This document shows, piece after piece, positions 1 through 64,000 of a DNA stretch of 64,000 bases. The stretch covers positions 248,001 through 312,000 of the forward strand of contig NZ_VTTP01000002.1 in assembly GCF_008364845.1 (NCBI RefSeq). Direction: 5' to 3'. The notes beneath the pieces were generated by a model. The model was not told the origin of the DNA, searched no databases, and saw nothing but the letters and a program-made list of their open reading frames with translations. The stretch comes from Actinotalea subterranea. Its GTDB lineage: Bacteria; Actinomycetota; Actinomycetes; Actinomycetales; Cellulomonadaceae. Within the stretch, counting starts at the first letter, position 1, and each line of letters opens with the position of its first letter. A program made the translations under genes and the position numbers.

Positions 1-1
1 G

Positions 2-355
2 CGCGGGCTCGTGGAGATCACGCGCCTCGGCCTCGCGCTCGGTGCGGACGCCGAGACGTTCTCGGGGCTCGCCGGCATGGGTGACCTGGTCGCGACGTGC
101 GCGTCGCCCCTGTCCCGCAACCACACGCTCGGCGTCCACATCGGCCAGGGCATGTCGCTGGCCGAGGCCGTCGCGGCCACGGGCGGCACCGCCGAGGGCG
201 TGAAGTCCTCGACGTCGGTGCTCGAGCTCGCCGGGACGGTCGGCGTCGAGATGCCCATCACCGCGGCAGTCGTCGCGGTCCTGCACCACGGCCTGCCCGT
301 CTCCGAGATGGCGCAGCTCCTCCTCGCGCGGCCCCACAAGGCCGAGGGCGTCTGA
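2..355 (+). CDS. gpsA: Glycerol-3-phosphate dehydrogenase [NAD(P)+], C-terminal part
   Basis: Partial gene: the frame is open from the first complete codon of the window, so the start lies upstream and only about 117 C-terminal residues are seen. The enzyme reduces dihydroxyacetone phosphate to sn-glycerol 3-phosphate, the backbone of membrane phospholipids, in the cytosol. The identification rests on the C-domain block [15 protein letters not shown] followed by SRNHTLG, the conserved GLAG-GDL-TC-SRN substrate-site region of GpsA, and on the EGVKSS and MPI segments further on. It ends 7 bases before the convergent PLP-enzyme gene. In many actinobacteria gpsA lies just before a D-Ala-D-Ala ligase gene, DUF3515 and thiL; here four other genes separate gpsA from the ligase-DUF3515-thiL part. 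Confidence 0.93.
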
Positions 356-362
356 CCGCAGG

Positions 363-1562
363 TCAGCGCTGCGCGAGCCCGTCCAAAGCCGCGCGCAGGT
401 CGGCCCACAGGTCCTCGACGTCCTCGACGCCCACGGACAGGCGCAGCAGGTCGTCGGGCACGGTCGGGGACTCGGTGGGGAAGCGGCGGCGGCGCTCGAG
501 GCTCGACTCGACGCCACCCAGGCTCGTCGCGGGCAGCCACAGCCGCACGGCCTCGACGACGGCGTCCGCGCCCTCGGCCCCGCCGCTCGGGCGCAGGCCG
601 ATGATCGAGCCGTACCCGTCCAGCAGACGGGTCGCACGCTCGTGGCCAGGGTCGCCCGGGAGGCTCGGGTGCCGCACCTCGAGGACCGCGGGGTGGGCGG
701 CGAGGCGCTCGGCCAGCACGCGCGCGTTGTGCTGGGACCGCTCGACCCGCAGGGCGAGCGTGCGCAGGCCACGCAGCGCGAGCCACACCTCCCAGGGGCC
801 GGCGACCGCGCCGTGCACGGTCCGGTAGCCGTGCAGGCGGCCCCGCAGGGCGGCGTCCGCGGTGACCACGGCGCCGAGCACGACGTCCGAGTGCCCCGCG
901 AGGTACTTGGTGACCGAGTGCACGACGACGTCCGCCCCGTGCTCGAGGGGACGCTGCCCGAGCGGCGTCGCGAACGTGTTGTCGACGACCACGAGCGCAC
1001 CGGCGGCGTGCGCGCCCGCGACGAGGGCGGGGAGGTCGGCGACCTCGAGCATCGGGTTGGTGGGCGACTCGACCCACAGCATCGCGGCCACGTCGCCGCC
1101 GTGCCCGGCTGCGTCGCCCCGCACGGCCGCGAGCACGGCGTCGGTGTCCGCGATGTCGACGGCCTCCACGCGCAGACCCGTGCGCTCGCCGAGGTCCGCG
1201 GCGAGCGCCGCGGTCATCTGATAGGCGTGCCGCGGCATGACCAGGCGCCCGCCGGCCGGGACCAGCGACAGCGCGGCGGCGATCGCCGCCATGCCCGAGC
1301 CGAGGACGAGCGCCGGCAGGGGGCTCCGTTCGAGCAGCCCGAGCGCCTCCTCGAACGGCTCCCACGTCTCCGTGCCGTTGCGCGCGTAGAACTTCTCACC
1401 AGGCCCAGGGGTGCCCGTCGAGACGTACGTCGAGGACAGCACGACGGCCGGGTTGACGGGGTCGCCAGGGGTCCGCGCGGGCCGGCCGGCGGTCACGGCG
1501 AGCGTCGCGGGGGACACCTCGGGGGTGTCGTCGGGGCCTGTGCGGGGACGGTGGTCGGTCAC
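363..1562 (-). CDS. Cystathionine gamma-synthase-type PLP-dependent enzyme
   Basis: A 399-residue member of the Cys/Met-metabolism PLP family (MetB/MetC/MegL type), whose members make or cleave thioether bonds of cystathionine or homocysteine. The PLP lysine is K219 in SVTKYLAGHSD. The phosphate-binding tyrosine-arginine pair of the neighbouring subunit is at 59-61 (YAR), and the stacking aromatic lies in RHAYQMT (111-117). VESPTNP (164-170) and VVVDNTF (191-197) are further family motifs. It starts with GTG; on the same strand the hexamer TAGGCT (1574-1569) lies 6 bases before it, indicating a leaderless transcript divergent from the hydrolase gene. Sequence alone does not separate gamma-synthase from gamma- or beta-lyase activity. 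No methionine-pathway genes are beside it. Confidence 0.86.
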   Translation of the reverse strand: MTDHRPRTGPDDTPEVSPATLAVTAGRPARTPGDPVNPAVVLSSTYVSTGTPGPGEKFYARNGTETWEPFEEALGLLERSPLPALVLGSGMAAIAAALSLVPAGGRLVMPRHAYQMTAALAADLGERTGLRVEAVDIADTDAVLAAVRGDAAGHGGDVAAMLWVESPTNPMLEVADLPALVAGAHAAGALVVVDNTFATPLGQRPLEHGADVVVHSVTKYLAGHSDVVLGAVVTADAALRGRLHGYRTVHGAVAGPWEVWLALRGLRTLALRVERSQHNARVLAERLAAHPAVLEVRHPSLPGDPGHERATRLLDGYGSIIGLRPSGGAEGADAVVEAVRLWLPATSLGGVESSLERRRRFPTESPTVPDDLLRLSVGVEDVEDLWADLRAALDGLAQR

Positions 1563-1622
1563 CTCTGGAGCCTAACGGCGGCCGGCAGGTGAGCCCGGCG
1601 GCCGGGTGCTAGCCTCGTCCGC

Positions 1623-2372
1623 GTGCTGACGGTCTTGGCGGGGGACGTGCTCGCCGACCGGGTCGGCGGCTCCGAGCCGCGCGTGCTCGCCCTCCACGGC
1701 TGGGCCCGCTCGGGGGCCGACTTCGCGCGGATCCTCGAGGGCACCGACGGCCTCGCCGTGCACCTCGCGGGCTTCGGCACCACGGCCGAGCCGCCCGAGG
1801 TCTGGGGGAGCGTCGACTACGCGGAGCAGCTCGCCGCAGCGCTTGCCGGCACCGGGCCGTACGTCGTCGTCGGTCACTCGTTCGGCGGCCGCGTGGCCGT
1901 CCGGCTCGCCGCGCGGCACCCGGAGCTCGTGGCCTCCCTCGTGCTCACGGGCGTCCCGCTCGTGCGTGCGACGCCGCCGCCACGCCCGCGGCTGAGCCTC
2001 CGGCTCGCGAAGCGCCTGCACGCGGCCCACCTGCTGCCCTCCGGCGTCGTCGACCGGCTGCGCCGCTCGGGCGGCTCGGCGGACTACCAGGCGGCGCACG
2101 GCGTGATGCGCGGGGTCCTCGTGCGTGTCGTCGGGGAGGACTACCGCGACGACCTCGCGCGCGTCACCGTCCCGGTGCACATGGTCTGGGGCGAGCTCGA
2201 CGACGCCGCCCCGGTCGCGGGGGCGAGGCTCGCAGCCGAGCTGCTGCCCGACGCCGCGCTGACCGTCGTCCCTGGTGCCGGCCACCTGCTCGAGGGTCGC
2301 CTCGAGGCGGACGTGCGCACGACGCTGCTCGAGGCGCTCGCGCACACCCCTGCTCCCGGGGGCGACGCGTGA
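1623..2372 (+). CDS. Alpha/beta hydrolase
   Basis: A 249-residue single-domain alpha/beta-hydrolase. The oxyanion-hole motif LHGW is at 24-27. The nucleophile elbow is GHSFGG with Ser86. A late aspartate lies in WGELDD and the catalytic histidine in GAGHLLEG near the C-terminus, so the triad is complete. The substrate cannot be read from the sequence. The GTG start lies 7 bases after TAGCCT (1610-1615), with no ribosome binding site, as in a leaderless mRNA. The stop overlaps the GTG start of the next gene (GTGA), so hydrolase and Mur ligase are translationally coupled. This suggests, but does not prove, a role in cell-wall or peptide chemistry. Confidence 0.85.
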   Translation: MLTVLAGDVLADRVGGSEPRVLALHGWARSGADFARILEGTDGLAVHLAGFGTTAEPPEVWGSVDYAEQLAAALAGTGPYVVVGHSFGGRVAVRLAARHPELVASLVLTGVPLVRATPPPRPRLSLRLAKRLHAAHLLPSGVVDRLRRSGGSADYQAAHGVMRGVLVRVVGEDYRDDLARVTVPVHMVWGELDDAAPVAGARLAAELLPDAALTVVPGAGHLLEGRLEADVRTTLLEALAHTPAPGGDA

Positions 2373-3949
2373 GCGACACCCTGACGGGCCTGCTCGTCGC
2401 GCTCCTGTGCGTCGCCGCGCTCGCCGCGACCGGCCTGAGGTGGCTGCGCGTCGCGCAGCGCGAGCACTACATCGGCGGTCGCGCACGCCGCATCGCCGGC
2501 CTCTGGCTCTCCCGCTCCCGTGCCGACCTCGCGCTGGCCACCGCCGCCGCCGTGCTCGCGCTCGTCGCGTGCGTGCGCCCCCTCGGGTGGGGCGCCACCG
2601 CGGCGGGCCTCGCCGGCGCGGCGCTCGCCGTCGTGCTCCCGCGTGGCCTCGGGATCCGCGGACGCACCTCGCGCCTGAGCTGGACCAGCCGGCTGCGGCG
2701 GCTCGCGATCGCCTGGGCCCTGCTGAACGTCGCCCTGGGGACGCTGCTGGCCTGGCTCCTCGGCCCGGCGTCGCTCGCCGTGCTCGTCGTGGGCGCTCCG
2801 CTGACCCTCGACGTCGCGCTCGCCGTGATGGAGGTCGTCGAGAAGCGGCTCTCGGCCCCCTTCGTCGCGCAGGCGCAGCGGCGGCTCGCCCGCATCCGAC
2901 CGCAGGTCGTCGCCGTCACAGGCTCGTACGGCAAGACGTCGACCAAGGGGTACATCGCGCACCTCCTGAGCGCGAGCACGGCCGTCGTCGCGTCGCCCGC
3001 GAGCTTCAACAACCGGCTCGGGCTCTCCCGCGCGGTCAACGACGGGCTCGTCGAGGGCACCGAGGTGTTCGTCGCCGAGATGGGCACGTACGGCCCGGGC
3101 GAGATCCGCGAGCTGTGCACGCTGTTCCCGCCCGACGTCGCGGTCATCACGACGATCGGCGAGGCGCACCTCGAACGCATGCGCACCACGCAGACGATCC
3201 TCGCGGCGAAGTCGGAGATCACGGAGCGCGCGCGCACCGTGGTGCTGCCGATCGACACCCCGGAGCTCGCCGGTCTCGCGGACCGCTGCCGTGACGCGGG
3301 CAAGCGGGTCGTGACCGTCTCGGTCCGTGAGGCGGCCGAGCCCGCCCCAGCGGTCGCCGACGCCGACGTCGTCGTGGACCTGGCAGCGGGGACCGTCGAC
3401 GTCCGCGGGCCCGAGGGCCCGGTCACCCTGACGGTCGGCGAGGGCGTCGCGCACGGCGTCAACCTCGGGGTCGCCCTCGGCGTCGCGCTCGCGGTCGGCG
3501 CCGACCTCGCACCCGTGGGCGCCCGCCTGCGTGCCCTTCCCCGGGCTGCCCACCGGGCCGAGGTCCAGGACCCGGGCACCGGCCTGCTCGTCGTGGACGA
3601 CACGTACAACGCGAACCCCATCGGCGCGCGGGCCGCACTCGACGAGGCCGCCGCGCTCGCCCAGGCACGCGGCGGCAGGCTCGTCGTCGTGACGCCCGGC
3701 ATCGTCGAGCTCGGGCCCGTCCAGCACGTCCGGAACGCTGACTTCGCACGCGCAGCGGCGGACGCCGGCGCCCACCTCGTGGTCGTGGGGCGGACCAACC
3801 GTGCGGCCCTGCTCGAGGGTGCGCTCGCGGGCGGGGCGAGCGTCGACGTCGTGGACCAGCGGTCCCAGGCGGTCCCCGTCGCGACGTCGGCGGCGGGTGA
3901 GCAGGGCGTCATACTCTACGAGAACGATCTTCCGGACCACTACCCCTGA
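2369..3949 (+). CDS. Membrane-anchored Mur ligase family protein (MurF-like)
   Basis: A 526-residue protein with several hydrophobic segments in the first 160 residues, followed by a Mur ligase core. The ATP-binding loop TGSYGKTS is at 184-191. An NNRLGL segment, the acidic motif EMGTYGPGEI and the metal-site region TTIGEAHLERM follow, then the C-terminal ligase domain with DDTYNANP. These are MurF hallmarks, but the N-terminal UDP-sugar-binding domain of true MurF is replaced by membrane helices, so this is unlikely to be the housekeeping MurF. Mur ligases join an amino acid or dipeptide to a carboxylate at the cost of ATP. The start overlaps the hydrolase stop, and a D-Ala-D-Ala ligase homologue follows after 45 bases, so it may ligate a dipeptide made by that enzyme (inference). 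Confidence 0.8.
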   Translation: MSDTLTGLLVALLCVAALAATGLRWLRVAQREHYIGGRARRIAGLWLSRSRADLALATAAAVLALVACVRPLGWGATAAGLAGAALAVVLPRGLGIRGRTSRLSWTSRLRRLAIAWALLNVALGTLLAWLLGPASLAVLVVGAPLTLDVALAVMEVVEKRLSAPFVAQAQRRLARIRPQVVAVTGSYGKTSTKGYIAHLLSASTAVVASPASFNNRLGLSRAVNDGLVEGTEVFVAEMGTYGPGEIRELCTLFPPDVAVITTIGEAHLERMRTTQTILAAKSEITERARTVVLPIDTPELAGLADRCRDAGKRVVTVSVREAAEPAPAVADADVVVDLAAGTVDVRGPEGPVTLTVGEGVAHGVNLGVALGVALAVGADLAPVGARLRALPRAAHRAEVQDPGTGLLVVDDTYNANPIGARAALDEAAALAQARGGRLVVVTPGIVELGPVQHVRNADFARAAADAGAHLVVVGRTNRAALLEGALAGGASVDVVDQRSQAVPVATSAAGEQGVILYENDLPDHYP

Positions 3950-3994
3950 TCGGTGGCCCGCACTCCGCAACGACCCATGAGGTGATGGTTGGCG

Positions 3995-5140
3995 ATGTCC
4001 GAACGCTCGAGCTGGGCCGTCGTGTTCGGGGGACCCTCCCCTGAGCACGAGATCTCGATCCTGACCGGTCTGCAGAGCGAGCGGGTCCTGACCCGTGCGG
4101 GTGAGCACGTGATCCCGCTGTACTGGGCGCCCACCGGCGGATGGTTCCAGGTGCCGCTCGGCACCGAGGCCCGCGACTACCTCGAGGGCGTCCCGTCGGG
4201 TGCCAAGCCCGTGGAGATCCGCCTCGGCGCGGACCCGGGGCTCTTCGTCAAGGGGCGCCTGCGCTCCGAGCGTCTCGAGGTCGACGCCGCGCTGAGCTCG
4301 CTGCACGGCGGCCTGGGCGAGGGCGGCGGCTTCGCGGGGCTCTTCGCGCTCCTCGGCGTCCCCGCCACCGGGTCGAGCGTGTACGCGTCCGCCCTGGGCA
4401 TGGACAAGCTCGCGTTCGGCGGGGTCATGGCCGTCGCGGGGATCCCGTCGCTCCCGCGCGTCGGCCTCGAGGCCGACGTCGAGCCCCCGTTCGCCGGGCC
4501 GTACATCGTCAAGCCCCGGTTCGGCGGGTCGTCGATCGGCATCGAGATCGTCGACGACGTCGCGGCCGCGCGTGCCGTGGCCCGCAGCAGCACGCACCTG
4601 CGCGCCGGCGCGGTCCTCGAGCCGTTCCGGCGCGACCTCGTCGACCTCAACATCTCCTTCCGCACCGCGCCCTCGCTCGAGGTGTCGGACCTCGAGCGGC
4701 CGCTCCGCGCGGCCGACGGCGGCGTCTACTCGTATGCGGAGAAGTACCTGGCCGGCCAGGCCGGCGAAGGCGCGGGGCTGTCGACCGCGCCCCGCGAGAT
4801 GCCCGCCCAGGTGCCCGACCAGGTCACGGCCCTCGCCGGGGACCTGGCGCGGCGCGTGGCCGTCGCGACCGGCCTGACCGGCGTGGTCCGGGTCGACTTC
4901 CTCTACGACCCGCAGACCCACGACCTGTACGTCAACGAGGTCAACTCGGTGCCGGGGGCGATGGCCCTGTACCTGTGGGCCTCCAAGCACCCTGCCGCCG
5001 AGGTGCTCCGCGACGCCCTCGTCGAGGCCCGGGACGCGGGCGTCGCATCCGTGGCGAGCGGCTTCGGCTCCGGGGCGGCGCTGCGTGCGGCCGGTGGGAT
5101 CTCCGGCAAGCTCGTCGGCCTCGAGGGCCCCCGCGCCTGA
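3995..5140 (+). CDS. D-alanine-D-alanine ligase family protein (ATP-grasp), first copy
   Basis: A 381-residue ATP-grasp ligase of the Ddl family. The N-terminal motif FGGPSPEHEISILTG carries the family glutamate (E19). YIVKPRFGGSSIGIEI is the ATP-grasp loop, and VDFLYD...YVNEVNSVPG supplies the metal-binding Asp, Glu and Asn. The part after NEVNSVPG (AMALYLW) differs from the usual PG(M/F)T..S of housekeeping Ddl, and LHGGLGEGGGF replaces the usual HG..GEDG, so the dipeptide made may not be D-Ala-D-Ala. I chose ATG 3995 because GAGGTGA at 3979-3985 sits at ribosome-binding distance; a TTG two codons upstream would be too close. It is probably in an operon with the Mur ligase and convergent with the second Ddl homologue. 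Confidence 0.82.
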   Translation: MSERSSWAVVFGGPSPEHEISILTGLQSERVLTRAGEHVIPLYWAPTGGWFQVPLGTEARDYLEGVPSGAKPVEIRLGADPGLFVKGRLRSERLEVDAALSSLHGGLGEGGGFAGLFALLGVPATGSSVYASALGMDKLAFGGVMAVAGIPSLPRVGLEADVEPPFAGPYIVKPRFGGSSIGIEIVDDVAAARAVARSSTHLRAGAVLEPFRRDLVDLNISFRTAPSLEVSDLERPLRAADGGVYSYAEKYLAGQAGEGAGLSTAPREMPAQVPDQVTALAGDLARRVAVATGLTGVVRVDFLYDPQTHDLYVNEVNSVPGAMALYLWASKHPAAEVLRDALVEARDAGVASVASGFGSGAALRAAGGISGKLVGLEGPRA

Positions 5141-5150
5141 TCATCGGCAG

Positions 5151-5183
5151 CGACGTCGGGCGCCTCGACGGTGCCCGACGTCG
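5151..5183. terminator. Bidirectional terminator hairpin between the two Ddl homologues
   Basis: A 14-bp stem (one G-U pair) with a 5-base loop: arms 5151-5164 and 5170-5183, outer half CGACGTCGGGC. It lies 10 bases after the stop of the first ligase gene, in the gap between convergent genes. Confidence 0.72.
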
Positions 5184-5227
5184 TCGTGCCAGGTCGTGGG
5201 TCAGGCCCGTTCGCGCGTCAGGGCCCC

Positions 5228-5246
5228 GCGCGCCGGTCCGGCGCGC
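5228..5246. terminator. Second hairpin at the 3' end of the convergent ligase gene
   Basis: Inverted repeat GCGCGCCGG / CCGGCGCGC around a single base, 10 bases beyond the stop of the minus-strand ligase gene. It is probably its terminator; there is no T-run, which is common in high-GC actinobacteria. Confidence 0.5.
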
Positions 5247-5256
5247 AGACCGCCGG

Positions 5257-6216
5257 TCAGGCCTGGGCGCGCAGGTGGGCCTTGAGCAGCAGGTCGGCGA
5301 GCAGACGACCCAGGGGCCGGCCCACCTCGGCCGCGGCGAGCGGCAGCACCGACGTCTCCGTGAGCCCGGGTGAGATCGCCGCCTCGAGGAACCAGGGGGT
5401 TCCCGCCTCGTCGACGATGAGGTCGGTGCGGGAGATGTCACGCAGGCCCAGGACCTCGTGGGTGAGCTCCGCGGCCCGGGCGGCCGCCGCGAGCGCCTCG
5501 GCCGGCAGGGGAGCGGGCAGCGCGATCGTGATGAGGTCCGCGCTGTAGCGCGCCTCGAAGGAGAACGGCGACACGTCGGGGTTCTGGAACTCGGCCGGCG
5601 GCAGCGCCGTCGGGTGCTCGTCCTCGACGACGACCGTCTCGATCGTCTGACCCGCGACGTACTTCTCGATGAGCGCGACGCCGCCGAACGTGAAGCACCG
5701 CACGAGTGCGGCGGGAAGGTCGGCCGCGTCCTCGACGAGGCTCATCCCGAGCGTCGACCCGCTGGTCGCGGGCTTCACGACGACGGGCAGGCCGAGGTGC
5801 TGCGTGACGTTGCGCACGATCTGGGTCGGCGAGAGCTCACGGAACGAGCGTGCGGACACGGCCACCCACGGCGGCGTCGCGAGGCCCGCGCGCGACATGA
5901 GCACCTTCGCGACGACCTTGTCCCAGGCGAGGTGGCACGACGACGGCGGCGACCCGACGTACGGGAGGCCGATGAGCTCGAGCGCCGTCTGGAGGGAGCC
6001 GTCCTCGCCGCTCGCACCGTGCACCGCGATGTACGCCGCGTCGATGTGGTCGGCCGCGAGGCGGTCCAGGAGGGACTCGTCGGCGTCGTACAGCGCCGCG
6101 TCGACACCCGCCTGCCCGAGGGCGTAGAGGGCGCGCCGGCCCGAGCGCATCGAGACCTCACGCTCGTTCGACAGCCCCCCGGCGATCACTGCGACACGTT
6201 CGAGCTCGGTCTTCAC
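5257..6216 (-). CDS. D-alanine-D-alanine ligase family protein, second copy, metal-site Asn replaced
   Basis: A 319-residue Ddl homologue of normal length. D-Ala-D-Ala ligase makes the dipeptide that ends the peptidoglycan stem peptide. Visible are GGLSNEREVSMRSG with the family glutamate E20, VHGASGEDG (65-73), the ATP-grasp loop VVVKPATSGSTLGM, and SRTDLIVD with R263 and D265. The metal motif reads LEAAISPGLT (278-287): Glu278 is present, but the Asn two residues later, which in E. coli DdlB (LEANTSPGMT) binds the second magnesium, is Ala280. Either magnesium is held differently or activity is reduced. GTG start; on the same strand TAGGAT (6255-6250) could be its -10. It neighbours DUF3515 and thiL, the usual place of the housekeeping ddl. 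Confidence 0.83.
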   Translation of the reverse strand: MKTELERVAVIAGGLSNEREVSMRSGRRALYALGQAGVDAALYDADESLLDRLAADHIDAAYIAVHGASGEDGSLQTALELIGLPYVGSPPSSCHLAWDKVVAKVLMSRAGLATPPWVAVSARSFRELSPTQIVRNVTQHLGLPVVVKPATSGSTLGMSLVEDAADLPAALVRCFTFGGVALIEKYVAGQTIETVVVEDEHPTALPPAEFQNPDVSPFSFEARYSADLITIALPAPLPAEALAAAARAAELTHEVLGLRDISRTDLIVDEAGTPWFLEAAISPGLTETSVLPLAAAEVGRPLGRLLADLLLKAHLRAQA

Positions 6217-6258
6217 CGGGGCGGTCCCTTCGTCGTCGTCCGTTCCATGATCCTACGG

Positions 6259-6272
6259 GCCCACGCGTGGGC
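6259..6272. promoter_or_regulatory. 14-bp palindrome upstream of the second Ddl homologue
   Basis: Perfect palindrome GCCCACGCGTGGGC directly upstream of the minus-strand -10-like hexamer TAGGAT (6255-6250), occupying the promoter spacer. It could be an operator for the ligase gene or a short terminator hairpin for the DUF3515 gene that ends at 6283. Confidence 0.4.
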
Positions 6273-6282
6273 GCTGCCGGGG

Positions 6283-6804
6283 CTACAGGCAGGTCCGCGT
6301 CTGCTCGACCTGCGCGATCGCGGGCCCGAGGTCGAGCAGGAAGGAGGTGGACCTCGTGGACGTGACCGAGGCCGGCACCTGCACCTCGACGGCGGGGGAG
6401 CGGCCGTAGGTCGTGAACGTCCACGGCGCGGACCCGTCCTCGTCGGCCTCCCCGGGGACGGCCACCCAGTCGACCGACGCGCGCTCGTCCTCGGCCGTGA
6501 CGCAGTGGTCGGTCGTCGGCGCCGGGGGCTCGACGCCGCACCGCAAGGTCACCGGGTCGGCCCTGTCACCCCACGCCACGGTGGCCTGGCTGCCGGTCTC
6601 CAGCCGCTCGAGGTCGCCGAGGTCCACGGGGAGCGCGAGCACGACGTCCGCGCAGAGCGGCTCCGCGGCATGGGGCGCGACCGGGACGACCACGGGCTGC
6701 GAGCACCCCGCGAGGGCCGCGGCGGCGAGCAGGGAACCCACCAGCGACGTCGCAGGACGCACGGCACGACGCCGTGACGGGGGTGGCGGGGAGGCCGGCA
6801 GCAC
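6283..6804 (-). CDS. DUF3515 lipoprotein
   Basis: A DUF3515-family protein of 173 residues, recognised by CADVVLALP near the mature N-terminus, the GDRADPVTLRCGV segment and its position beside thiL, where the family is found across actinobacteria. An N-terminal hydrophobic stretch ends in the lipobox LAGC, so the protein is probably exported and lipid-anchored. Several cysteines (in LCADV, LRCGV, DHCVT and the C-terminal TCL) could form disulfides outside the cell. Function is unknown. I place the start at GTG 6804 because TACCGT (6817-6812, same strand) lies exactly 7 bases before it; a GTG three codons upstream would overlap that -10. Confidence 0.8.
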   Translation of the reverse strand: MLPASPPPPSRRRAVRPATSLVGSLLAAAALAGCSQPVVVPVAPHAAEPLCADVVLALPVDLGDLERLETGSQATVAWGDRADPVTLRCGVEPPAPTTDHCVTAEDERASVDWVAVPGEADEDGSAPWTFTTYGRSPAVEVQVPASVTSTRSTSFLLDLGPAIAQVEQTRTCL

Positions 6805-6872
6805 GCGCTCCACGGTAGCCGCCGTGGCACGGCCGCCGGACCACGGTGCCGCGCCTCGGTAGCGTTGCGCGC

Positions 6873-7910
6873 GTGGACAGCACCGAGACCGACGACGTCC
6901 GTCCGACGCCCGGCACGGCCGCCGGGCCCACGGTCGCGGACCTGGGTGAGGACGCCCTGCTCGCCCAGGTGTTCCCGCTGCTCCCTGCGGGCGCCGGCAC
7001 GTCCGTCGGCCCCGGCGACGACGCCGCCGTGCTCGCCGCCCCGGACGGCCGTGTCGCGATCTCGACCGACGTGCTCGTGGAGGGGCGCCACTTCCGCCGC
7101 GACTGGTCGTCCGGCGTGGACCTCGGACGGCGGGCAGCCGTCCAGAACCTCGCCGACATCGCGGCGATGGGCGCGCGTCCGACCGCGATCGTCGTGGGCC
7201 TCGTCATCCCGGGTGACCTGCCGGCCAGGTGGGTCCTCGACCTCGCGCGGGGCCTTGCGCAGGTGTGCGGCCCGCACGGCGTGGGTGTCGTGGGCGGGGA
7301 CCTCTCCGGCGGCAACGAGATCGTCGTGTCGATCACCGTGCTGGGCGACCTCGACGGCCGTGCGCCCGTCCTGCGCAGCGGCGCCCGCCCGGGCGACGTC
7401 GTGGCGCACGCCGGGGTGCGGGGCAGGTCGGCCGCCGGGCTCGCGCTCCTGACGGCCGGGGCGCACGACGCCGCGTGGGAACCTCTCGTCGCGCGCTACC
7501 TGCGGCCGGTCTCACCGCTCGCGGCGGGAGTCGAGGCCGCTCTCGCGGGCGCGTCAGCCATGCTCGACGTCTCCGACGGCCTCGTGCGCGACGCGGGACG
7601 CCTCGCCCGTGCGAGCGGTGTCGTGCTCGACCTCGACCGCCCGGAGTCGGTCTTCGCCCAGGACCTCGCGGCACTCGGGCCCGCCGCGGCGCACCTGGGC
7701 CTCGACGCCGTGGGCTGGGTGCTCACGGGAGGGGAGGACCACGGCCTGCTCGCGACGTTCCCGGCGGGAGCGGTCCTGCCCGAGCCGTTCGACCGCATCG
7801 GCACGGTGCACGCGCCCGGTGGGCGCGGGTCCGGGGGCGACGTCCTGATCTCCGGGCAGCCGTTCACCGCGGCCTCGCCCGGGTGGGACCACTTCAGGCG
7901 CGACGCCTGA
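6873..7910 (+). CDS. thiL: Thiamine-monophosphate kinase
   Basis: Phosphorylates thiamine monophosphate to thiamine diphosphate, the last step of thiamine cofactor synthesis. Family motifs are GPGDDAAVL near the N-terminus, STDVLVEGRHF, the NLADIAAMGARP loop, VVGGDLSGG and SDGLVRDAGRLARAS. TGGEDHGLLATF near the C-terminus matches the GGEDYELL motif. The metal-binding aspartates are present and the domain length is normal. The start is set at GTG 6873 because TAGCGT (6860-6865) lies 7 bases upstream, the leaderless arrangement; a GTG at 6846 would put that hexamer inside the gene. Divergent from the DUF3515 gene, its usual neighbour. Confidence 0.92.
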   Translation: MDSTETDDVRPTPGTAAGPTVADLGEDALLAQVFPLLPAGAGTSVGPGDDAAVLAAPDGRVAISTDVLVEGRHFRRDWSSGVDLGRRAAVQNLADIAAMGARPTAIVVGLVIPGDLPARWVLDLARGLAQVCGPHGVGVVGGDLSGGNEIVVSITVLGDLDGRAPVLRSGARPGDVVAHAGVRGRSAAGLALLTAGAHDAAWEPLVARYLRPVSPLAAGVEAALAGASAMLDVSDGLVRDAGRLARASGVVLDLDRPESVFAQDLAALGPAAAHLGLDAVGWVLTGGEDHGLLATFPAGAVLPEPFDRIGTVHAPGGRGSGGDVLISGQPFTAASPGWDHFRRDA

Positions 7911-7931
7911 CACGCGTGCAGCGGGCCCGGC

Positions 7932-8456
7932 TCAGCCCCGGCGGTAGCGGACCGACCGGTACTCCTCGCCACCGAGCTCCTCGAGGCGCTCGACGCCGTC
8001 CGGCGAGAAGCCGCTGCGGCGGTAGAAGTGCCGGGCGCGCTCGTTCGCGGCGAGCACCCACAGGGTGACCGCGGCGCCGGGCGGCACGTCGCTCAGGAGG
8101 GTCCGCATGAGCTCGCGCGCGATGCCGTGCCCCCATGACCGCGGCTCGAGGTAGATCGTGTGGATCTGGAGCGTCGTGCGCTCGGCGTCCTCGTCGAGGC
8201 TCGGCCCCACCGAGGCGAACCCGACGACGCTGCCCTCCGACTCGGCGACCCACACCTGGGTCCCGGTCGCAGCCGCCCGCTCGAGGAGCTCGTGCCATCG
8301 TGCGGCACGGGTCTGGACGTCGAGGCCCGCAAGGTAGTCCTCGGCCACCACGCCCGTGTAGGCCTGGCGCCAGGACGCCACGTGCACGCCGGCGATCTGA
8401 TCGGCGTCGTCGGCCGTCGCCGGCCGGATCACCACGTCGTCAAGGTCGTCAACCAT
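7932..8456 (-). CDS. GNAT family N-acetyltransferase
   Basis: A 174-residue single-domain Gcn5-related acetyltransferase, transferring an acetyl group from acetyl-CoA to an amine. VIRPATADDADQIAGVHVASWRQAYTG is the usual N-terminal strand and helix of one GNAT subgroup. VWVAESEGSVVGFASV is the central strand pair. IHTIYLEPRSWGHGIARELM is the acetyl-CoA pyrophosphate loop (R/Q-x-x-G-x-G/A equivalent RSWGHGIA). LWVLAANERARHFYRRSGF is the C-terminal motif. The substrate is unknown. ATG start with a GGGTGG-type ribosome binding site; convergent with thiL, 21 bases apart. Confidence 0.88.
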   Translation of the reverse strand: MVDDLDDVVIRPATADDADQIAGVHVASWRQAYTGVVAEDYLAGLDVQTRAARWHELLERAAATGTQVWVAESEGSVVGFASVGPSLDEDAERTTLQIHTIYLEPRSWGHGIARELMRTLLSDVPPGAAVTLWVLAANERARHFYRRSGFSPDGVERLEELGGEEYRSVRYRRG

Positions 8457-8527
8457 GCGGCCACCCTGCCATCCCGATGGGCGTGAGGCCAGGGCGTTGC
8501 CCGGCTCGTGGTCCGCCGTCCGGACGC

Positions 8528-8563
8528 GACGAAGCCCGCGGAGACATCTCCGCGGGCTTCGTC
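8528..8563 (-). terminator. Strong terminator of rpmB
   Basis: A perfect 17-bp inverted repeat (arms 8528-8544 and 8547-8563, built on GAAGCCCGCGGA), 32 bases past the rpmB stop on its coding strand. Confidence 0.85.
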
Positions 8564-8595
8564 GACGAGAGGTGCCACCGCGAGGTGGCGACGCC

Positions 8596-8787
8596 TCAGG
8601 CGGCGCGCTGGACCTTGCCGGCCTTGAGGCACGAGGTGCACACGTGCAGGCGCTTCGGCGAACCGGCGACGACCGCGCGCACACGCTGGATGTTCGGGTT
8701 CCAACGACGCTTGGTGCGGCGGTGGGAGTGCGAGATGCTGTGCCCGAAGCCCGGGCCCTTGCCGCAGACGTCGCAGTTGGCAGCCAC
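8596..8787 (-). CDS. rpmB: 50S ribosomal protein L28, zinc-binding form
   Basis: A 63-residue ribosomal protein of the large subunit. It begins [21 protein letters not shown] and continues with [12 protein letters not shown], the L28 signature. Two CxxC pairs, CDVC (5-8) and CTSC (50-53), form the zinc ribbon of the so-called C+ version; many actinobacteria also keep a cysteine-free copy that is made under zinc starvation, and none is seen here. GTG start with AGGAGAGA just upstream. A promoter about 150 bases upstream and a strong terminator make it a single-gene unit. Confidence 0.95.
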
Positions 8788-8936
8788 GTTCTCTCTCCTG
8801 ATCGTCGTGCACGCCGCGCGCTCGGGGAGAGGGCGACGAGGTGATGAGTGTCTCGGATGCGAGGTGCTCGTCGCTGCCAGAACGGGCCGGCGGGGACGAA
8901 CGCTCGGGTGCCCGGGCGTGACCAGGCAACCTCGAT

Positions 8937-8965
8937 AGGGTAGCCGATCGACGGGCTGGCCCCAA
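8937..8965 (-). promoter_or_regulatory. Predicted rpmB promoter
   Basis: On the minus strand TTGGGG (8965-8960), a 17-base spacer and TACCCT (8942-8937). This would give a 5' leader of about 140 bases before rpmB. Confidence 0.45.
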
Positions 8966-9069
8966 ACGGGAGCGCCCGTGGACCGTCGCGAGGGCCCGAC
9001 GCCCCCGCGACGGGCCCGGTGGCCCGGTGGGCCCGGTCGCACGGCCGGTCGAGGCGAGGGAGGTGGCTG

Positions 9070-10968
9070 GTGCACGGTCCTGTGCCCGGTGCGGTGACCG
9101 TCGACGCCGCCGTCCTGCGCACCTGGGTCCGTCTGGCCGCGGGACGCCTCGACGAGCACCGTGCGGCGCTCGACCGCCTCAACGTGTTCCCCGTCGCGGA
9201 CGCAGACACGGGGACCAACCTCTACCTCACGCTCGCCGAGGCGTCCGCGGCGGTGGGGACGCCCGCAGACGGCGCCACGGTCGCGCGCACGGCCCGCGAC
9301 CTGGCGCGGGGAGCCCTCGTCGGTGCCCGCGGCAACTCCGGGGTCATCGTGAGCCAGTACGTCGGCGCGCTCCTGCGGGCCGTCGCGCGGGGTCTGCCGG
9401 CCGCCATCGGCCCGGGCTCCGGGGACCCCATCAGCGTCGACATCACGCCCGGGGCGCTCGCGAACGGCCTGAGGGAGGCCACCGCAGCCGCCTACGGCGC
9501 CGTCACGCAGCCCGTCGAGGGCACCGTGCTCACGGTGGCCGCCGCGGTGGACGGCGCCGTCGGACGAGCAGTGGAGCCGTACGAGGCCGGGGAGCCCCAC
9601 GAGGCTGGGGCGCGCCCGGTGGCGTCGGTGGCCGAGGTCCTGCGCGCGGGCCTCGACGCGGGTTACGTCGCGCTCGAGCGCACGCCCGACCAGCTCCCCG
9701 CGCTGCACGCGGCGGGCGTCCTCGACGCGGGCGGTCTGGGGCTCCTCATCGTCCTCGAGGCGCTGGCCGAGGCGCTCGACAGGGAGCCCGAGCGCGGCGA
9801 GCGGCGCGGGCCCGACCGGACGCGAGGGCTCGAGAGCCGTGCGGGTGGCCGCACGGTGCGTGCGCTGCGCACCCGACCCGGTGCGCCGTGCCCCGAGGCG
9901 CACGCCGCTCCGGGCACGGGGCCCGGCGAGGCGCACGCCGCATCGTGCGAGCACCCTGGGCCGGGCACCGGGACGCCGGCCGCCCGCGGCGTCGGGCCCG
10001 GGGAGTTCGAGGTCATGTACGTCGTCGAGGGGCCGACGGGACCGGCATCCCCTGGGACCGCCGCCACCGAGCACGGCACGTCGCCCGAGGCCCCGTCGAA
10101 GGACTCCTCCGCGGACGGCGTCGCGAGCGCCCTGCGGCGCGGGCTCGCGCTGGTCGGCGAGTCCGTGGCGGTGGTCGGCGGCGACGACCTGTGGCAGGCG
10201 CACGTCCACACCGACCGACCTCTCGACGCGCTGCGTGTACCCGGCGTCGTCGGGGCGCGGGCCTCGCAGATCCGGGTCCGCCACCTCGCCGAGCAGGCGG
10301 GGGTCCACGTGGGCACCCCGCCCGGGCTGGGGCTCGTGGTGGTCACCACGGCGCCGGGCCTCGTGGCCGACCTGGCGCGCGCCGGAGCCGTCGTGGTCCT
10401 CGCGCCCGAGGGCGGCGCCGGCGTCGGTGCGGAGGTGGGCCGTGCCGTCGACGACACGGGTGCCGCGCGCGTCCTGGTGCTCGCCGCCGTCGACGTCCCG
10501 ACGTCGCGCACCGGCCTGGGCCCGGGTGCGCGCCTCGGGGGCCGCGCGCTGACGGTCGAGGTCCTCGACGGGCTGTCCGAGATCCAGGTCGTGGCGGGCA
10601 CCGCGACCTTCGCGGAGCTCGGCGCGCGACCGACGGGCCCGCACGACGGTGCGCTCGAGGTCGTGCGTGAGGCCGTGCGTCGCGTCCGGACGACGGCCGT
10701 GGACGCGGGGCCGGACGCCGCCACGCTCGCGGACCGGGTGGCCGAGGTCGTCCTCGCCCACCTCGGAACGGGTGCACCGCTCGTGACGGTGCTCACGTCC
10801 GAGGCGACGCCGCCGTCGGTCGTCGCCGGGCTCGCCGCCGTCGGCCGCGCGCATCCTGGCGCCGACCTCGTCGTGCTGCCCGCCGGGACCCCGGGCTCGG
10901 GCGTGGTCGTCGGCGTCGAGGAGCTCCGTGCGGGCGTCGCGGCCGGCACCGTCGGACGGGTCGGCTAG
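9070..10968 (+). CDS. DAK2-domain kinase, FakA-like (fatty acid kinase catalytic subunit)
   Basis: Related to FakA/YloV, the kinase that phosphorylates fatty acids carried by a DegV-type FakB protein. The N-terminal DAK2 (DhaL-like) domain shows [17 protein letters not shown] with the metal-binding aspartates at 44-50, and [12 protein letters not shown] at 86-97. The middle and C-terminal FakA domains follow ([36 protein letters not shown]). Between them is a low-complexity Ala/Gly/Arg/Pro insert of roughly 90 residues, probably a flexible linker. GTG 9070 is chosen because GGGAGG at 9058-9063 lies 6 bases upstream. Adjacency to recG is typical of this family, and a DegV/FakB homologue lies at 58.1 kb. 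Confidence 0.82.
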
Positions 10969-11022
10969 CGTGCGGCTGCGGTGCCCGGCACGGGCCGGCG
11001 GGCGCACGGTGAGGAGAAGGTC

Positions 11023-13437
11023 GTGACGGGGCTGGGTGAGGTCGACGCGGACGCGGTCCTCGCGGGGCGCGACCGCCTGCGGGACCCGCTGACGCGTCTG
11101 CTGGGCCCCCGCACGGCCGCGCCGCTCGCCAAGCTCGGCCTGGAGACTGCGGGTGACCTCCTGCGGCACTACCCGCGCCGGTACTCCGAGCCCGGCCGCA
11201 TGACGGACCTCACCGGTCTCGTCGTCGGCGAGCACGTCACGGTCATGGCCAGGGTCGTGCAGGCGACGGTGCGCCAGATGCGCTCACGCGGCGGCGCGAT
11301 GATGCAGGTCAAGGTGACGGACGGGAGCAGGACCCTCTCGCTGACCTTCTTCGCGAAGGGCAGCGGACGGCTCCGCACCCACGAGTCGAGGCTCGTGCCC
11401 GGCCGGGTCGGGCTGTTCACCGGCACGGTCGGCTCCTACCGCGGCGAGCTCCAGCTCACGCACCCCGACTACCAGGTGGTGGGTGTCGACGCGGACGACG
11501 AGGCGGCCGCCCTGGTCGAGGCGAGCAGGCCCTACCCGATCTACCCCGCCTCGGCAGCGGTCCCGACGTGGCGGATCAGCCGGGCCGTGCGCACTGTGCT
11601 CGACCCGCTCCGGCCCGCCGACGTCCCTGACCCCGTGCCCGACGAGGTCCGGCAACGCCGGGACCTGGTCGGGATCCACCAGGCGCTGCACGACGTCCAC
11701 GAGCCCTACACCGACGCCGACTGGCGGCGTGGCCGCCGGCGGCTGCGGTACGAGGAGGCGTTCGTGCTCCAGGCGGCGCTCGCCCGTCGTCGCGCGCTCG
11801 TCGCGGCACGCGGAGCCGTCGCGCGTACCGGTGCCCCCTCGGGCGAGGAGGGCCTCCTCTCGGCGTTCGACGAGCGGCTGCCGTTCACCCTGACCGCGGG
11901 ACAGCGGGAGGTCGGCGAGCACATCACCGCGGACCTCGCGGCGCCGAGCCCGATGCAGCGTCTGCTCCAGGGGGAGGTCGGCTCCGGCAAGACCGTCGTC
12001 GCGCTGCGCGCGATGCTCCAGGTGGTGGACTCCGGAGGGCAGGCCGCGCTCCTCGCGCCGACGGAGGTCCTGGCGGCGCAGCACCTGCGCACGCTGCGCG
12101 CGCTGCTCGGACCCCTCGCGGAGGAGGGGATGCTCGGCGGGGCCGACCGGGCGACGCGTGTCGCGCTCCTCACCGGCTCGCAGCCGACCGCCGCGCGTCG
12201 CGCCGCACTGCTCGACGCCGCCTCGGGACGCGCCGGGATCGTGGTCGGCACGCACGCGCTCCTCGGTTCGGCCGTGCAGTTCGCGGACCTGGGCCTCGTG
12301 GTCGTCGACGAGCAGCACCGCTTCGGCGTCGAGCAGCGCGACGAGCTCCGCAGCCGAGCGGGCACGACGCCCCACCTCCTCGTGATGACCGCGACGCCCA
12401 TCCCGCGCACGGTCGCGATGACGGTGTTCGGCGACCTGGAGGTCTCGACGCTCACCGAGATCCCTGCCGGAAGGGCAGGCGTCACGACCCACGTGGTCCC
12501 CGCCGCCCGGCCGTCCTGGGTCCGGCGGACGTGGCAGCGCGTGCGGGAGGAGATCGACGCGGGGCACCGCGTGTACGTCGTGTGCCCGCGCATCAGCCCG
12601 GACGACCCGGGCTCGGCCGAGGGGAGCGACGACGCCGACCTCGTGGCGGAGCGGCCGGCCCGCGGCGCAGGTGCCTCGACGGCGCAGGGCGACGACGACG
12701 GGACGCTCGACCCGTTCGGCCTCGCGGGCGCGGGCGGCTCGCCGGTCCCGGGCCCGTCCGGCGACCCGGTGGGCGGTGACGCCGACGCGCCGCGTCCCGA
12801 CGGCGGTGACCGCGACCGTCGGCCGCTGCGCGCGGTCCTCGAGGTCGCCGAGGAGCTCGCCGCGGAGCCCGCGCTCGCGGGCGTCGCGATCGGCGTCCTG
12901 CACGGGCGCCTGTCCGCGGCCGAGAAGGACGAGACGATGAGCCGGTTCACCTCGGGCGACCTCCAGCTGCTCGTGTCCACGACCGTGATCGAGGTCGGTG
13001 TCGACGTCCCGGAGGCGACGGTCATGGTCGTGCTCGACGCCGACCGGTTCGGCCTCTCGCAGCTGCACCAGCTGCGCGGTCGGGTGGGTCGAGGCGCGGC
13101 GCCGGGCCTGTGCCTCCTGTTCAGCGACGCCCCCGAGGGCACGGACGCCGCGACACGCGTGCAGACGCTCGCGGAGACGACGGACGGCTTCCGGCTCGCG
13201 ACCGTCGACCTCGAGCTGCGCCGCGAGGGGGACGTGCTCGGTGCCTCGCAGTCCGGGGGCGCGAGCTCGCTGCGGCTGCTCCGGGTCGTCCGTGACGCCG
13301 AGCTGATCGCCGAGGCGCGCCAGGACGCCGTCGCCCTCGTCGAGAAGGACCCCGAGCTCACGCCGTGGCCCGCGCTGCGCTCCGCGATCGAGGACTGGCT
13401 CGACCCGCAGCGCGAGGAGTTCCTCGACCGCGCCTGA
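11023..13437 (+). CDS. recG: ATP-dependent DNA helicase RecG
   Basis: Branch-migration helicase that regresses stalled replication forks and processes recombination intermediates. Order of domains: N-terminal wedge/OB fold ([18 protein letters not shown], then the [13 protein letters not shown] strand region), helicase domain 1 with Walker [10 protein letters not shown] and the DEQH box in [23 protein letters not shown] (motif III), and helicase domain 2 with [14 protein letters not shown] and QLRGRVGRG. An insertion of about 75 residues rich in Asp, Gly and Pro (bases 12598-12825) splits helicase domain 2. Start GTG 11023 follows GAGGAGAAGG at 11011-11020. The 126 bases after the gene are extremely GC-rich with nested inverted repeats, probably a terminator. 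Confidence 0.94.
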
Positions 13438-13563
13438 CGCGCCGCCCGGCCCCTGGGCGGGCCCGCCCGGGCCGGCCCGCCCCTTGGAGGCCCCGCCGGC
13501 CTGGCCGGCCCGCTGGAGCCCACGCCGGGCCGCCCGGCCCGCCCGGCGCTCTAGCCTGGTGGC

Positions 13564-14223
13564 ATGACGCGGATCGTGGCCGGGAGCGCGGGCGGGCGCA
13601 CGCTGCAGGTGCCGGGCAAGGGCACCCGGCCCACGAGCGACCGGGTCCGTGAGGCGCTCTTCTCCCGTCTGGACCACGCCGACCTTCTCGACGGCGCCCG
13701 CGTGCTCGACCTGTACGCGGGCTCAGGTGCGCTCGGGCTCGAGGCCGCGAGCCGGGGAGCGGTGGCTGTCGTGCTCGTCGAGTCCGCGCGCGCGGCCGCC
13801 GACGTCTGCCGTCGGAACGCGGCCGCCGTGGGCATCCCGGGGGTCCAGGTGGTCGCCGAGCGCGTGCTCCCGTTCCTGCGGCGGCCGGTCCGCGAACGGT
13901 ACGACGTGGTGCTCGTGGACCCGCCCTACGAGCTGGACGAGGCGGAGCTCGCCGGGGTGCTGGCGGCCCTGACCGCTCACCTGGCGCCCGAGGCGGTGGT
14001 CGTCGTCGAGCGGTCCACCCGCTCGCCCGAGCCGGCGTGGCCCGCCGGCGGCCCGGCCGCCGGCCTCGTGCGGACGGCCGAGAAGCGCTACGGCGAGACC
14101 GTGCTGTGGTTCGCGGAGGCGACGGGCGTGGCCCTGGACGACACCGCGGACGACGCGGCCGACGGTGCGGCCGACGTCGAGGGTGAGCCGGCGGGCGGGC
14201 CCCGTCCTAAGGTGGCGACGTGA
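13564..14223 (+). CDS. rsmD: 16S rRNA (guanine(966)-N2)-methyltransferase
   Basis: A 219-residue SAM-dependent methyltransferase that methylates G966 of 16S rRNA. Seen: MTRIVAGSAGGRTLQVPGKG at the start, RPTSDRVREALFSRL, the SAM-binding motif VLDLYAGSGALGLEAASRGA, and the catalytic VDPPYELDEA (NPPY-type) motif. The ATG lies 6 bases after TAGCCT (13552-13557), suggesting a leaderless transcript. The C-terminal 35 residues are an Asp/Ala-rich tail beyond the usual domain. The stop overlaps the start of coaD. Confidence 0.94.
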   Translation: MTRIVAGSAGGRTLQVPGKGTRPTSDRVREALFSRLDHADLLDGARVLDLYAGSGALGLEAASRGAVAVVLVESARAAADVCRRNAAAVGIPGVQVVAERVLPFLRRPVRERYDVVLVDPPYELDEAELAGVLAALTAHLAPEAVVVVERSTRSPEPAWPAGGPAAGLVRTAEKRYGETVLWFAEATGVALDDTADDAADGAADVEGEPAGGPRPKVAT

Positions 14224-14726
14224 GCATCGCCGTCTGCCCAGGCTCGTTCGACCCGGTGACCCTCGGCCACCTCGACGTGATCCGCCGTGGTGCGGAGCTC
14301 TTCGACGAGGTCGTCGTCGCCGTCGCGACCAACGCGACCAAGCAGACCCTCCTGCCCGTCGAGGAGCGCGTCGCTCTCGCACGCGCCGCCGTCGCAGGGA
14401 TCCCCGGCGTCCGGGTCGAGCCCGTCCCCGGCCTCCTCGTGGACTTCTGCCGCCAGATCGGGGCGAGCGTCCTGCTCAAGGGCCTGCGCGGTGGGGCTGA
14501 CTACGACGCGGAGCTGCCGATGGCGCTCATGAACCGCCACCTGACGGGCGTCGAGACGCTCTTCATCCCCGCCGACCGCTCGGTCGCCCACATCGCGTCG
14601 TCGCTCGTCAAGGACGTCGCGCGGCACGGGGGCCACGTCGACGACCTCGTGCCGCCCGGCGTGGCGGACGCCCTCCGCGCACGTCTCGAGCAGGCGGCGA
14701 CCCACGACCCCAGGAGGCCGGCATGA
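14220..14726 (+). CDS. coaD: Phosphopantetheine adenylyltransferase
   Basis: Transfers AMP from ATP to 4'-phosphopantetheine, giving dephospho-CoA, the fourth step of coenzyme A synthesis. The 168-residue protein is of normal length. CPGSFDPVTLGHLDVI holds the (H/T)xGH nucleotide-binding motif, LLKGLRGGADYDAELPMALMN the pantetheine pocket, and SSSLVKDVARHGG the C-terminal ATP motif. GTG start in a 4-base overlap with the rsmD stop; TAAGGT at 14208-14213 lies 6 bases before it, so an additional leaderless start inside rsmD is possible. Confidence 0.95.
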   Translation: MSIAVCPGSFDPVTLGHLDVIRRGAELFDEVVVAVATNATKQTLLPVEERVALARAAVAGIPGVRVEPVPGLLVDFCRQIGASVLLKGLRGGADYDAELPMALMNRHLTGVETLFIPADRSVAHIASSLVKDVARHGGHVDDLVPPGVADALRARLEQAATHDPRRPA

Positions 14727-15226
14727 CGGCACCGGACGGCACGCAGCACGACGACCGGCGGGACCCCGAGGGGCTCACCGGCATCCTCGAGGCGCTCGAG
14801 CACGCCGTGAGCCAGGCCCGCGCGATGCCGATGTCCTCGTCCGTCCTGGTCAACCGTGCCGAGCTGCTCGACCTGCTCGACCAGGCGTTCGCGGTGCTGC
14901 CGACGCAGCTCACCGAGGCGGACGAGGTGCTCGCCGGCGCCGACGAGGTCCTGGCCGACGCGCGGGCGAGGGCCGAGCAGGTCATCGCGGCCGCGCGCGC
15001 CCGGGCGGACGAGCTCGTGGCCACGGAGCAGGTGGTCGTGGCGGCACGCGTGCGCGCCGACGAGATCGTCGCGGAGGCCGAGCGGACGGCCGTCGCGCTG
15101 CGGCGCGACGCGGACGACTACTGCGACCGTCAGCTCGCCGACTTCGAGATCGATCTCGGCAAGGTGCTGGCCCAGGTGCAGGCGGGGCGGGCGAAGCTCG
15201 CGGACCGTCTCGACCTCGAGCCCTGA
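14723..15226 (+). CDS. Coiled-coil protein of the coaD operon
   Basis: A 167-residue hydrophilic protein whose central part (about 65-145) is a continuous Ala/Glu/Arg-rich heptad helix with repeats such as ADEVLAGADEVLADARARAEQVIAAARARADELV. This resembles the coiled coils of DivIVA-like or ATP-synthase-b-like proteins. There is no signal peptide or membrane segment. The start overlaps the coaD stop (ATGA), and AGGAGG lies just before it, so it is in the same operon. Proteins of this kind sit between coaD and the DUF177 gene in related actinobacteria; a role in cell division has been suggested by similarity only. I assign no function. Confidence 0.78.
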   Translation: MTAPDGTQHDDRRDPEGLTGILEALEHAVSQARAMPMSSSVLVNRAELLDLLDQAFAVLPTQLTEADEVLAGADEVLADARARAEQVIAAARARADELVATEQVVVAARVRADEIVAEAERTAVALRRDADDYCDRQLADFEIDLGKVLAQVQAGRAKLADRLDLEP

Positions 15227-15255
15227 GGGCTCGGACCACCCGGCGCGGGCCGGTA

Positions 15256-15280
15256 CCGGCCGGCGGGGACGTCCGGCCGG
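15256..15280 (+). terminator. Hairpin after the coiled-coil gene
   Basis: CCGGCCGG repeated at 15256-15263 and 15273-15280 (self-complementary arms, 9-base loop), 30 bases after the stop and before the next promoter. Confidence 0.45.
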
Positions 15281-15310
15281 GCGGCGCGCCGCGCTGTGCG
15301 GCCCGGGCGT

Positions 15311-15339
15311 TTGGGCGGCCCCCTGCGATGCCGTAGCAT
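15311..15339 (+). promoter_or_regulatory. Predicted promoter of the DUF177-rpmF-rnc-mutM cluster
   Basis: TTGGGC (15311-15316), a 17-base spacer and TAGCAT (15334-15339). Transcription would start near 15346. Confidence 0.55.
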
Positions 15340-15401
15340 TGCCGGTTGGTCCTGCCGCTCGTGGCGTGGACCGAGACCCCTCGACACCAGGACCAGACGC
15401 C

Positions 15402-15986
15402 GTGGAGCGCCCGATCACCCCCGATGCCCGTTCGCCGTTCGTGCTCGACACGCACGAGCTGGGTCGGCGACCGGGGACGATGCGGACGATCCAGCGGACG
15501 GTCCCTGCGCCGGAGGATCTCGGTACCGCCGTGATCGGCATCCCCACCGGTGACGACCTCGACCTCGACCTGAGGCTCGAGGCCGTGATGGAGGGGATCC
15601 TGGTCTCCGGAACGATCCGGGGCCGGGCCGTCGGGGAGTGCGTGCGCTGCCTGGGCGAGGTGGTCGAGGACATCGACGCCGGCGTCCAGGAGCTCTACGT
15701 CTACCCCGAGCGTGCCCGCGTCGCGATCGAGGACGGGGACGACGAGGAGGACGTGCGCGAGCTCGAGGGCGATCTGATCGACTTCGAGCCCGCGCTGCGC
15801 GACTCGGTGGTGCCTGCGCTACCGTTCCGCCCGGTCTGCTCGCCGGACTGCCCGGGTCTGTGCCCCCAGTGCGGGGCACGCCTGGCCGACCCGGAGAACG
15901 CGGACCACACGCACGAGATCCTGGACCCCCGGTGGGCTGAGCTCGACCGGGTGAAGAGCATGTTCGACGACACGAAAGAGAGCTAG
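15402..15986 (+). CDS. DUF177 (YceD) family protein
   Basis: A 194-residue DUF177/YceD protein, the family encoded just before rpmF in most bacteria and thought to act in rRNA or ribosome assembly; its biochemical role is not settled. [27 protein letters not shown] is the actinobacterial N-terminal signature. [12 protein letters not shown] is the conserved central motif. The C-terminal part has [16 protein letters not shown], a four-cysteine zinc-ribbon-like element. GTG 15402 is chosen because family proteins start close to this point; GTG 15366 is in frame and cannot be excluded. The gene ends 2 bases before rpmF. Confidence 0.88.
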
Positions 15987-15988
15987 CC

Positions 15989-16186
15989 GTGGCTGTTCCG
16001 AAGCGCAAGATGTCGCGCAGCAACACCCGTGCGCGTCGGTCGCAGTGGAAGACGACTGCCGCGACCCTCACCACGTGCCCGCGCTGCAAGGCCGACAAGC
16101 TGCCGCACGTCGCGTGCCCGGCCTGTGGCGCCTACAACGGCCGGCAGTACGCCGAGGCGCTGCGCACCGAGCACGAGTCCCGCTGA
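15989..16186 (+). CDS. rpmF: 50S ribosomal protein L32, zinc-binding form
   Basis: A 65-residue large-subunit protein. [20 protein letters not shown] is the L32 N-terminus. CPRC and CPAC ([18 protein letters not shown]) form the zinc ribbon, so this, like L28 in this window, is the zinc-containing version. GTG start directly behind the DUF177 gene. Confidence 0.96.
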
Positions 16187-16222
16187 CCTCACGGTCGTGG
16201 TACGCGTGCAGGTGACCGGTCG

Positions 16223-16945
16223 ATGACCGTGGCGCCTGCAACCCAGCTCCACGAGAAGCTCGGCGTCCCTCTGGACGCCGAGCTTCTCGTGCTTGCCCTG
16301 ACGCACCGGTCGTTCGCTCACGAGGCCGGCGGCATCCCGACGAACGAGCGCCTCGAGTTCCTGGGCGACACCGTGCTGGGCCTGGTGGTCACGGAGACGC
16401 TCTACCGACGCCACAGCGACCTGTCGGAGGGTGAGCTCGCGAAGATGCGCGCCGCCACCGTCTCCCAGCGCTCGCTGGCGGCGATCGCGCGGGAGCTCGG
16501 CCTCGGCGAGTACGTCCTGCTCGGCAAGGGTGAGCTCGCGACAGGCGGGCGGGACAAGGACTCGATCCTCTCCGACACGCTCGAGGCGCTCTTCGGGGCC
16601 ATCTACCTCACGCACGGCCTCGAGGTCGCACGCGGTGTCGTCGAACGTCTCGTCGAGCCCACCCTGGTGATCGCCGCGGACCTCGGCGCAGGGCTCGACT
16701 GGAAGACGTCCGTCCAGGAGCTCGCCGCACGGCTCGAGCTCGGCGCGCCCGAGTACCAGTGCGAGGGCGAGGGGCCCGACCACGCGCGGGTCTTCACCGC
16801 GCGCATCGTCATCGGCGGCGAGGTCCGGGGGACCGGCACCGGCACCGCGAAGAAGATCGCGGAGCAGGAGGCCGCCGCGGCCGCGTACCGGGCGCTCCAG
16901 GTGCTCGCCGCGAGGACCGGCCCTGCCGGGCCCGCGGCGGACTGA
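16223..16945 (+). CDS. rnc: Ribonuclease III
   Basis: Cleaves double-stranded RNA in rRNA precursors and some mRNAs. The 240-residue protein has the RNase III signature NERLEFLGDTVLGLVV (41-56) with the catalytic Glu45 and Asp49, the second acidic site in DTLEALFGAIYLTHG, and a C-terminal double-stranded-RNA-binding domain (DWKTSVQELAARL ... GTGTAKKIAEQEAAAAAY). ATG start with AGGTGA 7 bases upstream. The beginning of the coding sequence (16250-16291) encodes a perfect long stem-loop, listed separately, that is probably a substrate of the enzyme itself. Between rpmF and mutM, the usual actinobacterial order. Confidence 0.95.
   Translation: MTVAPATQLHEKLGVPLDAELLVLALTHRSFAHEAGGIPTNERLEFLGDTVLGLVVTETLYRRHSDLSEGELAKMRAATVSQRSLAAIARELGLGEYVLLGKGELATGGRDKDSILSDTLEALFGAIYLTHGLEVARGVVERLVEPTLVIAADLGAGLDWKTSVQELAARLELGAPEYQCEGEGPDHARVFTARIVIGGEVRGTGTGTAKKIAEQEAAAAAYRALQVLAARTGPAGPAAD
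16250..16291 (+). promoter_or_regulatory. Perfect 19-bp stem-loop inside rnc, candidate RNase III autoregulation site
   Basis: Left arm 16250-16268 (CACGAGAAGCTCGGCGTCC), loop CTCT, right arm 16273-16291, fully complementary. It covers codons 10-23 of rnc. RNase III homologues are known to cut their own mRNA at such structures in E. coli and, as I recall, in Streptomyces. That this one is cut is an inference. Confidence 0.7.
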
Positions 16946-16993
16946 CCGGCCCGCACGCCGCACCCCTGACCGCCCGACGAGCCGGGAGGGCAC

Positions 16994-17971
16994 ATGCCTG
17001 AGCTGCCCGAGGTCGAGACCGTTCGTGACGGGCTGGACCGGCACGTCCTGGGACGCACCGTCACGGGTGCGCAGGTGCTGCGCGGGTCGAGCGTCAGGCG
17101 TCACGCGGGTGGTCCGGACGACTTCGTGGACCGGCTCGTGGGCCGCACCCTGTCGGCCGCGGTCCGGCGCGGGAAGTTCCTCTGGCTCCTGCTCGACGAC
17201 GCGCGCTCCGGAGAGGCCCTGCTCGCGCACCTCGGCATGAGCGGACAGCTCCTCGTGCGCTCGGGCGGGGAGCTCGCCGAGCCGGGCCACCGGCACCTGA
17301 GGGCACGGCTCGCCCTCGGGCCCGCGGCGGACCCGGCCCCCGGCGCGTCGGAGGAAGCGGCCGGGCCGCTCGTCCTCGACTTCGTCGACCAGAGGACCTT
17401 CGGGCACCTGATGCTCGCCGACCTCGTCCCGACGTCCGACGGCGCGCCCGGTGGGCACGGCTCCGACGTCGCCGCCGTGCCGGGACCCGTCGCGCACATC
17501 GCGCGCGACCTGCTCGACCCGCACCTGGACCGGGCCGCGCTCGTCGCGGCCCTGCGGCGTCGGCGCACGGAGGTCAAACGTGCGCTGCTCGACCAGACCC
17601 TCGTCTCGGGCGTCGGCAACATCTACGCCGACGAGGCGCTGTGGCGGGCCGAGCTGCACGGTCGACGCCCGACCGACGGGCTGCGGCCCGTCCAGGTCAC
17701 GCGCCTGCTCGACGCCGCCGCGGAGGTCATGGGTGAGGCGCTCACCGCCGGTGGGACGAGCTTCGACGCGCTGTACGTCAACGTCAACGGTGCTTCGGGG
17801 TACTTCGACAGGTCCCTCGCGGTGTATGGGCAGGGTGGCCGACCGTGCCCGCGGTGCGGCACGCCGCTGGTCCGGGAGGCCTTCATGAACCGCTCGTCGT
17901 TCAGCTGCCCGCGGTGCCAGCCGCGTCCGCGTGCGGCACGCCTTCAAGCGGCATCGCGCCGAGTTCTCTAG
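16994..17971 (+). CDS. mutM: Formamidopyrimidine-DNA glycosylase
   Basis: Bifunctional glycosylase/AP lyase that removes 8-oxoguanine and formamidopyrimidines from DNA. The mature N-terminus [13 protein letters not shown] gives the catalytic Pro and Glu; [10 protein letters not shown] carries the conserved lysine. [20 protein letters not shown] is the helix-two-turn-helix, and [25 protein letters not shown] (first and last parts) forms the C-terminal zinc finger. At 325 residues it is longer than usual because of Ala/Pro/Gly-rich insertions around residues 105-120 and 145-160. ATG start after GGGAGG. Its stop codon TAG is part of the -10 of the next gene. Confidence 0.94.
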
Positions 17972-17981
17972 GATGCCGAAC

Positions 17982-18659
17982 GTGGTAGCCAACGTCCCGC
18001 CCCCGACAGGGCGCCCCGCTGACATTGCCGTGATGATCGTCGACGACCACGAGGTGGTCCGGCGGGGTATCGCGGAGGTGATCGACCGCTCCGAGGGCAT
18101 GGGGGTCGTCGCCGAGGCCGGCTCGGTCGCCGAGGGCATCCGGCGCGCGACGCTCGTGCGCCCCCAGGTCATGCTCGTCGACCTGCAGCTGCCCGACGGG
18201 ACGGGCATCGACCTCATGTCAGCGCTGCGCGAGTCCCTCCCCGAGACCCGGGCCATCGTGCTGACCTCGTTCGACGACGACGACGCGCTCGCCGCGGCCC
18301 TCCAGGCGGGTGCCGCCGCGTACGTGCTCAAGAGCGTGCGGGGCGCCGAGATCGCCGACGTCATCCGTTCCGTGGCCGCGGGCCGCACCCTGCTCGACGA
18401 GCGGACGGTGACGCGGCGCCGCGCCGACCACGACGACCCGACGGCCGACCTGACTCCGAGCGAGCGCAAGGTCCTCGACCTCATCGGTGAGGGCATGTCC
18501 AACCGGGAGATCGCCGAGCGCCTCGGTGTCGCGGAGAAGACGGTCAAGAACCACATCACGTCGCTGCTGTCGAAGATGGGCCTCCAGCGCCGCACGCAGG
18601 TCGCGGCGTGGGTCGCGGGCCACAAGCACAGCTCGTGGCGCAGCGAGCCGGGGGAGTAG
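17982..18659 (+). CDS. DevR/DosR-like response regulator (NarL/LuxR family)
   Basis: A 225-residue two-component regulator. The receiver domain has DD at 21-22, the phosphorylated Asp67 (VDLQLPDGTGID), the switch threonine/serine in VLTSFDD, and K117 in YVLKSV. The C-terminal LuxR-type DNA-binding domain reads GMSNREIAERLGVAEKTVKN followed by HITSLLSKMGLQRRTQ. K186, K189 and N190 occupy the positions of DosR K179, K182 and N183, which contact GGGAC in the DosR box. The start is placed at GTG 17982, 7 bases after TAGGAT (17969-17974); an ATG three codons upstream would overlap that hexamer. It converges with a DosS-like kinase, its probable partner, in front of the cyd operon. Confidence 0.87.
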   Translation: MVANVPPPTGRPADIAVMIVDDHEVVRRGIAEVIDRSEGMGVVAEAGSVAEGIRRATLVRPQVMLVDLQLPDGTGIDLMSALRESLPETRAIVLTSFDDDDALAAALQAGAAAYVLKSVRGAEIADVIRSVAAGRTLLDERTVTRRRADHDDPTADLTPSERKVLDLIGEGMSNREIAERLGVAEKTVKNHITSLLSKMGLQRRTQVAAWVAGHKHSSWRSEPGE

Positions 18660-18679
18660 CCCCCCGCGCCGTCCCCGTA

Positions 18680-18704
18680 GCCCGGCCCTTCCCAGCGGCC
18701 GGGC
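18680..18704. terminator. Hairpin between the convergent regulator and kinase genes
   Basis: GCCCGGCC (18680-18687) and GGCCGGGC (18697-18704) with a 9-base loop, between the two stop codons; probably a shared terminator. Confidence 0.5.
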
Positions 18705-18751
18705 CGACTGCCTGAACCGGCGGACCCGCTGCCGCGCGGGGAGAGCTCGGC

Positions 18752-20458
18752 TCAGGCGCTCGCGCGGCCCGAGAAGGGCGCCTGCCAGGTCAGGAGCGTC
18801 CCGCGGCCCTCGCTCGTCGCGCCGAGCGTGAACGTGCCGCCGTGGCGGCGAGCGCGCGCGGCGAGGTTGTCCGTCCCCGACTTGCGGTCGCGCTCGGGCG
18901 GCAGTCCCGCACCGTCGTCCTCGACCTCGACGGTGATGCGCCCGGTCGGGCCCTCGCCGCCCACGTCGATGCGCACGGCCACCGCCGTCGCACGCGCGTG
19001 CCGGGCGGCGTTCGCCAGACCCTCCCGGACGACTGCCACGACGTCGTCGCCCATGTCCTCGCCCACGCGGTCGTCGATCGCCCCCGCGTCCCCGTCGAGG
19101 GCCTCCGCCGAGTCGAGCACGCGACCGTCGACGGTGATGACGAGGGACGGGGCGAACCCGAGGCCCGTGCGGGCGAGCGACGCCTCGCGGCGCAGCCGCT
19201 CCGCGAGCGGTGCGGACGCGTCCGGGTCGCGCAGGGCGTGCACGATCGACCGGATCTGGCGGACGGTCGAGTCGACGTTGTCGAGGGCGTCCTCGACGAT
19301 CCCCGTCAGCTCGGAGGGGTCGACGCCGCGCGCGGCGCGTCGTCGGACCGTCTCGAGCTGCATGCCGGTCGCGAAGAGCTGCTGGATGGCCAGGTCGTGG
19401 AGGTCGCGGGCGATGCGTTCGCGCTCGTCGAGCAGCGCGGCGACGTCCTGCGCGTGGCGCGCCTCGGCGAGGACGAGCGCGAGCGCCGCCTGCGCGGCGT
19501 AGGTCTCCGCGGTCGCCAGGTCGGAGGGCCCGAAGGGGGCCGAGCCGCTGCGGCGCAGCAGGACGAGCACGCCGACCCCGCGACCGTCGGACTGCATGGG
19601 CGCGTACAGGGCCGGGCCGAACTGGCGCATCGCGTCGACGCGCATCGCACGCGCCCGTGACAGGGAGTCGACGACGAGCCCGTTGCCGTCACGCAGCACG
19701 GTGCGTGCGCGGCCGTCGGGCGGCATGACCGTCCCGATGAGCTCGTCGGCACCGACGCCGTCGACGATCTCCATGACCCACGTGTCGCTGAGCCCGGGGA
19801 GCACGAGGGCCGCCGTGTCGGCTCCCGCGACCTCGCGGGACGAGGCGGCGATCTGCGCGAGGACCTCCTCCTCCTCGGCACCCGAGAGCAGCATCGTGGT
19901 GATCTGCTGGCCCGCGCGCAGCCAGTGCTCGCGGCGCTCGGACTCGGCGTACATCTGGGCGTTCTGGATGGCCACCGCGGCCGCGGCCGCGAGCGTGATG
20001 ACGGCCTCGTCGTCCTCGTCGGTGAACCCGCCGGCCTTCTCGGAGAGGTACAGGTAGCCGAACACGCGGTCGCGGACCCGGACCGCGGCGCCGAGGAACG
20101 AGCCCATGGGCGGGTGGTTCGGCGGGAACCCCTTGAACGTGGGGTGGTGCATGAGGTCGTCGAGCCGCAGCGTCCCGTGCGAGGGGATCGACCCGAGCAC
20201 GCCGATCGCGTGCGGCGGCCGGCCCAGCATCGCGGCGAGCCGGTCGTCGATCCCCGTGTGCACGAACGTCGTGGACCGCCCCCGCGCGTCGAGCACGTTG
20301 ATCGCCGCGTACTTCGCACCCGTGAGGTCCGCGCTCGCGCTGACGAAGCGCTGGAGGACCGTGGGCAGGTCGAGGTCGGACGCGAGGCCCAGCGCGGCCT
20401 GGAGCAGGTCGGCGGCCGCGAGCGAGCCGTCGTGGTGGTCGGTGCCCCGGGGGGTCAT
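18752..20458 (-). CDS. DosS/DevS-like GAF-GAF sensor histidine kinase
   Basis: A 568-residue soluble kinase without membrane segments. GAF domain A spans about 25-170, GAF B about 185-335, the HisKA_3 dimer domain about 340-410 with phospho-His354 in ERERIARDLHDLAIQQLF, and the ATPase domain follows (REGLANAARHA, EDDGAGLP). GAF A contains GFPPNHPPMGSFLGAAVRVRD; the GFPP-HPPM block matches the region of mycobacterial DosS/DosT that carries the proximal heme histidine, here probably His115. The protein is therefore a candidate O2/NO/CO or redox sensor. Its ATG shares one base with the cydC stop (TGATG), so it is the last gene of the cydABDC operon. Its probable partner is the convergent DosR-like regulator. 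Confidence 0.87.
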   Translation of the reverse strand: MTPRGTDHHDGSLAAADLLQAALGLASDLDLPTVLQRFVSASADLTGAKYAAINVLDARGRSTTFVHTGIDDRLAAMLGRPPHAIGVLGSIPSHGTLRLDDLMHHPTFKGFPPNHPPMGSFLGAAVRVRDRVFGYLYLSEKAGGFTDEDDEAVITLAAAAAVAIQNAQMYAESERREHWLRAGQQITTMLLSGAEEEEVLAQIAASSREVAGADTAALVLPGLSDTWVMEIVDGVGADELIGTVMPPDGRARTVLRDGNGLVVDSLSRARAMRVDAMRQFGPALYAPMQSDGRGVGVLVLLRRSGSAPFGPSDLATAETYAAQAALALVLAEARHAQDVAALLDERERIARDLHDLAIQQLFATGMQLETVRRRAARGVDPSELTGIVEDALDNVDSTVRQIRSIVHALRDPDASAPLAERLRREASLARTGLGFAPSLVITVDGRVLDSAEALDGDAGAIDDRVGEDMGDDVVAVVREGLANAARHARATAVAVRIDVGGEGPTGRITVEVEDDGAGLPPERDRKSGTDNLAARARRHGGTFTLGATSEGRGTLLTWQAPFSGRASA

Positions 20459-22356
20459 CAGCTCTCCTGCTCCTGTGCCGTCCAGGCACTGCGGTACGCG
20501 GCGCGGACGTCCGAGTCCTCGACCCCGTCCGGGTCCACGCCCAGGAGGTCGCGGTGACGCCCGCGTGCACGCACGCTACCCGTCCGGTCGAGCAGGATCA
20601 CCTCGTCCGCCGCCTCGAGCCCGGTGACGCGGTGCGTGACCACGACCACGCCGCGTCCGCCGGTGAGCGACCCGTCGAGCAGGCCGGTCATCACGCGCGC
20701 GGCGCCCGCGTCGACGTGCTCGGTGGGCTCGTCGAGGAGGAGCACCGGGGCGGGGCCGAGCAGGGCACGGGCGAGCAGCACGCGGCGCCGCTCGCCGCCC
20801 GACACGCGCGTCGCGTCGGCGCCGAGGACCGTCTCGAGGCCGTCGGGCAGGGCGTCGAGCCACGCGCGCAGCCCGACGGCGTCGAGGGTGGCCGCGGCCT
20901 CCTCGGGCGTGACGTCCCCGCGACCCACCCGCAGGTTCTCCAGGAGGGTCGTGTCGAAGACGTGGGCGTCCTCGGTCGTGAGCGCGACGCGACGCGCGGC
21001 CGCAGAGCGGGTCAGGGCGTGGACGGGGTCGCCTCCCGCGCGCACCTCGCCTGCGACGGGTGGCAGCACCCCGGCGAGCGTGAGGAGCAGCGTGGTCTTG
21101 CCGACACCACTGGGCCCGACGATGGCGACGCTGCGCCCCGGCCCGACCGTCAGGTCGAGGTCCCTGAGCACGGGGGCGCGTCCCGGCCAGCCGCAGGCGA
21201 GCCCGCGCGCGACGAGCGTGCCTGCAGCCGCTCCCGGCCGTGCAGGCCCCGCGTCACGCGCTCCGTCTGCAGCCGGCCGCTCGTCGACCTCGGGCGTCCC
21301 GGGGGCCCCGGCGGCCTGCCCGCGCCCTCCGCGTGGCACCGGGCCGCCCGCGGGCGACGGCTCTCCACCGGCCGCGTCGAGCAGCTCGGTGATGCGCCGG
21401 GCGGCCTGCCGCGAGCGGAGCAGCTGGACCCCCGCCGCGGGCAGCATCGAGACGGCCTCGAAGGCCGCGAGCGGCGTGAGCACCACGACGGCGAGCTCGA
21501 CCGGTGCGAGGCGGCCCGCGGTGGTCGCCGGGATGCCGAGCACGAGGGCCGCGAGGACCGCGAGGCCGATCGCGAGGGGCAGGAGGGCCGCGGAGACGGC
21601 GGCGGGGCGTGCGGCACGGTCGCTCGCGTCGGCGAGGTCCCGGTCGGCCCGGCGCAGGTGGCCGAGCATCTGGCCGGTGCGACCCGCGACCGCGAGCTCG
21701 CCGGCACCGTCGAGCAGCGTCAGCGTCGTCGCCGCCATGTCCGCCCGAGCCTGCGCGGAGCGCGTCTCCGCCTCGCGCGTCGCGCGCACCGACCACCAGG
21801 GCGCGACGACGCCGGCGAGGAGCAGGCAGAGCGCGAGCGCGAGCCCGGCCTCGGGCAGGAACGCGCCGACGAGCACGACCGAGCCGACGCCGAGCGTCGC
21901 GGCGACCCCGACGGGGAGCAGGCCGCGCACGACGACGTCGCCGACGCTGTCGACATCGGCGCCGACGCGTGCGAGCAGGTCACCGCGCCGCAGGGCGACC
22001 AGGGCGCCGGCGTCCCCGGCCGCGAGCCGCTCGTACAGCCGGACGCGCAGGGTCGCCATGCCGCGCAGGGCGACGTCGTGCGAGACGAGGCGCTCGACGT
22101 AGCGGAGCACGCCACGCGAGATACCTAGGGCGCGGACCGAGACCGCGGCGATCGTCAGGTACATGACCGGCGGCATCTGGGACGCCCGGGCGATGAGCCA
22201 GGCGGACACCGCGGCGAGCCCGACGGCGCTGCCGAGGCCGGCGGTCCCGGCGAGCACGGCGAGGAGCACGCGGCGTCGGTCGACCTCGAGGAGCGCGACG
22301 GCTCGGCGCAGCGGGTCGTCGCGCCGGAGCACGTCGCGCGCGGGTCGCGGGCTCAC
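20458..22356 (-). CDS. cydC: Thiol reductant ABC exporter subunit CydC
   Basis: Half of the heterodimeric CydDC transporter, which exports cysteine or glutathione to the outer face of the membrane and is needed to assemble cytochrome bd. The 632-residue protein has six hydrophobic segments in the first 300 residues, a Gly/Pro/Ala-rich linker (about 335-385), and a nucleotide-binding domain with Walker A GPSGVGKTT, signature VSGGERRRV, Walker B LLLDEPTEHVD and the H-loop VTHRVTG. GTG start in a 4-base overlap with cydD; its stop overlaps the kinase start. Second-last gene of a five-gene operon. Confidence 0.92.
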   Translation of the reverse strand: MSPRPARDVLRRDDPLRRAVALLEVDRRRVLLAVLAGTAGLGSAVGLAAVSAWLIARASQMPPVMYLTIAAVSVRALGISRGVLRYVERLVSHDVALRGMATLRVRLYERLAAGDAGALVALRRGDLLARVGADVDSVGDVVVRGLLPVGVAATLGVGSVVLVGAFLPEAGLALALCLLLAGVVAPWWSVRATREAETRSAQARADMAATTLTLLDGAGELAVAGRTGQMLGHLRRADRDLADASDRAARPAAVSAALLPLAIGLAVLAALVLGIPATTAGRLAPVELAVVVLTPLAAFEAVSMLPAAGVQLLRSRQAARRITELLDAAGGEPSPAGGPVPRGGRGQAAGAPGTPEVDERPAADGARDAGPARPGAAAGTLVARGLACGWPGRAPVLRDLDLTVGPGRSVAIVGPSGVGKTTLLLTLAGVLPPVAGEVRAGGDPVHALTRSAAARRVALTTEDAHVFDTTLLENLRVGRGDVTPEEAAATLDAVGLRAWLDALPDGLETVLGADATRVSGGERRRVLLARALLGPAPVLLLDEPTEHVDAGAARVMTGLLDGSLTGGRGVVVVTHRVTGLEAADEVILLDRTGSVRARGRHRDLLGVDPDGVEDSDVRAAYRSAWTAQEQES

Positions 22357-24134
22357 GGACGCACCCCCTCGGACACGGTGGGTGCGTCCGGGGCGGCGTC
22401 GAGCCCGCGGGGTTCCGCGACGACGGTGACGACCGTGTCCGCGCACGCGAGGAGCGCCGGCCGGTGCGCGACGAGCAGCACGGTGCGGCCCTGCGCGGCG
22501 AGCGCGGCCAGGGTGCGCAGCACGACGGCCTCGCCGTCGGCGTCGAGGTGGGCGGTCGGCTCGTCGAGCACCACGAGCTGGGCGTCCGCGACGAGCGCCC
22601 GGCTGAGGGCGACCCGCTGGCGCTGACCGAGGCTCAGGCCCACCCCGCCCTGCCCGATTCGGGTGTCCCAGCCCTGGGGGAGACCGGCGAGGACGGCGTC
22701 CAGGCCGGTGGCCTGTGCGGCACGCCCGAGCGCCTCGTCGCCGACGGTGCGACCGTGCGCGACGGCGTCCCGCAGGGTCCCCGGCTCGAGGACCGGCCGC
22801 TGGGGCACCCACGCGACCTGGGCCCAGAGGGTCGCCGGGTCGACGTCGGCGAGGGCGAGCGCGCCCCCGTCGGGGCCGCCCGGCTCACCGGGTGCGTCGG
22901 GCCTGTCGGCCTCGGCGGCCTCGGCGGCCTCGGAGGTGCCCGCGGGCACGAGCGTCACGGTGCCGTCCGTGGGGGGCAGGAGGCCGAGGAGCACGGAGAC
23001 CGCGGTCGACTTGCCCGCGCCGTTGGCCCCGGCGAGCGCGACCGTCGTCCCGGGCGCGAGCTCGAGGTCGAGGTGGGCGGGTGCCAGGACGTCCCGGTCC
23101 GGTGCAGCGACGCAGACGTCGCGCAGCACCACGGTGGTGCGCCGCAGGTCCGGCGCCGGGCGGGTGCCGTGGCCGGGCGCCGGCGTCTCGAGGAGCGTGA
23201 ACGCCTGCTCGGCGGCCGCCACGCCGTCGGCGGACGCATGGAAGTGCGCCCCGACCTGACGCAGCGGCAGGTAGACCTCCGGCGCGAGCACGAGGACCGC
23301 GAGGCCGGTCTGGAGGTCGAGCGTGCCGCCGACCAGCCGGAACCCGACGCCCACGGCGACGAGCGCGACGGACAGCGTCGTGAGCAGCTCGAGGACCATG
23401 CCCGAGAGGAAGGCGACGCGCAGCGTGCCCATGGTGGCGACCCGGTGCGCGTCGCCGAGCTCGCGCACGCGCGCCGCGGGTCCGCGCTCGCGTCCGAGCG
23501 TCTGGAGCGTCGGCAGGCCCGCGAGGAGATCCAGCACCTGGTGCCCGAGCCGTGCCATGACCGTCATCCGGCGCTCGGCGTACCCCTGCGTCAGGCGTCC
23601 GATGAGGACCATGAAGAGCGGGACCAGCGGGATGGTCGCCGCGATCGTCGCCGCCGCGACCCAGTCGAGCCCGAGCACGACGGCGAGCGCCCCCGGCGTC
23701 ACGGTGACGGCGAGGAGGAGCTGGGGCAGGTACCGCACGAAGTACGGCTCGAGGGCGTCGAGCCCGCGGGTCGCGAGCGTCGCGACGCCGACGCCCTCCT
23801 CCCGGGCGAGCCAGCGGGGCCCCAGGGCCACGGCGTGCGCGACGACCTGCTCCCGCAGCTCCGCCGTGGCACGCGTCGCCGACCGGTGGGCGAAGCGCTC
23901 CTGCGCACCGCTCACCAGCGCCCGGACCGCGACGACGGCGGCGAGCAGGGCCACGGTGGGCGCGACGTCGTCCCAGCGCGCGGTACCGGTGACCACCGGG
24001 GCGAGCACGGCCGCCAGCAGGAGGGCCTGGGCGATGACGAGCGCCGCCGTGAGGATCCCGAGGCCGGCGGTCAGCAGGACGTAGAGCCGGGCGGCCCGGG
24101 CGCGGTGGAGCAGGCGCGGGTCGAGCGGCTTCAC
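22353..24134 (-). CDS. cydD: Thiol reductant ABC exporter subunit CydD
   Basis: Partner of CydC. The 593-residue protein starts KPLDPRLLHRARAARLYVLL, a usual CydD N-terminus, with a six-helix membrane domain containing PRWLAREEGVGVATLATRGLDALEPYFVRYLPQL, the family signature. The nucleotide-binding domain shows Walker A GANGAGKST, signature LSLGQRQRVALSRAL, Walker B LVVLDEPTAHLD and H-loop VAHRPAL. A short Glu/Ala/Pro-rich insertion (about 430-460) follows the Walker A region. GTG start overlaps the cydB stop by four bases (GTGA), so translation is coupled through the operon. Confidence 0.93.
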   Translation of the reverse strand: MKPLDPRLLHRARAARLYVLLTAGLGILTAALVIAQALLLAAVLAPVVTGTARWDDVAPTVALLAAVVAVRALVSGAQERFAHRSATRATAELREQVVAHAVALGPRWLAREEGVGVATLATRGLDALEPYFVRYLPQLLLAVTVTPGALAVVLGLDWVAAATIAATIPLVPLFMVLIGRLTQGYAERRMTVMARLGHQVLDLLAGLPTLQTLGRERGPAARVRELGDAHRVATMGTLRVAFLSGMVLELLTTLSVALVAVGVGFRLVGGTLDLQTGLAVLVLAPEVYLPLRQVGAHFHASADGVAAAEQAFTLLETPAPGHGTRPAPDLRRTTVVLRDVCVAAPDRDVLAPAHLDLELAPGTTVALAGANGAGKSTAVSVLLGLLPPTDGTVTLVPAGTSEAAEAAEADRPDAPGEPGGPDGGALALADVDPATLWAQVAWVPQRPVLEPGTLRDAVAHGRTVGDEALGRAAQATGLDAVLAGLPQGWDTRIGQGGVGLSLGQRQRVALSRALVADAQLVVLDEPTAHLDADGEAVVLRTLAALAAQGRTVLLVAHRPALLACADTVVTVVAEPRGLDAAPDAPTVSEGVRP

Positions 24135-25150
24135 ACCCGCTCGAGCGGCAGCCCCGTGTGCTCGGGGATCTGCTCGACCGTCAGGCGCTTGCGGAAGACC
24201 CAGTACGTCCAGCCCTGGTACAGGAGCACGACGGGCGTGAGCACGACGGCGACCCAGGTCATCACGGTGAGGGTGTAGTCGGTCGACGACGCCTCCGCGA
24301 CGCTCAGCGAGTTCGCCGGGTCGAGGGCGGGCATGACGTCCGGCCACATCGAGCCGAAGATCAGCACGACGGCGGCGACGATCGCCACCGCGGATGCGAG
24401 GAACGCGAGGCCCTCACGGCGCATGCGCGTGGCGCCGACGAGCACGAGGAGCGCGATGGCGGCGGCGGCGGTGGCGGCCCACGTCCAGGTCACGGAGTAG
24501 GCGAGCTGCGCCCACACGGCGAACGCACCAGCCACGACGAGGGTCGCGACGGAGAGTCGTGCGGCGAGCGCACCGGCCCGCGCGCGGATCTCGCCGTCGG
24601 TCTTGAGCGCGAGGAAGACCGCCCCGTGCGTGAGGAAGATGAGCGCCGTCGTCGCGCCGCCGAGCAGTGCGAACGGGTTGAGCAGGTCGAAGAAGGTGCC
24701 CACGTACTGGTGGTCGGCGTCCAGGTGCACGCCGCGCACGAGGTTCGCGAACGCGACGCCCCACAGGACCCCGGGGACCCAGGACCCGACGACGAGCGCG
24801 CGGTCGGCCCAGCGCCGCCAGCGGTCGTCGTTGATCTTGCCGCGCCACTCGAAGGCGACGACGCGGACGATGAGCGCGAGCAGGATGAGCAGCAGCGCGA
24901 GGTAGAAGCCCGAGAACATCGTGGCGTACCACTCGGGGAAGGCGGCGAAGGTCGCGCCACCGGCGGTCAGCAGCCACACCTCGTTCCCGTCCCAGACGGG
25001 CCCGATGGTGTTGATCAGCACGCGGCGGTCGGTGTCCTTGCGGCCCAGGACGGGCAGCAGCATCCCGACACCGAAGTCGAAGCCCTCGAGGACCAGGTAC
25101 CCGGTCCAGAGCACCGCGATGAGGAGGAACCAGACGGTCGACAGCTCCAT
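24131..25150 (-). CDS. cydB: Cytochrome bd ubiquinol/menaquinol oxidase subunit II
   Basis: Second membrane subunit of the high-affinity oxidase cytochrome bd, which oxidises quinol and reduces O2 to water without pumping protons. The 339-residue protein has about eight to nine membrane helices. Its N-terminus LSTVWFLLIAVLWTGYLVLEGFDFGVGML and GPVWDGNEVWLLTAGGATFAAFP are CydB signatures. ATG start with AGGAGA upstream, 13 bases after cydA. Confidence 0.96.
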   Translation of the reverse strand: MELSTVWFLLIAVLWTGYLVLEGFDFGVGMLLPVLGRKDTDRRVLINTIGPVWDGNEVWLLTAGGATFAAFPEWYATMFSGFYLALLLILLALIVRVVAFEWRGKINDDRWRRWADRALVVGSWVPGVLWGVAFANLVRGVHLDADHQYVGTFFDLLNPFALLGGATTALIFLTHGAVFLALKTDGEIRARAGALAARLSVATLVVAGAFAVWAQLAYSVTWTWAATAAAAIALLVLVGATRMRREGLAFLASAVAIVAAVVLIFGSMWPDVMPALDPANSLSVAEASSTDYTLTVMTWVAVVLTPVVLLYQGWTYWVFRKRLTVEQIPEHTGLPLERV

Positions 25151-25163
25151 GTCTCCTGCTTCC

Positions 25164-26630
25164 TCAGTAGGCGAAGGACAGGGGGCGGTCGCCGCCCGTG
25201 CCCTGGTTGTCGGGCGAGACGTCCGGCTCGGTGTCCGCGACGCCGTGGGCCGCGAAGCGCACCATCAGGCGGAACCAGATCACGGCGAGGAGCGCGTACA
25301 GCAGCGTGAAGGCCACCATCGACGCGATGACCATGCCGGGGCTCACGACCGTCGAGACACCCTTCGCGGTCAGCATCCAGACGCCGTCGATGCCGCTCGG
25401 GTTGGGGTTGGGCACGACGACCCATGGCTGACGGCCCATCTCGGTGAAGATCCAGCCGAAGGCGGACGCGAGGAACGGCGTCGGGATGGCGACGAGCGCG
25501 AGCTTGCCGAACCATGCGTGCGAGACGACCCGGCCCTTGCGCATCAGCCAGAGCACGGCCAGCGCCAGCGCGGCGCTGCCGGCGCCGAGCCCGATCATGA
25601 GCCGGAAGCTCCAGTAGGTGACGGCGAGGTTGGGCCGGTAGTCGACGCCCTCGCCGTAGAGCTCCTCGGAGCGCTGCTGGAGCTCCTCGACGCCGGGCAG
25701 GTAGGAGTTGAAGTCTCCGGACGCGAGGTAGGAGGTCACGCCGGGGATCGTCAGGATGTGCGTGACGCCGTCGCACGAGTTGGACAGGTCGCCGATGGTC
25801 AGCAGGGAGAACGACGCGCCGTTCTCGCCCTCGCACAACGCCTCCGCGGACGACATCTTCATCGGCTGCTGGTCGTACATGAGCTTGGCCTGCCAGTCGC
25901 CGGTCGCGCCGATGCCGACGCCGGAGACGAGCATCGTGACGACGCCGAGCACGACCGCCGGGCGGTAGACGTCCCGGGCGAGCTCCTCGCGGCCCTGGCG
26001 GATCGACCGGACCATCCACCAGCCGGCGATGCCCGCGACGAACGTGCCGGCCGTGAGGAAGGCGGCGGTGATGGTGTGGGGGAACGCCGCGAGGAGCGTC
26101 GGGTTGCTGAGCACGGCGCCGATGTCGACCATCTCGGCGCGGCCGGTCTCCTCGTTGTAGATCGCACCCACGGGGTGCTGCATCCACGAGTTCGCCGCGA
26201 GGATGAAGTAGGCGGACAGGTTGGTCGCGAACGCGACGGCCCAGATGCACGCCAGGTGGATCTTCTTGGGCAGGCGGTCCCAGCCGAAGATCCACAGGCC
26301 GAGGAACGTGGACTCGACGAAGAACGCGGCGAGCGCCTCCATCGCGAGCGGGGCCCCGAAGACGTCGCCGACGAACCGCGAGTACTCGCTCCAGTTCATG
26401 CCGAACTGGAACTCCTGCACGATGCCCGTCGCGACGCCGATCGCGAAGTTGATGAGCAGGAGCTTGCCGAAGAACTTCGTCAGGCGGAGCCACCGCTCGT
26501 TGCCGGTGCGCACCCAGAACGTCTGCATGAGCGCGACGAGCGGCGCGAGACCGATCGTCAGGGGCACGAAGATGAAGTGGTAGACGGTCGTGATGCCGAA
26601 CTGCCACCGGGCCAGGTCGAGTGCTTCCAC
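25164..26630 (-). CDS. cydA: Cytochrome bd ubiquinol/menaquinol oxidase subunit I
   Basis: Heme-carrying subunit of cytochrome bd, 488 residues, about nine membrane helices. The heme b595 histidine is H18 in TTVYHFIFVPLTIG. FVESTFLGLW carries the conserved glutamate of the proton path. FTEMGRQPWVV is the GRQPW motif of the quinol site. The Q-loop is the short type and contains two cysteines (LCEGENG and NSCDGV) that could form an external disulfide. GTG start after GAGGAGAGA. It is the first gene of cydA-cydB-cydD-cydC-kinase, with a predicted promoter and a DevR-box-like palindrome upstream. Confidence 0.96.
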   Translation of the reverse strand: MEALDLARWQFGITTVYHFIFVPLTIGLAPLVALMQTFWVRTGNERWLRLTKFFGKLLLINFAIGVATGIVQEFQFGMNWSEYSRFVGDVFGAPLAMEALAAFFVESTFLGLWIFGWDRLPKKIHLACIWAVAFATNLSAYFILAANSWMQHPVGAIYNEETGRAEMVDIGAVLSNPTLLAAFPHTITAAFLTAGTFVAGIAGWWMVRSIRQGREELARDVYRPAVVLGVVTMLVSGVGIGATGDWQAKLMYDQQPMKMSSAEALCEGENGASFSLLTIGDLSNSCDGVTHILTIPGVTSYLASGDFNSYLPGVEELQQRSEELYGEGVDYRPNLAVTYWSFRLMIGLGAGSAALALAVLWLMRKGRVVSHAWFGKLALVAIPTPFLASAFGWIFTEMGRQPWVVVPNPNPSGIDGVWMLTAKGVSTVVSPGMVIASMVAFTLLYALLAVIWFRLMVRFAAHGVADTEPDVSPDNQGTGGDRPLSFAY

Positions 26631-26685
26631 GGTCTCTCCTCGGGGCGCGTGCGGCAGCGGGCGGGCAGAGCGGCTCGTCCCTCCG

Positions 26686-26714
26686 ACCGTAGAAACCGGG
26701 GGAGCGGCCGAACC
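26686..26714 (-). promoter_or_regulatory. Predicted cydA promoter
   Basis: On the minus strand GGTTCG (26714-26709), a 17-base spacer and TACGGT (26691-26686). The expected start site is near 26679. The -35 is poor, as expected for a promoter that needs an activator. Confidence 0.45.
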
Positions 26715-26728
26715 GGGACCTTGGTCCC
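26715..26728. promoter_or_regulatory. DevR/DosR-box-like palindrome upstream of cydA
   Basis: GGGACCTTGGTCCC, a perfect 14-bp palindrome matching the GGGAC-N4-GTCCC core of the mycobacterial DosR box. Its centre lies about 42 bases before the predicted cydA start site, directly next to the -35, as for a class II activator. Confidence 0.6.
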
Positions 26729-26734
26729 TCTTTG

Positions 26735-26749
26735 GTGACGGGGCGTCAC
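26735..26749. promoter_or_regulatory. Second palindrome upstream of cydA
   Basis: GTGACG-GGG-CGTCAC, a perfect inverted repeat centred 20 bases upstream of the DevR-box-like site. It resembles a Crp/Rex-type half-site pair, but with odd spacing. The regulator is unknown. Confidence 0.45.
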
Positions 26750-27069
26750 ATCCTGCCGGGTGCCACGGGCGACGCGTGGTGCGTGTCCCAGGCGTGGCGC
26801 CGCCGTGGCGGACGGCCGTCCCTGTGCGATACTGACGCCGGCTGCACGGGTCGCCACACCGTCCCGAAGGCCGACGACGTTTCCGCTGGACATGGTCCGC
26901 GGCACGCCGCGCGCCGCCGTCATCGCCGATGACATGGCAGGCGCCGTCGCCGCCCGCCCGTCCAGCCAGACGACACCGACGACTTCCGTCGCGGGGCGCG
27001 ATGCGCACGCGACGACCGAACCGCCCGACGGCCGGCGAGTGTGGACAGCCAGCGGGCTTGGAGCACCTC
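26750..27069. other. Gene-free stretch and leader before the RNase E gene
   Basis: About 320 bases without a credible gene. GATACT near 26827 is a possible -10, which would give the RNase E transcript a 5' leader of over 200 bases; long leaders on rne are known to serve autoregulation in other bacteria. I see no conserved riboswitch fold. Confidence 0.4.
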
Positions 27070-30000
27070 GTGACGAACGAGAACATCTCAGCGGACGACC
27101 GTTCGGCAGCACCGGAGCAGGCCCCAGCGGCTCCCGCGCGGCGCACCCGGGCCCGCCGGGCGACGACCGGCGTGACCACTCCGGCGAGCGCCACGCCCGA
27201 CGCGCCGGTGGAGGTCGAGCCGACCGCCGCCACCAAGCGCCCCGCACGCACCCGGGGCGCCGCGCGCGGCGCCCGGGCAGGTGCGACCGGTGCTCAGACC
27301 GACGCCCCCGCCACCGAGGACCTCGCGGCGGCCGCGGCGGCCCCGGTCGAGACCCCCGCGGCGAGCGCGCCCGCCGAGACGCAGCAGACCGTCGCCAAGG
27401 CCCCGCGCTCGCGGAGCCGTCGGGCCACGGCGCCCGTGACCGAGCCGGGCTCTGACGCCCCGCGCACGGCCGAGGCCGTCGCCCCCGCCGCGCCCGAGGC
27501 GAGCACGCAGGCCACGACCGCGGCGGTGGCGCCCGCGCAGGCGTCGGCAGCGGGCTCTGAGGAGACGACCGCGCGTCCGCGCCGCAGCCGGCGTGCGACC
27601 TCGGGCGTCGCGCGCGCCGGGGCGCCCGCCCATGCGGCTCCTGAGGCTCAGGCGACCTCCGAGGTGCAGGCGCCCGCTGAGGCGGCGACGACGCCTCAGG
27701 AGGCAGTCGTGACCGGCGAGGCGGCGTCTGCCGCGGCCGGTGACGAGGGCTCGACGCGTCCCTCCCGCAGGCGCGGCACGCGCTCGGGCCGGGGCGCCGC
27801 AGCTGCTCCGCTCGAGGTGCCCGCCGCGACGGACGAGCCGTCCGTGGCGGACGCGACGGACGGCGAGGCCGCCGCACCCGTCGAGGCGCCGAGCGAGACC
27901 GCCCGTCGCGGGCGTGGTGGTCGGCGCCGTCAGGAGCCCACGCTGGACGTGTTCGCCGCGCTGGGCGCCGACCGTCCTGCGCCCGTCAGCGACCCCGGTG
28001 CCGCGGCCGAGGACGACGCCGAGACCGAGGGTGACGCCGAGGACGCGGTCGAGGAGACGCCGCGCCGGCCCGCGACGGCGCTCCTCTTCCAGGCCCCGGA
28101 GCCGACGAGCCGTCCCCGCCGGCGCCGCGCGCAGGCCCCGGCCGGACCGCCGCGCCTCGAGGACGAGCACGCGGACGCCGCGGTGCCCGACGAGGAGTCC
28201 GTCGAGGACGACGTCCTCGACCTCACGGACGCGACCGCGGAGACCGACGAGACGCCGGGTGCCGACACCGACGCCGACGAGCCGGCGGACGACGACGAGC
28301 AGGACGGCGGCCCGCGTCGTCGCCGTCGCCGCGGCGGCCGCGGTCGCCGCAGCCGCTCGGGCGCGGGCGACCGTGCCGATGCGGGCGAGGGCGACGACGC
28401 GCACGACGGCGAGGAGGCGCCCGCCGGACGCGGCCGGGGCACCGCCGCGGCGGGCGACGACCAGGGCGAGCAGGACGACCGGGACGACGCGGACGAGGCG
28501 GGCGACACCGAGGACGGCGAGGAGGGCGGCAGCGCCTCGAGCCGGCGTCGTCGGCGGCGCCGTCGTGCCACGCGGGGTGACGGCGACACGGCCGACGAGC
28601 CCGCCGGCGCTGCGACGTCGGGCCGGACCCGCTCGCGCGCCGGCCGGACCGGCTCCGACGAGGTCACCGCCCTCAAGGGCTCCACGCGCCTCGAGGCCAA
28701 GCGCCAGCGCAGGCGCGAGGGCCGCGACGCCGGGCGCCGCCGCACCATCGTGACGGAGGCGGAGTTCCTGGCGCGCCGCGAGGCGGTCGAGCGCTCGATG
28801 ATCGTGCGCGAGTCGCAGGGACGCGTGCAGATCGCGGTGCTCGAGGACGGGGTCCTCGTCGAGCACTTCGTGTCCCGCTCCGCCCAGAACGGGCAGAGCT
28901 CGATGGCGGGGAACGTCTACCTCGGTCGGGTGCAGAACGTGCTGCCGAGCATGGAGGCGGCGTTCGTCGACGTCGGCAAGGGCCGCAACGCCGTGCTCTA
29001 CGCGGGCGAGGTCAACTGGGACGCCGCCGGCCTCGAGGGGCAGCCGCGTCGCATCGAGCAGGCCCTGAAGTCCGGCGACTCGGTCCTCGTGCAGGTCACG
29101 AAGGACCCGATCGGGCACAAGGGTGCGCGGCTCACGTCGCAGATCACGCTCGCCGGCCGGTACCTGGTCTACGTCCCGTCGGGCGGCATGACCGGGATCT
29201 CGCGCAAGCTCCCCGAGAACGAGCGTGCGCGCCTGAAGAAGCTGCTCAAGGAGATCGTGCCGGACGCCGCGGGCGTCATCGTGCGGACCGCCGCGGAGGG
29301 TGCGTCGGAGGACGAGCTGCGCCGTGACGTCCAGCGCCTCCAGGACCAGTGGGCCGCGATCGAGAAGAAGGTCAAGACCGCGTCCGCGCCGGCGCTGCTC
29401 CAGGGCGAGCCGGACATGGCGATCCGCGTGGTCCGGGACATCTTCAACGACGACTTCAGCTCGCTCGTCGTCCAGGGCGACGACGCGTGGTCGATGATCT
29501 CGGAGTACGTCTCGGCCATGGCGCCGGACCTCGCCCCCAAGGTCAGCCGGTGGACGGGCAGCGGTGACGTGTTCGGCGCCCACCGCATCGACGAGCAGCT
29601 CGCCAAGGGGATGGACCGCAAGGTGTGGCTCCCGTCGGGCGGCTCGCTCGTGATCGACCGCACCGAGGCGATGACCGTCGTCGACGTCAACACCGGCAAG
29701 TTCACGGGCTCGGGCGGGACGCTCGAGGAGACGGTCACGCGCAACAACCTCGAGGCCGCCGAGGAGATCGTCCGCCAGCTCCGGCTGCGGGACATCGGCG
29801 GCATCATCGTCATCGACTTCATCGACATGGTGCTCGAGTCCAACCGTGACCTGGTGCTGCGACGGCTCGTCGAGTGCCTGGGCCGTGACCGGACCAAGCA
29901 CCAGGTCGCCGAGGTCACGTCGCTCGGCCTCGTCCAGATGACCCGCAAGCGCGTCGGCCAGGGCCTCGTCGAGGCCTTCAGCGAGACGTGCGAGCACTGC

Positions 30001-30519
30001 AACGGGCGCGGGTTCATCGTGCACAGCGAACCGGTCGACAAGATCGCCGTCGAGCCCGAGCCCGCCCGGCCGACGGGTGGCGAGGAGCCGAAGCGCTCGC
30101 GCCGCAAGAAGGGTGCGGCACCCGTGGCCGCGCCGGTGAGCGTCCCGGTGCTCCCCGAGGCCCGTGAGGCGGTCAAGGCCACCCTCGCGACCATCGCTGC
30201 GGCCGCGGCCCACGCCCACGAGCACGCGCACGACGACGCGGACCACGACGACGCCCGGCAGGACGAGGCCGAGCACGGAGATGTCGAGCACAGCGACGCC
30301 GGGCAGGGCGACGTCGAGCAGAGCGACGTCGAGCACAGCGACGCCGAGCACAGCGACGTCGAGCACAGCGACGTCGAGCAGAGCGATGCCGAGCAGAGCG
30401 ACGAGCCCGCGGACGCGGGCGTCGACCTCGTGCTCGGGGAGGTGACCGCAGCCGCGTCGACCGACCCGGCGAACCTCGCGGGCCTCTCCGGTCCGGACGA
30501 GGAGACCGAGCAGTCCTGA
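27070..30519 (+). CDS. rne: Ribonuclease E/G family protein
   Basis: Endoribonuclease that starts mRNA decay and matures rRNA, 1149 residues. The first 560 or so residues are disordered, Ala/Glu/Arg/Pro-rich, with Arg-rich blocks such as RRRRRRGGRGRRSRSGAG, an order typical of actinobacteria where the catalytic core is C-terminal. The core has an S1-like RNA-binding part (GNVYLGRVQNVLPSMEAAFVD), the metal-binding aspartates in VVDVNTGKF and IIVIDFIDM, and the zinc-link CEHCNGRGF. A Lys/Arg stretch and an acidic tail follow, with eight copies of a five-residue repeat (30280-30399). GTG 27070 follows TTGGAG. A strong terminator lies downstream. Confidence 0.92.
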   Translation: MTNENISADDRSAAPEQAPAAPARRTRARRATTGVTTPASATPDAPVEVEPTAATKRPARTRGAARGARAGATGAQTDAPATEDLAAAAAAPVETPAASAPAETQQTVAKAPRSRSRRATAPVTEPGSDAPRTAEAVAPAAPEASTQATTAAVAPAQASAAGSEETTARPRRSRRATSGVARAGAPAHAAPEAQATSEVQAPAEAATTPQEAVVTGEAASAAAGDEGSTRPSRRRGTRSGRGAAAAPLEVPAATDEPSVADATDGEAAAPVEAPSETARRGRGGRRRQEPTLDVFAALGADRPAPVSDPGAAAEDDAETEGDAEDAVEETPRRPATALLFQAPEPTSRPRRRRAQAPAGPPRLEDEHADAAVPDEESVEDDVLDLTDATAETDETPGADTDADEPADDDEQDGGPRRRRRRGGRGRRSRSGAGDRADAGEGDDAHDGEEAPAGRGRGTAAAGDDQGEQDDRDDADEAGDTEDGEEGGSASSRRRRRRRRATRGDGDTADEPAGAATSGRTRSRAGRTGSDEVTALKGSTRLEAKRQRRREGRDAGRRRTIVTEAEFLARREAVERSMIVRESQGRVQIAVLEDGVLVEHFVSRSAQNGQSSMAGNVYLGRVQNVLPSMEAAFVDVGKGRNAVLYAGEVNWDAAGLEGQPRRIEQALKSGDSVLVQVTKDPIGHKGARLTSQITLAGRYLVYVPSGGMTGISRKLPENERARLKKLLKEIVPDAAGVIVRTAAEGASEDELRRDVQRLQDQWAAIEKKVKTASAPALLQGEPDMAIRVVRDIFNDDFSSLVVQGDDAWSMISEYVSAMAPDLAPKVSRWTGSGDVFGAHRIDEQLAKGMDRKVWLPSGGSLVIDRTEAMTVVDVNTGKFTGSGGTLEETVTRNNLEAAEEIVRQLRLRDIGGIIVIDFIDMVLESNRDLVLRRLVECLGRDRTKHQVAEVTSLGLVQMTRKRVGQGLVEAFSETCEHCNGRGFIVHSEPVDKIAVEPEPARPTGGEEPKRSRRKKGAAPVAAPVSVPVLPEAREAVKATLATIAAAAAHAHEHAHDDADHDDARQDEAEHGDVEHSDAGQGDVEQSDVEHSDAEHSDVEHSDVEQSDAEQSDEPADAGVDLVLGEVTAAASTDPANLAGLSGPDEETEQS
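30280..30399 (+). repeat. 15-bp tandem repeat in the RNase E tail
   Basis: Eight in-frame units encoding D(V/A)(E/G)(H/Q)(S/G), for example DVEHS and DVEQS, consensus GACGTCGAGCACAGC. The near identity of neighbouring units at third codon positions points to recent slippage or unequal exchange. Confidence 0.9.
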
Positions 30520-30560
30520 CGCGTGGCGCGCTCGCGCGCCCCACGCGTGTCACGTCCCAC

Positions 30561-30594
30561 GGGCCGGCCGTCGCTGCACCGCGACGGCCGGCCC
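30561..30594 (+). terminator. Terminator of the RNase E gene
   Basis: Perfect 14-bp stem, arms GGGCCGGCCGTCGC (30561-30574) and its complement (30581-30594), 6-base loop. A weaker bulged hairpin built on ACGCGTGG/CCACGCGT precedes it at about 30520-30549. Confidence 0.85.
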
Positions 30595-30692
30595 CTGGCG
30601 TGTCGGGCGGGCCTGCGCCCGGGCGTGCCCGGGGCCCGGGTAGGATGGCAACACCTCGGGACATCAGGTACCCGCGGGGGCGGCCGCTCCAT

Positions 30693-30722
30693 TTGACCGT
30701 TGGGCGTCGGCTTCCGTACTCT
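30693..30722 (+). promoter_or_regulatory. Predicted rplU promoter
   Basis: TTGACC (30693-30698), 18-base spacer, TACTCT (30717-30722). This leaves a leader of about 145 bases before rplU, which could hold ribosomal-protein autoregulation; I do not recognise a known fold. Confidence 0.6.
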
Positions 30723-30873
30723 GGAACGTCGGTGCGCCGTGTGCGCGCCGCTTCCACGTGCCCCATTCCCACGTGCCCCGAGACCTGGACCTCAGATCGA
30801 GGCCTGTCACGGTGCGCCGAATGCCGGGCCCGTCGCAGGCCCGTCGCAGACGCGAGAAGACGTACGAGTAGAG

Positions 30874-31194
30874 ATGAGCAGCAACGTGGTGTACGCGATC
30901 GTCAAGGCTGGTGGCCGCCAGGAGAAGGTGTCGGTCGGCGACGTCGTCGTCGTGGACCGACTGTCCGGTGACACCGGCTCGACCGTCCAGCTGCCCGCCC
31001 TCCTGCTCGTCGACGGGGAGAAGGTGACCTCCGACGCCGCGGCGCTCGCGAAGATCACGGTCACCGCGGAGATCGTCCGGGACGAGAAGGGCCCGAAGAT
31101 CGACATCCTCAAGTACAAGAACAAGACCGGCTACCGCAAGCGCATGGGTCACCGGCAGAAGCTGACCCGCCTGAAGGTCACCGGCATCAAGTGA
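30874..31194 (+). CDS. rplU: 50S ribosomal protein L21
   Basis: A 106-residue large-subunit protein: [26 protein letters not shown], then [24 protein letters not shown] (in parts) and LTRLKVTGI, the L21 C-terminal signature. ATG 30874 is used; GTG codons at 30886 and 30889 would give the more usual (M)VYAIV start and cannot be excluded. First gene of rplU-rpmA, followed by the obgE-proB-proA run. Confidence 0.95.
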
Positions 31195-31201
31195 CCCGCC
31201 A

Positions 31202-31221
31202 GGCGGCCGCTCGCGGCCGCC
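31202..31221 (+). terminator. Hairpin between rplU and rpmA
   Basis: GGCGGCCGC (31202-31210) and GCGGCCGCC (31213-31221). It may be a partial terminator or a processing/stability element that sets the ratio of the two proteins. Confidence 0.5.
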
Positions 31222-31269
31222 GGTGAGTCCTCCTCCTCTCCTCACGCACCGCACGAAAGCAGGTCTGTC

Positions 31270-31527
31270 ATGGCACACAAGAAGGGCGCCAGCTCCTCGC
31301 GGAACGGCCGCGACTCCAACGCGCAGCGCCTCGGCGTCAAGCGCTTCGGCGGTCAGGTCGTCAACGCGGGCGAGATCATCGTGCGCCAGCGCGGGACCCA
31401 CTTCCACCCCGGCGTCAACGTGGGCCGTGGCGGCGACGACACGCTGTTCGCGCTCGCTGCCGGTGCCGTCCAGTTCGGCGTCCGTCGTGGCCGCAAGGTC
31501 ATCGACATCGTGACGGCCGACGCCTGA
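31270..31527 (+). CDS. rpmA: 50S ribosomal protein L27
   Basis: An 85-residue protein with the complete L27 N-terminus [21 protein letters not shown], which reaches into the peptidyl-transferase centre, then [23 protein letters not shown]. No N-terminal extension of the kind cleaved in Firmicutes. Followed by a strong terminator. Confidence 0.97.
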
Positions 31528-31539
31528 TCTCATCCTCCA

Positions 31540-31572
31540 CGAAGGGGCGCACCGGATCGGTGCGCCCCTTCG
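31540..31572 (+). terminator. Terminator of rplU-rpmA
   Basis: Perfect 15-bp stem with a 3-base loop, arms 31540-31554 (CGAAGGGGCGCACCG) and 31558-31572, 12 bases after the rpmA stop. Confidence 0.88.
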
Positions 31573-31631
31573 TCGTCCCGCAGGTCCTGCGGGGCACCCA
31601 CCTGTCATGAACGCCGAGAGAGGAGCACGCC

Positions 31632-33155
31632 GTGGCTACGTTCGTCGACCGCGTCGTCCTGCACGCGACCGGCGGTGACGGCGGGAACGGGTGCGCCTCG
31701 ATCCGCCGCGAGAAGTTCAAGCCGCTCGCCGGGCCCGACGGGGGCAACGGCGGCGACGGCGGCGACGTCGTCCTCGAGGTGGACCACCAGGTGACCACCC
31801 TGCTGGAGTTCCACCACTCGCCGCACAAGCACGCGCCGTCGGGGACCCAGGGCATGGGCGACGACCGCCAGGGCGCCACAGGGCACGAGCTCGTGCTCAA
31901 GGTGCCCGACGGGACCGTCGTGAAGTCCAGCACCGGAGAGGTCCTCGCGGACCTCGTGGGCGAGGGCTCCCGCTACGTCATCGCCGCAGGCGGCCGCGGC
32001 GGCCTCGGCAACGCGGCGATCGCCTCGCCGCGCCGCAAGGCCCCCGGGTTCGCGCTGCTCGGCGAGCCGGGCGAGACGCGGGACGTCGTGCTCGAGCTCA
32101 AGACGATCGCCGACGTCGCGCTCGTCGGCTACCCGAGCGCCGGGAAGTCCAGCCTCGTCGCGGCCATCTCCGCCGCGCGGCCCAAGATCGCCGACTACCC
32201 CTTCACGACGCTCGTGCCGAACCTGGGCGTCGTCCAGGCCGGGTCCGCGCGCTACACCGTCGCCGACGTCCCCGGGCTCATCCCGGGGGCGAGCGAGGGC
32301 AAGGGGCTCGGCCTGGAGTTCCTGCGGCACGTCGAGCGGTGCGCCGTGCTGGTGCACGTCCTGGACTGCGCGACGCTCGAGCCGGACCGGGACCCGATCA
32401 GCGACCTCGACGTCATCGAGGCCGAGCTCGCCGCCTACGCGGGCGACCTCGAGATCGCCGGCGGCGAGGTCCCCCTGACCGAGCGCCCCCGCCTCGTCGT
32501 GCTCAACAAGGTCGACGTCCCCGAGGCACGTGACCTCGCCGAGCTCGTCCGGCCCGAGCTCGAGGCGCGCGGGCTGCGCGTGTTCGAGATCTCCGCCGCG
32601 AGCCACGAGGGCCTCCGGCCGCTCACGTTCGCGCTCGCCGAGCTCGTCGGCCAGGCGCGTGAGGCCGCCCGCTCCGTCGTGCCCGCACGGATCGTCCTGC
32701 GCCCCAAGGCCGTCGACGACACCGGCTTCACCGTGACCCGCCGCGAGAACGGCGACCGCGTGTGGTTCGAGGTGCGCGGGCAGAAGCCCGAGCGCTGGGT
32801 GCGCCAGACCGAGTTCTCGAACGACGAGGCCGTGGGCTACCTCGCCGACCGCCTCGCGCGGCTCGGCGTCGAGGAGAAGCTGTTCGCCGCGGGTGCGACG
32901 CCCGGTGCGGAGGTCGTGATCGGCGCGGGGGACGACGCCGTCGTCTTCGACTGGGAGCCCACCCTGCTCACCGGCTCGGAGCTGCTCGGCGGTCCGCGCG
33001 GCACGGACCTGAGGCTCGAGGACTCGGCGCGCCCCACACGCGCGGCCCGTCGTCAGGAGTACAAGGAACGTATGGACGCCAAGGCCGAGGCGCGGTCCGA
33101 GCTGTGGACCGAGCGGGAGGCCGGGCACTGGACCGACCCCGAGAAGGACGTGTGA
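31632..33155 (+). CDS. obgE: GTPase Obg
   Basis: Ribosome-associated GTPase acting in 50S assembly and stress control. The 507-residue protein has the glycine-rich Obg fold (1-158: [25 protein letters not shown]..., [12 protein letters not shown]), a G domain with P-loop [10 protein letters not shown], switch region [13 protein letters not shown]3 DVPGLI and G4 NKVD, and a C-terminal OCT domain (about 345-425, [19 protein letters not shown]). A charged tail of about 65 residues follows. GTG start; the stop overlaps the proB start (GTGA). Confidence 0.96.
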
Positions 33156-34270
33156 CCGATCGCTCGCTGATCTCCTCGGCGGCGCGGGTCGTCGTCAAGG
33201 TCGGGTCCTCGTCCCTCACGGGCGACGACGGCCACCTCGACGTGCCCGCGCTCCAACGCCTCGTGGGCGTCCTCGCCGAGCGCCGTGCGTCCGGCGGCCA
33301 GGTGGTGCTCGTGACGTCGGGCGCGATCGCCGCAGGGCTCGCCCCGCTCGGGCTCACGAGCCGGCCTCGTGACCTGGCGACCGCGCAGGCGACCGCCTCG
33401 GTCGGCCAGGGCCTGCTCGTCGCCCGCTACACGCAGGCCTTCGCGGCGCACGGCATCCGCGTCGGACAGGTCCTCCTGACGGCCGAGGACACCGTGCGGC
33501 GCGGGCACTACCGGAACGCCCAGCGCGCCCTCGAGCGGCTGCTGGGGCTCGGCGTCGTGCCGATCGTCAACGAGAACGACACGGTCGCGACCGACGAGAT
33601 CCGGTTCGGTGACAACGACAGGCTCGCTGCGCTCGTCTCGCACCTCGTCCGGGCCGACGCGATGGTCCTCCTGACCGACGTCGACGCGCTCTACGACGGT
33701 CCGCCCTCGCGCCCCGGAGCCCGCCGGATCAGCGAGGTGCGCAGCCCCGCGGACCTCGACGGCATCGACGTAAGCGTGCGGGGGAGCGCCGTCGGGACGG
33801 GCGGCATGGTCACGAAGCTCGCGTCCGTCGCCATCGCGACCGGGTCGGGCATCCCCGTCGTGCTGACGTCTGCCCAGCAGGCCGCGGAGGCGCTCGCCGG
33901 GGAACCCGTCGGTACGTGGTTCGCGGCGACCGGCCGGCGCCGGTCCACCCGCATGCTCTGGCTCGCGCACGCCGCGACGACCCAGGGACGGCTCGTGCTG
34001 GACGACGGCGCCGTGCGGGCCGTCGTCGACCGCCGCATGTCGCTCCTGCCCGCGGGCATCACGGCGGTCGAGGGCGCGTTCGAGGCCGGTGACCCGGTCG
34101 AGCTCGTGACGTCGGCCGGTGGTGTCGTCGGCCGGGGCCTCGTGGCCTTCTCGGCCGGAGAGCTGCCCGGCCTGCTCGGACGCTCGACCCACGACCTGCG
34201 CGAGGAGCTCGGCGAGGGGTACGACCGGGAGGTCGTCCACCGCGACGACCTCGTGCTCGCGCGCCGCTGA
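33152..34270 (+). CDS. proB: Glutamate 5-kinase
   Basis: Phosphorylates glutamate, the first step of proline synthesis. The 372-residue protein has the amino-acid-kinase N-terminus [13 protein letters not shown], the active-site motifs VTSGAIAAG and [18 protein letters not shown], and [11 protein letters not shown]-terminal PUA domain follows (about 280-365, [12 protein letters not shown]...[15 protein letters not shown]). GTG start overlapping the obgE stop by four bases. The next step, proA, follows after 62 bases. Confidence 0.95.
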
Positions 34271-34281
34271 GCGTCTGACCG

Positions 34282-34315
34282 GGGCGGCGGACGCCCGCGG
34301 GGGGTGTCCGCGCCC
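34282..34315 (+). terminator. Hairpin between proB and proA
   Basis: Ten base pairs with one bulged G: arms 34282-34292 and 34306-34315. It probably ends the obgE-proB transcript, since proA has its own -10. Confidence 0.5.
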
Positions 34316-34332
34316 GGAGCTATCCTGCGGCC

Positions 34333-35670
34333 ATGAGCACGGCGACCCCCCTGCACCCCGCACCCGAGCCCGCCGAGCACGCGGAGCCCGCCGACGCCGC
34401 TCCGCCCGGCGTCGAGGACGCGGTGCGCGCCGTCGCGCGACGCGCCCGGGTCGCCGCACGGGTCCTCGCGGGTGCGACCCGGGCCACCAAGGACGCCGCC
34501 CTGCACGCCATGGCCGACGCGCTCGTGGCCGCGACCCCCGAGATCGTCAGCGCGAACGCGGTCGACCTCGAGCGCGGACAGGCCGACGGCGTCTCGGCCG
34601 GTCTCCTGGACCGGCTCGCGCTCGACCCCCAGCGGATCGGGGCCATCGCGCAGGCGCTCCGTGACCTCGCGGCGCTGCCCGACCCGGTCGGCGAGGTCGT
34701 GCGCGGCTCGACCCTGCCGAACGGTCTCCGGCTGCGGCAGGTGCGGGTCCCGCTCGGCGTCGTCGGCATGATCTACGAGGCACGGCCGAACGTGACGGTG
34801 GACGCCGCAGGGCTGGCCCTCAAGAGCGGGAACGCGGCGATCCTCCGCGGCGGGTCCGCAGCGTCCGGCTCGAACACGGTCATCGTGGGCGTCCTGGCCG
34901 CCGCGCTCGAGTCCGTCGGGCTCCCGGCCGACGCCGTGCAGTCGATCGACTCCTACGGCAGGCCCGGGGCCGTCGCGCTCATGCACGCACGCGGGCTCGT
35001 CGACCTGCTGGTGCCGCGAGGCGGTGCGGACCTCATCCAGACGGTGGTGCGCGAGGCCACCGTCCCTGTCGTCGAGACGGGCGTCGGGAACTGCCACGTC
35101 TACGTCGACGCGAGCGCGGACCCGGCGATGGCCCTGCCGATCCTGCTCAACTCCAAGACGCAGCGCGTCGGCGTGTGCAACGCGGCCGAGACGCTCCTGG
35201 TCCACGCCGACGCCGCGCCGGGCTTCCTGCCGTCGGCGCTCGCCGCGCTCTCCGCAGCCGGCGTCGTGATCCACGGCGACGAGCGGACTGCCGCCCTCGC
35301 GCCGGCGGACGTGGCAGTGGTGCCCGCGACCGACGTCGACTGGGCGACGGAGTACCTGTCGCTCGACCTCGCGGTGCGCGTCGTCGACGACATCGACCAG
35401 GCCGTCGAGCACATCCGCACGTGGTCGTCAGGCCACACCGAGGCGATCGTCACGCGTGACCTCGCCTCGTCCGAGCGGTTCGTCGCGGACGTGGACTCGG
35501 CCGCCGTCATCGTCAACGCCTCCACGCGTTTCACGGACGGCGGGCAGTTCGGCCTCGGTGCCGAGATCGGCATCTCGACGCAGAAGATGCACGCGCGCGG
35601 GCCCATGGGCCTGCCGGAGCTGACGACGACGCAGTGGGTGGTGCACGGCGAGGGCCAGATCCGCGCCTGA
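34333..35670 (+). CDS. proA: Gamma-glutamyl phosphate reductase
   Basis: NADPH-dependent reduction of gamma-glutamyl phosphate to glutamate semialdehyde, second step of proline synthesis. The 445-residue aldehyde-dehydrogenase-fold protein has [19 protein letters not shown], the [13 protein letters not shown] cofactor region, and the catalytic cysteine in [35 protein letters not shown] is at the C-terminus. About 30 N-terminal residues rich in Pro, Glu and Ala precede the domain. ATG lies 6 bases after TATCCT (34321-34326), a leaderless arrangement. Confidence 0.96.
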
Positions 35671-35845
35671 ACCCGCGCCGGCCGCGCCCGCGGCCGCGTG
35701 AGGGGGTCACGACGGGCCCCGTGGCCGTGGCAACTCACCCGTACGGCCGTCGTGCCGCCGACGGGTCGACCCGCGGGACGTGCGACACTGGAGGACCGCT
35801 GTGCCCGCCCGCGCACGCGGTGAGACGAGAGCCCAGGAGGTCGAC

Positions 35846-35995
35846 GTGCACGCTGTCCTGCTCGCCGCCGAGGAGTCCGCCGAGGCCGCGACCCTCGCCA
35901 TCCCGCCGGTCGGAGTCGGCCTCGCCGCCTTCGGGGCGCTCATGGTCCTGCTGGCCGCGACGTATGCCTTCCGCAGCGTCGGACTGCGCCACTGA
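35846..35995 (+). CDS. 49-residue single-span membrane protein between proA and nadD
   Basis: Tiny protein with one hydrophobic segment (about 18-40, [23 protein letters not shown]), an acidic N-terminus ([12 protein letters not shown]) and a basic end (RSVGLRH), so the C-terminus is probably inside the cell. GTG start 5 bases after a perfect AGGAGG (35835-35840), which makes translation convincing. Similar small membrane proteins occupy the same place in related actinobacteria. Function unknown. It is followed by nadD after 52 bases. Confidence 0.75.
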
Positions 35996-36047
35996 CCGAC
36001 GTCCAGGAGGAACGACCCGCCACGTGCAGCCCGGAGGAACGCAGCGG

Positions 36048-36653
36048 ATGACCCAGCAACGGCCCAGGATCGGGGTGATGGGCGGAACGTTCGACCCCAT
36101 CCACCACGGCCACCTGGTCGCCGCGAGCGAGGCCGCCGCGGAGCTCGGGCTCGACGAGGTCGTGTTCGTACCGACGGGGCGCCCGTCGCTCAAGCAGCAC
36201 CCCGGCGTCACGGCGCCCGAGCACCGCTACCTCATGACGGTCATCGCGACGGCCTCCAACCCGCGGTTCACGGTGAGCCGCGCCGACATCGACCGGCCCG
36301 GCCTCACGTACACCGTGGACACTCTGCGCGACCTGAGGACCGAGCGGCCCGACGCCGACCTGTTCTTCATCACCGGCGCCGACGCCATCCAGCAGATCTT
36401 CACCTGGAAGGACGTCGACAGCCTGTGGTCGATGGCCCACTTCGTCGCCGTGACGCGGCCGGGCCACACCCTGTCCATCGAGCGGATCCCCGCCGAGGCC
36501 GTCACGCAGCTCGAGGTCCCGGCCCTGGCGATCTCCTCGACGGACATCCGTGCCCGGGCGCGGCACGGTGAGCCCGTCTGGTACCTGGTCCCGGACGGCG
36601 TCGTCCAGTACATCGCGAAGCACGGTCTGTATCGAGGTCATCAAGATGTCTGA
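36048..36653 (+). CDS. nadD: Nicotinate-nucleotide adenylyltransferase
   Basis: Adenylates nicotinate mononucleotide to deamido-NAD. The 201-residue protein has the nucleotidyltransferase motif [18 protein letters not shown] with the HxGH histidines, [27 protein letters not shown], and [13 protein letters not shown], the (S/T)xxxxR motif. ATG 36048 is chosen because GGAGGAAC lies at ribosome-binding distance. Overlaps the next gene by 8 bases. Confidence 0.95.
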
Positions 36654-39075
36654 GCAGTCGCCCACGGAGTGGGGCGAGCGCCGTCGACGCCGCGAGGAGG
36701 AGCGCCTCCGAGCGCTCGCGGCCCAGGAGGCGGCCGAGGCGAGGCAGCGCGAGGCCGCCGCGCCGGCGAGTGCACCGCCCTCGCCGGGTCGTCCCGTCCC
36801 CGTGAGCCACGCGGCCCCGCCGGCGGCGAGCCCGGCGCCCGCCGCGCGGCAGCCCTCGCGGCGCGAGCTGCGTGAGCAGGCCGAGGCCGCCGCGGCGGCA
36901 CGGGCCGCGCAGGCGAACGCGCCCGCAGCCCAGCCCGTCGCACCGCACAGTGCCGCACCGCACGCTGCCGCACCGCGCAGGGCCGCCCCCCACGCTGCCG
37001 CGCCGCGCAGCGCTGCACCACAGAGCGCTACCGCACCGCACGCTGCCGCACCGCACGCTGCCGCACCGCGCGGTGGGACCGCGCCGGCGCAGACGCCGCC
37101 GTCAGTGCCGGCCTCCCCGACGCCGCGCACGCACGCCGCGCGTGAGGCCGCCGCGACGCCCCAGGCGCGCGTCGCCTCGCCGGACGCCGGGGCGACGGAC
37201 CCGCAGCCGACTCCCCAGCGCCCGCTGTCGCGGCGAGCGCTGCGCGAGGCGAGCGGTGGTGAGCCCGATGGGGCCCAGCGGCGCACGCCGCAGGTGCAGC
37301 CGCCGGCCGTGACCGGCGGTGTCCGGCGCGTCGTGGCGGGTGGGCGTCTCTCGGGTGTCGAGCGCACACCTCAGCCGGGGGAGGCCTCCACCCGGACGGC
37401 GCCTGCGACGGGATCGCCGACGGCGGGCTCGTCCCCGGCGGTGCCGACCACCGCTCGGTCGACCGCCGCTCGGCCGACCACCGCAGGGCCCGCCGGCGCG
37501 AGGCCGTCCACCGCACAGCCGGCCGCGCCGGGGCAGAGCATGCCCGGCGCGCACACAGCGGGAGGCGCGACCACCGGCGCACCTCCGACCGGCGCACCCG
37601 GATCGGCCGGGCGGGCCCCGGCGGGTTCACGACCGGCGGTCCGGCCGTCGACGGCCGGTGCCCCGTCAGAGGACGGGCCCTCGCTCCTGTCTCCCCAGGC
37701 GCGGGCCGCGGCGGTCCGGGCGCAGGCGGCGCGCGCCCAGGCCGAACGCGAGGAGGCCGCGCGTCTCAACGCGGAGCGGGCGCAGGCGCAGCGCGCGGCG
37801 TCGGCGCGCACCGAGCAGGACAGGCCCTCGGGCTCGGACCCCCGGGGAGCCGCCGAGCGCGCGGCGGCCGAGCGTGCCGCGCGTGAGTCCGCCCGACGGC
37901 CAGAGCCCGGCACCCCGGCGGCTCGTCCCGCCGGGCCCCGGGAGAACGGCGCGGGACGAGACGCGGGCGGCTACGGCTGGGCGGGCGCAGCCGCGCCCCA
38001 GGCGCGGCGCCAGCGTGACCCCGACAGGGACACGTTCGCCGGGCCGAGCCCGGCCGTGCGTGCCGCCGAGGCCCCGCCCGTGCCCGCGGGCGCGGCGTGG
38101 CCGTACCCGACCCAGCCCGTCCCCGGCGAGCGTCCGACCGGGCCGGGCCCGACGCCCGGCTCGTACGCGGGGGCCCCGCACGCGTCGGCCCCGGCCTCGC
38201 AGACCCAGGCGCCGCGTCCGGACGCGACCTCCGGCGCGCGCGCCGACGCCGCCGGCCCGGGCCAGCACACGTCCCGGCCCGAGGTCGGTGCACCGGGCCG
38301 CCCCGTCAGCCAGCAGGGCGGCGCGCGCCCGACGCCGTCGCCGCAGGCCGCCACGCAGGCCATGCCCGCCTGGCAGCAGCCGTCGCAGTCCCGCCCGCAG
38401 CAGGTGCCCGCGCCGCGCATCCCGCACGGCGACGACGACGCGGAGGCGCCGCTGGTCCGCCCCTGGGCCGCCGACGCCGTCGCACCCGCGCCGGGCGCGG
38501 GCGGAGCCGTCGTCGTCCCGGCGAACCGTGTCCCGCGCGTGGGCCAGACGTTCGGGTCGGTCTCGATGCCCCGCCCGGGCGCCCCGGTGTCCGCGGCGAC
38601 GGGCGGTGCGGGGTCCGCGCCGTCGGGCTCCGCCCGTGGGACAGCCGTCGCGGAGGGACGAGCCGGCACCGTCACTGCCGACGCACCCGTGCCCACCGAG
38701 ACGCCCGTGCCCACCGAGACGCCCGTGCCCACCGAGACGCCCGTGCCCACGTGGGGGCACGTCGCCCCGGCCACGACGACGGCCTGGAGCCCGACGCCGC
38801 TCGCGACGCCCGAGGCGGCGGCCGACGCGGTGCACGCGGCGGGGGCAGCCGAGGCCGTCGAGGCGGACCCAGGTCAGGACGTCACCGAGGTGCGTCATCC
38901 CTACACGTGGCTCCACATGATCGTGCTCGTGCTGGTGGCGTTCGTCCTCGGCATGCTCATCTTCATGGTCGTGACCAACGACCCGCCCGACGAGACGGCG
39001 GGTGCTGCGGCGGACGTCCACCCGACGTCGTCCGCCCCGGCGCTCGAGGACGACGACGCCGACGCGGTGACCTGA
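36646..39075 (+). CDS. Large disordered protein with one C-terminal membrane segment
   Basis: An 809-residue protein I cannot assign to a family. Residues 1-45 are a charged helix ([20 protein letters not shown]). About 46-750 are low-complexity Ala/Pro/Arg/Gly sequence with shorter charged helices (around 345-425). Residues 755-776 are a membrane span ([22 protein letters not shown]), followed by a 33-residue acidic tail. With no signal peptide, the long part is probably cytoplasmic. It contains APHAA-type repeats (36940-37077) and an exact 18-base repeat (38689-38751). The ATG overlaps the nadD stop by 8 bases with GAGGT upstream, and rsfS follows. The reading frame is kept over 2.4 kb with coding-type third-position GC, so it is real, but its role is unknown. 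Confidence 0.72.
36940..37077 (+). repeat. 15-bp AP(H/R/Q)xA tandem repeat
   Basis: Nine units ([30 protein letters not shown], then after one extra codon [15 protein letters not shown]), consensus GCACCGCACGCTGCC, in frame. Confidence 0.85.
38689..38751 (+). repeat. Exact 18-bp tandem repeat encoding VPTETP
   Basis: GTGCCCACCGAGACGCCC three times without a mismatch plus a half copy. Perfect identity points to recent expansion and likely length variation between strains. Confidence 0.93.
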
Positions 39076-39100
39076 ACCCGCGCCCGGCCCACGGACGTGA

Positions 39101-39144
39101 CCGGGCAGGACCGCCGACCCACGACCTGCCCGGCAGAGCCGGGC
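39101..39144 (+). terminator. Two alternative hairpins before rsfS
   Basis: CCGGGCAGG (39101-39109) pairs with CCTGCCCGG (39125-39133); the alternative GCCCGGC (39128-39134) pairs with GCCGGGC (39138-39144). The two cannot form together, so this could be a terminator with a switch or simply a terminator. Confidence 0.4.
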
Positions 39145-39192
39145 GACGCAGAGCACCACCGTGACCACCACCCGAACGACGACAGGGGATCT

Positions 39193-39582
39193 GTGCCCGC
39201 CACCGACCGCGCACTGGACATCGCACTGGCAGCCGCCCGTGCGGCGTCCGGTCTCAAGGCCCAGGAGATCATCGCCCTCGACGTGAGCGAGAGGCTCGTC
39301 CTGACGGACGTCTTCCTCATCGCGTCGGCGACCAACGAACGTCAGGTGTCGGCGATCGTCGACGCGGTCGAGGAGGCGCTGCACAAGCAGGGCGTCAAGG
39401 CCATCCGCCGGGAAGGTGTCCGCGAGGCCCACTGGGTGCTGCTCGACTTCGGCGACGTCGTGGTGCACGTGCAGCACGCGGACGACCGCGTCTACTACGC
39501 GCTCGAGCGCCTCTGGTCGGACTGCCCGGTCATCGAGCTGCCCGAGGACGCGCGGGGCGGCGACGGCCAGGCCGACGCATGA
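39193..39582 (+). CDS. rsfS: Ribosome silencing factor RsfS
   Basis: A 129-residue protein that binds L14 and keeps ribosomal subunits apart when nutrients are scarce. ALKAQ-type motif GLKAQEIIALDVSERLVLTDVFLIASA, then VREAHWVLLDFGDVVVHVQHADDRVYYALERLW, the RsfS C-terminal signature. GTG start after AGGGGAT. Stop overlaps the phosphatase start (ATGA). The nadD-X-rsfS-phosphatase order is usual for actinobacteria. Confidence 0.95.
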   Translation: MPATDRALDIALAAARAASGLKAQEIIALDVSERLVLTDVFLIASATNERQVSAIVDAVEEALHKQGVKAIRREGVREAHWVLLDFGDVVVHVQHADDRVYYALERLWSDCPVIELPEDARGGDGQADA

Positions 39583-40277
39583 CGGCCCGCGCCGTCATCC
39601 TGTGGCGGCACGGGCGCACCGAGTACAACGCCGCCGCCCGCCTCCAGGGGCACACGGACATCCCGCTCGACGCCGTCGGTCGGTGGCAGGTCACCGAGGC
39701 CGCTCAGCACCTCGCGCAGCGCCACCGGCCCACGCGCATCGTCAGCTCGGACCTGGGGCGCGCCGTCGCGACGGCACAGGCCCTCGCCGACGTCGTCGGC
39801 CTCGAGGTGGCTGTCGACCCGCGCCTGCGTGAGCGCAGCTTCGGGGAGTGGGAGGGCCTCACGGCCGACGAGATCGCGGAGCGGTGGCCGGAGGCGTACC
39901 GGACGTGGCGTGCGGGCCGCGACCCGGAGCGCGCGGGCGCCGAGACGAGGGCGACGGTGGCCGAGCGCATGGTGACCGCGCTGTCCGAGCAGGCTGCGGC
40001 GCTCGGCGAGGACGACACCCTCGTGGTCGTGTCCCACGGTGCGGCGATCACCCTCGGCCTCGTCGCGCTCCTGGGGCTGGACCCGGCGGCCTGGCGGGGG
40101 CTGGGTGGCCTGCACAACGCGCACTGGACGCTGCTGCGCGGGAGCTCACGCAACATCGGGTCGGCCTGGTACATCGAGGCGCACAACCTCGGTCCCGCGG
40201 TCGCGGTCGAGGACTGGAACGCGGGCGTGCCCGTCGACGCCATGCCGAGCAGCACGGCCGACGCGATGCGCGCCTGA
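39579..40277 (+). CDS. Histidine phosphatase family protein
   Basis: A 232-residue phosphoglycerate-mutase-like phosphatase. The phospho-acceptor is H11 in LWRHGRTEYN; SSDLGRAVATAQ supplies the conserved arginine, RERSFGEWEGL the acidic residue, and VVVSHGAAI the second histidine. The family includes phosphatases for sugar phosphates and cofactors such as glucosyl-3-phosphoglycerate; the substrate here is not evident. Position after rsfS is conserved in actinobacteria. ATG overlaps the rsfS stop. Confidence 0.87.
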   Translation: MTARAVILWRHGRTEYNAAARLQGHTDIPLDAVGRWQVTEAAQHLAQRHRPTRIVSSDLGRAVATAQALADVVGLEVAVDPRLRERSFGEWEGLTADEIAERWPEAYRTWRAGRDPERAGAETRATVAERMVTALSEQAAALGEDDTLVVVSHGAAITLGLVALLGLDPAAWRGLGGLHNAHWTLLRGSSRNIGSAWYIEAHNLGPAVAVEDWNAGVPVDAMPSSTADAMRA

Positions 40278-40328
40278 GCCAGGGCGGCACCGGGGTGACC
40301 CGTGTGGCGGCGGTCACGGCGACGCGGA

Positions 40329-40359
40329 TTGGCTCTCGGGGCCCGGGTTCGCCTAGACT
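40329..40359 (+). promoter_or_regulatory. Predicted tRNA-Ala promoter
   Basis: TAGACT (40354-40359) as -10, with TTGGCT (40329-40334) 19 bases upstream as a weak -35; the tRNA begins 21 bases after the -10. Confidence 0.45.
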
Positions 40360-40380
40360 GCACGAGCCCTTCGGGGTGAT

Positions 40381-40453
40381 GGGGCTGTGGCGCAGCTGGT
40401 AGCGCACCTGCATGGCATGCAGGGGGTCAGGGGTTCGAGTCCCCTCAGCTCCA
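40381..40453 (+). tRNA. tRNA-Ala (anticodon GGC)
   Basis: A 73-base cloverleaf. The acceptor stem GGGGCTG/CAGCTCC contains the G3-U70 pair that identifies alanine tRNAs. D arm GCGCAGCTGGTAGCGC, anticodon stem CCTGC/GCAGG around loop ATGGCAT (anticodon GGC, reading GCC), T arm with GGTTCGAGT. The discriminator is A; CCA is not encoded (CCG follows). Confidence 0.97.
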
Positions 40454-40459
40454 CCGGTG

Positions 40460-40496
40460 AAGAGGCGGGACATCGTCGGTCGATGTCCCGCCTCTT
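40460..40496 (+). terminator. Terminator of the tRNA gene
   Basis: Perfect 16-bp stem, arms AAGAGGCGGGACATCG (40460-40475) and 40481-40496, loop TCGGT, followed by a short T-rich stretch. Confidence 0.9.
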
Positions 40497-40684
40497 TCGT
40501 CTGCCCGGGCAAGGGCGGCGCGGCGCGCCAGGGGGCGTGGGCGGGGGCGGCAGCGCTCGTGGACCGCCGCGCGTGGGCGCTCAGGGCGAGGTCAGCGCGG
40601 TCGTGGCGCGCGTCGAGGCGCCGGGGGGAGAGCAGCGCTTGGCCGGAGATGTCTCGACATGCGGACGCCCGCACCAGGTGGTGG

Positions 40685-40703
40685 TTAGGGAAGCCTTACC
40701 TTA
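40685..40703. promoter_or_regulatory. IdeR/DtxR-like iron box
   Basis: TTAGGGAAGCCTTACCTTA matches 14 of 19 positions of the TTAGGTTAGGCTAACCTAA iron box. It overlaps the -10 hexamer TACCTT (40697-40702), which sits 7 bases before the ATG of the siderophore transporter operon, so binding would block transcription when iron is plentiful. Confidence 0.8.
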
Positions 40704-40709
40704 AGCACC

Positions 40710-41591
40710 ATGCCCGCCTCTGGAAGCCCACGTCTCATCGCGACGGGTGTCAGCGCCGGCTACGGCTCGACCACAGTCGTCCACGAGGCGGACCTGTCCC
40801 TCGTCGACGGGCGCGTCACAGTGCTCATCGGGCCCAACGGCAGCGGCAAGTCGACGCTCCTGCGCACGCTCGCGGCCCTGCACCCGCGCCGGGGCGGCGA
40901 CGTCGGCGTGGGCGCGGACGGCGCGCGGGCCTCCCTCGACGCCCTGGGCCGGCGAGAGCTCGCACGGCGCCTCACCCTCCTCTCGCAGAGCCGGCCCACG
41001 CCGGGCGGCGTCACCGTCGGCGAGCTCGTCGAGTACGGGCGGCACCCGCACCGTGGCCGCTGGCGCACCGACGACCCCGACGGCCCCCGGGCCGTCACCT
41101 GGGCGATGGAGCTCACCGGCGTGAGCGACCTCGCGGAACGGCCGGTCGACGGGCTGTCCGGCGGCCAGCTCCAGCGGGTGTGGCTGGCCGCGTGCCTCGC
41201 GCAGGACACGCCGCTGCTCCTGCTCGACGAGCCGACCACGTTCCTCGACCTGCGCTACCAGGCCGAGCTGCTCGACATCGTCCGAGACCTCGCGGACGAG
41301 CACGGCATCGCCGTCGGGCTCGTGCTGCACGACCTCGACCAGGCGGCCGCGGTCGCCGACGAGGTCCTGCTGCTCGTCGACGGCCGGGTCGTGGCCGCGG
41401 GACCGCCGGAGGCGGTGCTCACCGCCGAGCACCTCAGCGCCGCCTACGGGGTCCCGGTCGAGGTGCACCGCGACCCGACCACCGGCCTGCTGCGCACCCG
41501 CGCCACGGCACGCCACCACCACCGCTCCCGGCAGGCCCCTGCCACGCCGGTCGCCCCCGCCCCCACCCCTTCCCACGAGGAGACCCGATGA
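40710..41591 (+). CDS. Iron-siderophore ABC transporter, ATP-binding protein
   Basis: FepC/FhuC-type ATPase, 293 residues, driving import of ferric siderophores. Walker A GPNGSGKST, Q-loop LLSQSRPTPGGVTVGELVEYGRHPH, signature LSGGQLQRVWLA, Walker B LLLLDEPTTFLD and H-loop VLHDLDQ are present. A His/Pro/Ala-rich tail of about 30 residues follows the domain. ATG 7 bases after TACCTT within the iron box, so probably leaderless and iron-repressed. First gene of a three-gene operon; its stop overlaps the binding-protein start (ATGA). Confidence 0.92.
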   Translation: MPASGSPRLIATGVSAGYGSTTVVHEADLSLVDGRVTVLIGPNGSGKSTLLRTLAALHPRRGGDVGVGADGARASLDALGRRELARRLTLLSQSRPTPGGVTVGELVEYGRHPHRGRWRTDDPDGPRAVTWAMELTGVSDLAERPVDGLSGGQLQRVWLAACLAQDTPLLLLDEPTTFLDLRYQAELLDIVRDLADEHGIAVGLVLHDLDQAAAVADEVLLLVDGRVVAAGPPEAVLTAEHLSAAYGVPVEVHRDPTTGLLRTRATARHHHRSRQAPATPVAPAPTPSHEETR

Positions 41592-42589
41592 GGATCACGT
41601 CCCGCGCAGCCGGCGCCCCGCTCGCCGTCGCGCTCGCCCTGGCGCTCGCCGCCTGCGGCACCACGGAGAGCCCGGCGACGGACGCGTCACCCGCCACGGC
41701 CGGGAGCGACGGCGACGCCGGCCCCGTGACCGTGACCGACGCCCGCGGGGTCGAGGTGACGCTGGACGGCCCGGCCGAGCGCGTCGCCGTCACCGAGTGG
41801 AACGTCGCCGAGTACCTCGTCTCGCTCGGCGCGCCGCCCGTGGGCGTCGCCGACGTCGAGGGCTTCACCACGTGGGACAGCACCGTCACGCTGCCGGACG
41901 ACGTGACCGACATCGGCAGCCGCGGAGAGCCGAGCATCGACAGCCTCGCCGCGCTCGACCTCGACGTCCTCTTCGTCACCGACTCCCTGGTCGAGGGCGC
42001 GATCGAGCAGATCGAGGCGCAGATCCCGGTCGTCGTCGTGCCCGGCGGCGACGCGTCGGACCCCGTCGGCGCGATGTTCGCCAACCTCGACCTCGTCGCC
42101 GAGGTGACCGGCACCCAGGACCGGGCCGCGGAGCTGCGTGCGGAGTACGACGACGCCGTGGCCGCGGCCCGCGAGGAGCTCGGCGACGTCTCCGGCGTCC
42201 AGGTGGCCTTCGCAGACGGGTACGACACGGGTGAGGCCGTCGTGATCCGGCCCTACACGGCCGGCTCCCTCGTCGGCGGCGTGCTCGCCGACCTCGGGTT
42301 CGCCGACGCCTGGTCCGCGGTGCCCGATCTGGAGAGCGACGAGGACTACGGCCTGGGCCAGGTGGACGTGGAGACGCTGGCCCACCTGCCTGCCGACACC
42401 CGCTTCTGGTACCCGGGCACGTCCGAGGCCAGCTCCGACGTCTTCGCCGGGGCCCTCGCCCAGAACGCCGTCTGGACCGCGCTGCCGTTCGCCTCCTCGG
42501 CGGTCGCCTTCGACGAGGGCATCTGGATGTTCGGCGGCCCCGAGTCCATGCTGCGGATCGTCGAGGGCGCGGTCGCCGCGGCCGGCTGA
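41588..42589 (+). CDS. Iron-siderophore ABC transporter, substrate-binding lipoprotein
   Basis: A 333-residue FecB/FepB-type binding protein. A signal peptide ends in the lipobox LAAC with Cys23, so it is lipid-anchored on the outside. The mature part has VTVTDARGVEVTLDGPAERVAVTEW, EPSIDSLAALDLDVLFVT and the C-terminal lobe DYGLGQVDVETLAHLPADTRFWYP. The class captures ferric siderophores; the ligand is unknown. Start overlaps the ATPase stop. Confidence 0.9.
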   Translation: MRITSRAAGAPLAVALALALAACGTTESPATDASPATAGSDGDAGPVTVTDARGVEVTLDGPAERVAVTEWNVAEYLVSLGAPPVGVADVEGFTTWDSTVTLPDDVTDIGSRGEPSIDSLAALDLDVLFVTDSLVEGAIEQIEAQIPVVVVPGGDASDPVGAMFANLDLVAEVTGTQDRAAELRAEYDDAVAAAREELGDVSGVQVAFADGYDTGEAVVIRPYTAGSLVGGVLADLGFADAWSAVPDLESDEDYGLGQVDVETLAHLPADTRFWYPGTSEASSDVFAGALAQNAVWTALPFASSAVAFDEGIWMFGGPESMLRIVEGAVAAAG

Positions 42590-42594
42590 CCACC

Positions 42595-44712
42595 GTGGCC
42601 GCATCCCTCACCCGGGCGCCTGCGCGCCCGTCCGGCACCCTCGTCGAGGTGCCGGACGGGCGCGCGGGTCGCCCCGGCCTCCGGCTGACGCTGCTGGTCT
42701 GCGGCCTCCTGGCCGCGCTGGTCCCGCTGGCGGTGTGGCACCTGACGCAGGGCACCTCCGACGTCGGCGCGGACGACCTGCTCGCCTGGCTGACCGGGGA
42801 CCTGGACGACGCGAGCCTGGCGACGGCCGTCGTGCTCGAGTCGCGGGTGCCGCGGCTCGCGGCGGCCCTCGTCGCAGGCCTCGCGCTCGGCGCGGCCGGC
42901 GCGACCCTTCAGTCGATCACCCGGAACCCGCTCGCGTCGCCCGACACCCTCGCGGTGAACAGCGGTGCGTACCTCGCGCTGAGCGTCGCGTCCGTCGTCG
43001 GGCTGCCGATCGCGTTCGCCGGCGACGTCGCGGTCGCGTTCGTCGGCGGCCTGCTCGCGGCGGGTGCCGTGCTCGCCCTCTCCGGCGGGACGCCGACCGC
43101 CGCGGGCACCCGCCTCGTCCTCGGCGGGACGGCGCTCGCGATGGCGATGGCGTCCGTCACGACGGCGCTGATCATCCTGCGCCCGATGGAGGCCCGGGGG
43201 CTCATCGCGTGGTCGGCCGGGTCGCTCGGTCAGAACGGGATGGGGACGGTGCGCTGGGCGCTGCCGCTCGTCGTCGCCGGCCTGGTGCTCGCCCTGCTCC
43301 AGGCGCGCCGCCTCGACCTGCTCGCCCTCGGCGACGACCACGCCGCCACCCTCGGCGTACCCGTGCGTCGAGCGCGCCTGGTCGCGCTGGTCACCGCGGT
43401 GCTCCTGGCGGCGACGGCGGTCGCGACGACCGGCCCGCTCGACTTCGTGGGCCTCGCGGCGCCCGCGCTCGTGCGGCTGCTCGTGCCCTGGGTGCCCGGC
43501 CTGCACCGGCACCGCGCACTGCTTCCCGCCTCCGGGCTCGCCGCGACGGTCCTCGTGCTCGCCGCCGACGCCGGGCTGCGCGCCCTCATCGGCCCGCAGG
43601 CGTCCGTCATGGTGCCCACGGGGACGATCACCGCCCTGCTCGGTGGGGCCGTCGTCGTGGCGGTCGCCCTGCGCCTGCGCTCGCGCAGCCTCGGCGGCGC
43701 GGTCGCCTCGCTGCCCGTGACGGGTGTCGGCGTGCGGCATCGCGGGGTGGTCGTCGCCGTCGCGGCGGCGGTCCTCGTGGCCGCGGCCGTCGCGGCCGTC
43801 CTGCTCGGCGACCGGGTGCTGCTCCTCGGTGACGTGGCCGTCTGGCTCAGCGGCGACGCCGGGCCGCTGGTCAGCGGGGTGCTCGGCACCCGGGTGCCAC
43901 GCGTCGTCGCCGCCGTGCTCGCGGGAGCCGCCCTCGCCGTCGCGGGAGCCGCCGTGCAGGCGGCCGCACGCAACCCGCTCGCCGACCCGGGGATCATCGG
44001 CGTCGCGGGGGGCGCGTCCGTGGGCGCGGTGCTCGTCGTGACGTTCGTGCCGCTCGCCGGGTTCTGGGCGCTGGCAGGCGCTGCCGGCCTCGGGGCGCTC
44101 GCCGCGTCCGCGCTGCTCTTCGCGCTCGTCGCGCGGCGTGGCCTGGCCTCCGACACGTTCGTCCTCGTCGGCCTGGGCATCGGCTACGTCACCACGGCCC
44201 TCGTCACGGTGCTCGTCGTGACGACCGACCCGTTCAATGCCGCGAAGGCCCTGACGTGGCTCGCGGGGTCGACCTACGGGCGCACCTACGAGCACCTCGT
44301 GCCGCTCGCGCTCGGCTGCCTCGTGCTCGTGCCCCTCGTGTGGGTGCAGCACCGGAGCATGGACCTCGTCTCGCTGGACGAGGACACCCCCCGGGTGCTC
44401 GGCCTCGCGCCGGGGCGGGCGCGCGCGACCCTGCTCGGCGCGGCGGTGCTGCTCACCGGCGTCGCCGTCGCGGCCGTCGGGCTCGTCGGGTTCGTGGGGC
44501 TGGTCGCCCCGCACGCCGCGCGGGCGCTCGTCGGCAGGCGGCACCGCGTGGCCGTGCCGCTCGCCGCGCTCCTCGGGGCGACGCTCGTGCTCGTCGCCGA
44601 CACCGTCGGGCGCACGGCCGCGGCCCCCACCCAGCTGCCCGCCGGCCTCGTCACGGCGCTGGTCGGCACGCCCTACTTCCTCTGGCTGCTGGGCCGCGCG
44701 GGCCGCCGCTGA
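42595..44712 (+). CDS. Iron-siderophore ABC transporter, fused double permease
   Basis: A 705-residue protein made of two FecCD permease units joined in one chain, as in FhuB. Each half has about ten membrane helices and the family motif: the first has ARNPLA-type ITRNPLASPDTLAVNSGA, DLLALGDDHAATLGV and GPLDFVGLAAPALVRLL; the second has AARNPLADPGIIGVAGGAS, DLVSLDEDTPRVLGL and GLVGFVGLVAPHAARAL. Both carry the conserved glycine of the coupling loop. No separate second permease gene is needed, which fits the three-gene operon. GTG start 6 bases after the binding-protein stop. Confidence 0.92.
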   Translation: MAASLTRAPARPSGTLVEVPDGRAGRPGLRLTLLVCGLLAALVPLAVWHLTQGTSDVGADDLLAWLTGDLDDASLATAVVLESRVPRLAAALVAGLALGAAGATLQSITRNPLASPDTLAVNSGAYLALSVASVVGLPIAFAGDVAVAFVGGLLAAGAVLALSGGTPTAAGTRLVLGGTALAMAMASVTTALIILRPMEARGLIAWSAGSLGQNGMGTVRWALPLVVAGLVLALLQARRLDLLALGDDHAATLGVPVRRARLVALVTAVLLAATAVATTGPLDFVGLAAPALVRLLVPWVPGLHRHRALLPASGLAATVLVLAADAGLRALIGPQASVMVPTGTITALLGGAVVVAVALRLRSRSLGGAVASLPVTGVGVRHRGVVVAVAAAVLVAAAVAAVLLGDRVLLLGDVAVWLSGDAGPLVSGVLGTRVPRVVAAVLAGAALAVAGAAVQAAARNPLADPGIIGVAGGASVGAVLVVTFVPLAGFWALAGAAGLGALAASALLFALVARRGLASDTFVLVGLGIGYVTTALVTVLVVTTDPFNAAKALTWLAGSTYGRTYEHLVPLALGCLVLVPLVWVQHRSMDLVSLDEDTPRVLGLAPGRARATLLGAAVLLTGVAVAAVGLVGFVGLVAPHAARALVGRRHRVAVPLAALLGATLVLVADTVGRTAAAPTQLPAGLVTALVGTPYFLWLLGRAGRR

Positions 44713-44760
44713 GACCCGCGTCCCCGCGCCGGGCTCCCCGGAGCGCCTGGGCGCGCAGGC

Positions 44761-45054
44761 TCACCAGTCCTTGGGCATCGACGCCTTGCCGTCGAGCCAG
44801 AGGCGGTCCGTCGCGTCGGCGTGCGTACCGTCCGAGCCGACGTGCGTGGCGCTGATGCGATCGCCCTTGGTGATGACGTGGACCATGGCCATCGCGTGGC
44901 CCCGTCCCAGGTCGTGCTCCTCCTTGAGCCACTCCACGATCGGGCCGGCCTTGGTGCCGGGGCCGAACCCGCGCTCGGTCGCCTGGGCCAGGAGCTGGCG
45001 CGGTGTGAGACCCGTCCTGGCCTCGATCGTGTCGAGGTAGGCCTGGAACGACAT
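44761..45054 (-). CDS. DUF4287 domain-containing protein
   Basis: A 97-residue protein, MSFQAYLDTIEARTGLTPRQL, then GFGPGTKAGPIVEWLKEEHDLGRGHAMAMVHVI, the DUF4287 signature found alone or fused to other small domains. Probably cytosolic; function unknown. ATG with GGAG upstream. On its strand TTGACG (complement of 45128-45133) could be a -35, but no good -10 follows. Convergent with the siderophore permease, divergent from the antiporter. Confidence 0.83.
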   Translation of the reverse strand: MSFQAYLDTIEARTGLTPRQLLAQATERGFGPGTKAGPIVEWLKEEHDLGRGHAMAMVHVITKGDRISATHVGSDGTHADATDRLWLDGKASMPKDW

Positions 45055-45249
45055 GTGCGTTCTCCGTCCGGTCGGTGGGCGCGGCGGCCGTCCCGGCCGC
45101 GTCGGCGGTGCGGTGCCGCTCGGTGCAGGCGTCAACGGTGTCGAACGCACGCCCTGGATGTCCAGACCGTCGTCGGGCGGCGCACGGCGCGATCCTCGTA
45201 GCGGGCAGAATGGGGAGCGGACCACCCGCGCCGACGCGAGAGGAACGCC

Positions 45250-46923
45250 GTGGCAGCAGTGGCGCTCTACCTCGGGGCCGCGCTGCTGGGCGGCCTCCTG
45301 GCGGTCCTGCTGCGCCTGCCGCCGCTCGTCGGGTTCCTCGTCGCCGGGTTCGCGCTGGGAGCCGGGGGAGCGTCGCCCCCGCCGTACCTCGAGCCGGTCG
45401 CTGAGCTCGGCGTCGTCCTCCTGCTCTTCGCCATCGGCCTCAAGCTCGACGTGCGCACGCTCCTGCGCCGCGAGGTCTGGCTCACCACCGTCGTGCACAT
45501 GGCCGTGAGCGTGGCCGTCGCGCTCGGGTTCCTCGGTGTCCTGGCCGTGGTCGGCTTCGGATACGTCGCCGACGAGTCGTTCAGCGCCCTCGCGCTCGTC
45601 GGGTTCGCGCTCTCCTTCTCCTCGACGGTCTTCGTCGTCAAGGTGCTCGACGACCGCTCCGACACCACCTCGCTCTACGGCCGCATCGCCGTCGGAGTGC
45701 TGGTCATGCAGGACGTCGCGGCCGTCGTGTTCCTGTCCCTGTCCAGCGGCGAGCCGCCGAGCCCCTGGGCGCTGCTGCTGGTCCTGCTCCTCCCGGCGTC
45801 CTGGGTGCTGCACCGGGTGTGGGACCGCGTCGGGCACGGCGAGCTCCAGGCGCTGTTCGGCGTGGCCGTGGCCGTGGTGCTCGGGTACGGGCTGTTCGAG
45901 CTCGTCGGGATCTCGGGCGACGTCGGGGCCCTCGTCGTCGGCGTGCTGCTCTCGACGCACCCGCAGGCGGGCGAGCTGTCCCGGTCCCTGATGACGTTCA
46001 AGGACCTCATGCTCGTGGCGTTCTTCGTGCAGATCGGGCTGCACGGGACACCCCACCTGCTCGAGGTCGGCCTGGCGCTGATCCTCCTGCTCGTCCTGCC
46101 GTTCCAGGTCGGCGCCTACGCGCTCGTGCTGTGGCTCATGCGGCTGCGACGGCGGACCTCGTTCCTGGCGGGCCTCGTGCTCTCCAACTACTCCGAGTTC
46201 GGCATCATCGTCGCGGCCGTGGGAGCGACCAGCGGTCTGCTCGACGAGCAGTGGGTCGTGGTGATCTCCCTCGCGGTCGCCTTCAGCTTCGTCCTGTCGT
46301 CCGTCGTCAACCGGCGCGGCGTCGAGCACGCGACACGGCTGTCCCGGCTCCTGCCCGCGCGGGACAGCGACCGCCTGCACCCCGACGACCGGCTCGTCGA
46401 CGTGGGAGCCGCCGACGCGCTCGTCCTGGGTCTCGGCCGTGTCGGCGCCTCGACCTACGCGCGCCTGCGGGACGAGTACGGGCTGTCGGTGGTCGGGGTC
46501 GAGCACGACCGGACCCGCGTGCAGGCGCTCGAGGACGAGGGGTTCGAGGTCGTGCGGGCCGACGCGACCGACCTCGAGTTCTGGACCCGGGTCCAGCGGG
46601 CCGGCCGGGTCCAGGTGGCGGTCCTCGCGATGCCGTTCCACAACGCCAACCTGATCGCCCTGGCGCGTCTCCAGGCCGCGGGGTTCACGGGCCGCGTCGC
46701 AGCCGTCGCGCGGTACGACGACGACGTCGCCGAGCTCCAGCGGCACGGCGCCGACGCGGTGTTCCACCTGTACGGATCGGCGGGCTTCGCGCTCGCGGAC
46801 CACGCCGCGGAGGTCCTGATGCGAGGGCGGACGGGCGCGCCGGCCGAGCCCCACCCGCCGGCGCGGCCCGGGGACGAGCAGGACGTGCTCGAGCCGCTCG
46901 ACCGGTACACCGAGCCCGCGTAG
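45250..46923 (+). CDS. KefB-type monovalent cation:proton antiporter with RCK domain
   Basis: A 557-residue membrane protein of the CPA2 family. About twelve membrane helices in residues 1-375 include ELGVVLLLFAIGLKLD, FALSFSSTVFVVKVL and the ion-site region MQDVAAVVFL. A cytoplasmic NAD(H)-binding RCK-N domain (about 390-505) follows with ALVLGLGRVGAS, VVGVEHDRTRVQAL and VVRADATD. Such proteins exchange K+ or Na+ for H+ and are gated by nucleotide or glutathione adducts. GTG start with AGAGGA upstream. A hairpin follows the stop. Confidence 0.9.
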   Translation: MAAVALYLGAALLGGLLAVLLRLPPLVGFLVAGFALGAGGASPPPYLEPVAELGVVLLLFAIGLKLDVRTLLRREVWLTTVVHMAVSVAVALGFLGVLAVVGFGYVADESFSALALVGFALSFSSTVFVVKVLDDRSDTTSLYGRIAVGVLVMQDVAAVVFLSLSSGEPPSPWALLLVLLLPASWVLHRVWDRVGHGELQALFGVAVAVVLGYGLFELVGISGDVGALVVGVLLSTHPQAGELSRSLMTFKDLMLVAFFVQIGLHGTPHLLEVGLALILLLVLPFQVGAYALVLWLMRLRRRTSFLAGLVLSNYSEFGIIVAAVGATSGLLDEQWVVVISLAVAFSFVLSSVVNRRGVEHATRLSRLLPARDSDRLHPDDRLVDVGAADALVLGLGRVGASTYARLRDEYGLSVVGVEHDRTRVQALEDEGFEVVRADATDLEFWTRVQRAGRVQVAVLAMPFHNANLIALARLQAAGFTGRVAAVARYDDDVAELQRHGADAVFHLYGSAGFALADHAAEVLMRGRTGAPAEPHPPARPGDEQDVLEPLDRYTEPA

Positions 46924-46930
46924 CGCAGCG

Positions 46931-46950
46931 TCGGGCCCGCTCGGGCCCGA
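46931..46950 (+). terminator. Hairpin after the antiporter gene
   Basis: TCGGGCCC (46931-46938) and GGGCCCGA (46943-46950) with a 4-base loop, 8 bases beyond the stop. Confidence 0.6.
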
Positions 46951-47085
46951 GCAGAGGGCCCTGCCACGCGGCGTGGGCCGCGAGCGCCGGGCGTTTCGCT
47001 CTGGGCGAACGCGGTGCCGCGGAGCCGTGCTGGGCCACGACCTCACCGCTGGTCCCAGGTCCGCGGATGGGCCACGCTGGAGATC

Positions 47086-49041
47086 ATGCCCCCCGACCCG
47101 CGCCCCGAGCCTCGCGGGCGGGCCTGGGCCCGGATGGTCCGGCGGTCCGCCGGTGGCCTGCGCGCGTTCCGCGGCCGGACGGCAGCGGGTGGTGGCGGGA
47201 GCCGGCCGGAGAGCGTGGCCCGCGCCATCCTCCGACGTGTCGCGCTCGGCCTCGCGATCCTCGTCCCCGCGGCGTGCTGGGGCGTGGCGACAGCGTCCGC
47301 GGAGGCGAGCCTCGGTCCCCACGTCGCCCGGTACGACGTCACGCTCGACCACGAGATCACCGTCGACCTCGGCCCCCTGGGGACGCTCGTCATCGACTCG
47401 CCGCTCCCGCTGACGCTCGGCGCGCGCGTCGTCGTCCAGGAGATCCCGCGCGAGGTCACCGCCGTCGAGCAGGTCGACACGCTTGCCGCGCTCGGCGAGG
47501 ACCTCCAGGGGTACGTCCAGTTCTTCAGCGGGCCCGAGGCTGCGCTCGACGTCGCCGTCCGCTCGCTGCTGGCCGACGCCGCCCGGCGCACGCTCCTGGC
47601 CGCGGTCCTCCTCGCGCTCGCCGTGTGGGGCAGCCGCGCCCTGCTCGGGGGCGCGCGTCGCGCCGAGCTGAGCGCCGCCGTCGCGCCCTACCGACCGGTC
47701 GTCACAGGTTCTCTGGTGGTGGGTCTCGCCCTGGCCAGCACGCTGACCGCGAGCGAGCCCGGTGCGCAGGACCGGTCCGGCGCGACGTCCGCCTCGGCCG
47801 TGTTCGACGGGACGCCGCTTGAGGGCGCCCGCATCACCGGACGCCTCGCGGGCGTGATCGACACCTACGGCGGCTACGTCGTCGACGCCTACCGCGAGAA
47901 CGAGGCCTTCTACGACGGGGCCGTGACCGCGCTCGAGGCGTCGTGGGACGAGCGGGCGCAGGCCGAGGCGGCGCTCGAGGCGTCCCGCACGGCGTCCGCG
48001 AGCCCCACGGGTCGCCCGACCGCAGGTGACACGCAGCCGCCGGACCCAGGTGACCCGGGTGACGCGGCTGACGGCGACGACGCGGGGGAGCAGGGCGCGG
48101 GTGGGGAGCAGGGCGAGGACGGCGCCGGGACGGGCAGCGACGCCGCGCGTGGGTCCGCGACGGGCGCGCCCACCGGCACGGGCTCGTCCAGCACGCCCGG
48201 CACGACCTCCGGCACCGACGCGGAGGACGAGGCGGGGGCTGACGGGAGCGCGGACGAGGAGGCCTCCGAGCCGGTGACCGTCGTGGTGGTGAGCGACCTG
48301 CACTGCAACGTGGGCATGGCCAGGGTGATCCGCAGCGTCGTCGGGCTGGCTGGCGCGGACGTGGTGCTCAACGCGGGCGACTCGACCGTCAACGGGACGG
48401 CCGTCGAGTCCTACTGCGTGAGCGCCTTCGCCGACGCCGTGCCCTCCGGGGTGCCGCTCGTCATCGCGGACGGCAACCACGACAGCGTCCAGACCGCCGA
48501 GCAGGAGCGTGCCGCAGGTGCCCGCGTCCTGGACGGTGGTGTCGTCGAGGTCGCGGGGATCCGGGTCCTCGGCGACTCCGACCCGAACGCGACACGCGTG
48601 GGCATCGGCACCCTCCCGGTCGGCGAGGAGACGGTCGCCGACGCGGGCCGCCGCCTCGCCGACGTCGCCTGCGCCGAGGAGGACGGCGTCGACCTCCTGC
48701 TCGTGCACAACCCGAACGTCGGCAACGCGACGCTGGACCGCGGGTGCGCACCCGCCCAGATCTCCGGGCACCTGCACCGTCGGGTCGGCCCCGTCCCGGT
48801 CGGCGAAGGAGTCCGGTACGTGAGCACGAGCACGGCCGGCGCGGCCCTGGGCCAGGCGACGATCGGGCCGCTCAACGGCGTCGCCGAGATCACGGTGCTC
48901 CGCTTCGACCCGGACGCGCGCGAGTTCGTGGACCAGCGGCTCGTGCGCATCCACCCGGACGGCTCGGTCGGCGTCGGCCTCGCGGTCCCGTGGCCGAGCC
49001 CGACGCGCGAGGACGTGCCCGGACCCGACGAGCCGCAGTGA
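47086..49041 (+). CDS. Metallophosphoesterase with membrane segments and long linker
   Basis: A 651-residue protein. A hydrophobic segment at about 45-70 (VALGLAILVPAACWGVATA), an extracytoplasmic-looking region, and a second hydrophobic pair at about 165-225 are followed by a Ser/Thr/Gly/Asp-rich linker of about 100 residues (295-395). The calcineurin-like phosphoesterase domain comes last: VVSDLHCN (about 401), NAGDSTVNG, ADGNHD, LLVHNP and SGHLHR supply the two-metal ligands. The catalytic domain is probably outside the cell or tethered to the membrane. Substrate unknown. ATG after GGAG. It stands alone between the antiporter and copC. Confidence 0.8.
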   Translation: MPPDPRPEPRGRAWARMVRRSAGGLRAFRGRTAAGGGGSRPESVARAILRRVALGLAILVPAACWGVATASAEASLGPHVARYDVTLDHEITVDLGPLGTLVIDSPLPLTLGARVVVQEIPREVTAVEQVDTLAALGEDLQGYVQFFSGPEAALDVAVRSLLADAARRTLLAAVLLALAVWGSRALLGGARRAELSAAVAPYRPVVTGSLVVGLALASTLTASEPGAQDRSGATSASAVFDGTPLEGARITGRLAGVIDTYGGYVVDAYRENEAFYDGAVTALEASWDERAQAEAALEASRTASASPTGRPTAGDTQPPDPGDPGDAADGDDAGEQGAGGEQGEDGAGTGSDAARGSATGAPTGTGSSSTPGTTSGTDAEDEAGADGSADEEASEPVTVVVVSDLHCNVGMARVIRSVVGLAGADVVLNAGDSTVNGTAVESYCVSAFADAVPSGVPLVIADGNHDSVQTAEQERAAGARVLDGGVVEVAGIRVLGDSDPNATRVGIGTLPVGEETVADAGRRLADVACAEEDGVDLLLVHNPNVGNATLDRGCAPAQISGHLHRRVGPVPVGEGVRYVSTSTAGAALGQATIGPLNGVAEITVLRFDPDAREFVDQRLVRIHPDGSVGVGLAVPWPSPTREDVPGPDEPQ

Positions 49042-49055
49042 ACCGCCGTGGTGCC

Positions 49056-49069
49056 GGTTCCCGGGAACC
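49056..49069. promoter_or_regulatory. 14-bp palindrome over the copC -35 region
   Basis: GGTTCCCGGGAACC, a perfect palindrome, 14 bases upstream of TAACGT (49083-49088), a good -10 for copC-yceI. A repressor bound here would cover the -35. Confidence 0.5.
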
Positions 49070-49169
49070 CGGTCGGGCAGCGTAACGTTGTCCCGCCGTC
49101 GCCCCCGACGACGGCGCGACCACGGGCGGGTGGGTGCTCGCCGCGGCCGCGGGACGAGGAAGGAGCGGT

Positions 49170-49859
49170 GTGCGAGAGCCACGGAGCAGGCGTGCCCGGG
49201 CGATCGCGACGCTCGCGCCCGTGCTCGCGACGGCCGTCCTGACGCCGCTGGTCGGCGCGGTCCTCCTCCTCGCGTCGCCGTCGCCCGCCGCCGCTCACGA
49301 CACGCTCCTCGGTACGGAGCCCGCCGCGTCCGCTGCCCTCGACGCGCCGCCGACGCAGGTCCAGCTCACGTTCTCGGCGGACCAGCTCGCGGTGGGCGCT
49401 GTCGTCGAGGTCACGGGAGCGGGTGCTGCGTGGGGTGACGGAACGCCGGTCGTCGCGGGGTCCGTGGTCACGCAGGCGCTCCTGCCGGGCATGCCTGCGG
49501 GCGAGTACACGGTCACCTGGCGGTCCGTCTCGGGCGACGGGCACCCCGTCGAAGGGGCGTACACGTTCACGGTCGCGGGCGTCGCCGACGCCGCGGCCGC
49601 AGCGGTGAGCGCCGAGCCGAGCACGACGCCCGCCGCGAGCGGGGCGACTGACGAGGCGACGAGCGGCCGCAGCCCCGAGCAGACCGACGGGCAGACCGCC
49701 GCGCCCAGCGCTGAGCCGTCGAGCAGCCCGGCGACGGACACGCCCGACGTCGACCTCCCACGCTCCGACGCCGGTGGCTGGCTCGTCGCCGGGATCACCG
49801 TCCTCGCCGTCGGCGCGGTCGCCGCCGTCGTGCGCATCCGTCGGACGGCGAGCGGATGA
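49170..49859 (+). CDS. CopC-type copper-binding protein
   Basis: A 229-residue exported protein. The signal peptide ends at AAA, so the mature protein starts with His43 (HDTLLGTEPA), the N-terminal copper ligand of CopC. SGDGHPVEG gives Asp123 and His125, the other Cu(II) ligands. A Ser/Thr/Pro/Ala-rich stretch (about 140-200) and a C-terminal membrane segment (WLVAGITVLAVGAVAAVVRI) with a basic end anchor it to the outer face of the membrane. GTG 49170 is used because GAAGGAG lies 4-5 bases before it. Its stop overlaps the yceI start. It probably binds or delivers copper outside the cell. Confidence 0.89.
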   Translation: MREPRSRRARAIATLAPVLATAVLTPLVGAVLLLASPSPAAAHDTLLGTEPAASAALDAPPTQVQLTFSADQLAVGAVVEVTGAGAAWGDGTPVVAGSVVTQALLPGMPAGEYTVTWRSVSGDGHPVEGAYTFTVAGVADAAAAAVSAEPSTTPAASGATDEATSGRSPEQTDGQTAAPSAEPSSSPATDTPDVDLPRSDAGGWLVAGITVLAVGAVAAVVRIRRTASG

Positions 49860-50596
49860 ACGACACCGCACGGCACGGCAGCACCCTGCCCCCGGAGCAC
49901 CGGCGCCGCTGGCTCGTCACGACCCTCGTGGTCGTCGTGGTCGCCGTCGGCGCGGTCGTCGGCGGCCCGTGGCTGTACGCGCGCGTCGTCATGCCCGAGG
50001 CGCGTGACCCCCTGGCGCTGAGCAGCCCGACCGCCACGCCGGGTGCGGACAGCGAGGCGCAGAGCGTCCCGGCGTCCACGGACGTCGAGGGCGCCTGGCA
50101 GGTCGGCGAGGGGTCGCTCGCCGGCTACCGGCTGGGAGAGGTGCTCTCCGGCGAGCAGGTCACCGTCGCGGGCCGCACCGACGGGGTCACGGGGACCGTC
50201 CAGATCGAGAACGGCGCGTTGACCCAGGCGCGCGTCGTGGTGGACGTCGCGTCGATCACGACGGACGAGTCCGCCCGTGACGCGTACTTCCGGCGCGCGC
50301 TCGACACGACGACGTACCCCGAGGCGACGTTCGAGCTCACCGCACCCGCAGACGTGTCCGCGGTCGCGACCGCCCTCGGGACGGTCACCGTCACCGCAGA
50401 GGGCTCGCTGACGTTCCACGGCGTGACGCAGCCCGTCCAGGTCGCGCTCGAGGTGCAGCGCACCCCGACGGGCGTCGAGGTCGTCGGGCAGGTGCCGGTC
50501 ACCCTCGAGGACTACGGCCTCGACGCGCCCGACCTGGGGTTCGTCACCGTCGAGCCGTCGGGCGCGATCGAGCTCCTGCTCGTTCTGACCCGCTGA
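49856..50596 (+). CDS. YceI family protein, membrane-anchored
   Basis: A 246-residue protein with an N-terminal membrane segment (WLVTTLVVVVVAVGAVVGGPWLYA) followed by a YceI lipocalin-like barrel (about 80-246): GAWQVGEGSLAGYRLGEVL, DAYFRRALDTTTYPEATFEL, GSLTFHGVTQPVQVALEV and FVTVEPSGAIELLLVLTR are family motifs. YceI proteins bind isoprenoid-type lipids; the barrel is on the outside. ATG overlaps the copC stop, so the two are co-translated, which suggests but does not show a link to copper or membrane stress. Confidence 0.9.
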   Translation: MNDTARHGSTLPPEHRRRWLVTTLVVVVVAVGAVVGGPWLYARVVMPEARDPLALSSPTATPGADSEAQSVPASTDVEGAWQVGEGSLAGYRLGEVLSGEQVTVAGRTDGVTGTVQIENGALTQARVVVDVASITTDESARDAYFRRALDTTTYPEATFELTAPADVSAVATALGTVTVTAEGSLTFHGVTQPVQVALEVQRTPTGVEVVGQVPVTLEDYGLDAPDLGFVTVEPSGAIELLLVLTR

Positions 50597-50630
50597 CCGA
50601 CCCGTGGCGCCCGTGAGGCGCTCGGCCTAC

Positions 50631-50648
50631 AGTTCGGTGTGCCGAACT
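50631..50648. promoter_or_regulatory. Candidate MntR operator at the manganese transporter start
   Basis: AGTTCGGTGTGCCGAACT, an 18-bp perfect inverted repeat (7-base arms, 4-base centre). It overlaps the -10-like TACAGT (50628-50633) and the GTG start codon 50639. Length and GTTC...GAAC half-sites resemble the corynebacterial MntR site as I remember it. Confidence 0.6.
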
Positions 50649-51637
50649 TCTGGCTCCACGTCGCGCCGCCGGGTGCGCGCGCCTGCCGCCGCGCCGGTGC
50701 GGCGGTCCTGGCCGCGGCCACAGCCACGTGCGCGGCCTGCGCGACCCCGGCCGCCGCGCGTCCCGACGACGGGCGGCCCGTCGTCCTGACCACGTTCACG
50801 GTGCTCGCGGACATGGCCGGCGCCGTCGCGGGCCCGGACGCGCACGTCGAGTCGATCACCGGCGTCGGCATGGAGATCCACGGCTACGAGCCCACCCCGG
50901 ACGACCTCCGGCGGGCCGCCGGCGCCGACCTGCTCCTGGCGAACGGCCTCGGGCTCGAGGCATGGCTCGAGGCCCTCGTCGAGCCGCTCGACCTGCCGAC
51001 GGTCGAGCTCGCCGACGAGGTCGACGTGGATCACCTGCCGACGCAGGGCACGCGAGCCGGCGCCTCGGGGACCGGCTCGCCCGGGACCGACCACGCCCCG
51101 CTGAACCCGCACCTGTGGATGTCGCCCGACCTCGGGGTCCGGTACGTCGGTGCCATCGCCGACGCGCTCGCGGACCTGGACCCGGCCCACGCAGCCGCCT
51201 ACGAGGAGCGGGCCACCGCCTACGCGGCGCAGATCGAGGCCATCCGGACCGACCTGACCGAACGGCTCGAGGGGCTGCCCGAGGCCCACCGCCTGCTGGT
51301 CACGTGCGAGGGCGCCTTCTCCTACCTCGCGCGGGACGCCGGCCTCGCCGAGGCGTACCTGTGGCCCGTCAACGCCGAGCGGCAGGGGACGCCCCGGCAG
51401 GTCGCCGACGTCATCCGGGCCGTGCGCGCCGCACAGGTCCCGGCAGTGTTCTGCGAGTCGACCGTGTCGGCGACGGCGCAGCGGCAGGTCGCACGCGAGA
51501 CGGGTGCGCGGTTCGCCGGCGTGCTCTACGTCGACTCGCTGTCCGAGCCGGACGGCCCCGTGCCGACCTACCTCGACCTCCTGCGCCACGACGCGGACGT
51601 CGTCGTCGCCGGGCTGACGGGCGAGGAGGCGTCGTGA
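50639..51637 (+). CDS. mntA: Manganese-type metal ABC transporter, substrate-binding protein
   Basis: A 332-residue cluster A-I solute-binding protein. The N-terminus is a signal peptide with cysteines (TCAAC) that may be a lipobox. The four metal ligands can be placed: His81 in GMEIHGYEP, His158 in NPHLWMSP, Glu224 in CEGAFSYLARDAGL, and Asp299 in YVDSLS. Glu as third ligand, together with WPVNAERQGTP, is the manganese/iron (MntA, SitA, PsaA) pattern; zinc-type ZnuA has His there and a His-rich loop, which is absent. GTG start inside the candidate operator. First gene of an operon with ATPase, permease and an MntR-like regulator. Confidence 0.86.
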   Translation: MPNFWLHVAPPGARACRRAGAAVLAAATATCAACATPAAARPDDGRPVVLTTFTVLADMAGAVAGPDAHVESITGVGMEIHGYEPTPDDLRRAAGADLLLANGLGLEAWLEALVEPLDLPTVELADEVDVDHLPTQGTRAGASGTGSPGTDHAPLNPHLWMSPDLGVRYVGAIADALADLDPAHAAAYEERATAYAAQIEAIRTDLTERLEGLPEAHRLLVTCEGAFSYLARDAGLAEAYLWPVNAERQGTPRQVADVIRAVRAAQVPAVFCESTVSATAQRQVARETGARFAGVLYVDSLSEPDGPVPTYLDLLRHDADVVVAGLTGEEAS

Positions 51638-52368
51638 GCGAGCCCGCCCTGGACGTCCGGGGCCTGACCGTCCGCTACCGCGACGTCGTCGCGCTCGAGG
51701 ACGTGACGGTGCAGGTCGCGCAGGGGCAGGCGTGCGGCCTCGTCGGCATGAACGGCTCGGGCAAGTCGACGCTGCTCAAGGCGGTCGTCGGGCTGGTCCG
51801 GCCCGACGCGGGGTCCGTCGCCGTCCTCGGCGGGACGCCTGACGCCGCTCGCGCGGGCGGCCTGGTCGGCTACGTGCCGCAGGTCGACGACGTGGACCGG
51901 GACTTCCCGGTCACGGTCGACGACGTCGTCCTCATGGGGCGCTACCACCGTATGGGCCGTCGGCGGCGCACGCGTCCGGTGGACCGCGCGGCCGTCGACG
52001 AGGCGCTCACCCGCGTCGGCCTCGCGGATCTCGCCGGCCGGCAGATCGGTCGCCTGTCCGGCGGTCAGCGCCAGCGCGTGCTCCTGGCGCGCGCCCTGGC
52101 CCAGGAGGCGCGCGTCCTCCTCCTCGACGAGCCGTTCACCGGCCTCGACGTGGTCTCCGAGGCCGCGATCACCGCCGTGCTGCGCGGGCTCGTCGACGAC
52201 GGCTGCACGGTGCTGCTCTCGACGCACGACCTCGCGACGCTCCCGGAGCTGTGCGAGACGTCGGTGCTGCTGCACCGCCGGGTCCTCGCCCAGGGTCCGA
52301 CGGCGGACGTCGTCACACCCGAGAACCTCGCACGGACCTTCGGGCTCGACGCGCGGGCCGAGGCATGA
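51634..52368 (+). CDS. mntB: Manganese-type metal ABC transporter, ATP-binding protein
   Basis: A 244-residue ATPase of the metal-uptake class. Walker A GMNGSGKST, Q-loop VPQVDDVDRDFPVTVDDVVLMGRY, signature LSGGQRQRVLLARAL, Walker B RVLLLDEPFTGLD and H-loop LSTHDLA. The VDRDFPVTVDDVV stretch is typical of Mn/Zn importers. GTG start in a 4-base overlap with the binding-protein stop. The gene letter follows common use and is not secure. Confidence 0.9.
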   Translation: MSEPALDVRGLTVRYRDVVALEDVTVQVAQGQACGLVGMNGSGKSTLLKAVVGLVRPDAGSVAVLGGTPDAARAGGLVGYVPQVDDVDRDFPVTVDDVVLMGRYHRMGRRRRTRPVDRAAVDEALTRVGLADLAGRQIGRLSGGQRQRVLLARALAQEARVLLLDEPFTGLDVVSEAAITAVLRGLVDDGCTVLLSTHDLATLPELCETSVLLHRRVLAQGPTADVVTPENLARTFGLDARAEA

Positions 52369-52381
52369 CCCGGGAGGCGCC

Positions 52382-53209
52382 ATGACCTGGTGGGAGGTCC
52401 TCGTCGAGCCGTGGCAGTTCGAGTTCATGCAGCGCGCCCTGCTCGTGACGGTGCTCGCCGGGGTGGTCGCGGCGGTCCTCAGCTGCTGGCTCGTCCTCAT
52501 CGGCTGGTCGCTCATGGGTGACGCGGTCTCGCACGCCGTGCTCCCCGGCGTCGTCCTGTCGTACCTCGTGGGGGCGCCGTTCGCCGTCGGCGCGCTCGTG
52601 TTCGGACTCGGCGCCGTCGGGCTGATCGGCGCCGTGCGGGAGACGACGCGGCTCAAGGAGGACACGGCCATCGGCGTCGTCTTCACGACGGCGTTCGCGG
52701 TGGGTGTCGTGCTCGTCTCGACGACCCCCAGCCAGGTCGACCTGTCGCACATCCTCTTCGGCAACGTCCTGGGGGTGTCCGACGCCGACATCGTGCAGGT
52801 CGTCGTGCTCGCGGCGGTCGCGCTCGCCGTCCTGGTGGCGCGCCGTCGGGACATCACGCTGTACGCGTTCGACCGGGTGCACGCGCACGTCGTCGGGCTG
52901 CCCGTGCGGCGCATCGGCGCGATGCTGCTGCTCCTGCTCGCACTCGCGGTCGTCGTCGCCCTGCAGGCCGTGGGTGTGGTCCTCGCGGTCGCGATGCTCA
53001 TCACGCCGGGGGCGACGGCGTTCCTGCTCACCGACCGCATCGAGCGCATGCTCGTCGTGGCACCGCTGGTCGCGACCGTCTGCGCCGTCGCGGGGATCTG
53101 GACGAGCTACCTCCTCGACGCGGCGAGCGCCGGGCTCGTCGTCGTCTTCCAGGGGCTCGCGTTCGCGGTCGCCTACGTCGTGGCCCGCCGCCGGGAGCGG
53201 GTGCGATGA
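52382..53209 (+). CDS. mntC: Manganese-type metal ABC transporter, permease
   Basis: A 275-residue ABC-3 family permease with about eight membrane helices. EFMQRALLVTVLAGVVAAVLSCWLVLIGWSLMGDAVSHAVLPGVV is the family N-terminal signature, LKEDTAIGVVFTTAFAVGVVL and DLSHILFGNVLGVS follow, and VVVALQAVGVVLAVAMLITPGATAFLLTDRI is the C-terminal half. ATG 13 bases after the ATPase gene with GGGAGG. Its stop overlaps the regulator start. Confidence 0.91.
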   Translation: MTWWEVLVEPWQFEFMQRALLVTVLAGVVAAVLSCWLVLIGWSLMGDAVSHAVLPGVVLSYLVGAPFAVGALVFGLGAVGLIGAVRETTRLKEDTAIGVVFTTAFAVGVVLVSTTPSQVDLSHILFGNVLGVSDADIVQVVVLAAVALAVLVARRRDITLYAFDRVHAHVVGLPVRRIGAMLLLLLALAVVVALQAVGVVLAVAMLITPGATAFLLTDRIERMLVVAPLVATVCAVAGIWTSYLLDAASAGLVVVFQGLAFAVAYVVARRRERVR

Positions 53210-53871
53210 CCCCCGCGAGGACGCCCGGCGGCCGGCGGGAGCCCGGTCTCACGGCCGTCGCGCAGGACTACCTCAAGCTCGTGTGGACCCTGCAGGAGTG
53301 GTCGCCGGGCCCCGTGACCACCTCGGTGCTCGCGGAGCGTCTGGGCGTCGGCGCGCCGACCGTCTCGGAGACCGTCGCCCGCCTCGTGGCGCGCGGCTGG
53401 GTCGAGCACGAGCGCTACGGAGGGGTGAGCCTGACGCCGGACGGCCAGGCCCTCGCGCTCGCGACCGTGCGCCGGCACCGGCTCATCGAGACCTGGCTCG
53501 TCGAGCACCTCGGGTACGGCTGGGACGAGGTCCACGACGAGGCCGAGGTGCTCGAGCACGCCGTCTCCGACGTGTTCGTCGAGCGCGTCGACGCACGGCT
53601 CGGGCGACCGGTGCGCGACCCGCACGGCGACCCGGTCCCGGCCGCGGACGGGACGGTCCGGCGCCCCGACGCGGTGCCCCTGGTCGAGCTGGCGCCGGGC
53701 GAGCGGGGGCGGGTCGCGCGCGTGTCCGACGAGGACCCCGAGGTGCTGCGCGAGTGCACCGCCGCGGGCGTGGGGCTCGACACGCTGCTCACCGCGCCCG
53801 TGAGCCTCTCGGCGGCGGCCGTCCGGGCGATCCGTGTGGTCCGTGCGGACACGCCGGCCGTCGGTCGGTAG
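53206..53871 (+). CDS. mntR: MntR-like, DtxR-family manganese-dependent repressor
   Basis: A 221-residue metal-dependent repressor. The winged helix (15-80) reads TAVAQDYLKLVWTLQEW...VLAERLGVGAPTVSETVARLVARGWVEHERYGGVSLTPDG; the dimer and metal domain follows, then an SH3-like FeoA domain (about 150-210). Asp21 takes the place of Met10 of DtxR, as Asp8 does in B. subtilis MntR. RRHRLIE gives His91, and HDEAEVLEH gives Glu114, Glu117 and His118, so Glu replaces the iron-type Cys102. These changes are the manganese signature. Glu11 of MntR is Lys here. ATG overlaps the permease stop; it probably represses its own operon through the palindrome at 50631-50648. Confidence 0.86.
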   Translation: MTPARTPGGRREPGLTAVAQDYLKLVWTLQEWSPGPVTTSVLAERLGVGAPTVSETVARLVARGWVEHERYGGVSLTPDGQALALATVRRHRLIETWLVEHLGYGWDEVHDEAEVLEHAVSDVFVERVDARLGRPVRDPHGDPVPAADGTVRRPDAVPLVELAPGERGRVARVSDEDPEVLRECTAAGVGLDTLLTAPVSLSAAAVRAIRVVRADTPAVGR

Positions 53872-53900
53872 GACCTCTGTCCCTTTCGGCATCCGCAGGT

Positions 53901-53912
53901 TACGCTTGCGTA
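53901..53912. promoter_or_regulatory. Palindrome in the desaturase promoter region
   Basis: TACGC-TT-GCGTA, a perfect inverted repeat flanked by GGT on the left and GGTAAACC on the right, 64 bases upstream of the desaturase start. It is probably a repressor operator for lipid-responsive control; the regulator is unknown. Confidence 0.5.
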
Positions 53913-53975
53913 GGTAAACCGATCCGATGTGCTGCCGACGGCATCGCGTCGCCCCCCCATCAGACCGGGATGTGC

Positions 53976-55094
53976 ATGAACCCCTCGCCTCGCACGACAG
54001 CCCTCACGGCCACCGACGCCGACGTCCAGGCGGCCCCCGCGACCCCGCGCGAGCGGCAGGTCAGCGAGTTCACGGCGCTGACCCGCACCGTCCAGGAGGC
54101 TGGGCTCATGCGGCGCCGGTACGGGTACTACTGGACCCGCTTCGTCGTCATCACGGCGATGCTCGTCGGTCTCGGCGTCGCCTTCGTGATGATCGGCCCG
54201 TCCTGGTGGCAGATGGGCATCGCGGCGCTCCTCGCGCTCGTGCTCGGTCAGGTCATGTTCCTGGGTCACGACGCGGCGCACCGCCAGATCTTCGCGTCGG
54301 GCCGGTGGAACGACTGGGCGAGCCTGGTCATCGCGAACCTGTACGCGGGCATGAGCTACGGCTGGTGGCAGCACAAGCACAGCCGGCACCACGCCAAGCC
54401 GAACCAGATCGGTGCGGACCCGGACATCGACACGGGCGCCCTCGTGTTCACGACCGAGGAGCTGCCGAAGCCCCGCACCGGGCTCGTCGGCTGGTTCACG
54501 CAGCGGCAGGGGTGGCTCTTCTTCCCCCTGCTCCTCCTCGAGGGCCTGAACCTGCACATCTCGGGTGTCCGGACCATCTTCGGCCGCGGCGAGGTCAAGC
54601 GGCGGCCCGTCGAGATGGCCTTCGTGACCCTGCGCCTCGGCGGCTACCTCGCGCTCGTCTTCTGGCTCCTCCCGGTCGGCATGGCGTTCGCCTTCCTGGG
54701 CGTCCAGCTCGGGATCTTCGGCGTCTACATGGGTGCCGTCTTCGCGCCCAACCACAAGGGCATGCCGATCGTCCCCAAGGACGCCAAGATCGACTTCCTG
54801 CGGCGCCAGGTGCTCATGAGCCGCAACGTCAAGGGCGGCCGGGTGATCGACGAGTTCATGGGCGGCCTGAACTACCAGATCGAGCACCACCTCTTCCCGA
54901 ACATGGCCAGGCCGCACCTGCGCAAGGTGCAGCCGATCGTCCGCGAGTTCTGCGCGAGCCGCGGCATCCACTACACCGAGACCACCCTCGCCCGGTCGTA
55001 CGGCATCGTGATCCGGTACCTCAACACCGTCGGCCTCGCGGCCCGGGACCCGTTCCAGTGCCCCCTGACGCTGGAGTACCGCTCCGCGCGCTGA
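53976..55094 (+). CDS. Membrane fatty acid desaturase
   Basis: A 372-residue di-iron desaturase that introduces a double bond into acyl chains, adjusting membrane fluidity. The three histidine boxes are HDAAH, HKHSRHH and QIEHHLFP, and membrane helices lie between them (ITAMLVGLGVAFVMIGPSWWQMGIAALLALVLGQVMF; LGGYLALVFWLLPVGMAFAFLG). The family is close to the mycobacterial DesA3 and plant-type acyl-lipid desaturases. An electron donor such as a ferredoxin reductase, often encoded nearby, is not present. ATG 53976 is used; an in-frame ATG at 53970 is equally possible. Downstream hairpin. Confidence 0.92.
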   Translation: MNPSPRTTALTATDADVQAAPATPRERQVSEFTALTRTVQEAGLMRRRYGYYWTRFVVITAMLVGLGVAFVMIGPSWWQMGIAALLALVLGQVMFLGHDAAHRQIFASGRWNDWASLVIANLYAGMSYGWWQHKHSRHHAKPNQIGADPDIDTGALVFTTEELPKPRTGLVGWFTQRQGWLFFPLLLLEGLNLHISGVRTIFGRGEVKRRPVEMAFVTLRLGGYLALVFWLLPVGMAFAFLGVQLGIFGVYMGAVFAPNHKGMPIVPKDAKIDFLRRQVLMSRNVKGGRVIDEFMGGLNYQIEHHLFPNMARPHLRKVQPIVREFCASRGIHYTETTLARSYGIVIRYLNTVGLAARDPFQCPLTLEYRSAR

Positions 55095-55106
55095 CGGGCG
55101 CACCGC

Positions 55107-55138
55107 CCGACCCGCGGCGTCGACGACGTGCGGGTCGG
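55107..55138 (+). terminator. Hairpin after the desaturase gene
   Basis: CCGACCCGC (55107-55115) and GCGGGTCGG (55130-55138), 14-base loop. Confidence 0.5.
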
Positions 55139-55165
55139 TGCCGCGCGCGACGGTAGCCTGAGCGG

Positions 55166-58078
55166 GTGCACAACGAGCCCACGACAGCCACGTCCACCCC
55201 GGTCGGCGGAACCCCGCCGGAAGCCCCCCTGCGCTACACCGCCGCGCTCGCCGCGGACATCGAGAAGCGCTGGCAGGACCGGTGGGCCGAGCTCGGCACG
55301 TTCCACACGCCCAACCCCGACGGACCGCTCACCGACGGTGCGGGTCACCACGTCGCGGAGCAGACGCCCGCCTTCTTCATCATGGACATGTTCCCGTACC
55401 CCTCGGGGGACGGCCTGCACGTCGGCCACCCCCTCGGGTACATCGCGACCGACGTCGTGGGCCGCTACCGCCGGATGTGCGGGGACAACGTGCTCCACGC
55501 GCTCGGCTACGACGCGTTCGGCCTGCCCGCCGAGCAGTACGCGGTCCAGACGGGCCAGCACCCGCGGGTCACGACCGAGGCCAACATCGCCACGATGCGC
55601 CGGCAGCTGCGCCGGCTCGGCCTCGCGCACGACGAGCGCCGCTCGTTCGCGACGACCGACAGCGACTACGTGCGCTGGACCCAGTGGATCTTCCTCCAGG
55701 TCTTCAGCTCCTGGTACGACGCCGACGCCGTGCGCCCCGACGGCGGGCGCGGCAGGGCGCGGCCCATCGCGGAGCTCGAGGCCGAGTACGCCGCGGGCGA
55801 GCGTGCGACGCCCGACGGCCGCTCGTGGGCGGACCTGGACGTCGTCGAGCGACGCCGCGTGCTGGACGCCTCGCGCCTCGCGTACGTCTCCGAGACGCCC
55901 GTCAACTGGTGCCCCGGGCTGGGCACCGTGCTGGCGAACGAGGAGGTCACGGTCGACGGCCGCTCCGAGCGCGGCAACTACCCCGTGTTCAAGCGCAACC
56001 TGCGCCAGTGGAACATGCGCATCACGGCGTACGCCGACCGCCTGGCCGACGACCTCGACCTGATCGACTGGCCCGAGAAGGTGCGCTCGATGCAGCGCAA
56101 CTGGATCGGGCGCTCCGAGGGCGCCCAGGTGACGTTCGAGGTCATCGGCGGCACCGAGGTCGAGGTCTTCACCACCCGTCCCGACACGCTGTTCGGCGCG
56201 ACGTTCATGGTCGTGGCGCCCGAGCACCCGCTGCTCGACGAGGTGCCGGCCGAGTGGCCGGACGGCACGCACAAGACGTGGACGGGCGGTCACCGCACGC
56301 CCGTCGCGGCCGTGGCCGAGTACCGGACGGCGTCGGCCGCCAAGACGGCCGTCGAGCGTCAGGCCGACGCGGGCCGCAAGACGGGCGTGTTCACCGGGCA
56401 CCTGGCGATCAACCCGGTCAACGGCGAGCCGATCCCGGTCTTCACCGCCGACTACGTGCTCATGGGCTACGGCACCGGCGCGATCATGGCCGTCCCCGCG
56501 CAGGACGAGCGCGACTGGCAGTTCGCCGAGGCGTTCGAGCTGCCCGTCGTCCGCACCGTCGCGCCGCCCGAGGGCTGGGAGGGCGGTGCCTACACGGGTG
56601 ACGGGCCCGCGATCAACTCGTCGAACGAGGAGATCAGCCTCGACGGGATGGAGGTCGCGGACGCGAAGGCCACGATCACCGCGTGGCTGGCCGACAAGGG
56701 CCTGGGCACCGGGACCGTCACGTACCGGCTGCGCGACTGGCTGTTCAGCCGGCAGCGCTACTGGGGCGAGCCCTTTCCGATCGTGTACGACGAGCACGAC
56801 CTGCCGATCGCCCTGCCCGAGAGCATGCTGCCGGTGGACCTGCCCGAGGTCCCCGACTACTCGCCGCGGACCTTCGAGCCGGACGACGTGCACTCGACCC
56901 CGGAGCCGCCGCTGGGCCGCAACGAGGAGTGGGTGCACGTCACCCTGGACCTGGGGGACGGGCCCCGCACGTACCGCCGTGACACGAACACGATGCCCAA
57001 CTGGGCGGGGTCCTGCTGGTACTACCTGAACTACCTGGACCCCGGTCGCCGGGACGTGCTCGTCGACCCGGCGCTCGAGCGCTACTGGATGGGCCCGCAG
57101 CACAACGCGGCGACGGGCTCCTCGGGTGGTGTCGACCTGTACGTGGGCGGCGTCGAGCACGCGGTGCTGCACCTGCTCTACGCGCGCTTCTGGCACAAGG
57201 TCCTCTTCGACCTCGGGCACGTCTCGAGCGTCGAGCCGTTCCGCACCCTGTTCAACCAGGGCTACATCCAGGCGTACGCCTACAAGGACGCGCGCGGCCA
57301 GTACGTGCCGGCCAGCGAGGTCGTGGAGGACGAGGCGGCGTCGACGGGCTTCACGTGGGAGGGCCAGGAGGTCCACCGCGAGTACGGCAAGATCGGCAAG
57401 TCGCTCAAGAACAGCGTCACGCCCGACGAGATGTACGAGGCCTACGGTGCGGACACGTTCCGGGTCTACGAGATGTCCATGGGCCCGCTCGACCTGTCAC
57501 GCCCCTGGGAGACGCGCGCCGTCGTCGGCTCGCAGCGGTTCCTCCAGCGGCTGTGGCGCAACGTCGTCGACGAGCACACGGGCGAGCTGACGGTCGTGGA
57601 CGAGGAGCCCGCGCCCGAGACGCTGCGGCTGCTGCACCGGACGATCGACGACGTGCGCACCGAGATGGGCGCGATGCGCTTCAACACCGCGATCGCCAAG
57701 CTCATCGTGCTCAACAACCACATGACGGGCCTGGCACGTGTCCCGCGCGTGGTGGCCGAGGCCGTCGTGCTCATGGTCGCGCCCATCGCCCCGCACATCA
57801 GCGAGGAGCTGTGGTCCCGCCTGGGCCACCCGGACAGCCTGATCCGGGAGCCGTACCCCGTGGCGGACCCGGCGTTCCTCGTCGAGGACACCGTCACCTG
57901 CGTCGTGCAGGTGCAGGGCAAGGTGCGCGACCGGCTCGAGGTGCCCGCGTCGATCGGTGAGGACGAGCTGCGTGAGCTCGCGCTCGCGACGGCCGGCGTC
58001 CGGCGGGCCCTCGACGGGCGTGAGGTCCGGACGGTCGTCGTGCGGGCGCCGCGCCTGGTCAACGTCGTGCCGGCCTGA
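55166..58078 (+). CDS. leuS: Leucyl-tRNA synthetase
   Basis: Charges tRNA-Leu. The 970-residue protein is a class I synthetase of bacterial type with [17 protein letters not shown] (HIGH motif about 83), a long CP1 editing domain (about 290-500, [20 protein letters not shown]; the universally conserved Asp is in [20 protein letters not shown]), the [14 protein letters not shown] region, and KIGKSLKN as KMSKS motif (about 741). The anticodon-binding and C-terminal domains are complete ([16 protein letters not shown]). GTG 55166 lies 6 bases after TAGCCT (55154-55159), a leaderless start. Confidence 0.96.
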
Positions 58079-58080
58079 GC

Positions 58081-58956
58081 ATGCCGCCTGCCGCCGGGCA
58101 CCGGGTCGCCGTGGTGACCGACTCCACGGCGTCGGTCCCGGCGGCGCTGCTCGACGCCGCTGACATCACGGTGGTCCCGCTCCAGGTCGTGATCGACGGG
58201 GTGCCCCACCGCGAGGGCGTCGACCTGTGCCCCAGCGCGCTCGCTGACGCGATGCGCGCGGGCGCCACGGTGTCGACGTCCCAGCCCGGGCCGGACGCGT
58301 TCGCACGCGTGTACGCGCGGCTGGCGGCCCGCGGAGCGCGCGAGATCGTCTCGGTGCACCTGTCCTCCGAGCTCTCCGGGACGGTCACGTCCGCCCAGAT
58401 CGCCGCGCAGACGTGCGGGGTCCCCGTGCACGTGGTCGACTCGCGCACGGTCGGCATGGGGCTCGGGTTCGCCGTGCTCGCCGCGGCCCGCGCCGGCGCG
58501 CAGACGGACGCGTCCGGCGGGTCGGGTGACGCCGCCGCGCGGGCGGCTCTGCGCTGCGCCGCGTCGTCGGAGGTGCTCTTCGCCGTCGACACCCTCGACC
58601 ACCTGCGGCGCGGGGGGCGCCTCGGTCCGGTGGCCGCCGCCGTGGGGGCCGTGCTCGGTCTGCGACCCGTCCTGGGGGTGCGCGACGGCCGCATCGAGGT
58701 CGTCGAGAAGGTCCGGACGAGCGTGCGTGCGCGTGAGCGCGTGATCGATGCGTCCGTCGAGGCGGTGCGACGCCGGTCCACGGCGGTCGCGGCCGTCCAC
58801 CACTTCGACGACCCGGCTCTCGGCGAGGAGGTCGCGCGGGTGATCCGTGACCGGTGCGGCGCCGGCCTGGACGACGTCCACGTGGCCCAGATCAGTGCCG
58901 TGGTCGGTGCGCACGTGGGCCCGGGCCTCGTCGCCGTGGTGGTCGCCGAGCGCTGA
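58081..58956 (+). CDS. DegV family protein (FakB-like fatty acid-binding protein)
   Basis: A 291-residue DegV protein, which holds one fatty acid in a deep pocket; such proteins serve FakA as FakB, presenting the acid for phosphorylation. VAVVTDSTASVP (N-terminal motif), VVPLQVVIDGVPHREGVDL, STSQPGPDAF, LSSELSGTVTSAQ and VVDSRTVGMGLGF are the fold-defining segments, including the Thr/Ser residues that hold the carboxylate. VDTLDHLRRGGRLGPVAAAVGAVLGLRPVLGV is the C-terminal signature. ATG 3 bases after leuS, so probably co-transcribed. The only FakA-like kinase in the window is at 9.1 kb. Confidence 0.91.
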   Translation: MPPAAGHRVAVVTDSTASVPAALLDAADITVVPLQVVIDGVPHREGVDLCPSALADAMRAGATVSTSQPGPDAFARVYARLAARGAREIVSVHLSSELSGTVTSAQIAAQTCGVPVHVVDSRTVGMGLGFAVLAAARAGAQTDASGGSGDAAARAALRCAASSEVLFAVDTLDHLRRGGRLGPVAAAVGAVLGLRPVLGVRDGRIEVVEKVRTSVRARERVIDASVEAVRRRSTAVAAVHHFDDPALGEEVARVIRDRCGAGLDDVHVAQISAVVGAHVGPGLVAVVVAER

Positions 58957-59050
58957 CCCGCGGGTCCACAGGTCCAGGCGCGCCACGAGCGCGCACAGGC
59001 CCATCGCCCCCGCGCCCGGTGCGCCCGGGCCGACCCCTAGCGTCGCTCCG

Positions 59051-60313
59051 GTGGCAGCCGAGGAGAACCTGGACGAGGCGACGCGGGCACGCCTCCTGCG
59101 CATCGCGCAGGGCGCCCGCCGCACCTCGGCACCCGGCACCGCGGCGACGGCCGAGGCGCTGGGGGAGCAGCGAGCCTGGCAGCCGTCAGGTGCGACGACC
59201 GGTGCGGGAGCCGTCCGCGGACGCGCCCACCGCCACGTCCCCGCAGGCGACCGTGCCCTCCCGACGGAGCCGACCTCGGCCTCGGGGACGGGTGCCCAGG
59301 AGGAGCGGTGGGTCCCCGCCCGTCCCGCCGCACCCCGGGCGTCCCACGGGACGCCGACCGCGGAGCCGTCGCCGGACGTCCCCTGGCCGGCAGCCGGAGG
59401 GCAGTCCCCGGGGGGCGCGTGGCTGCCGCGCGATCGTTGGCCGGTTGACGCGGCGGACGGCGCCGCCCCGGTGGCACCGGCCGGCCGCGAGCTGCGCGAG
59501 CGCGCCATCGGGTCCGCCGTCCGCGCCTACACGGCAGCGCACGGCCACCCCCTCGAGCACGAGTCGGACGACGGCGCGCGTCCGGGCACCGAGCGGCGGC
59601 GCTGGGCGCTCTCGCCACGGGTCACGATCGCCGGGCTCGTGGCGCTGACCGCCATCACCCTCGTCGTCGTGCTGCGGGGCGGCCTCGTCACGGCGGCCCC
59701 GATCGTCGAGGTCGTGGGCGTGGGTGACGCCGGGGTCGGCACCTCGGCGGCGGCGGACGGCGGTGCAGGAGCGGCGGCGGACGGCGGCGTGCCTGCCGGT
59801 GCGGACGAGGGCGGGACGACGGGCGGGACGACAGGCGGCACCGCGGCGGACCCGGGTGCACCGGCAGCCGAGGACGTGGTGGTCCACGTGGTCGGGCAGG
59901 TCGCGGCGCCCGGTGTCGTCACGCTCGCCGCCGGCGCGCGCGTGACGGACGCCATCACCGCGGCCGGCGGCCCGACGGCTGAGGCCGACCTCTCGGCGCT
60001 CAACCTCGCACGTGAGCTCGTCGACGGGGAGCAGGTCGCCGTCCCCCGCCCGGGCGAGGTGCTCGCCGGCGCCTCACCCGCCGAGACGGGGGACGCGGCG
60101 GGTGCGCCGCCCACCCCGTCGGACGTCCTGGACCTCAACACCGCCGACGCGACGGCGCTCGACGCCCTCCCCGGCATCGGCCCGGTCCTCGCCCAGCGGA
60201 TCGTGGACTGGCGCTCCGAGCACGGACGCTTCACCTCGGTCGACGAGCTGGGCGAGGTCAGCGGGATCGGGCCGTCCGTCCTCGAGGGCCTGCGTGAGCT
60301 CGTCGGGGTGTGA
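59051..60313 (+). CDS. comEA: ComEA-like helix-hairpin-helix DNA-binding protein
   Basis: Receptor for DNA in natural transformation of other bacteria. The 420-residue protein has a long Ala/Pro/Gly-rich cytoplasmic N-terminal part (about 1-190), one membrane segment (about 196-216, VTIAGLVALTAITLVVVLRGGLV), a Gly-rich linker, an SLBB domain (VVVHVVGQVAAPGVVTLAAGARVTDAITAAGG) and a C-terminal double helix-hairpin-helix (LDLNTADATALDALPGIGPVLAQRIVDW). The N-terminal extension is much longer than that of Bacillus ComEA. GTG 7 bases after TAGCGT (59038-59043), leaderless. comEC and holA follow, the usual order. Confidence 0.89.
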   Translation: MAAEENLDEATRARLLRIAQGARRTSAPGTAATAEALGEQRAWQPSGATTGAGAVRGRAHRHVPAGDRALPTEPTSASGTGAQEERWVPARPAAPRASHGTPTAEPSPDVPWPAAGGQSPGGAWLPRDRWPVDAADGAAPVAPAGRELRERAIGSAVRAYTAAHGHPLEHESDDGARPGTERRRWALSPRVTIAGLVALTAITLVVVLRGGLVTAAPIVEVVGVGDAGVGTSAAADGGAGAAADGGVPAGADEGGTTGGTTGGTAADPGAPAAEDVVVHVVGQVAAPGVVTLAAGARVTDAITAAGGPTAEADLSALNLARELVDGEQVAVPRPGEVLAGASPAETGDAAGAPPTPSDVLDLNTADATALDALPGIGPVLAQRIVDWRSEHGRFTSVDELGEVSGIGPSVLEGLRELVGV

Positions 60314-60329
60314 GCGCACGTCCGGGCCG

Positions 60330-61922
60330 GTGAGCGCAGGCGCGCCCGGGACGGAGCTGCGTCCTGGTGCGCGCGGGGCTCCCGACCTGCGGCCCGCCCC
60401 CGACCTGCGGCCGACGACGGACCTCCGGCTCGTGCCCGCGGCTCTCGCCGCCTGGGTGACGAGCGCGGCAGGGGTCGGCATGAGCACAGCCACCGTCGCG
60501 CTCACGGGGTGCCTCGCCCTGGCCGTCGCCGCTCTCGTCACCCTGGTCACCCGCCGGGCGCGGCGCCCCCGGTCCCGAGCCCCCGGGCGTGGCGCGGACG
60601 TCCTGTCCTCGTGCTGGTTCCTCGCCTGCGTCGTCGCCCTCGTGTGCGTCAGCGCCGCCGCGCAGCTGCACGTGCGCGGTACGGGGCCGCTGACACGGCT
60701 CGCGGCCGACGGTGCGACGGTCGTGGTCGTCGGGGTGGTGCGGGCCGAGCCGGAGGCCGTGGGCACCGGGTCCGGAGGCGGCGCTCCGCGACGCACGACG
60801 GTCGTGGCCGTCGAGGCGGTGACCGGCCGCGGCGCCACGGTGCGGGTGTCCGCGCTCGTCCTCGTGCGGGGCGGGGCGGAGCTCGTCGTGCCGTACGGTG
60901 CCCGCGTCGAGCTGCGCGGGCGGCTCGGTCCTGGGCAGCCGGGCGCTCGGGAGAGCGCGGTGCTGGCGGTCGACGGCGCACCGCGCGTCCTGGGACCGCC
61001 CGGCATGGTCGACCGCGAGCTCGGCAGGCTCCGCAGCACGCTGCTCGAGGTCACCGACGGCTTCCCGGCGGACGCCCGCGGGCTCGTCCCCGGTGCCGCG
61101 GTGGGTGACACGAGCCGGCTGCCGGCGGACCTCGACGAGGCGATGCGCGTGGCCGGCCTCACGCACGTGACGGCCGTCTCCGGTGGCCACTTCGCGGTGC
61201 TCTCCTCGACGGTGCTCGGGCTCGCCGCGCTGCTCGGCCTGCCGCGCTGGGCACGCGCCCTCGCCGTCGGAGCCGTCATGACCTGGTTCGTGCTCCTCGT
61301 GCACCCGGAGCCCAGCGTGCTCCGGGCGGCAGCGATGGGCCTCGCGGGCGTCGTCGGTCTCCTGGTGGGCCGCCCGTCGCGCGCCGTGCCGGCCCTCGCC
61401 GCGACGGTCGTGGTGCTCCTGGTGGTCGACCCGTGGCTCGCACGGTCCTACGGGTTCGTGCTCTCGGTGGCGGCGACGGGCGCGATCGTGCTCCTCGCAC
61501 CTCGCCTCGCCGCACGGGTGCGCGGCCTGGTCCCGCACTGGCTGGCCCTGGCCATCGCGGTCCCGGTGGCCGCGCAGGCCGCGTGCGGACCGGTCCTCCT
61601 CATGCTCCAGCCCACCCTCTCGCCCTATGCCGTCCCGGCGAACGTGCTCGCGGCGCCCGCACTCGTCCCGGCCACCCTCCTGGGCGTCGGTGCGACGGTC
61701 ACCGGCCCCTGGGCGCCGGAGGTCGCCGGGCTGCTCGCACGCGGCGCCGCCGGCGCGACGTGGTGGATCGCGACCGTCGCCCGGACGTTCGCCGGGCTGC
61801 CCGGGGCGAGCGTCGCGTGGCCCGGGGGAGCAGTGGGCGCCGCGCTCCTCGCCGGCCTGACCGCCGCGGTGCTCGGGATCCTCGTGCGTGGCGGGCGCTC
61901 CCGCTCCGAGGAGCGTGCGTGA
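60330..61922 (+). CDS. comEC: ComEC/Rec2-type channel protein without C-terminal hydrolase domain
   Basis: DNA-channel family protein of 530 residues. N-terminal hydrophobic segments are followed by an OB-like extracytoplasmic part and the Competence domain (GDTSRLPADLDEAMRVAGLTHVTAVSGGHFAVLSS, then about ten membrane helices). The chain stops after the last helix (AALLAGLTAAVLGILVRGG), so the metallo-beta-lactamase-like domain of Bacillus-type ComEC, usually some 250 residues, is missing; its motif HxHxDH is not found before holA. GTG 60330 is used. The gene could still be a DNA channel, but natural competence in this organism is unproven. Confidence 0.86.
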   Translation: MSAGAPGTELRPGARGAPDLRPAPDLRPTTDLRLVPAALAAWVTSAAGVGMSTATVALTGCLALAVAALVTLVTRRARRPRSRAPGRGADVLSSCWFLACVVALVCVSAAAQLHVRGTGPLTRLAADGATVVVVGVVRAEPEAVGTGSGGGAPRRTTVVAVEAVTGRGATVRVSALVLVRGGAELVVPYGARVELRGRLGPGQPGARESAVLAVDGAPRVLGPPGMVDRELGRLRSTLLEVTDGFPADARGLVPGAAVGDTSRLPADLDEAMRVAGLTHVTAVSGGHFAVLSSTVLGLAALLGLPRWARALAVGAVMTWFVLLVHPEPSVLRAAAMGLAGVVGLLVGRPSRAVPALAATVVVLLVVDPWLARSYGFVLSVAATGAIVLLAPRLAARVRGLVPHWLALAIAVPVAAQAACGPVLLMLQPTLSPYAVPANVLAAPALVPATLLGVGATVTGPWAPEVAGLLARGAAGATWWIATVARTFAGLPGASVAWPGGAVGAALLAGLTAAVLGILVRGGRSRSEERA

Positions 61923-61948
61923 CAGCGGTACGTGGCAGGCTGTGCGGC

Positions 61949-62950
61949 ATGCCCCCAGCAAGTCGCCGACCGGCGAGCGCCTCCGTCACGTGGGACCAGG
62001 TCGAGATCGCACCCCTCGTCCTCGTGACAGGTGGTGAGGCGCTCCTGGCGGAGAGAGCGGTCGAGCGGGTCCTCGGCCAGGCGCGCGAGCAGGACCCGTC
62101 CGTCGAGGTCACTCGCCTCGAGGGTCCCTCCTACGAGGCCGGGCGGCTCCAGGTCGCGACGAGCCCCTCGCTCTTCGACGAGGCCCGCGTGGTCGTGCTC
62201 ACCGACCTGCAGGCCGCGACCGAGCAGGCGCTCGCCGACGTCACGGAGTACGTCGCGGCGCCGGCGCCCGACGTCGTCCTGGTGCTCCAGCACGGGGGCG
62301 GTGTCCGGGGCAAGCGCACGCTCGACGCGATCCGGGCCGCCGGTGCCCTGACGGTGGCGTGCGACCCGGTCAAGCGGGACGCGGACAAGTCGGCGTTTGC
62401 GGTGGCCGAGCTCCGCAGGGCCCGGCGCAAGGCCGAGCCCGCTGCGCTGCGCGCGCTCGTGGAGGCATGCGGCGCGGACCTGCGCGAGCTCGCGGCGGCG
62501 TGCCAGCAGCTCGCCGCCGACACGACCGGGACCGTGACCCTCGAGGTCGTGACCCGCTACTACGGGGGCCGCGTCGAGGCGACGGGTTTCCGCGTGGCCG
62601 ACGCCGCGGTCGAGGGACGGGCCGGGGAGGCCGTCGCGCTCCTGCGCCACGCGGTCGCCACGGGCACGGATCCCGTGCCGCTGGTCGCCGCGCTGGCGGC
62701 GAAGCTCCGCACCCTGGCCAAGGTCGGTGCAGCGCGTGGTCGCGGGCTGGACCCTGCGCGGGACCTGGGTCTCGCGTCGTGGCAGGTGGACCGCGCCCGC
62801 CGGGACCTGTCCCGATGGACCCCCGAGGCGCTCGCCGACGCGATCGCCGCCGTCGCCCAGGCCGATGCCGAGGTCAAGGGCGCCGGACGCGACCCCGTCT
62901 TCGCGATCGAGCGCGCGGTGCTGCGGGTCGCCTCAGCGGTGCGACCCTGA
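61949..62950 (+). CDS. holA: DNA polymerase III subunit delta
   Basis: Clamp-loader subunit that opens the sliding clamp. The 333-residue protein shows APLVLVTGGEALLAERAVERVL (degenerate AAA+ N-terminus), SPSLFDEARVVVLTDLQAA, DPVKRDADKSAFAVAELRRA and the C-terminal collar domain (ALLRHAVATGTDPVPLVAALAAKLRTLAKV). It lacks a functional P-loop, as normal for delta. ATG start 26 bases after comEC, with CAGGCT 7 bases upstream, a weak -10-like hexamer. Overlaps the convergent EAL gene by 18 bases. Confidence 0.94.
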   Translation: MPPASRRPASASVTWDQVEIAPLVLVTGGEALLAERAVERVLGQAREQDPSVEVTRLEGPSYEAGRLQVATSPSLFDEARVVVLTDLQAATEQALADVTEYVAAPAPDVVLVLQHGGGVRGKRTLDAIRAAGALTVACDPVKRDADKSAFAVAELRRARRKAEPAALRALVEACGADLRELAAACQQLAADTTGTVTLEVVTRYYGGRVEATGFRVADAAVEGRAGEAVALLRHAVATGTDPVPLVAALAAKLRTLAKVGAARGRGLDPARDLGLASWQVDRARRDLSRWTPEALADAIAAVAQADAEVKGAGRDPVFAIERAVLRVASAVRP

Positions 62951-63781
62951 GGACCTGACCCGCCCGACGTCGAGCACGAGGGCGGGCTCCAGGAGGTTCC
63001 CCTGGACGAGGTCGAAGCCCAGCGTGCGGCACCACGCGAGGTCGTCCGGCGTCTCGACCCGCTCGGCCACCGTCGTCGCGCCGTAACGCCGCGCCGCGTC
63101 CAGGAGTCCCGCGCCGTGCGCGCGAAGGTCCCTCAGGTCGATCTTCACGAGGTCGACGTCCGGCAGGAGGACCAGCTGGTCCGGCAGCCCGCTGAAGTCG
63201 TCGATCGCGACCAGGTGACCTGCGTCGCGTAGTGCCCGCACCCCGGCGACGACGTCCGGCTCGGCCCGCACCGACTCGACGACCTCGAGACCCATACCTG
63301 CGGGCAGGGGCGGCAGGTCCATCTCGCCCACGAACAAGGTCCGGGTGGCGTTGACGAACACCGGGCCGTGCCCACCGAGCGCCTCGAGCCCGCACCGCAG
63401 CGCCGTGAGGACCACGTGCCGCGTGGCGCGGTCCTGCTCGTCGGCGGGCCACTCGTCGACAGGCGTCGTCGCGACGGCCGAGCGGTACAGGAGCTCGCAG
63501 CCGTAGCGCGCGCCGCCGACCGTGAACACCGTCTGCCGCCCGAGCAGGACGGGGCGGCGCCTGTCCGCCTCGCCCGCCTGACGGTGCGCCGGTGGCGGGG
63601 AGGGCAGGGTGCCGCCCTCGCGCTGACGTGGGACCTCACCGCCGCGCTGCCGTGGGACCCGCGGGGCCCGGTGCGAGCCGTCGGCTCGCACCGCACGGGG
63701 TGCAGCGCTCAGAAGCGGAGTCACATCAGATGTGACTGCCAGGGCACGTTCGGATGACGTGGCAACAGGTGTGATGAACAT
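62933..63781 (-). CDS. EAL-domain protein (YuxH/CdgJ-like, no HDOD domain)
   Basis: A protein of 282 residues from ATG 63781. The EAL phosphodiesterase fold is recognisable: LLGRQTVFTVGGARYGCELLYR (E-x-L motif as ELL), PVFVNATRTLF with the metal Asn, LEVVESV with a metal Glu, LVAIDDFSGLP (DDFG motif as DDFS), VDLVKIDL with the catalytic Lys, and AERVETPDDLAWCRTLGFDLVQGNLLEPALV. The ELLYR and FVNATR forms are those of EAL-HDOD proteins, yet no HDOD domain follows. Hydrolysis of cyclic di-GMP is possible but not assured. The first 75 residues are low-complexity; the true start may be further in, or at TTG 63823. Confidence 0.72.
   Translation of the reverse strand: MFITPVATSSERALAVTSDVTPLLSAAPRAVRADGSHRAPRVPRQRGGEVPRQREGGTLPSPPPAHRQAGEADRRRPVLLGRQTVFTVGGARYGCELLYRSAVATTPVDEWPADEQDRATRHVVLTALRCGLEALGGHGPVFVNATRTLFVGEMDLPPLPAGMGLEVVESVRAEPDVVAGVRALRDAGHLVAIDDFSGLPDQLVLLPDVDLVKIDLRDLRAHGAGLLDAARRYGATTVAERVETPDDLAWCRTLGFDLVQGNLLEPALVLDVGRVRSSGSHR
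63719..63737. promoter_or_regulatory. 19-bp palindrome near the EAL gene start
   Basis: AGTCACATC-A-GATGTGACT, perfect inverted repeat with one central base, 31 bases from the Crp-like site. It lies inside the annotated EAL frame, which hints that the real start may be further downstream. Confidence 0.5.
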
Positions 63782-63787
63782 CACACC
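63768..63787. promoter_or_regulatory. Crp/GlxR-type cAMP-receptor-protein site
   Basis: GGTGTGATGAACATCACACC, a perfect 20-bp palindrome containing TGTGA-N6-TCACA, the consensus of Crp and actinobacterial GlxR. It lies between the divergent EAL gene and the secreted-protein gene. Confidence 0.7.
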
Positions 63788-63931
63788 GAAATGGCGGGTG
63801 GATCCCTCCGGCTTTGTCAGCAAACGTCGGGCAGATGTGCCCCCGAGGTCCTTGATCGCCGGTGCAAATCAGGAGGAACCCTGTCATAGTCGTCATGACA
63901 GCCCCCCCGCTGCAGACGAAGGAGAAGGACC

Positions 63932-64000
63932 ATGAACCGCTCGCTCAAGACCCTCGCGGCGACCGCCATCACGCTCAGCCTCGCGGTCGTCGGCCTCCCG
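63932..64000 (+). CDS. Start of a secreted protein (truncated by the window)
   Basis: Only 23 codons are visible: MNRSLKTLAATAITLSLAVV, then GLP, a typical signal peptide (basic start, hydrophobic core). The ATG follows GAAGGAGAAGG, a strong ribosome binding site 3 bases away. An inverted repeat CTGTCAT...ATGACAG (63881-63901) and a possible -10 CATAGT lie upstream. The product cannot be named. Confidence 0.65.
   Translation, partial: MNRSLKTLAATAITLSLAVVGLP

Follow-up and report, generated by a model that had tools for sequence, protein, structure and literature searches.

The consensus for DosR of mycobacteria is a palindrome with GGGAC and GTCCC arms. Its partner kinases, DosS and DosT, give the closest described likeness to the system considered here, which shares with DosS-DosT/DosR the domain order of the kinase, the positions of the heme histidine and the distal tyrosine, a NarL-type regulator with a KTVKN motif and a GGGAC/GTCCC box. 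It is unlike them in that the kinase is encoded in the cyd operon, the two genes are convergent and Glu87 of DosS is not kept. The passages cited from the DosS paper give His149 as the proximal heme ligand and Tyr171 as the distal tyrosine (PMC4082495). For M. smegmatis, the cited passages place cydAB outside the DevR regulon and cyd under the control of CRP, with a statement by the authors, data not shown, that cydAB is induced without devR (PMC7739888). OsdK/OsdR of Streptomyces coelicolor is likewise a DevR-like actinobacterial pair outside mycobacteria, but the OsdR consensus, in the passages cited, is AGGGCCGATCGGCCCT, and a term search of the main text of that paper found no cyd- or cytochrome-word (PMC5069765). 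Rex of Streptomyces also controls cydABCD according to the respiratory state, though it is described in the cited passages as an NADH/NAD+-sensing repressor acting at ROP sites (PMC5355995). HrrSA of Corynebacterium glutamicum is an actinobacterial pair that controls both the bc1-aa3 and the bd oxidases; according to the passages cited it is heme-responsive, activates aa3 and delays bd via sigC yet also activates cydAB (PMC7337898), whereas the logic predicted here is bd on, aa3 off. Among the matches listed from the open-licence PMC literature, no cyd-linked DosS-like kinase was described.

In the window, by which we mean the whole stretch of 64,000 nucleotides analysed, positions 17973-26728 hold a coupled minus-strand cydA-cydB-cydD-cydC-kinase operon together with a DosR-like regulator gene convergent to it and a palindrome, GGGACCTTGGTCCC. 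It would seem probable that the kinase and regulator are related to DosSR but form a separate pair dedicated to the control of respiratory oxidases. The features are as follows.

17973..18659, plus strand: NarL/DosR-like response regulator, start at 17973 (ATG) or 17982 (GTG) (Response_reg, GerE)
18752..20458, minus strand: sensor kinase with GAF-A, GAF-B, HisKA_3 and HATPase_c (Pfam GAF, GAF_2, HisKA_3, HATPase_c)
20458..22356, minus strand: cydC, ABC exporter subunit, GTG at 22356 (TIGR02868, 577.6 bits, cut-off 329.05)
22353..24134, minus strand: cydD, ABC exporter subunit, GTG at 24134 (TIGR02857, 565.9 bits, cut-off 435)
24131..25150, minus strand: cydB, cytochrome bd subunit II (PF02322, E=1.5e-108)
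25164..26630, minus strand: cydA, cytochrome bd subunit I, GTG start (PF01654, E=3.4e-158)
26686..26691, minus strand: -10-like hexamer TACGGT of the predicted cydA promoter (TAnnnT conserved at a fixed distance from the box)
26715..26728, minus strand: DosR-like box GGGACCAAGGTCCC, predicted regulator site, its first base 37 nt upstream of the -10-like hexamer
26736..26748, minus strand: second palindrome TGACGNNNCGTCA, adjoining the box, mostly in the window's genus

With cydA, cydB, cydD and cydC contiguous, this is the operon of a cytochrome bd, a high-affinity oxidase. An earlier note on this DNA had described the four genes and the kinase as lying on the minus strand with overlaps of four or one nucleotides from cydB onward, and re-measuring the junctions bore this out: a 13-nt gap separates cydA from cydB, GTGA forms a 4-nt overlap at both cydB/cydD and cydD/cydC, and TGATG a 1-nt overlap at cydC/kinase. 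The divergent gene of 1196 amino acids was considered as smc and is instead a ribonuclease E/G gene. The search for the same operon in relatives, which that note had proposed, returned 64 loci with the kinase directly 3' of cydC (15 together with 49 of 80 further stretches). In 59 of the 64 the regulator gene lies on the other strand, within 400 nt in 50 and 1.4-4.8 kb off in nine; it was not found within the stretch in the other five.

The palindrome had been placed next to the -35 of cydA. It is present at 26715-26728, but no -35-like hexamer was seen, and 23 nt lie between the end of the box and TACGGT. At 55 of 56 distinct loci with cyd and the kinase, a box with no more than one mismatch in its arms precedes a -10-like hexamer by 36-38 nt, and at up to two mismatches the phased box is found at all 56; in shuffled upstream regions its mean is about 0.1 per set (set of 57). 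The information in the box is concentrated in the GGAC and GTCC columns (2.0 bits), with at most 0.6 in the 5' flank, 0.9 at the first 3' flanking base and at most 0.4 thereafter. By its predicted geometry the spacing of the cydA box is that of a class II activator position. None of 22 relatives without the pair has a phased cydA box. Because the operon is conserved and the box stands at a fixed position at 55 of 56 loci and at none of these 22, the comparison supports a tie between the kinase and regulator and the control of cyd. Where cydA is displaced, with cyd away from the kinase (group g6), a phased box was found in one of three (G063), with none in G005 or G047. Of 30 cydA loci 25 were used, leaving out G030 and G076 (43-46% matches) and three second copies.

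The regulator consists of a receiver and a LuxR-type helix carrying the KTVKN recognition residues of DosR, and its gene faces that of the kinase, both as first reported. Its best solved relative is DevR/DosR (3c3w, E=5e-53), with KTVKN aligned. The ATG at 17973, one base 3' of the mutM stop, is as possible a start as the GTG at 17982, and this affects the residues proposed for phosphotransfer, H354 and D67: the phospho-acceptor histidine is indeed residue 354 of the kinase, but the aspartate, number 84 in the longest frame, becomes 67 only with the GTG start. The order of domains in the kinase (two GAF, HisKA_3, HATPase_c) is that of DosS/DosT by Pfam, and GGGAC..GTCCC boxes stand at the promoters of the regulator's predicted targets, as for DosR/DevR. 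In a tree of 62 kinases (L123 and several others left out; rooted on the DosS-like kinases, with DosS itself absent), the cyd-linked kinases and their unlinked paralogues stand apart from the DosS-like kinases of the same family with support 100. These DosS-like kinases match DosS better than the window kinase does (163 vs 118 bits, sample L141), and the regulators of that set match DosR better (259 vs 183 bits). The recognition helix reads KTVKNYVS in 18 of 18 DosS-like set regulators, and all 63 cyd-type regulators counted have KTVKNHIT or HTT, L135 being left out since its match is another regulator. Judged by these comparisons, the window pair is probably not canonical DosSR.

The GFPP-HPPM block of the DosS/DosT heme GAF domain, reported earlier for the kinase, is present and reads GFPPNHPPM. 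GAF-A matches GAF-A of DosS (4ynr) with E=5e-33, the histidine of HPPM (residue 115) aligns with DosS His149 and Tyr137 with DosS Tyr171. Asn54 occupies the position beside the heme that is Glu87 in DosS and Gly in DosT; the DosS numbering was anchored where chains 2y79 and 2y8h, which we take to be E87 mutants of DosS, depart from the wild type. Among the 50 cyd-linked kinases having GAF-A, the heme histidine is kept in 49, the distal tyrosine in all 50 and Asn at position 54 in 48, while position 54 is Gly in 22 of 22 DosS-like kinases. The exception, L136, has Ala at the heme histidine and Asp at position 54. It is by these residues that the kinase is a candidate for heme binding and O2 sensing. 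However, GAF-A is missing from 14 distinct cyd-linked kinases, 13 of which are in the tree, where they have one origin (support 99). As these 14 keep the operon and the box, and L136 lacks the heme histidine, heme sensing would not be needed for the wiring, and both speak against heme/O2 sensing as a general rule. The same kinases, with Asn54 in place of Glu87, favour a reading in which cyd is under the pair, acting at the box, with redox, a metabolite or another signal at GAF-B or the kinase core as its input and GAF-A as a modulator. We think this unlikely, given the match of GAF-A to DosS and the near-complete retention of both heme-pocket residues wherever that domain is present.

Taking up to two mismatches in 12 as the threshold, a Rex-like operator is found at cydA in 20 of the 22 pair-less relatives and at two of the 56 pair-bearing loci, so that the pair and the operator nearly exclude one another. 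The window's cydA upstream region holds no ROP-like operator, the mark of the Rex regulon, at this threshold. The pair-less loci with a Rex-like site often share the rne-cyd-mutM position. Twenty of the 22 pair-less genomes were searched for a regulator of the cyd type, and none was found (14 gave a best identity of 47-52%, and six no match at E<=1e-35). The trees allow only one to three independent changes of pair presence, too few for the independent-pairs tests of pair against box to decide (p 1 and 0.5). As far as these sequences go, the pair and its box apparently occupy the place that a Rex-like operator, for the usual redox repressor, has in relatives.

The same box is found at ctaC, of the aa3 oxidase, in 18 of 18 genomes of the genus (one with two mismatches), in each case 15-18 nt downstream of the first base of a TAnnnT hexamer. 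Across the family it is present in 8/8 genomes with a GAF-A-containing pair and in 2/2 g6 genomes, missing in six of eight GAF-A-less genomes, and present in one of six DosS-only genomes (G018). A role as activator site was rejected, there being no conserved TA hexamer at +36 to +38. The position of the box after the -10-like hexamer suggests repression of the aa3 oxidase. The pair probably takes Rex's place at cyd and may switch between oxidases.

We propose that the kinase, encoded by the last gene after cydABDC, phosphorylates the convergent regulator, which would then bind GGGACCWWGGTCCC, centred near -41.5 from the predicted start site. Bound there it would activate cydABDC and the kinase gene, so that the sensor raises its own level; such positive feedback would follow from the gene anatomy. 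Lying just 3' of the predicted ctaC start, the same box would let the regulator repress aa3 at the same time. The likeliest signal would be low O2 (or NO/CO) through the GAF-A heme. More tentatively, and with a little short of an even chance of being right, the pair replaced Rex, or was itself replaced by it, at rne-cyd-mutM in one actinobacterial family and acts as a one-box switch, with bd turned on from -41.5, aa3 turned off after the ctaC start, and nrdD and a YwiC-like gene belonging to the same set of low-oxygen genes; one subclade would have kept the switch and lost the heme-type GAF, its input changed and its output fixed. If so, control of a central respiratory choice was rewired at the same operon and chromosomal site, where some relatives use an NADH-sensing repressor and others a DosS-type two-component activator, and DosSR-type signalling passes from dormancy into the everyday choice of oxidase by soil bacteria. 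It would also offer a tractable system for what DosS-type kinases sense, the GAF-A-less clade being a natural test of that domain's purpose.

The box might instead be owned by another regulator, canonical DosR or another of NarL type, with the adjacent pair a passenger. DosR-like regulators of relatives share the KTVKN helix, G018 has the ctaC box with a DosS-like kinase only, and an unphased box match lies upstream of cydA in seven of the 22 pair-less genomes, in five of them a full box beside the Rex-like site. We consider this improbable: the phased box is found only where the pair is present, DosS-only genomes have a box at cydA in none of nine cases, and the next full-length regulator in the window's own genome is 41% identical. 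Least probable of all is that cyd is mainly under Rex, as in Streptomyces (PMC5355995, passages cited), or CRP, as in M. smegmatis (PMC7739888, passages cited), with the box minor, for although the genome encodes a Rex-type protein (PF06971) and TGACGNNNCGTCA adjoins the box, 54 of the 56 pair-bearing loci, the window included, have no Rex-like operator upstream of cydA, and this TGACG palindrome, which was missing from most loci of other genera, was rejected as a CRP or Rex site on its spacing (TGTGA-N6-TCACA for CRP).

GGGACN4GTCCC occurs once in the window, as the palindrome at 26715-26728. Shuffles of the window gave a mean of 0.57 and at least one in 43 of 100, and genome-wide the motif is not enriched (13 vs 10 for the reversed control). 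As both counts match chance, the mere presence of the palindrome is not significant, and genome-wide enrichment was rejected as evidence. Box sites looked at were those at cydA, ctaC, nrdD, the YwiC-like gene, a membrane protein and a permease, leaving out YwiC locus L195 (4 bases of upstream DNA). Eight of the 13 exact boxes in the genome include one with a TA-starting hexamer (L042) and none with TAnnnT. The other five, which have an A/T-A/T centre, all lie next to a gene and 36-37 nt before a TA-starting hexamer, which is TAnnnT in four.

The cyd locus of the window's genome (4.03 Mb in 28 contigs) is flanked by an RNase E/G gene and mutM-rnc. Curated families bore out the minus-strand series cydA, cydB, cydD, cydC and sensor kinase described in the earlier note, and the overlaps it had claimed from cydB onward measure 4, 4 and 1 bases. 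The regulator does face the kinase in convergent orientation and starts at ATG 17973, one base past mutM, or at GTG 17982. The palindrome reported beside cydA is present in the window sequence. The features are:

17973..18659, plus strand, NarL/DosR-like response regulator
18752..20458, minus strand, sensor kinase with GAF-A, GAF-B, HisKA_3 and HATPase_c domains
26715-26728, palindrome GGGACN4GTCCC, the predicted regulator site (the box)
26736-26748, second palindrome TGACGNNNCGTCA, directly upstream of the box; palindromes of this type occur at most Actinotalea-type cydA promoters; in other genera the majority of loci showed none

The best matches of the kinase GAF-A domain are the solved GAF-A domains of DosS and DosT (4ynr, E=5e-33). 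The GFPP-HPPM block had been read as DosS/DosT-type, and in the alignment H115, the histidine of HPPM, indeed falls on DosS His149, identified by mutation and crystal structure as the proximal heme ligand (PMC4082495). Y137 aligns on DosS Tyr171 and Asn54 occupies the position of Glu87; according to the same paper, ligand discrimination is gone in DosS Y171F and stable oxy complexes are formed by E87A and E87G. The best solved relative of the regulator is DevR/DosR (3c3w, E=5e-53), and the DosR recognition residues KTVKN, as proposed, are aligned in this match. No second close kinase was found in the genome (next best 31-32%, C-terminal half only), nor a second close regulator (next full-length match 41%). 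Among named organisms, the kinase has its closest relative (90%) in Actinotalea solisilvae, also of the Cellulomonadaceae. The heme histidine is kept in 49/50 cyd-linked kinases with GAF-A, the exception being L136, a locus on a long branch with Ala at this position and Asp at position 54. At the Glu87 position there is Asn in 48 of these 50 and Gly in 22/22 aligned DosS-like kinases.

The earlier note had called for a search of relatives for the same operon; scanning named genomes turned up 26 loci, 12 of them with cydA, cydB, cydD, cydC and kinase in that order. A sample of 150 family genomes was also scanned; the kinase matched at E≤1e-60 in 107, from which 80 stretches were fetched. In 49 of these 80, and in 15 named loci, cydC is followed immediately by the kinase gene (64 in total). 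Of these 64, 59 have the regulator on the other strand, at most 400 nt away in 50 and at 1.4-4.8 kb in nine; in five it is outside the stretch. The kinase is unlinked to cyd in the other 31 stretches. Twenty of these (L140-L159), with no cyd gene within the stretch, have a kinase at 34-40% and, in 18, a regulator at 41-50% identity. Seven hold paralogues at 52-61% (L114, L115, L133-L135, L137, L138), as do the named loci L018-L021 and L026 (52-61% identical; L019 and L026 on short contigs). The last four (L080, L083, L095, L098) belong to one genus, g6, which keeps the kinase, and the regulator wherever the stretch shows it, with cyd elsewhere. One g6 genome, G063, has two tandem kinases at L083.

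In a kinase tree of 62 rows (from GAF-B to the end; a quick method, with several long branches), rooted on 13 kinases of the 34-40% set and with full-length DosS not among its rows, these 13 are separated with support of 100 from the cyd-linked kinases, the unlinked paralogues and the kinases of g6. Because the kinase of L141, from this set, matches DosS GAF-A better than the window's kinase does (163 vs 118 bits), and its regulator likewise matches DosR better (259 vs 183 bits), we call the set DosS-like. Judged by sequence, the cyd-linked pair is probably not the canonical DosSR.

Boxes were counted in the DNA preceding cydA, 400 bases at most, at 57 cyd-linked loci including the window (56 distinct, as L023 and L131 are identical). 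A phased box, with at most one arm mismatch and a TAnnnT hexamer 36-38 nt from its start, is present in 56/57, L084 being the sole exception, and in 57/57 when two mismatches are allowed; shuffles gave means of 0.1 per 57 (maximum 1) and 0.2 (maximum 2), respectively. Every locus has the same bases in the GGAC and GTCC columns (2.0 bits). Conservation stays at or below 0.6 bits over the 30 columns preceding the box, is 0.9 in the first one after it and at most 0.4 in those following. No -35 is in sight at the cydA promoter with the box and, if the hexamer starts at -12, the box centre would lie near -41.5, the predicted position of a class II activator. The pattern is not over-represented genome-wide (13 matches; the reversed pattern has 10).

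As a negative control, the cydA loci of 25 further family genomes, picked by hand, were used: 22 without the pair, of which nine carry a DosS-like kinase and 13 gave no kinase match at E≤1e-60, and three of g6. None of the 22 has a phased box at cydA; an unphased match (≤1 mismatch) occurs in seven, in five of them beside a Rex-like site. Among the three g6 genomes, with cyd away from the pair, only G063 has a phased box. The operator consensus and control of cyd by the redox repressor Rex are described in PMC5355995. A Rex-like operator (TTGTGA-N6-TCACAA, ≤2/12 mismatches, upstream of cydA) was found in 20/22 pair-less genomes, 17 of these at ≤1 mismatch, in 2/56 loci with the pair, neither at ≤1, and in 0/3 of g6. 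At the pair-less loci L237, L238, L241, L244 and L248 a DosR-like box stands just upstream of the Rex-like operator; these promoters are possibly transitional.

In regions fetched around cydA from 17 of the 22 pair-less genomes, an rne match is found beyond cydA in 16 (the contig of the 17th, L297, starts 1.6 kb before cydA). In ten, mutM follows cyd inside the fetched stretch, and both genes are present in nine; the three g6 regions have neither. Since these flanks recur, the rne-cyd-mutM locus exists in two states, one with the pair and box and the other with the Rex-like operator. The window's genome still encodes a Rex-type protein. Of 20 pair-less genomes searched with the regulator, 14 gave a best match of 47-52% and six none at E≤1e-35; two g6 genomes gave 80-82%. 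The trees imply only one to three independent changes of pair presence, so the association of the pair with the box and with loss of the Rex site is supported by conservation and position rather than by independent replication.

At 14 distinct cyd-linked loci (L120-L132, L139, L023) the kinase match, close behind cydC, starts only at residue 145-172 (351 in L132). At L023 the DNA separating cydC from the kinase, read in three frames, showed no GAF-A; at the others its absence is judged from match start and spacing. Thirteen of these kinases form one side of a branch with support of 99, giving one origin on the tree. As these loci keep the kinase core, operon and phased box, and L136 is without the heme histidine, the output is held even as the proposed sensor disappears or is modified at some loci, where heme would be dispensable unless the input is now a different one.

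In M. smegmatis the 49 genes of the DevR regulon do not include cydAB, and normal induction of cydAB in a devR mutant is stated, with data not shown (PMC7739888). OsdR of S. coelicolor is DevR-like, as here, though its consensus differs, and the main text of that paper has no word starting with "cyd" (PMC5069765). HrrSA of C. glutamicum is described as controlling both oxidase branches, favouring aa3 (PMC7337898). Because of these differences, what would be new here is a relative of DosSR devoted to a respiratory target, its binding and control being predicted.

Exact boxes number 13 in the window's genome, and five have an A/T-A/T centre. All five are near a gene and 36-37 nt before a TA-starting hexamer, which is TAnnnT in four and TAGAAA at nrdD. 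Among the remaining eight, one has a TA-starting hexamer at that distance (L042, TAGTGC) and none has TAnnnT.

Genes at the five boxes with an A/T-A/T centre
cydA, phased box
nrdD, NRDD match
YwiC-like gene, PF14256
384-aa membrane protein, L030 1550-2704 (reversed), directly after a phased box, apparently almost leaderless, no Pfam match
APC-type permease, from reading of the translation

A search for one-base variants brought in three further sites, all unphased, including one at the aa3 oxidase gene ctaC (COX2). All 18 same-genus genomes have this box, L177 with two mismatches and the other 17 with at most one; pair presence was checked in 16 of them, all but G150 and G151. In all 18 a TAnnnT hexamer, mostly TAGGCT, begins 15-18 nt before the box does, which would place the predicted site within the first transcribed bases of ctaC. 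Among 30 chosen family genomes it occurs in 8/8 with the GAF-A-containing pair, 2/2 of g6, 2/8 with GAF-A-less kinases, 1/6 with DosS only and 0/6 with no kinase match.

A box (≤1 mismatch, 450 bases upstream) is present in all ten of the 18 same-genus genomes where nrdD was found, nine of them 96-130 nt from the start; only 2/10 have a TA-starting hexamer at the right distance. ACATCT-type repeats between this box and the start (L181-L190) resemble NrdR boxes. The YwiC-like gene was found in 15/18, and 6/14 with usable upstream DNA have a phased box, one of the six with a mismatch.
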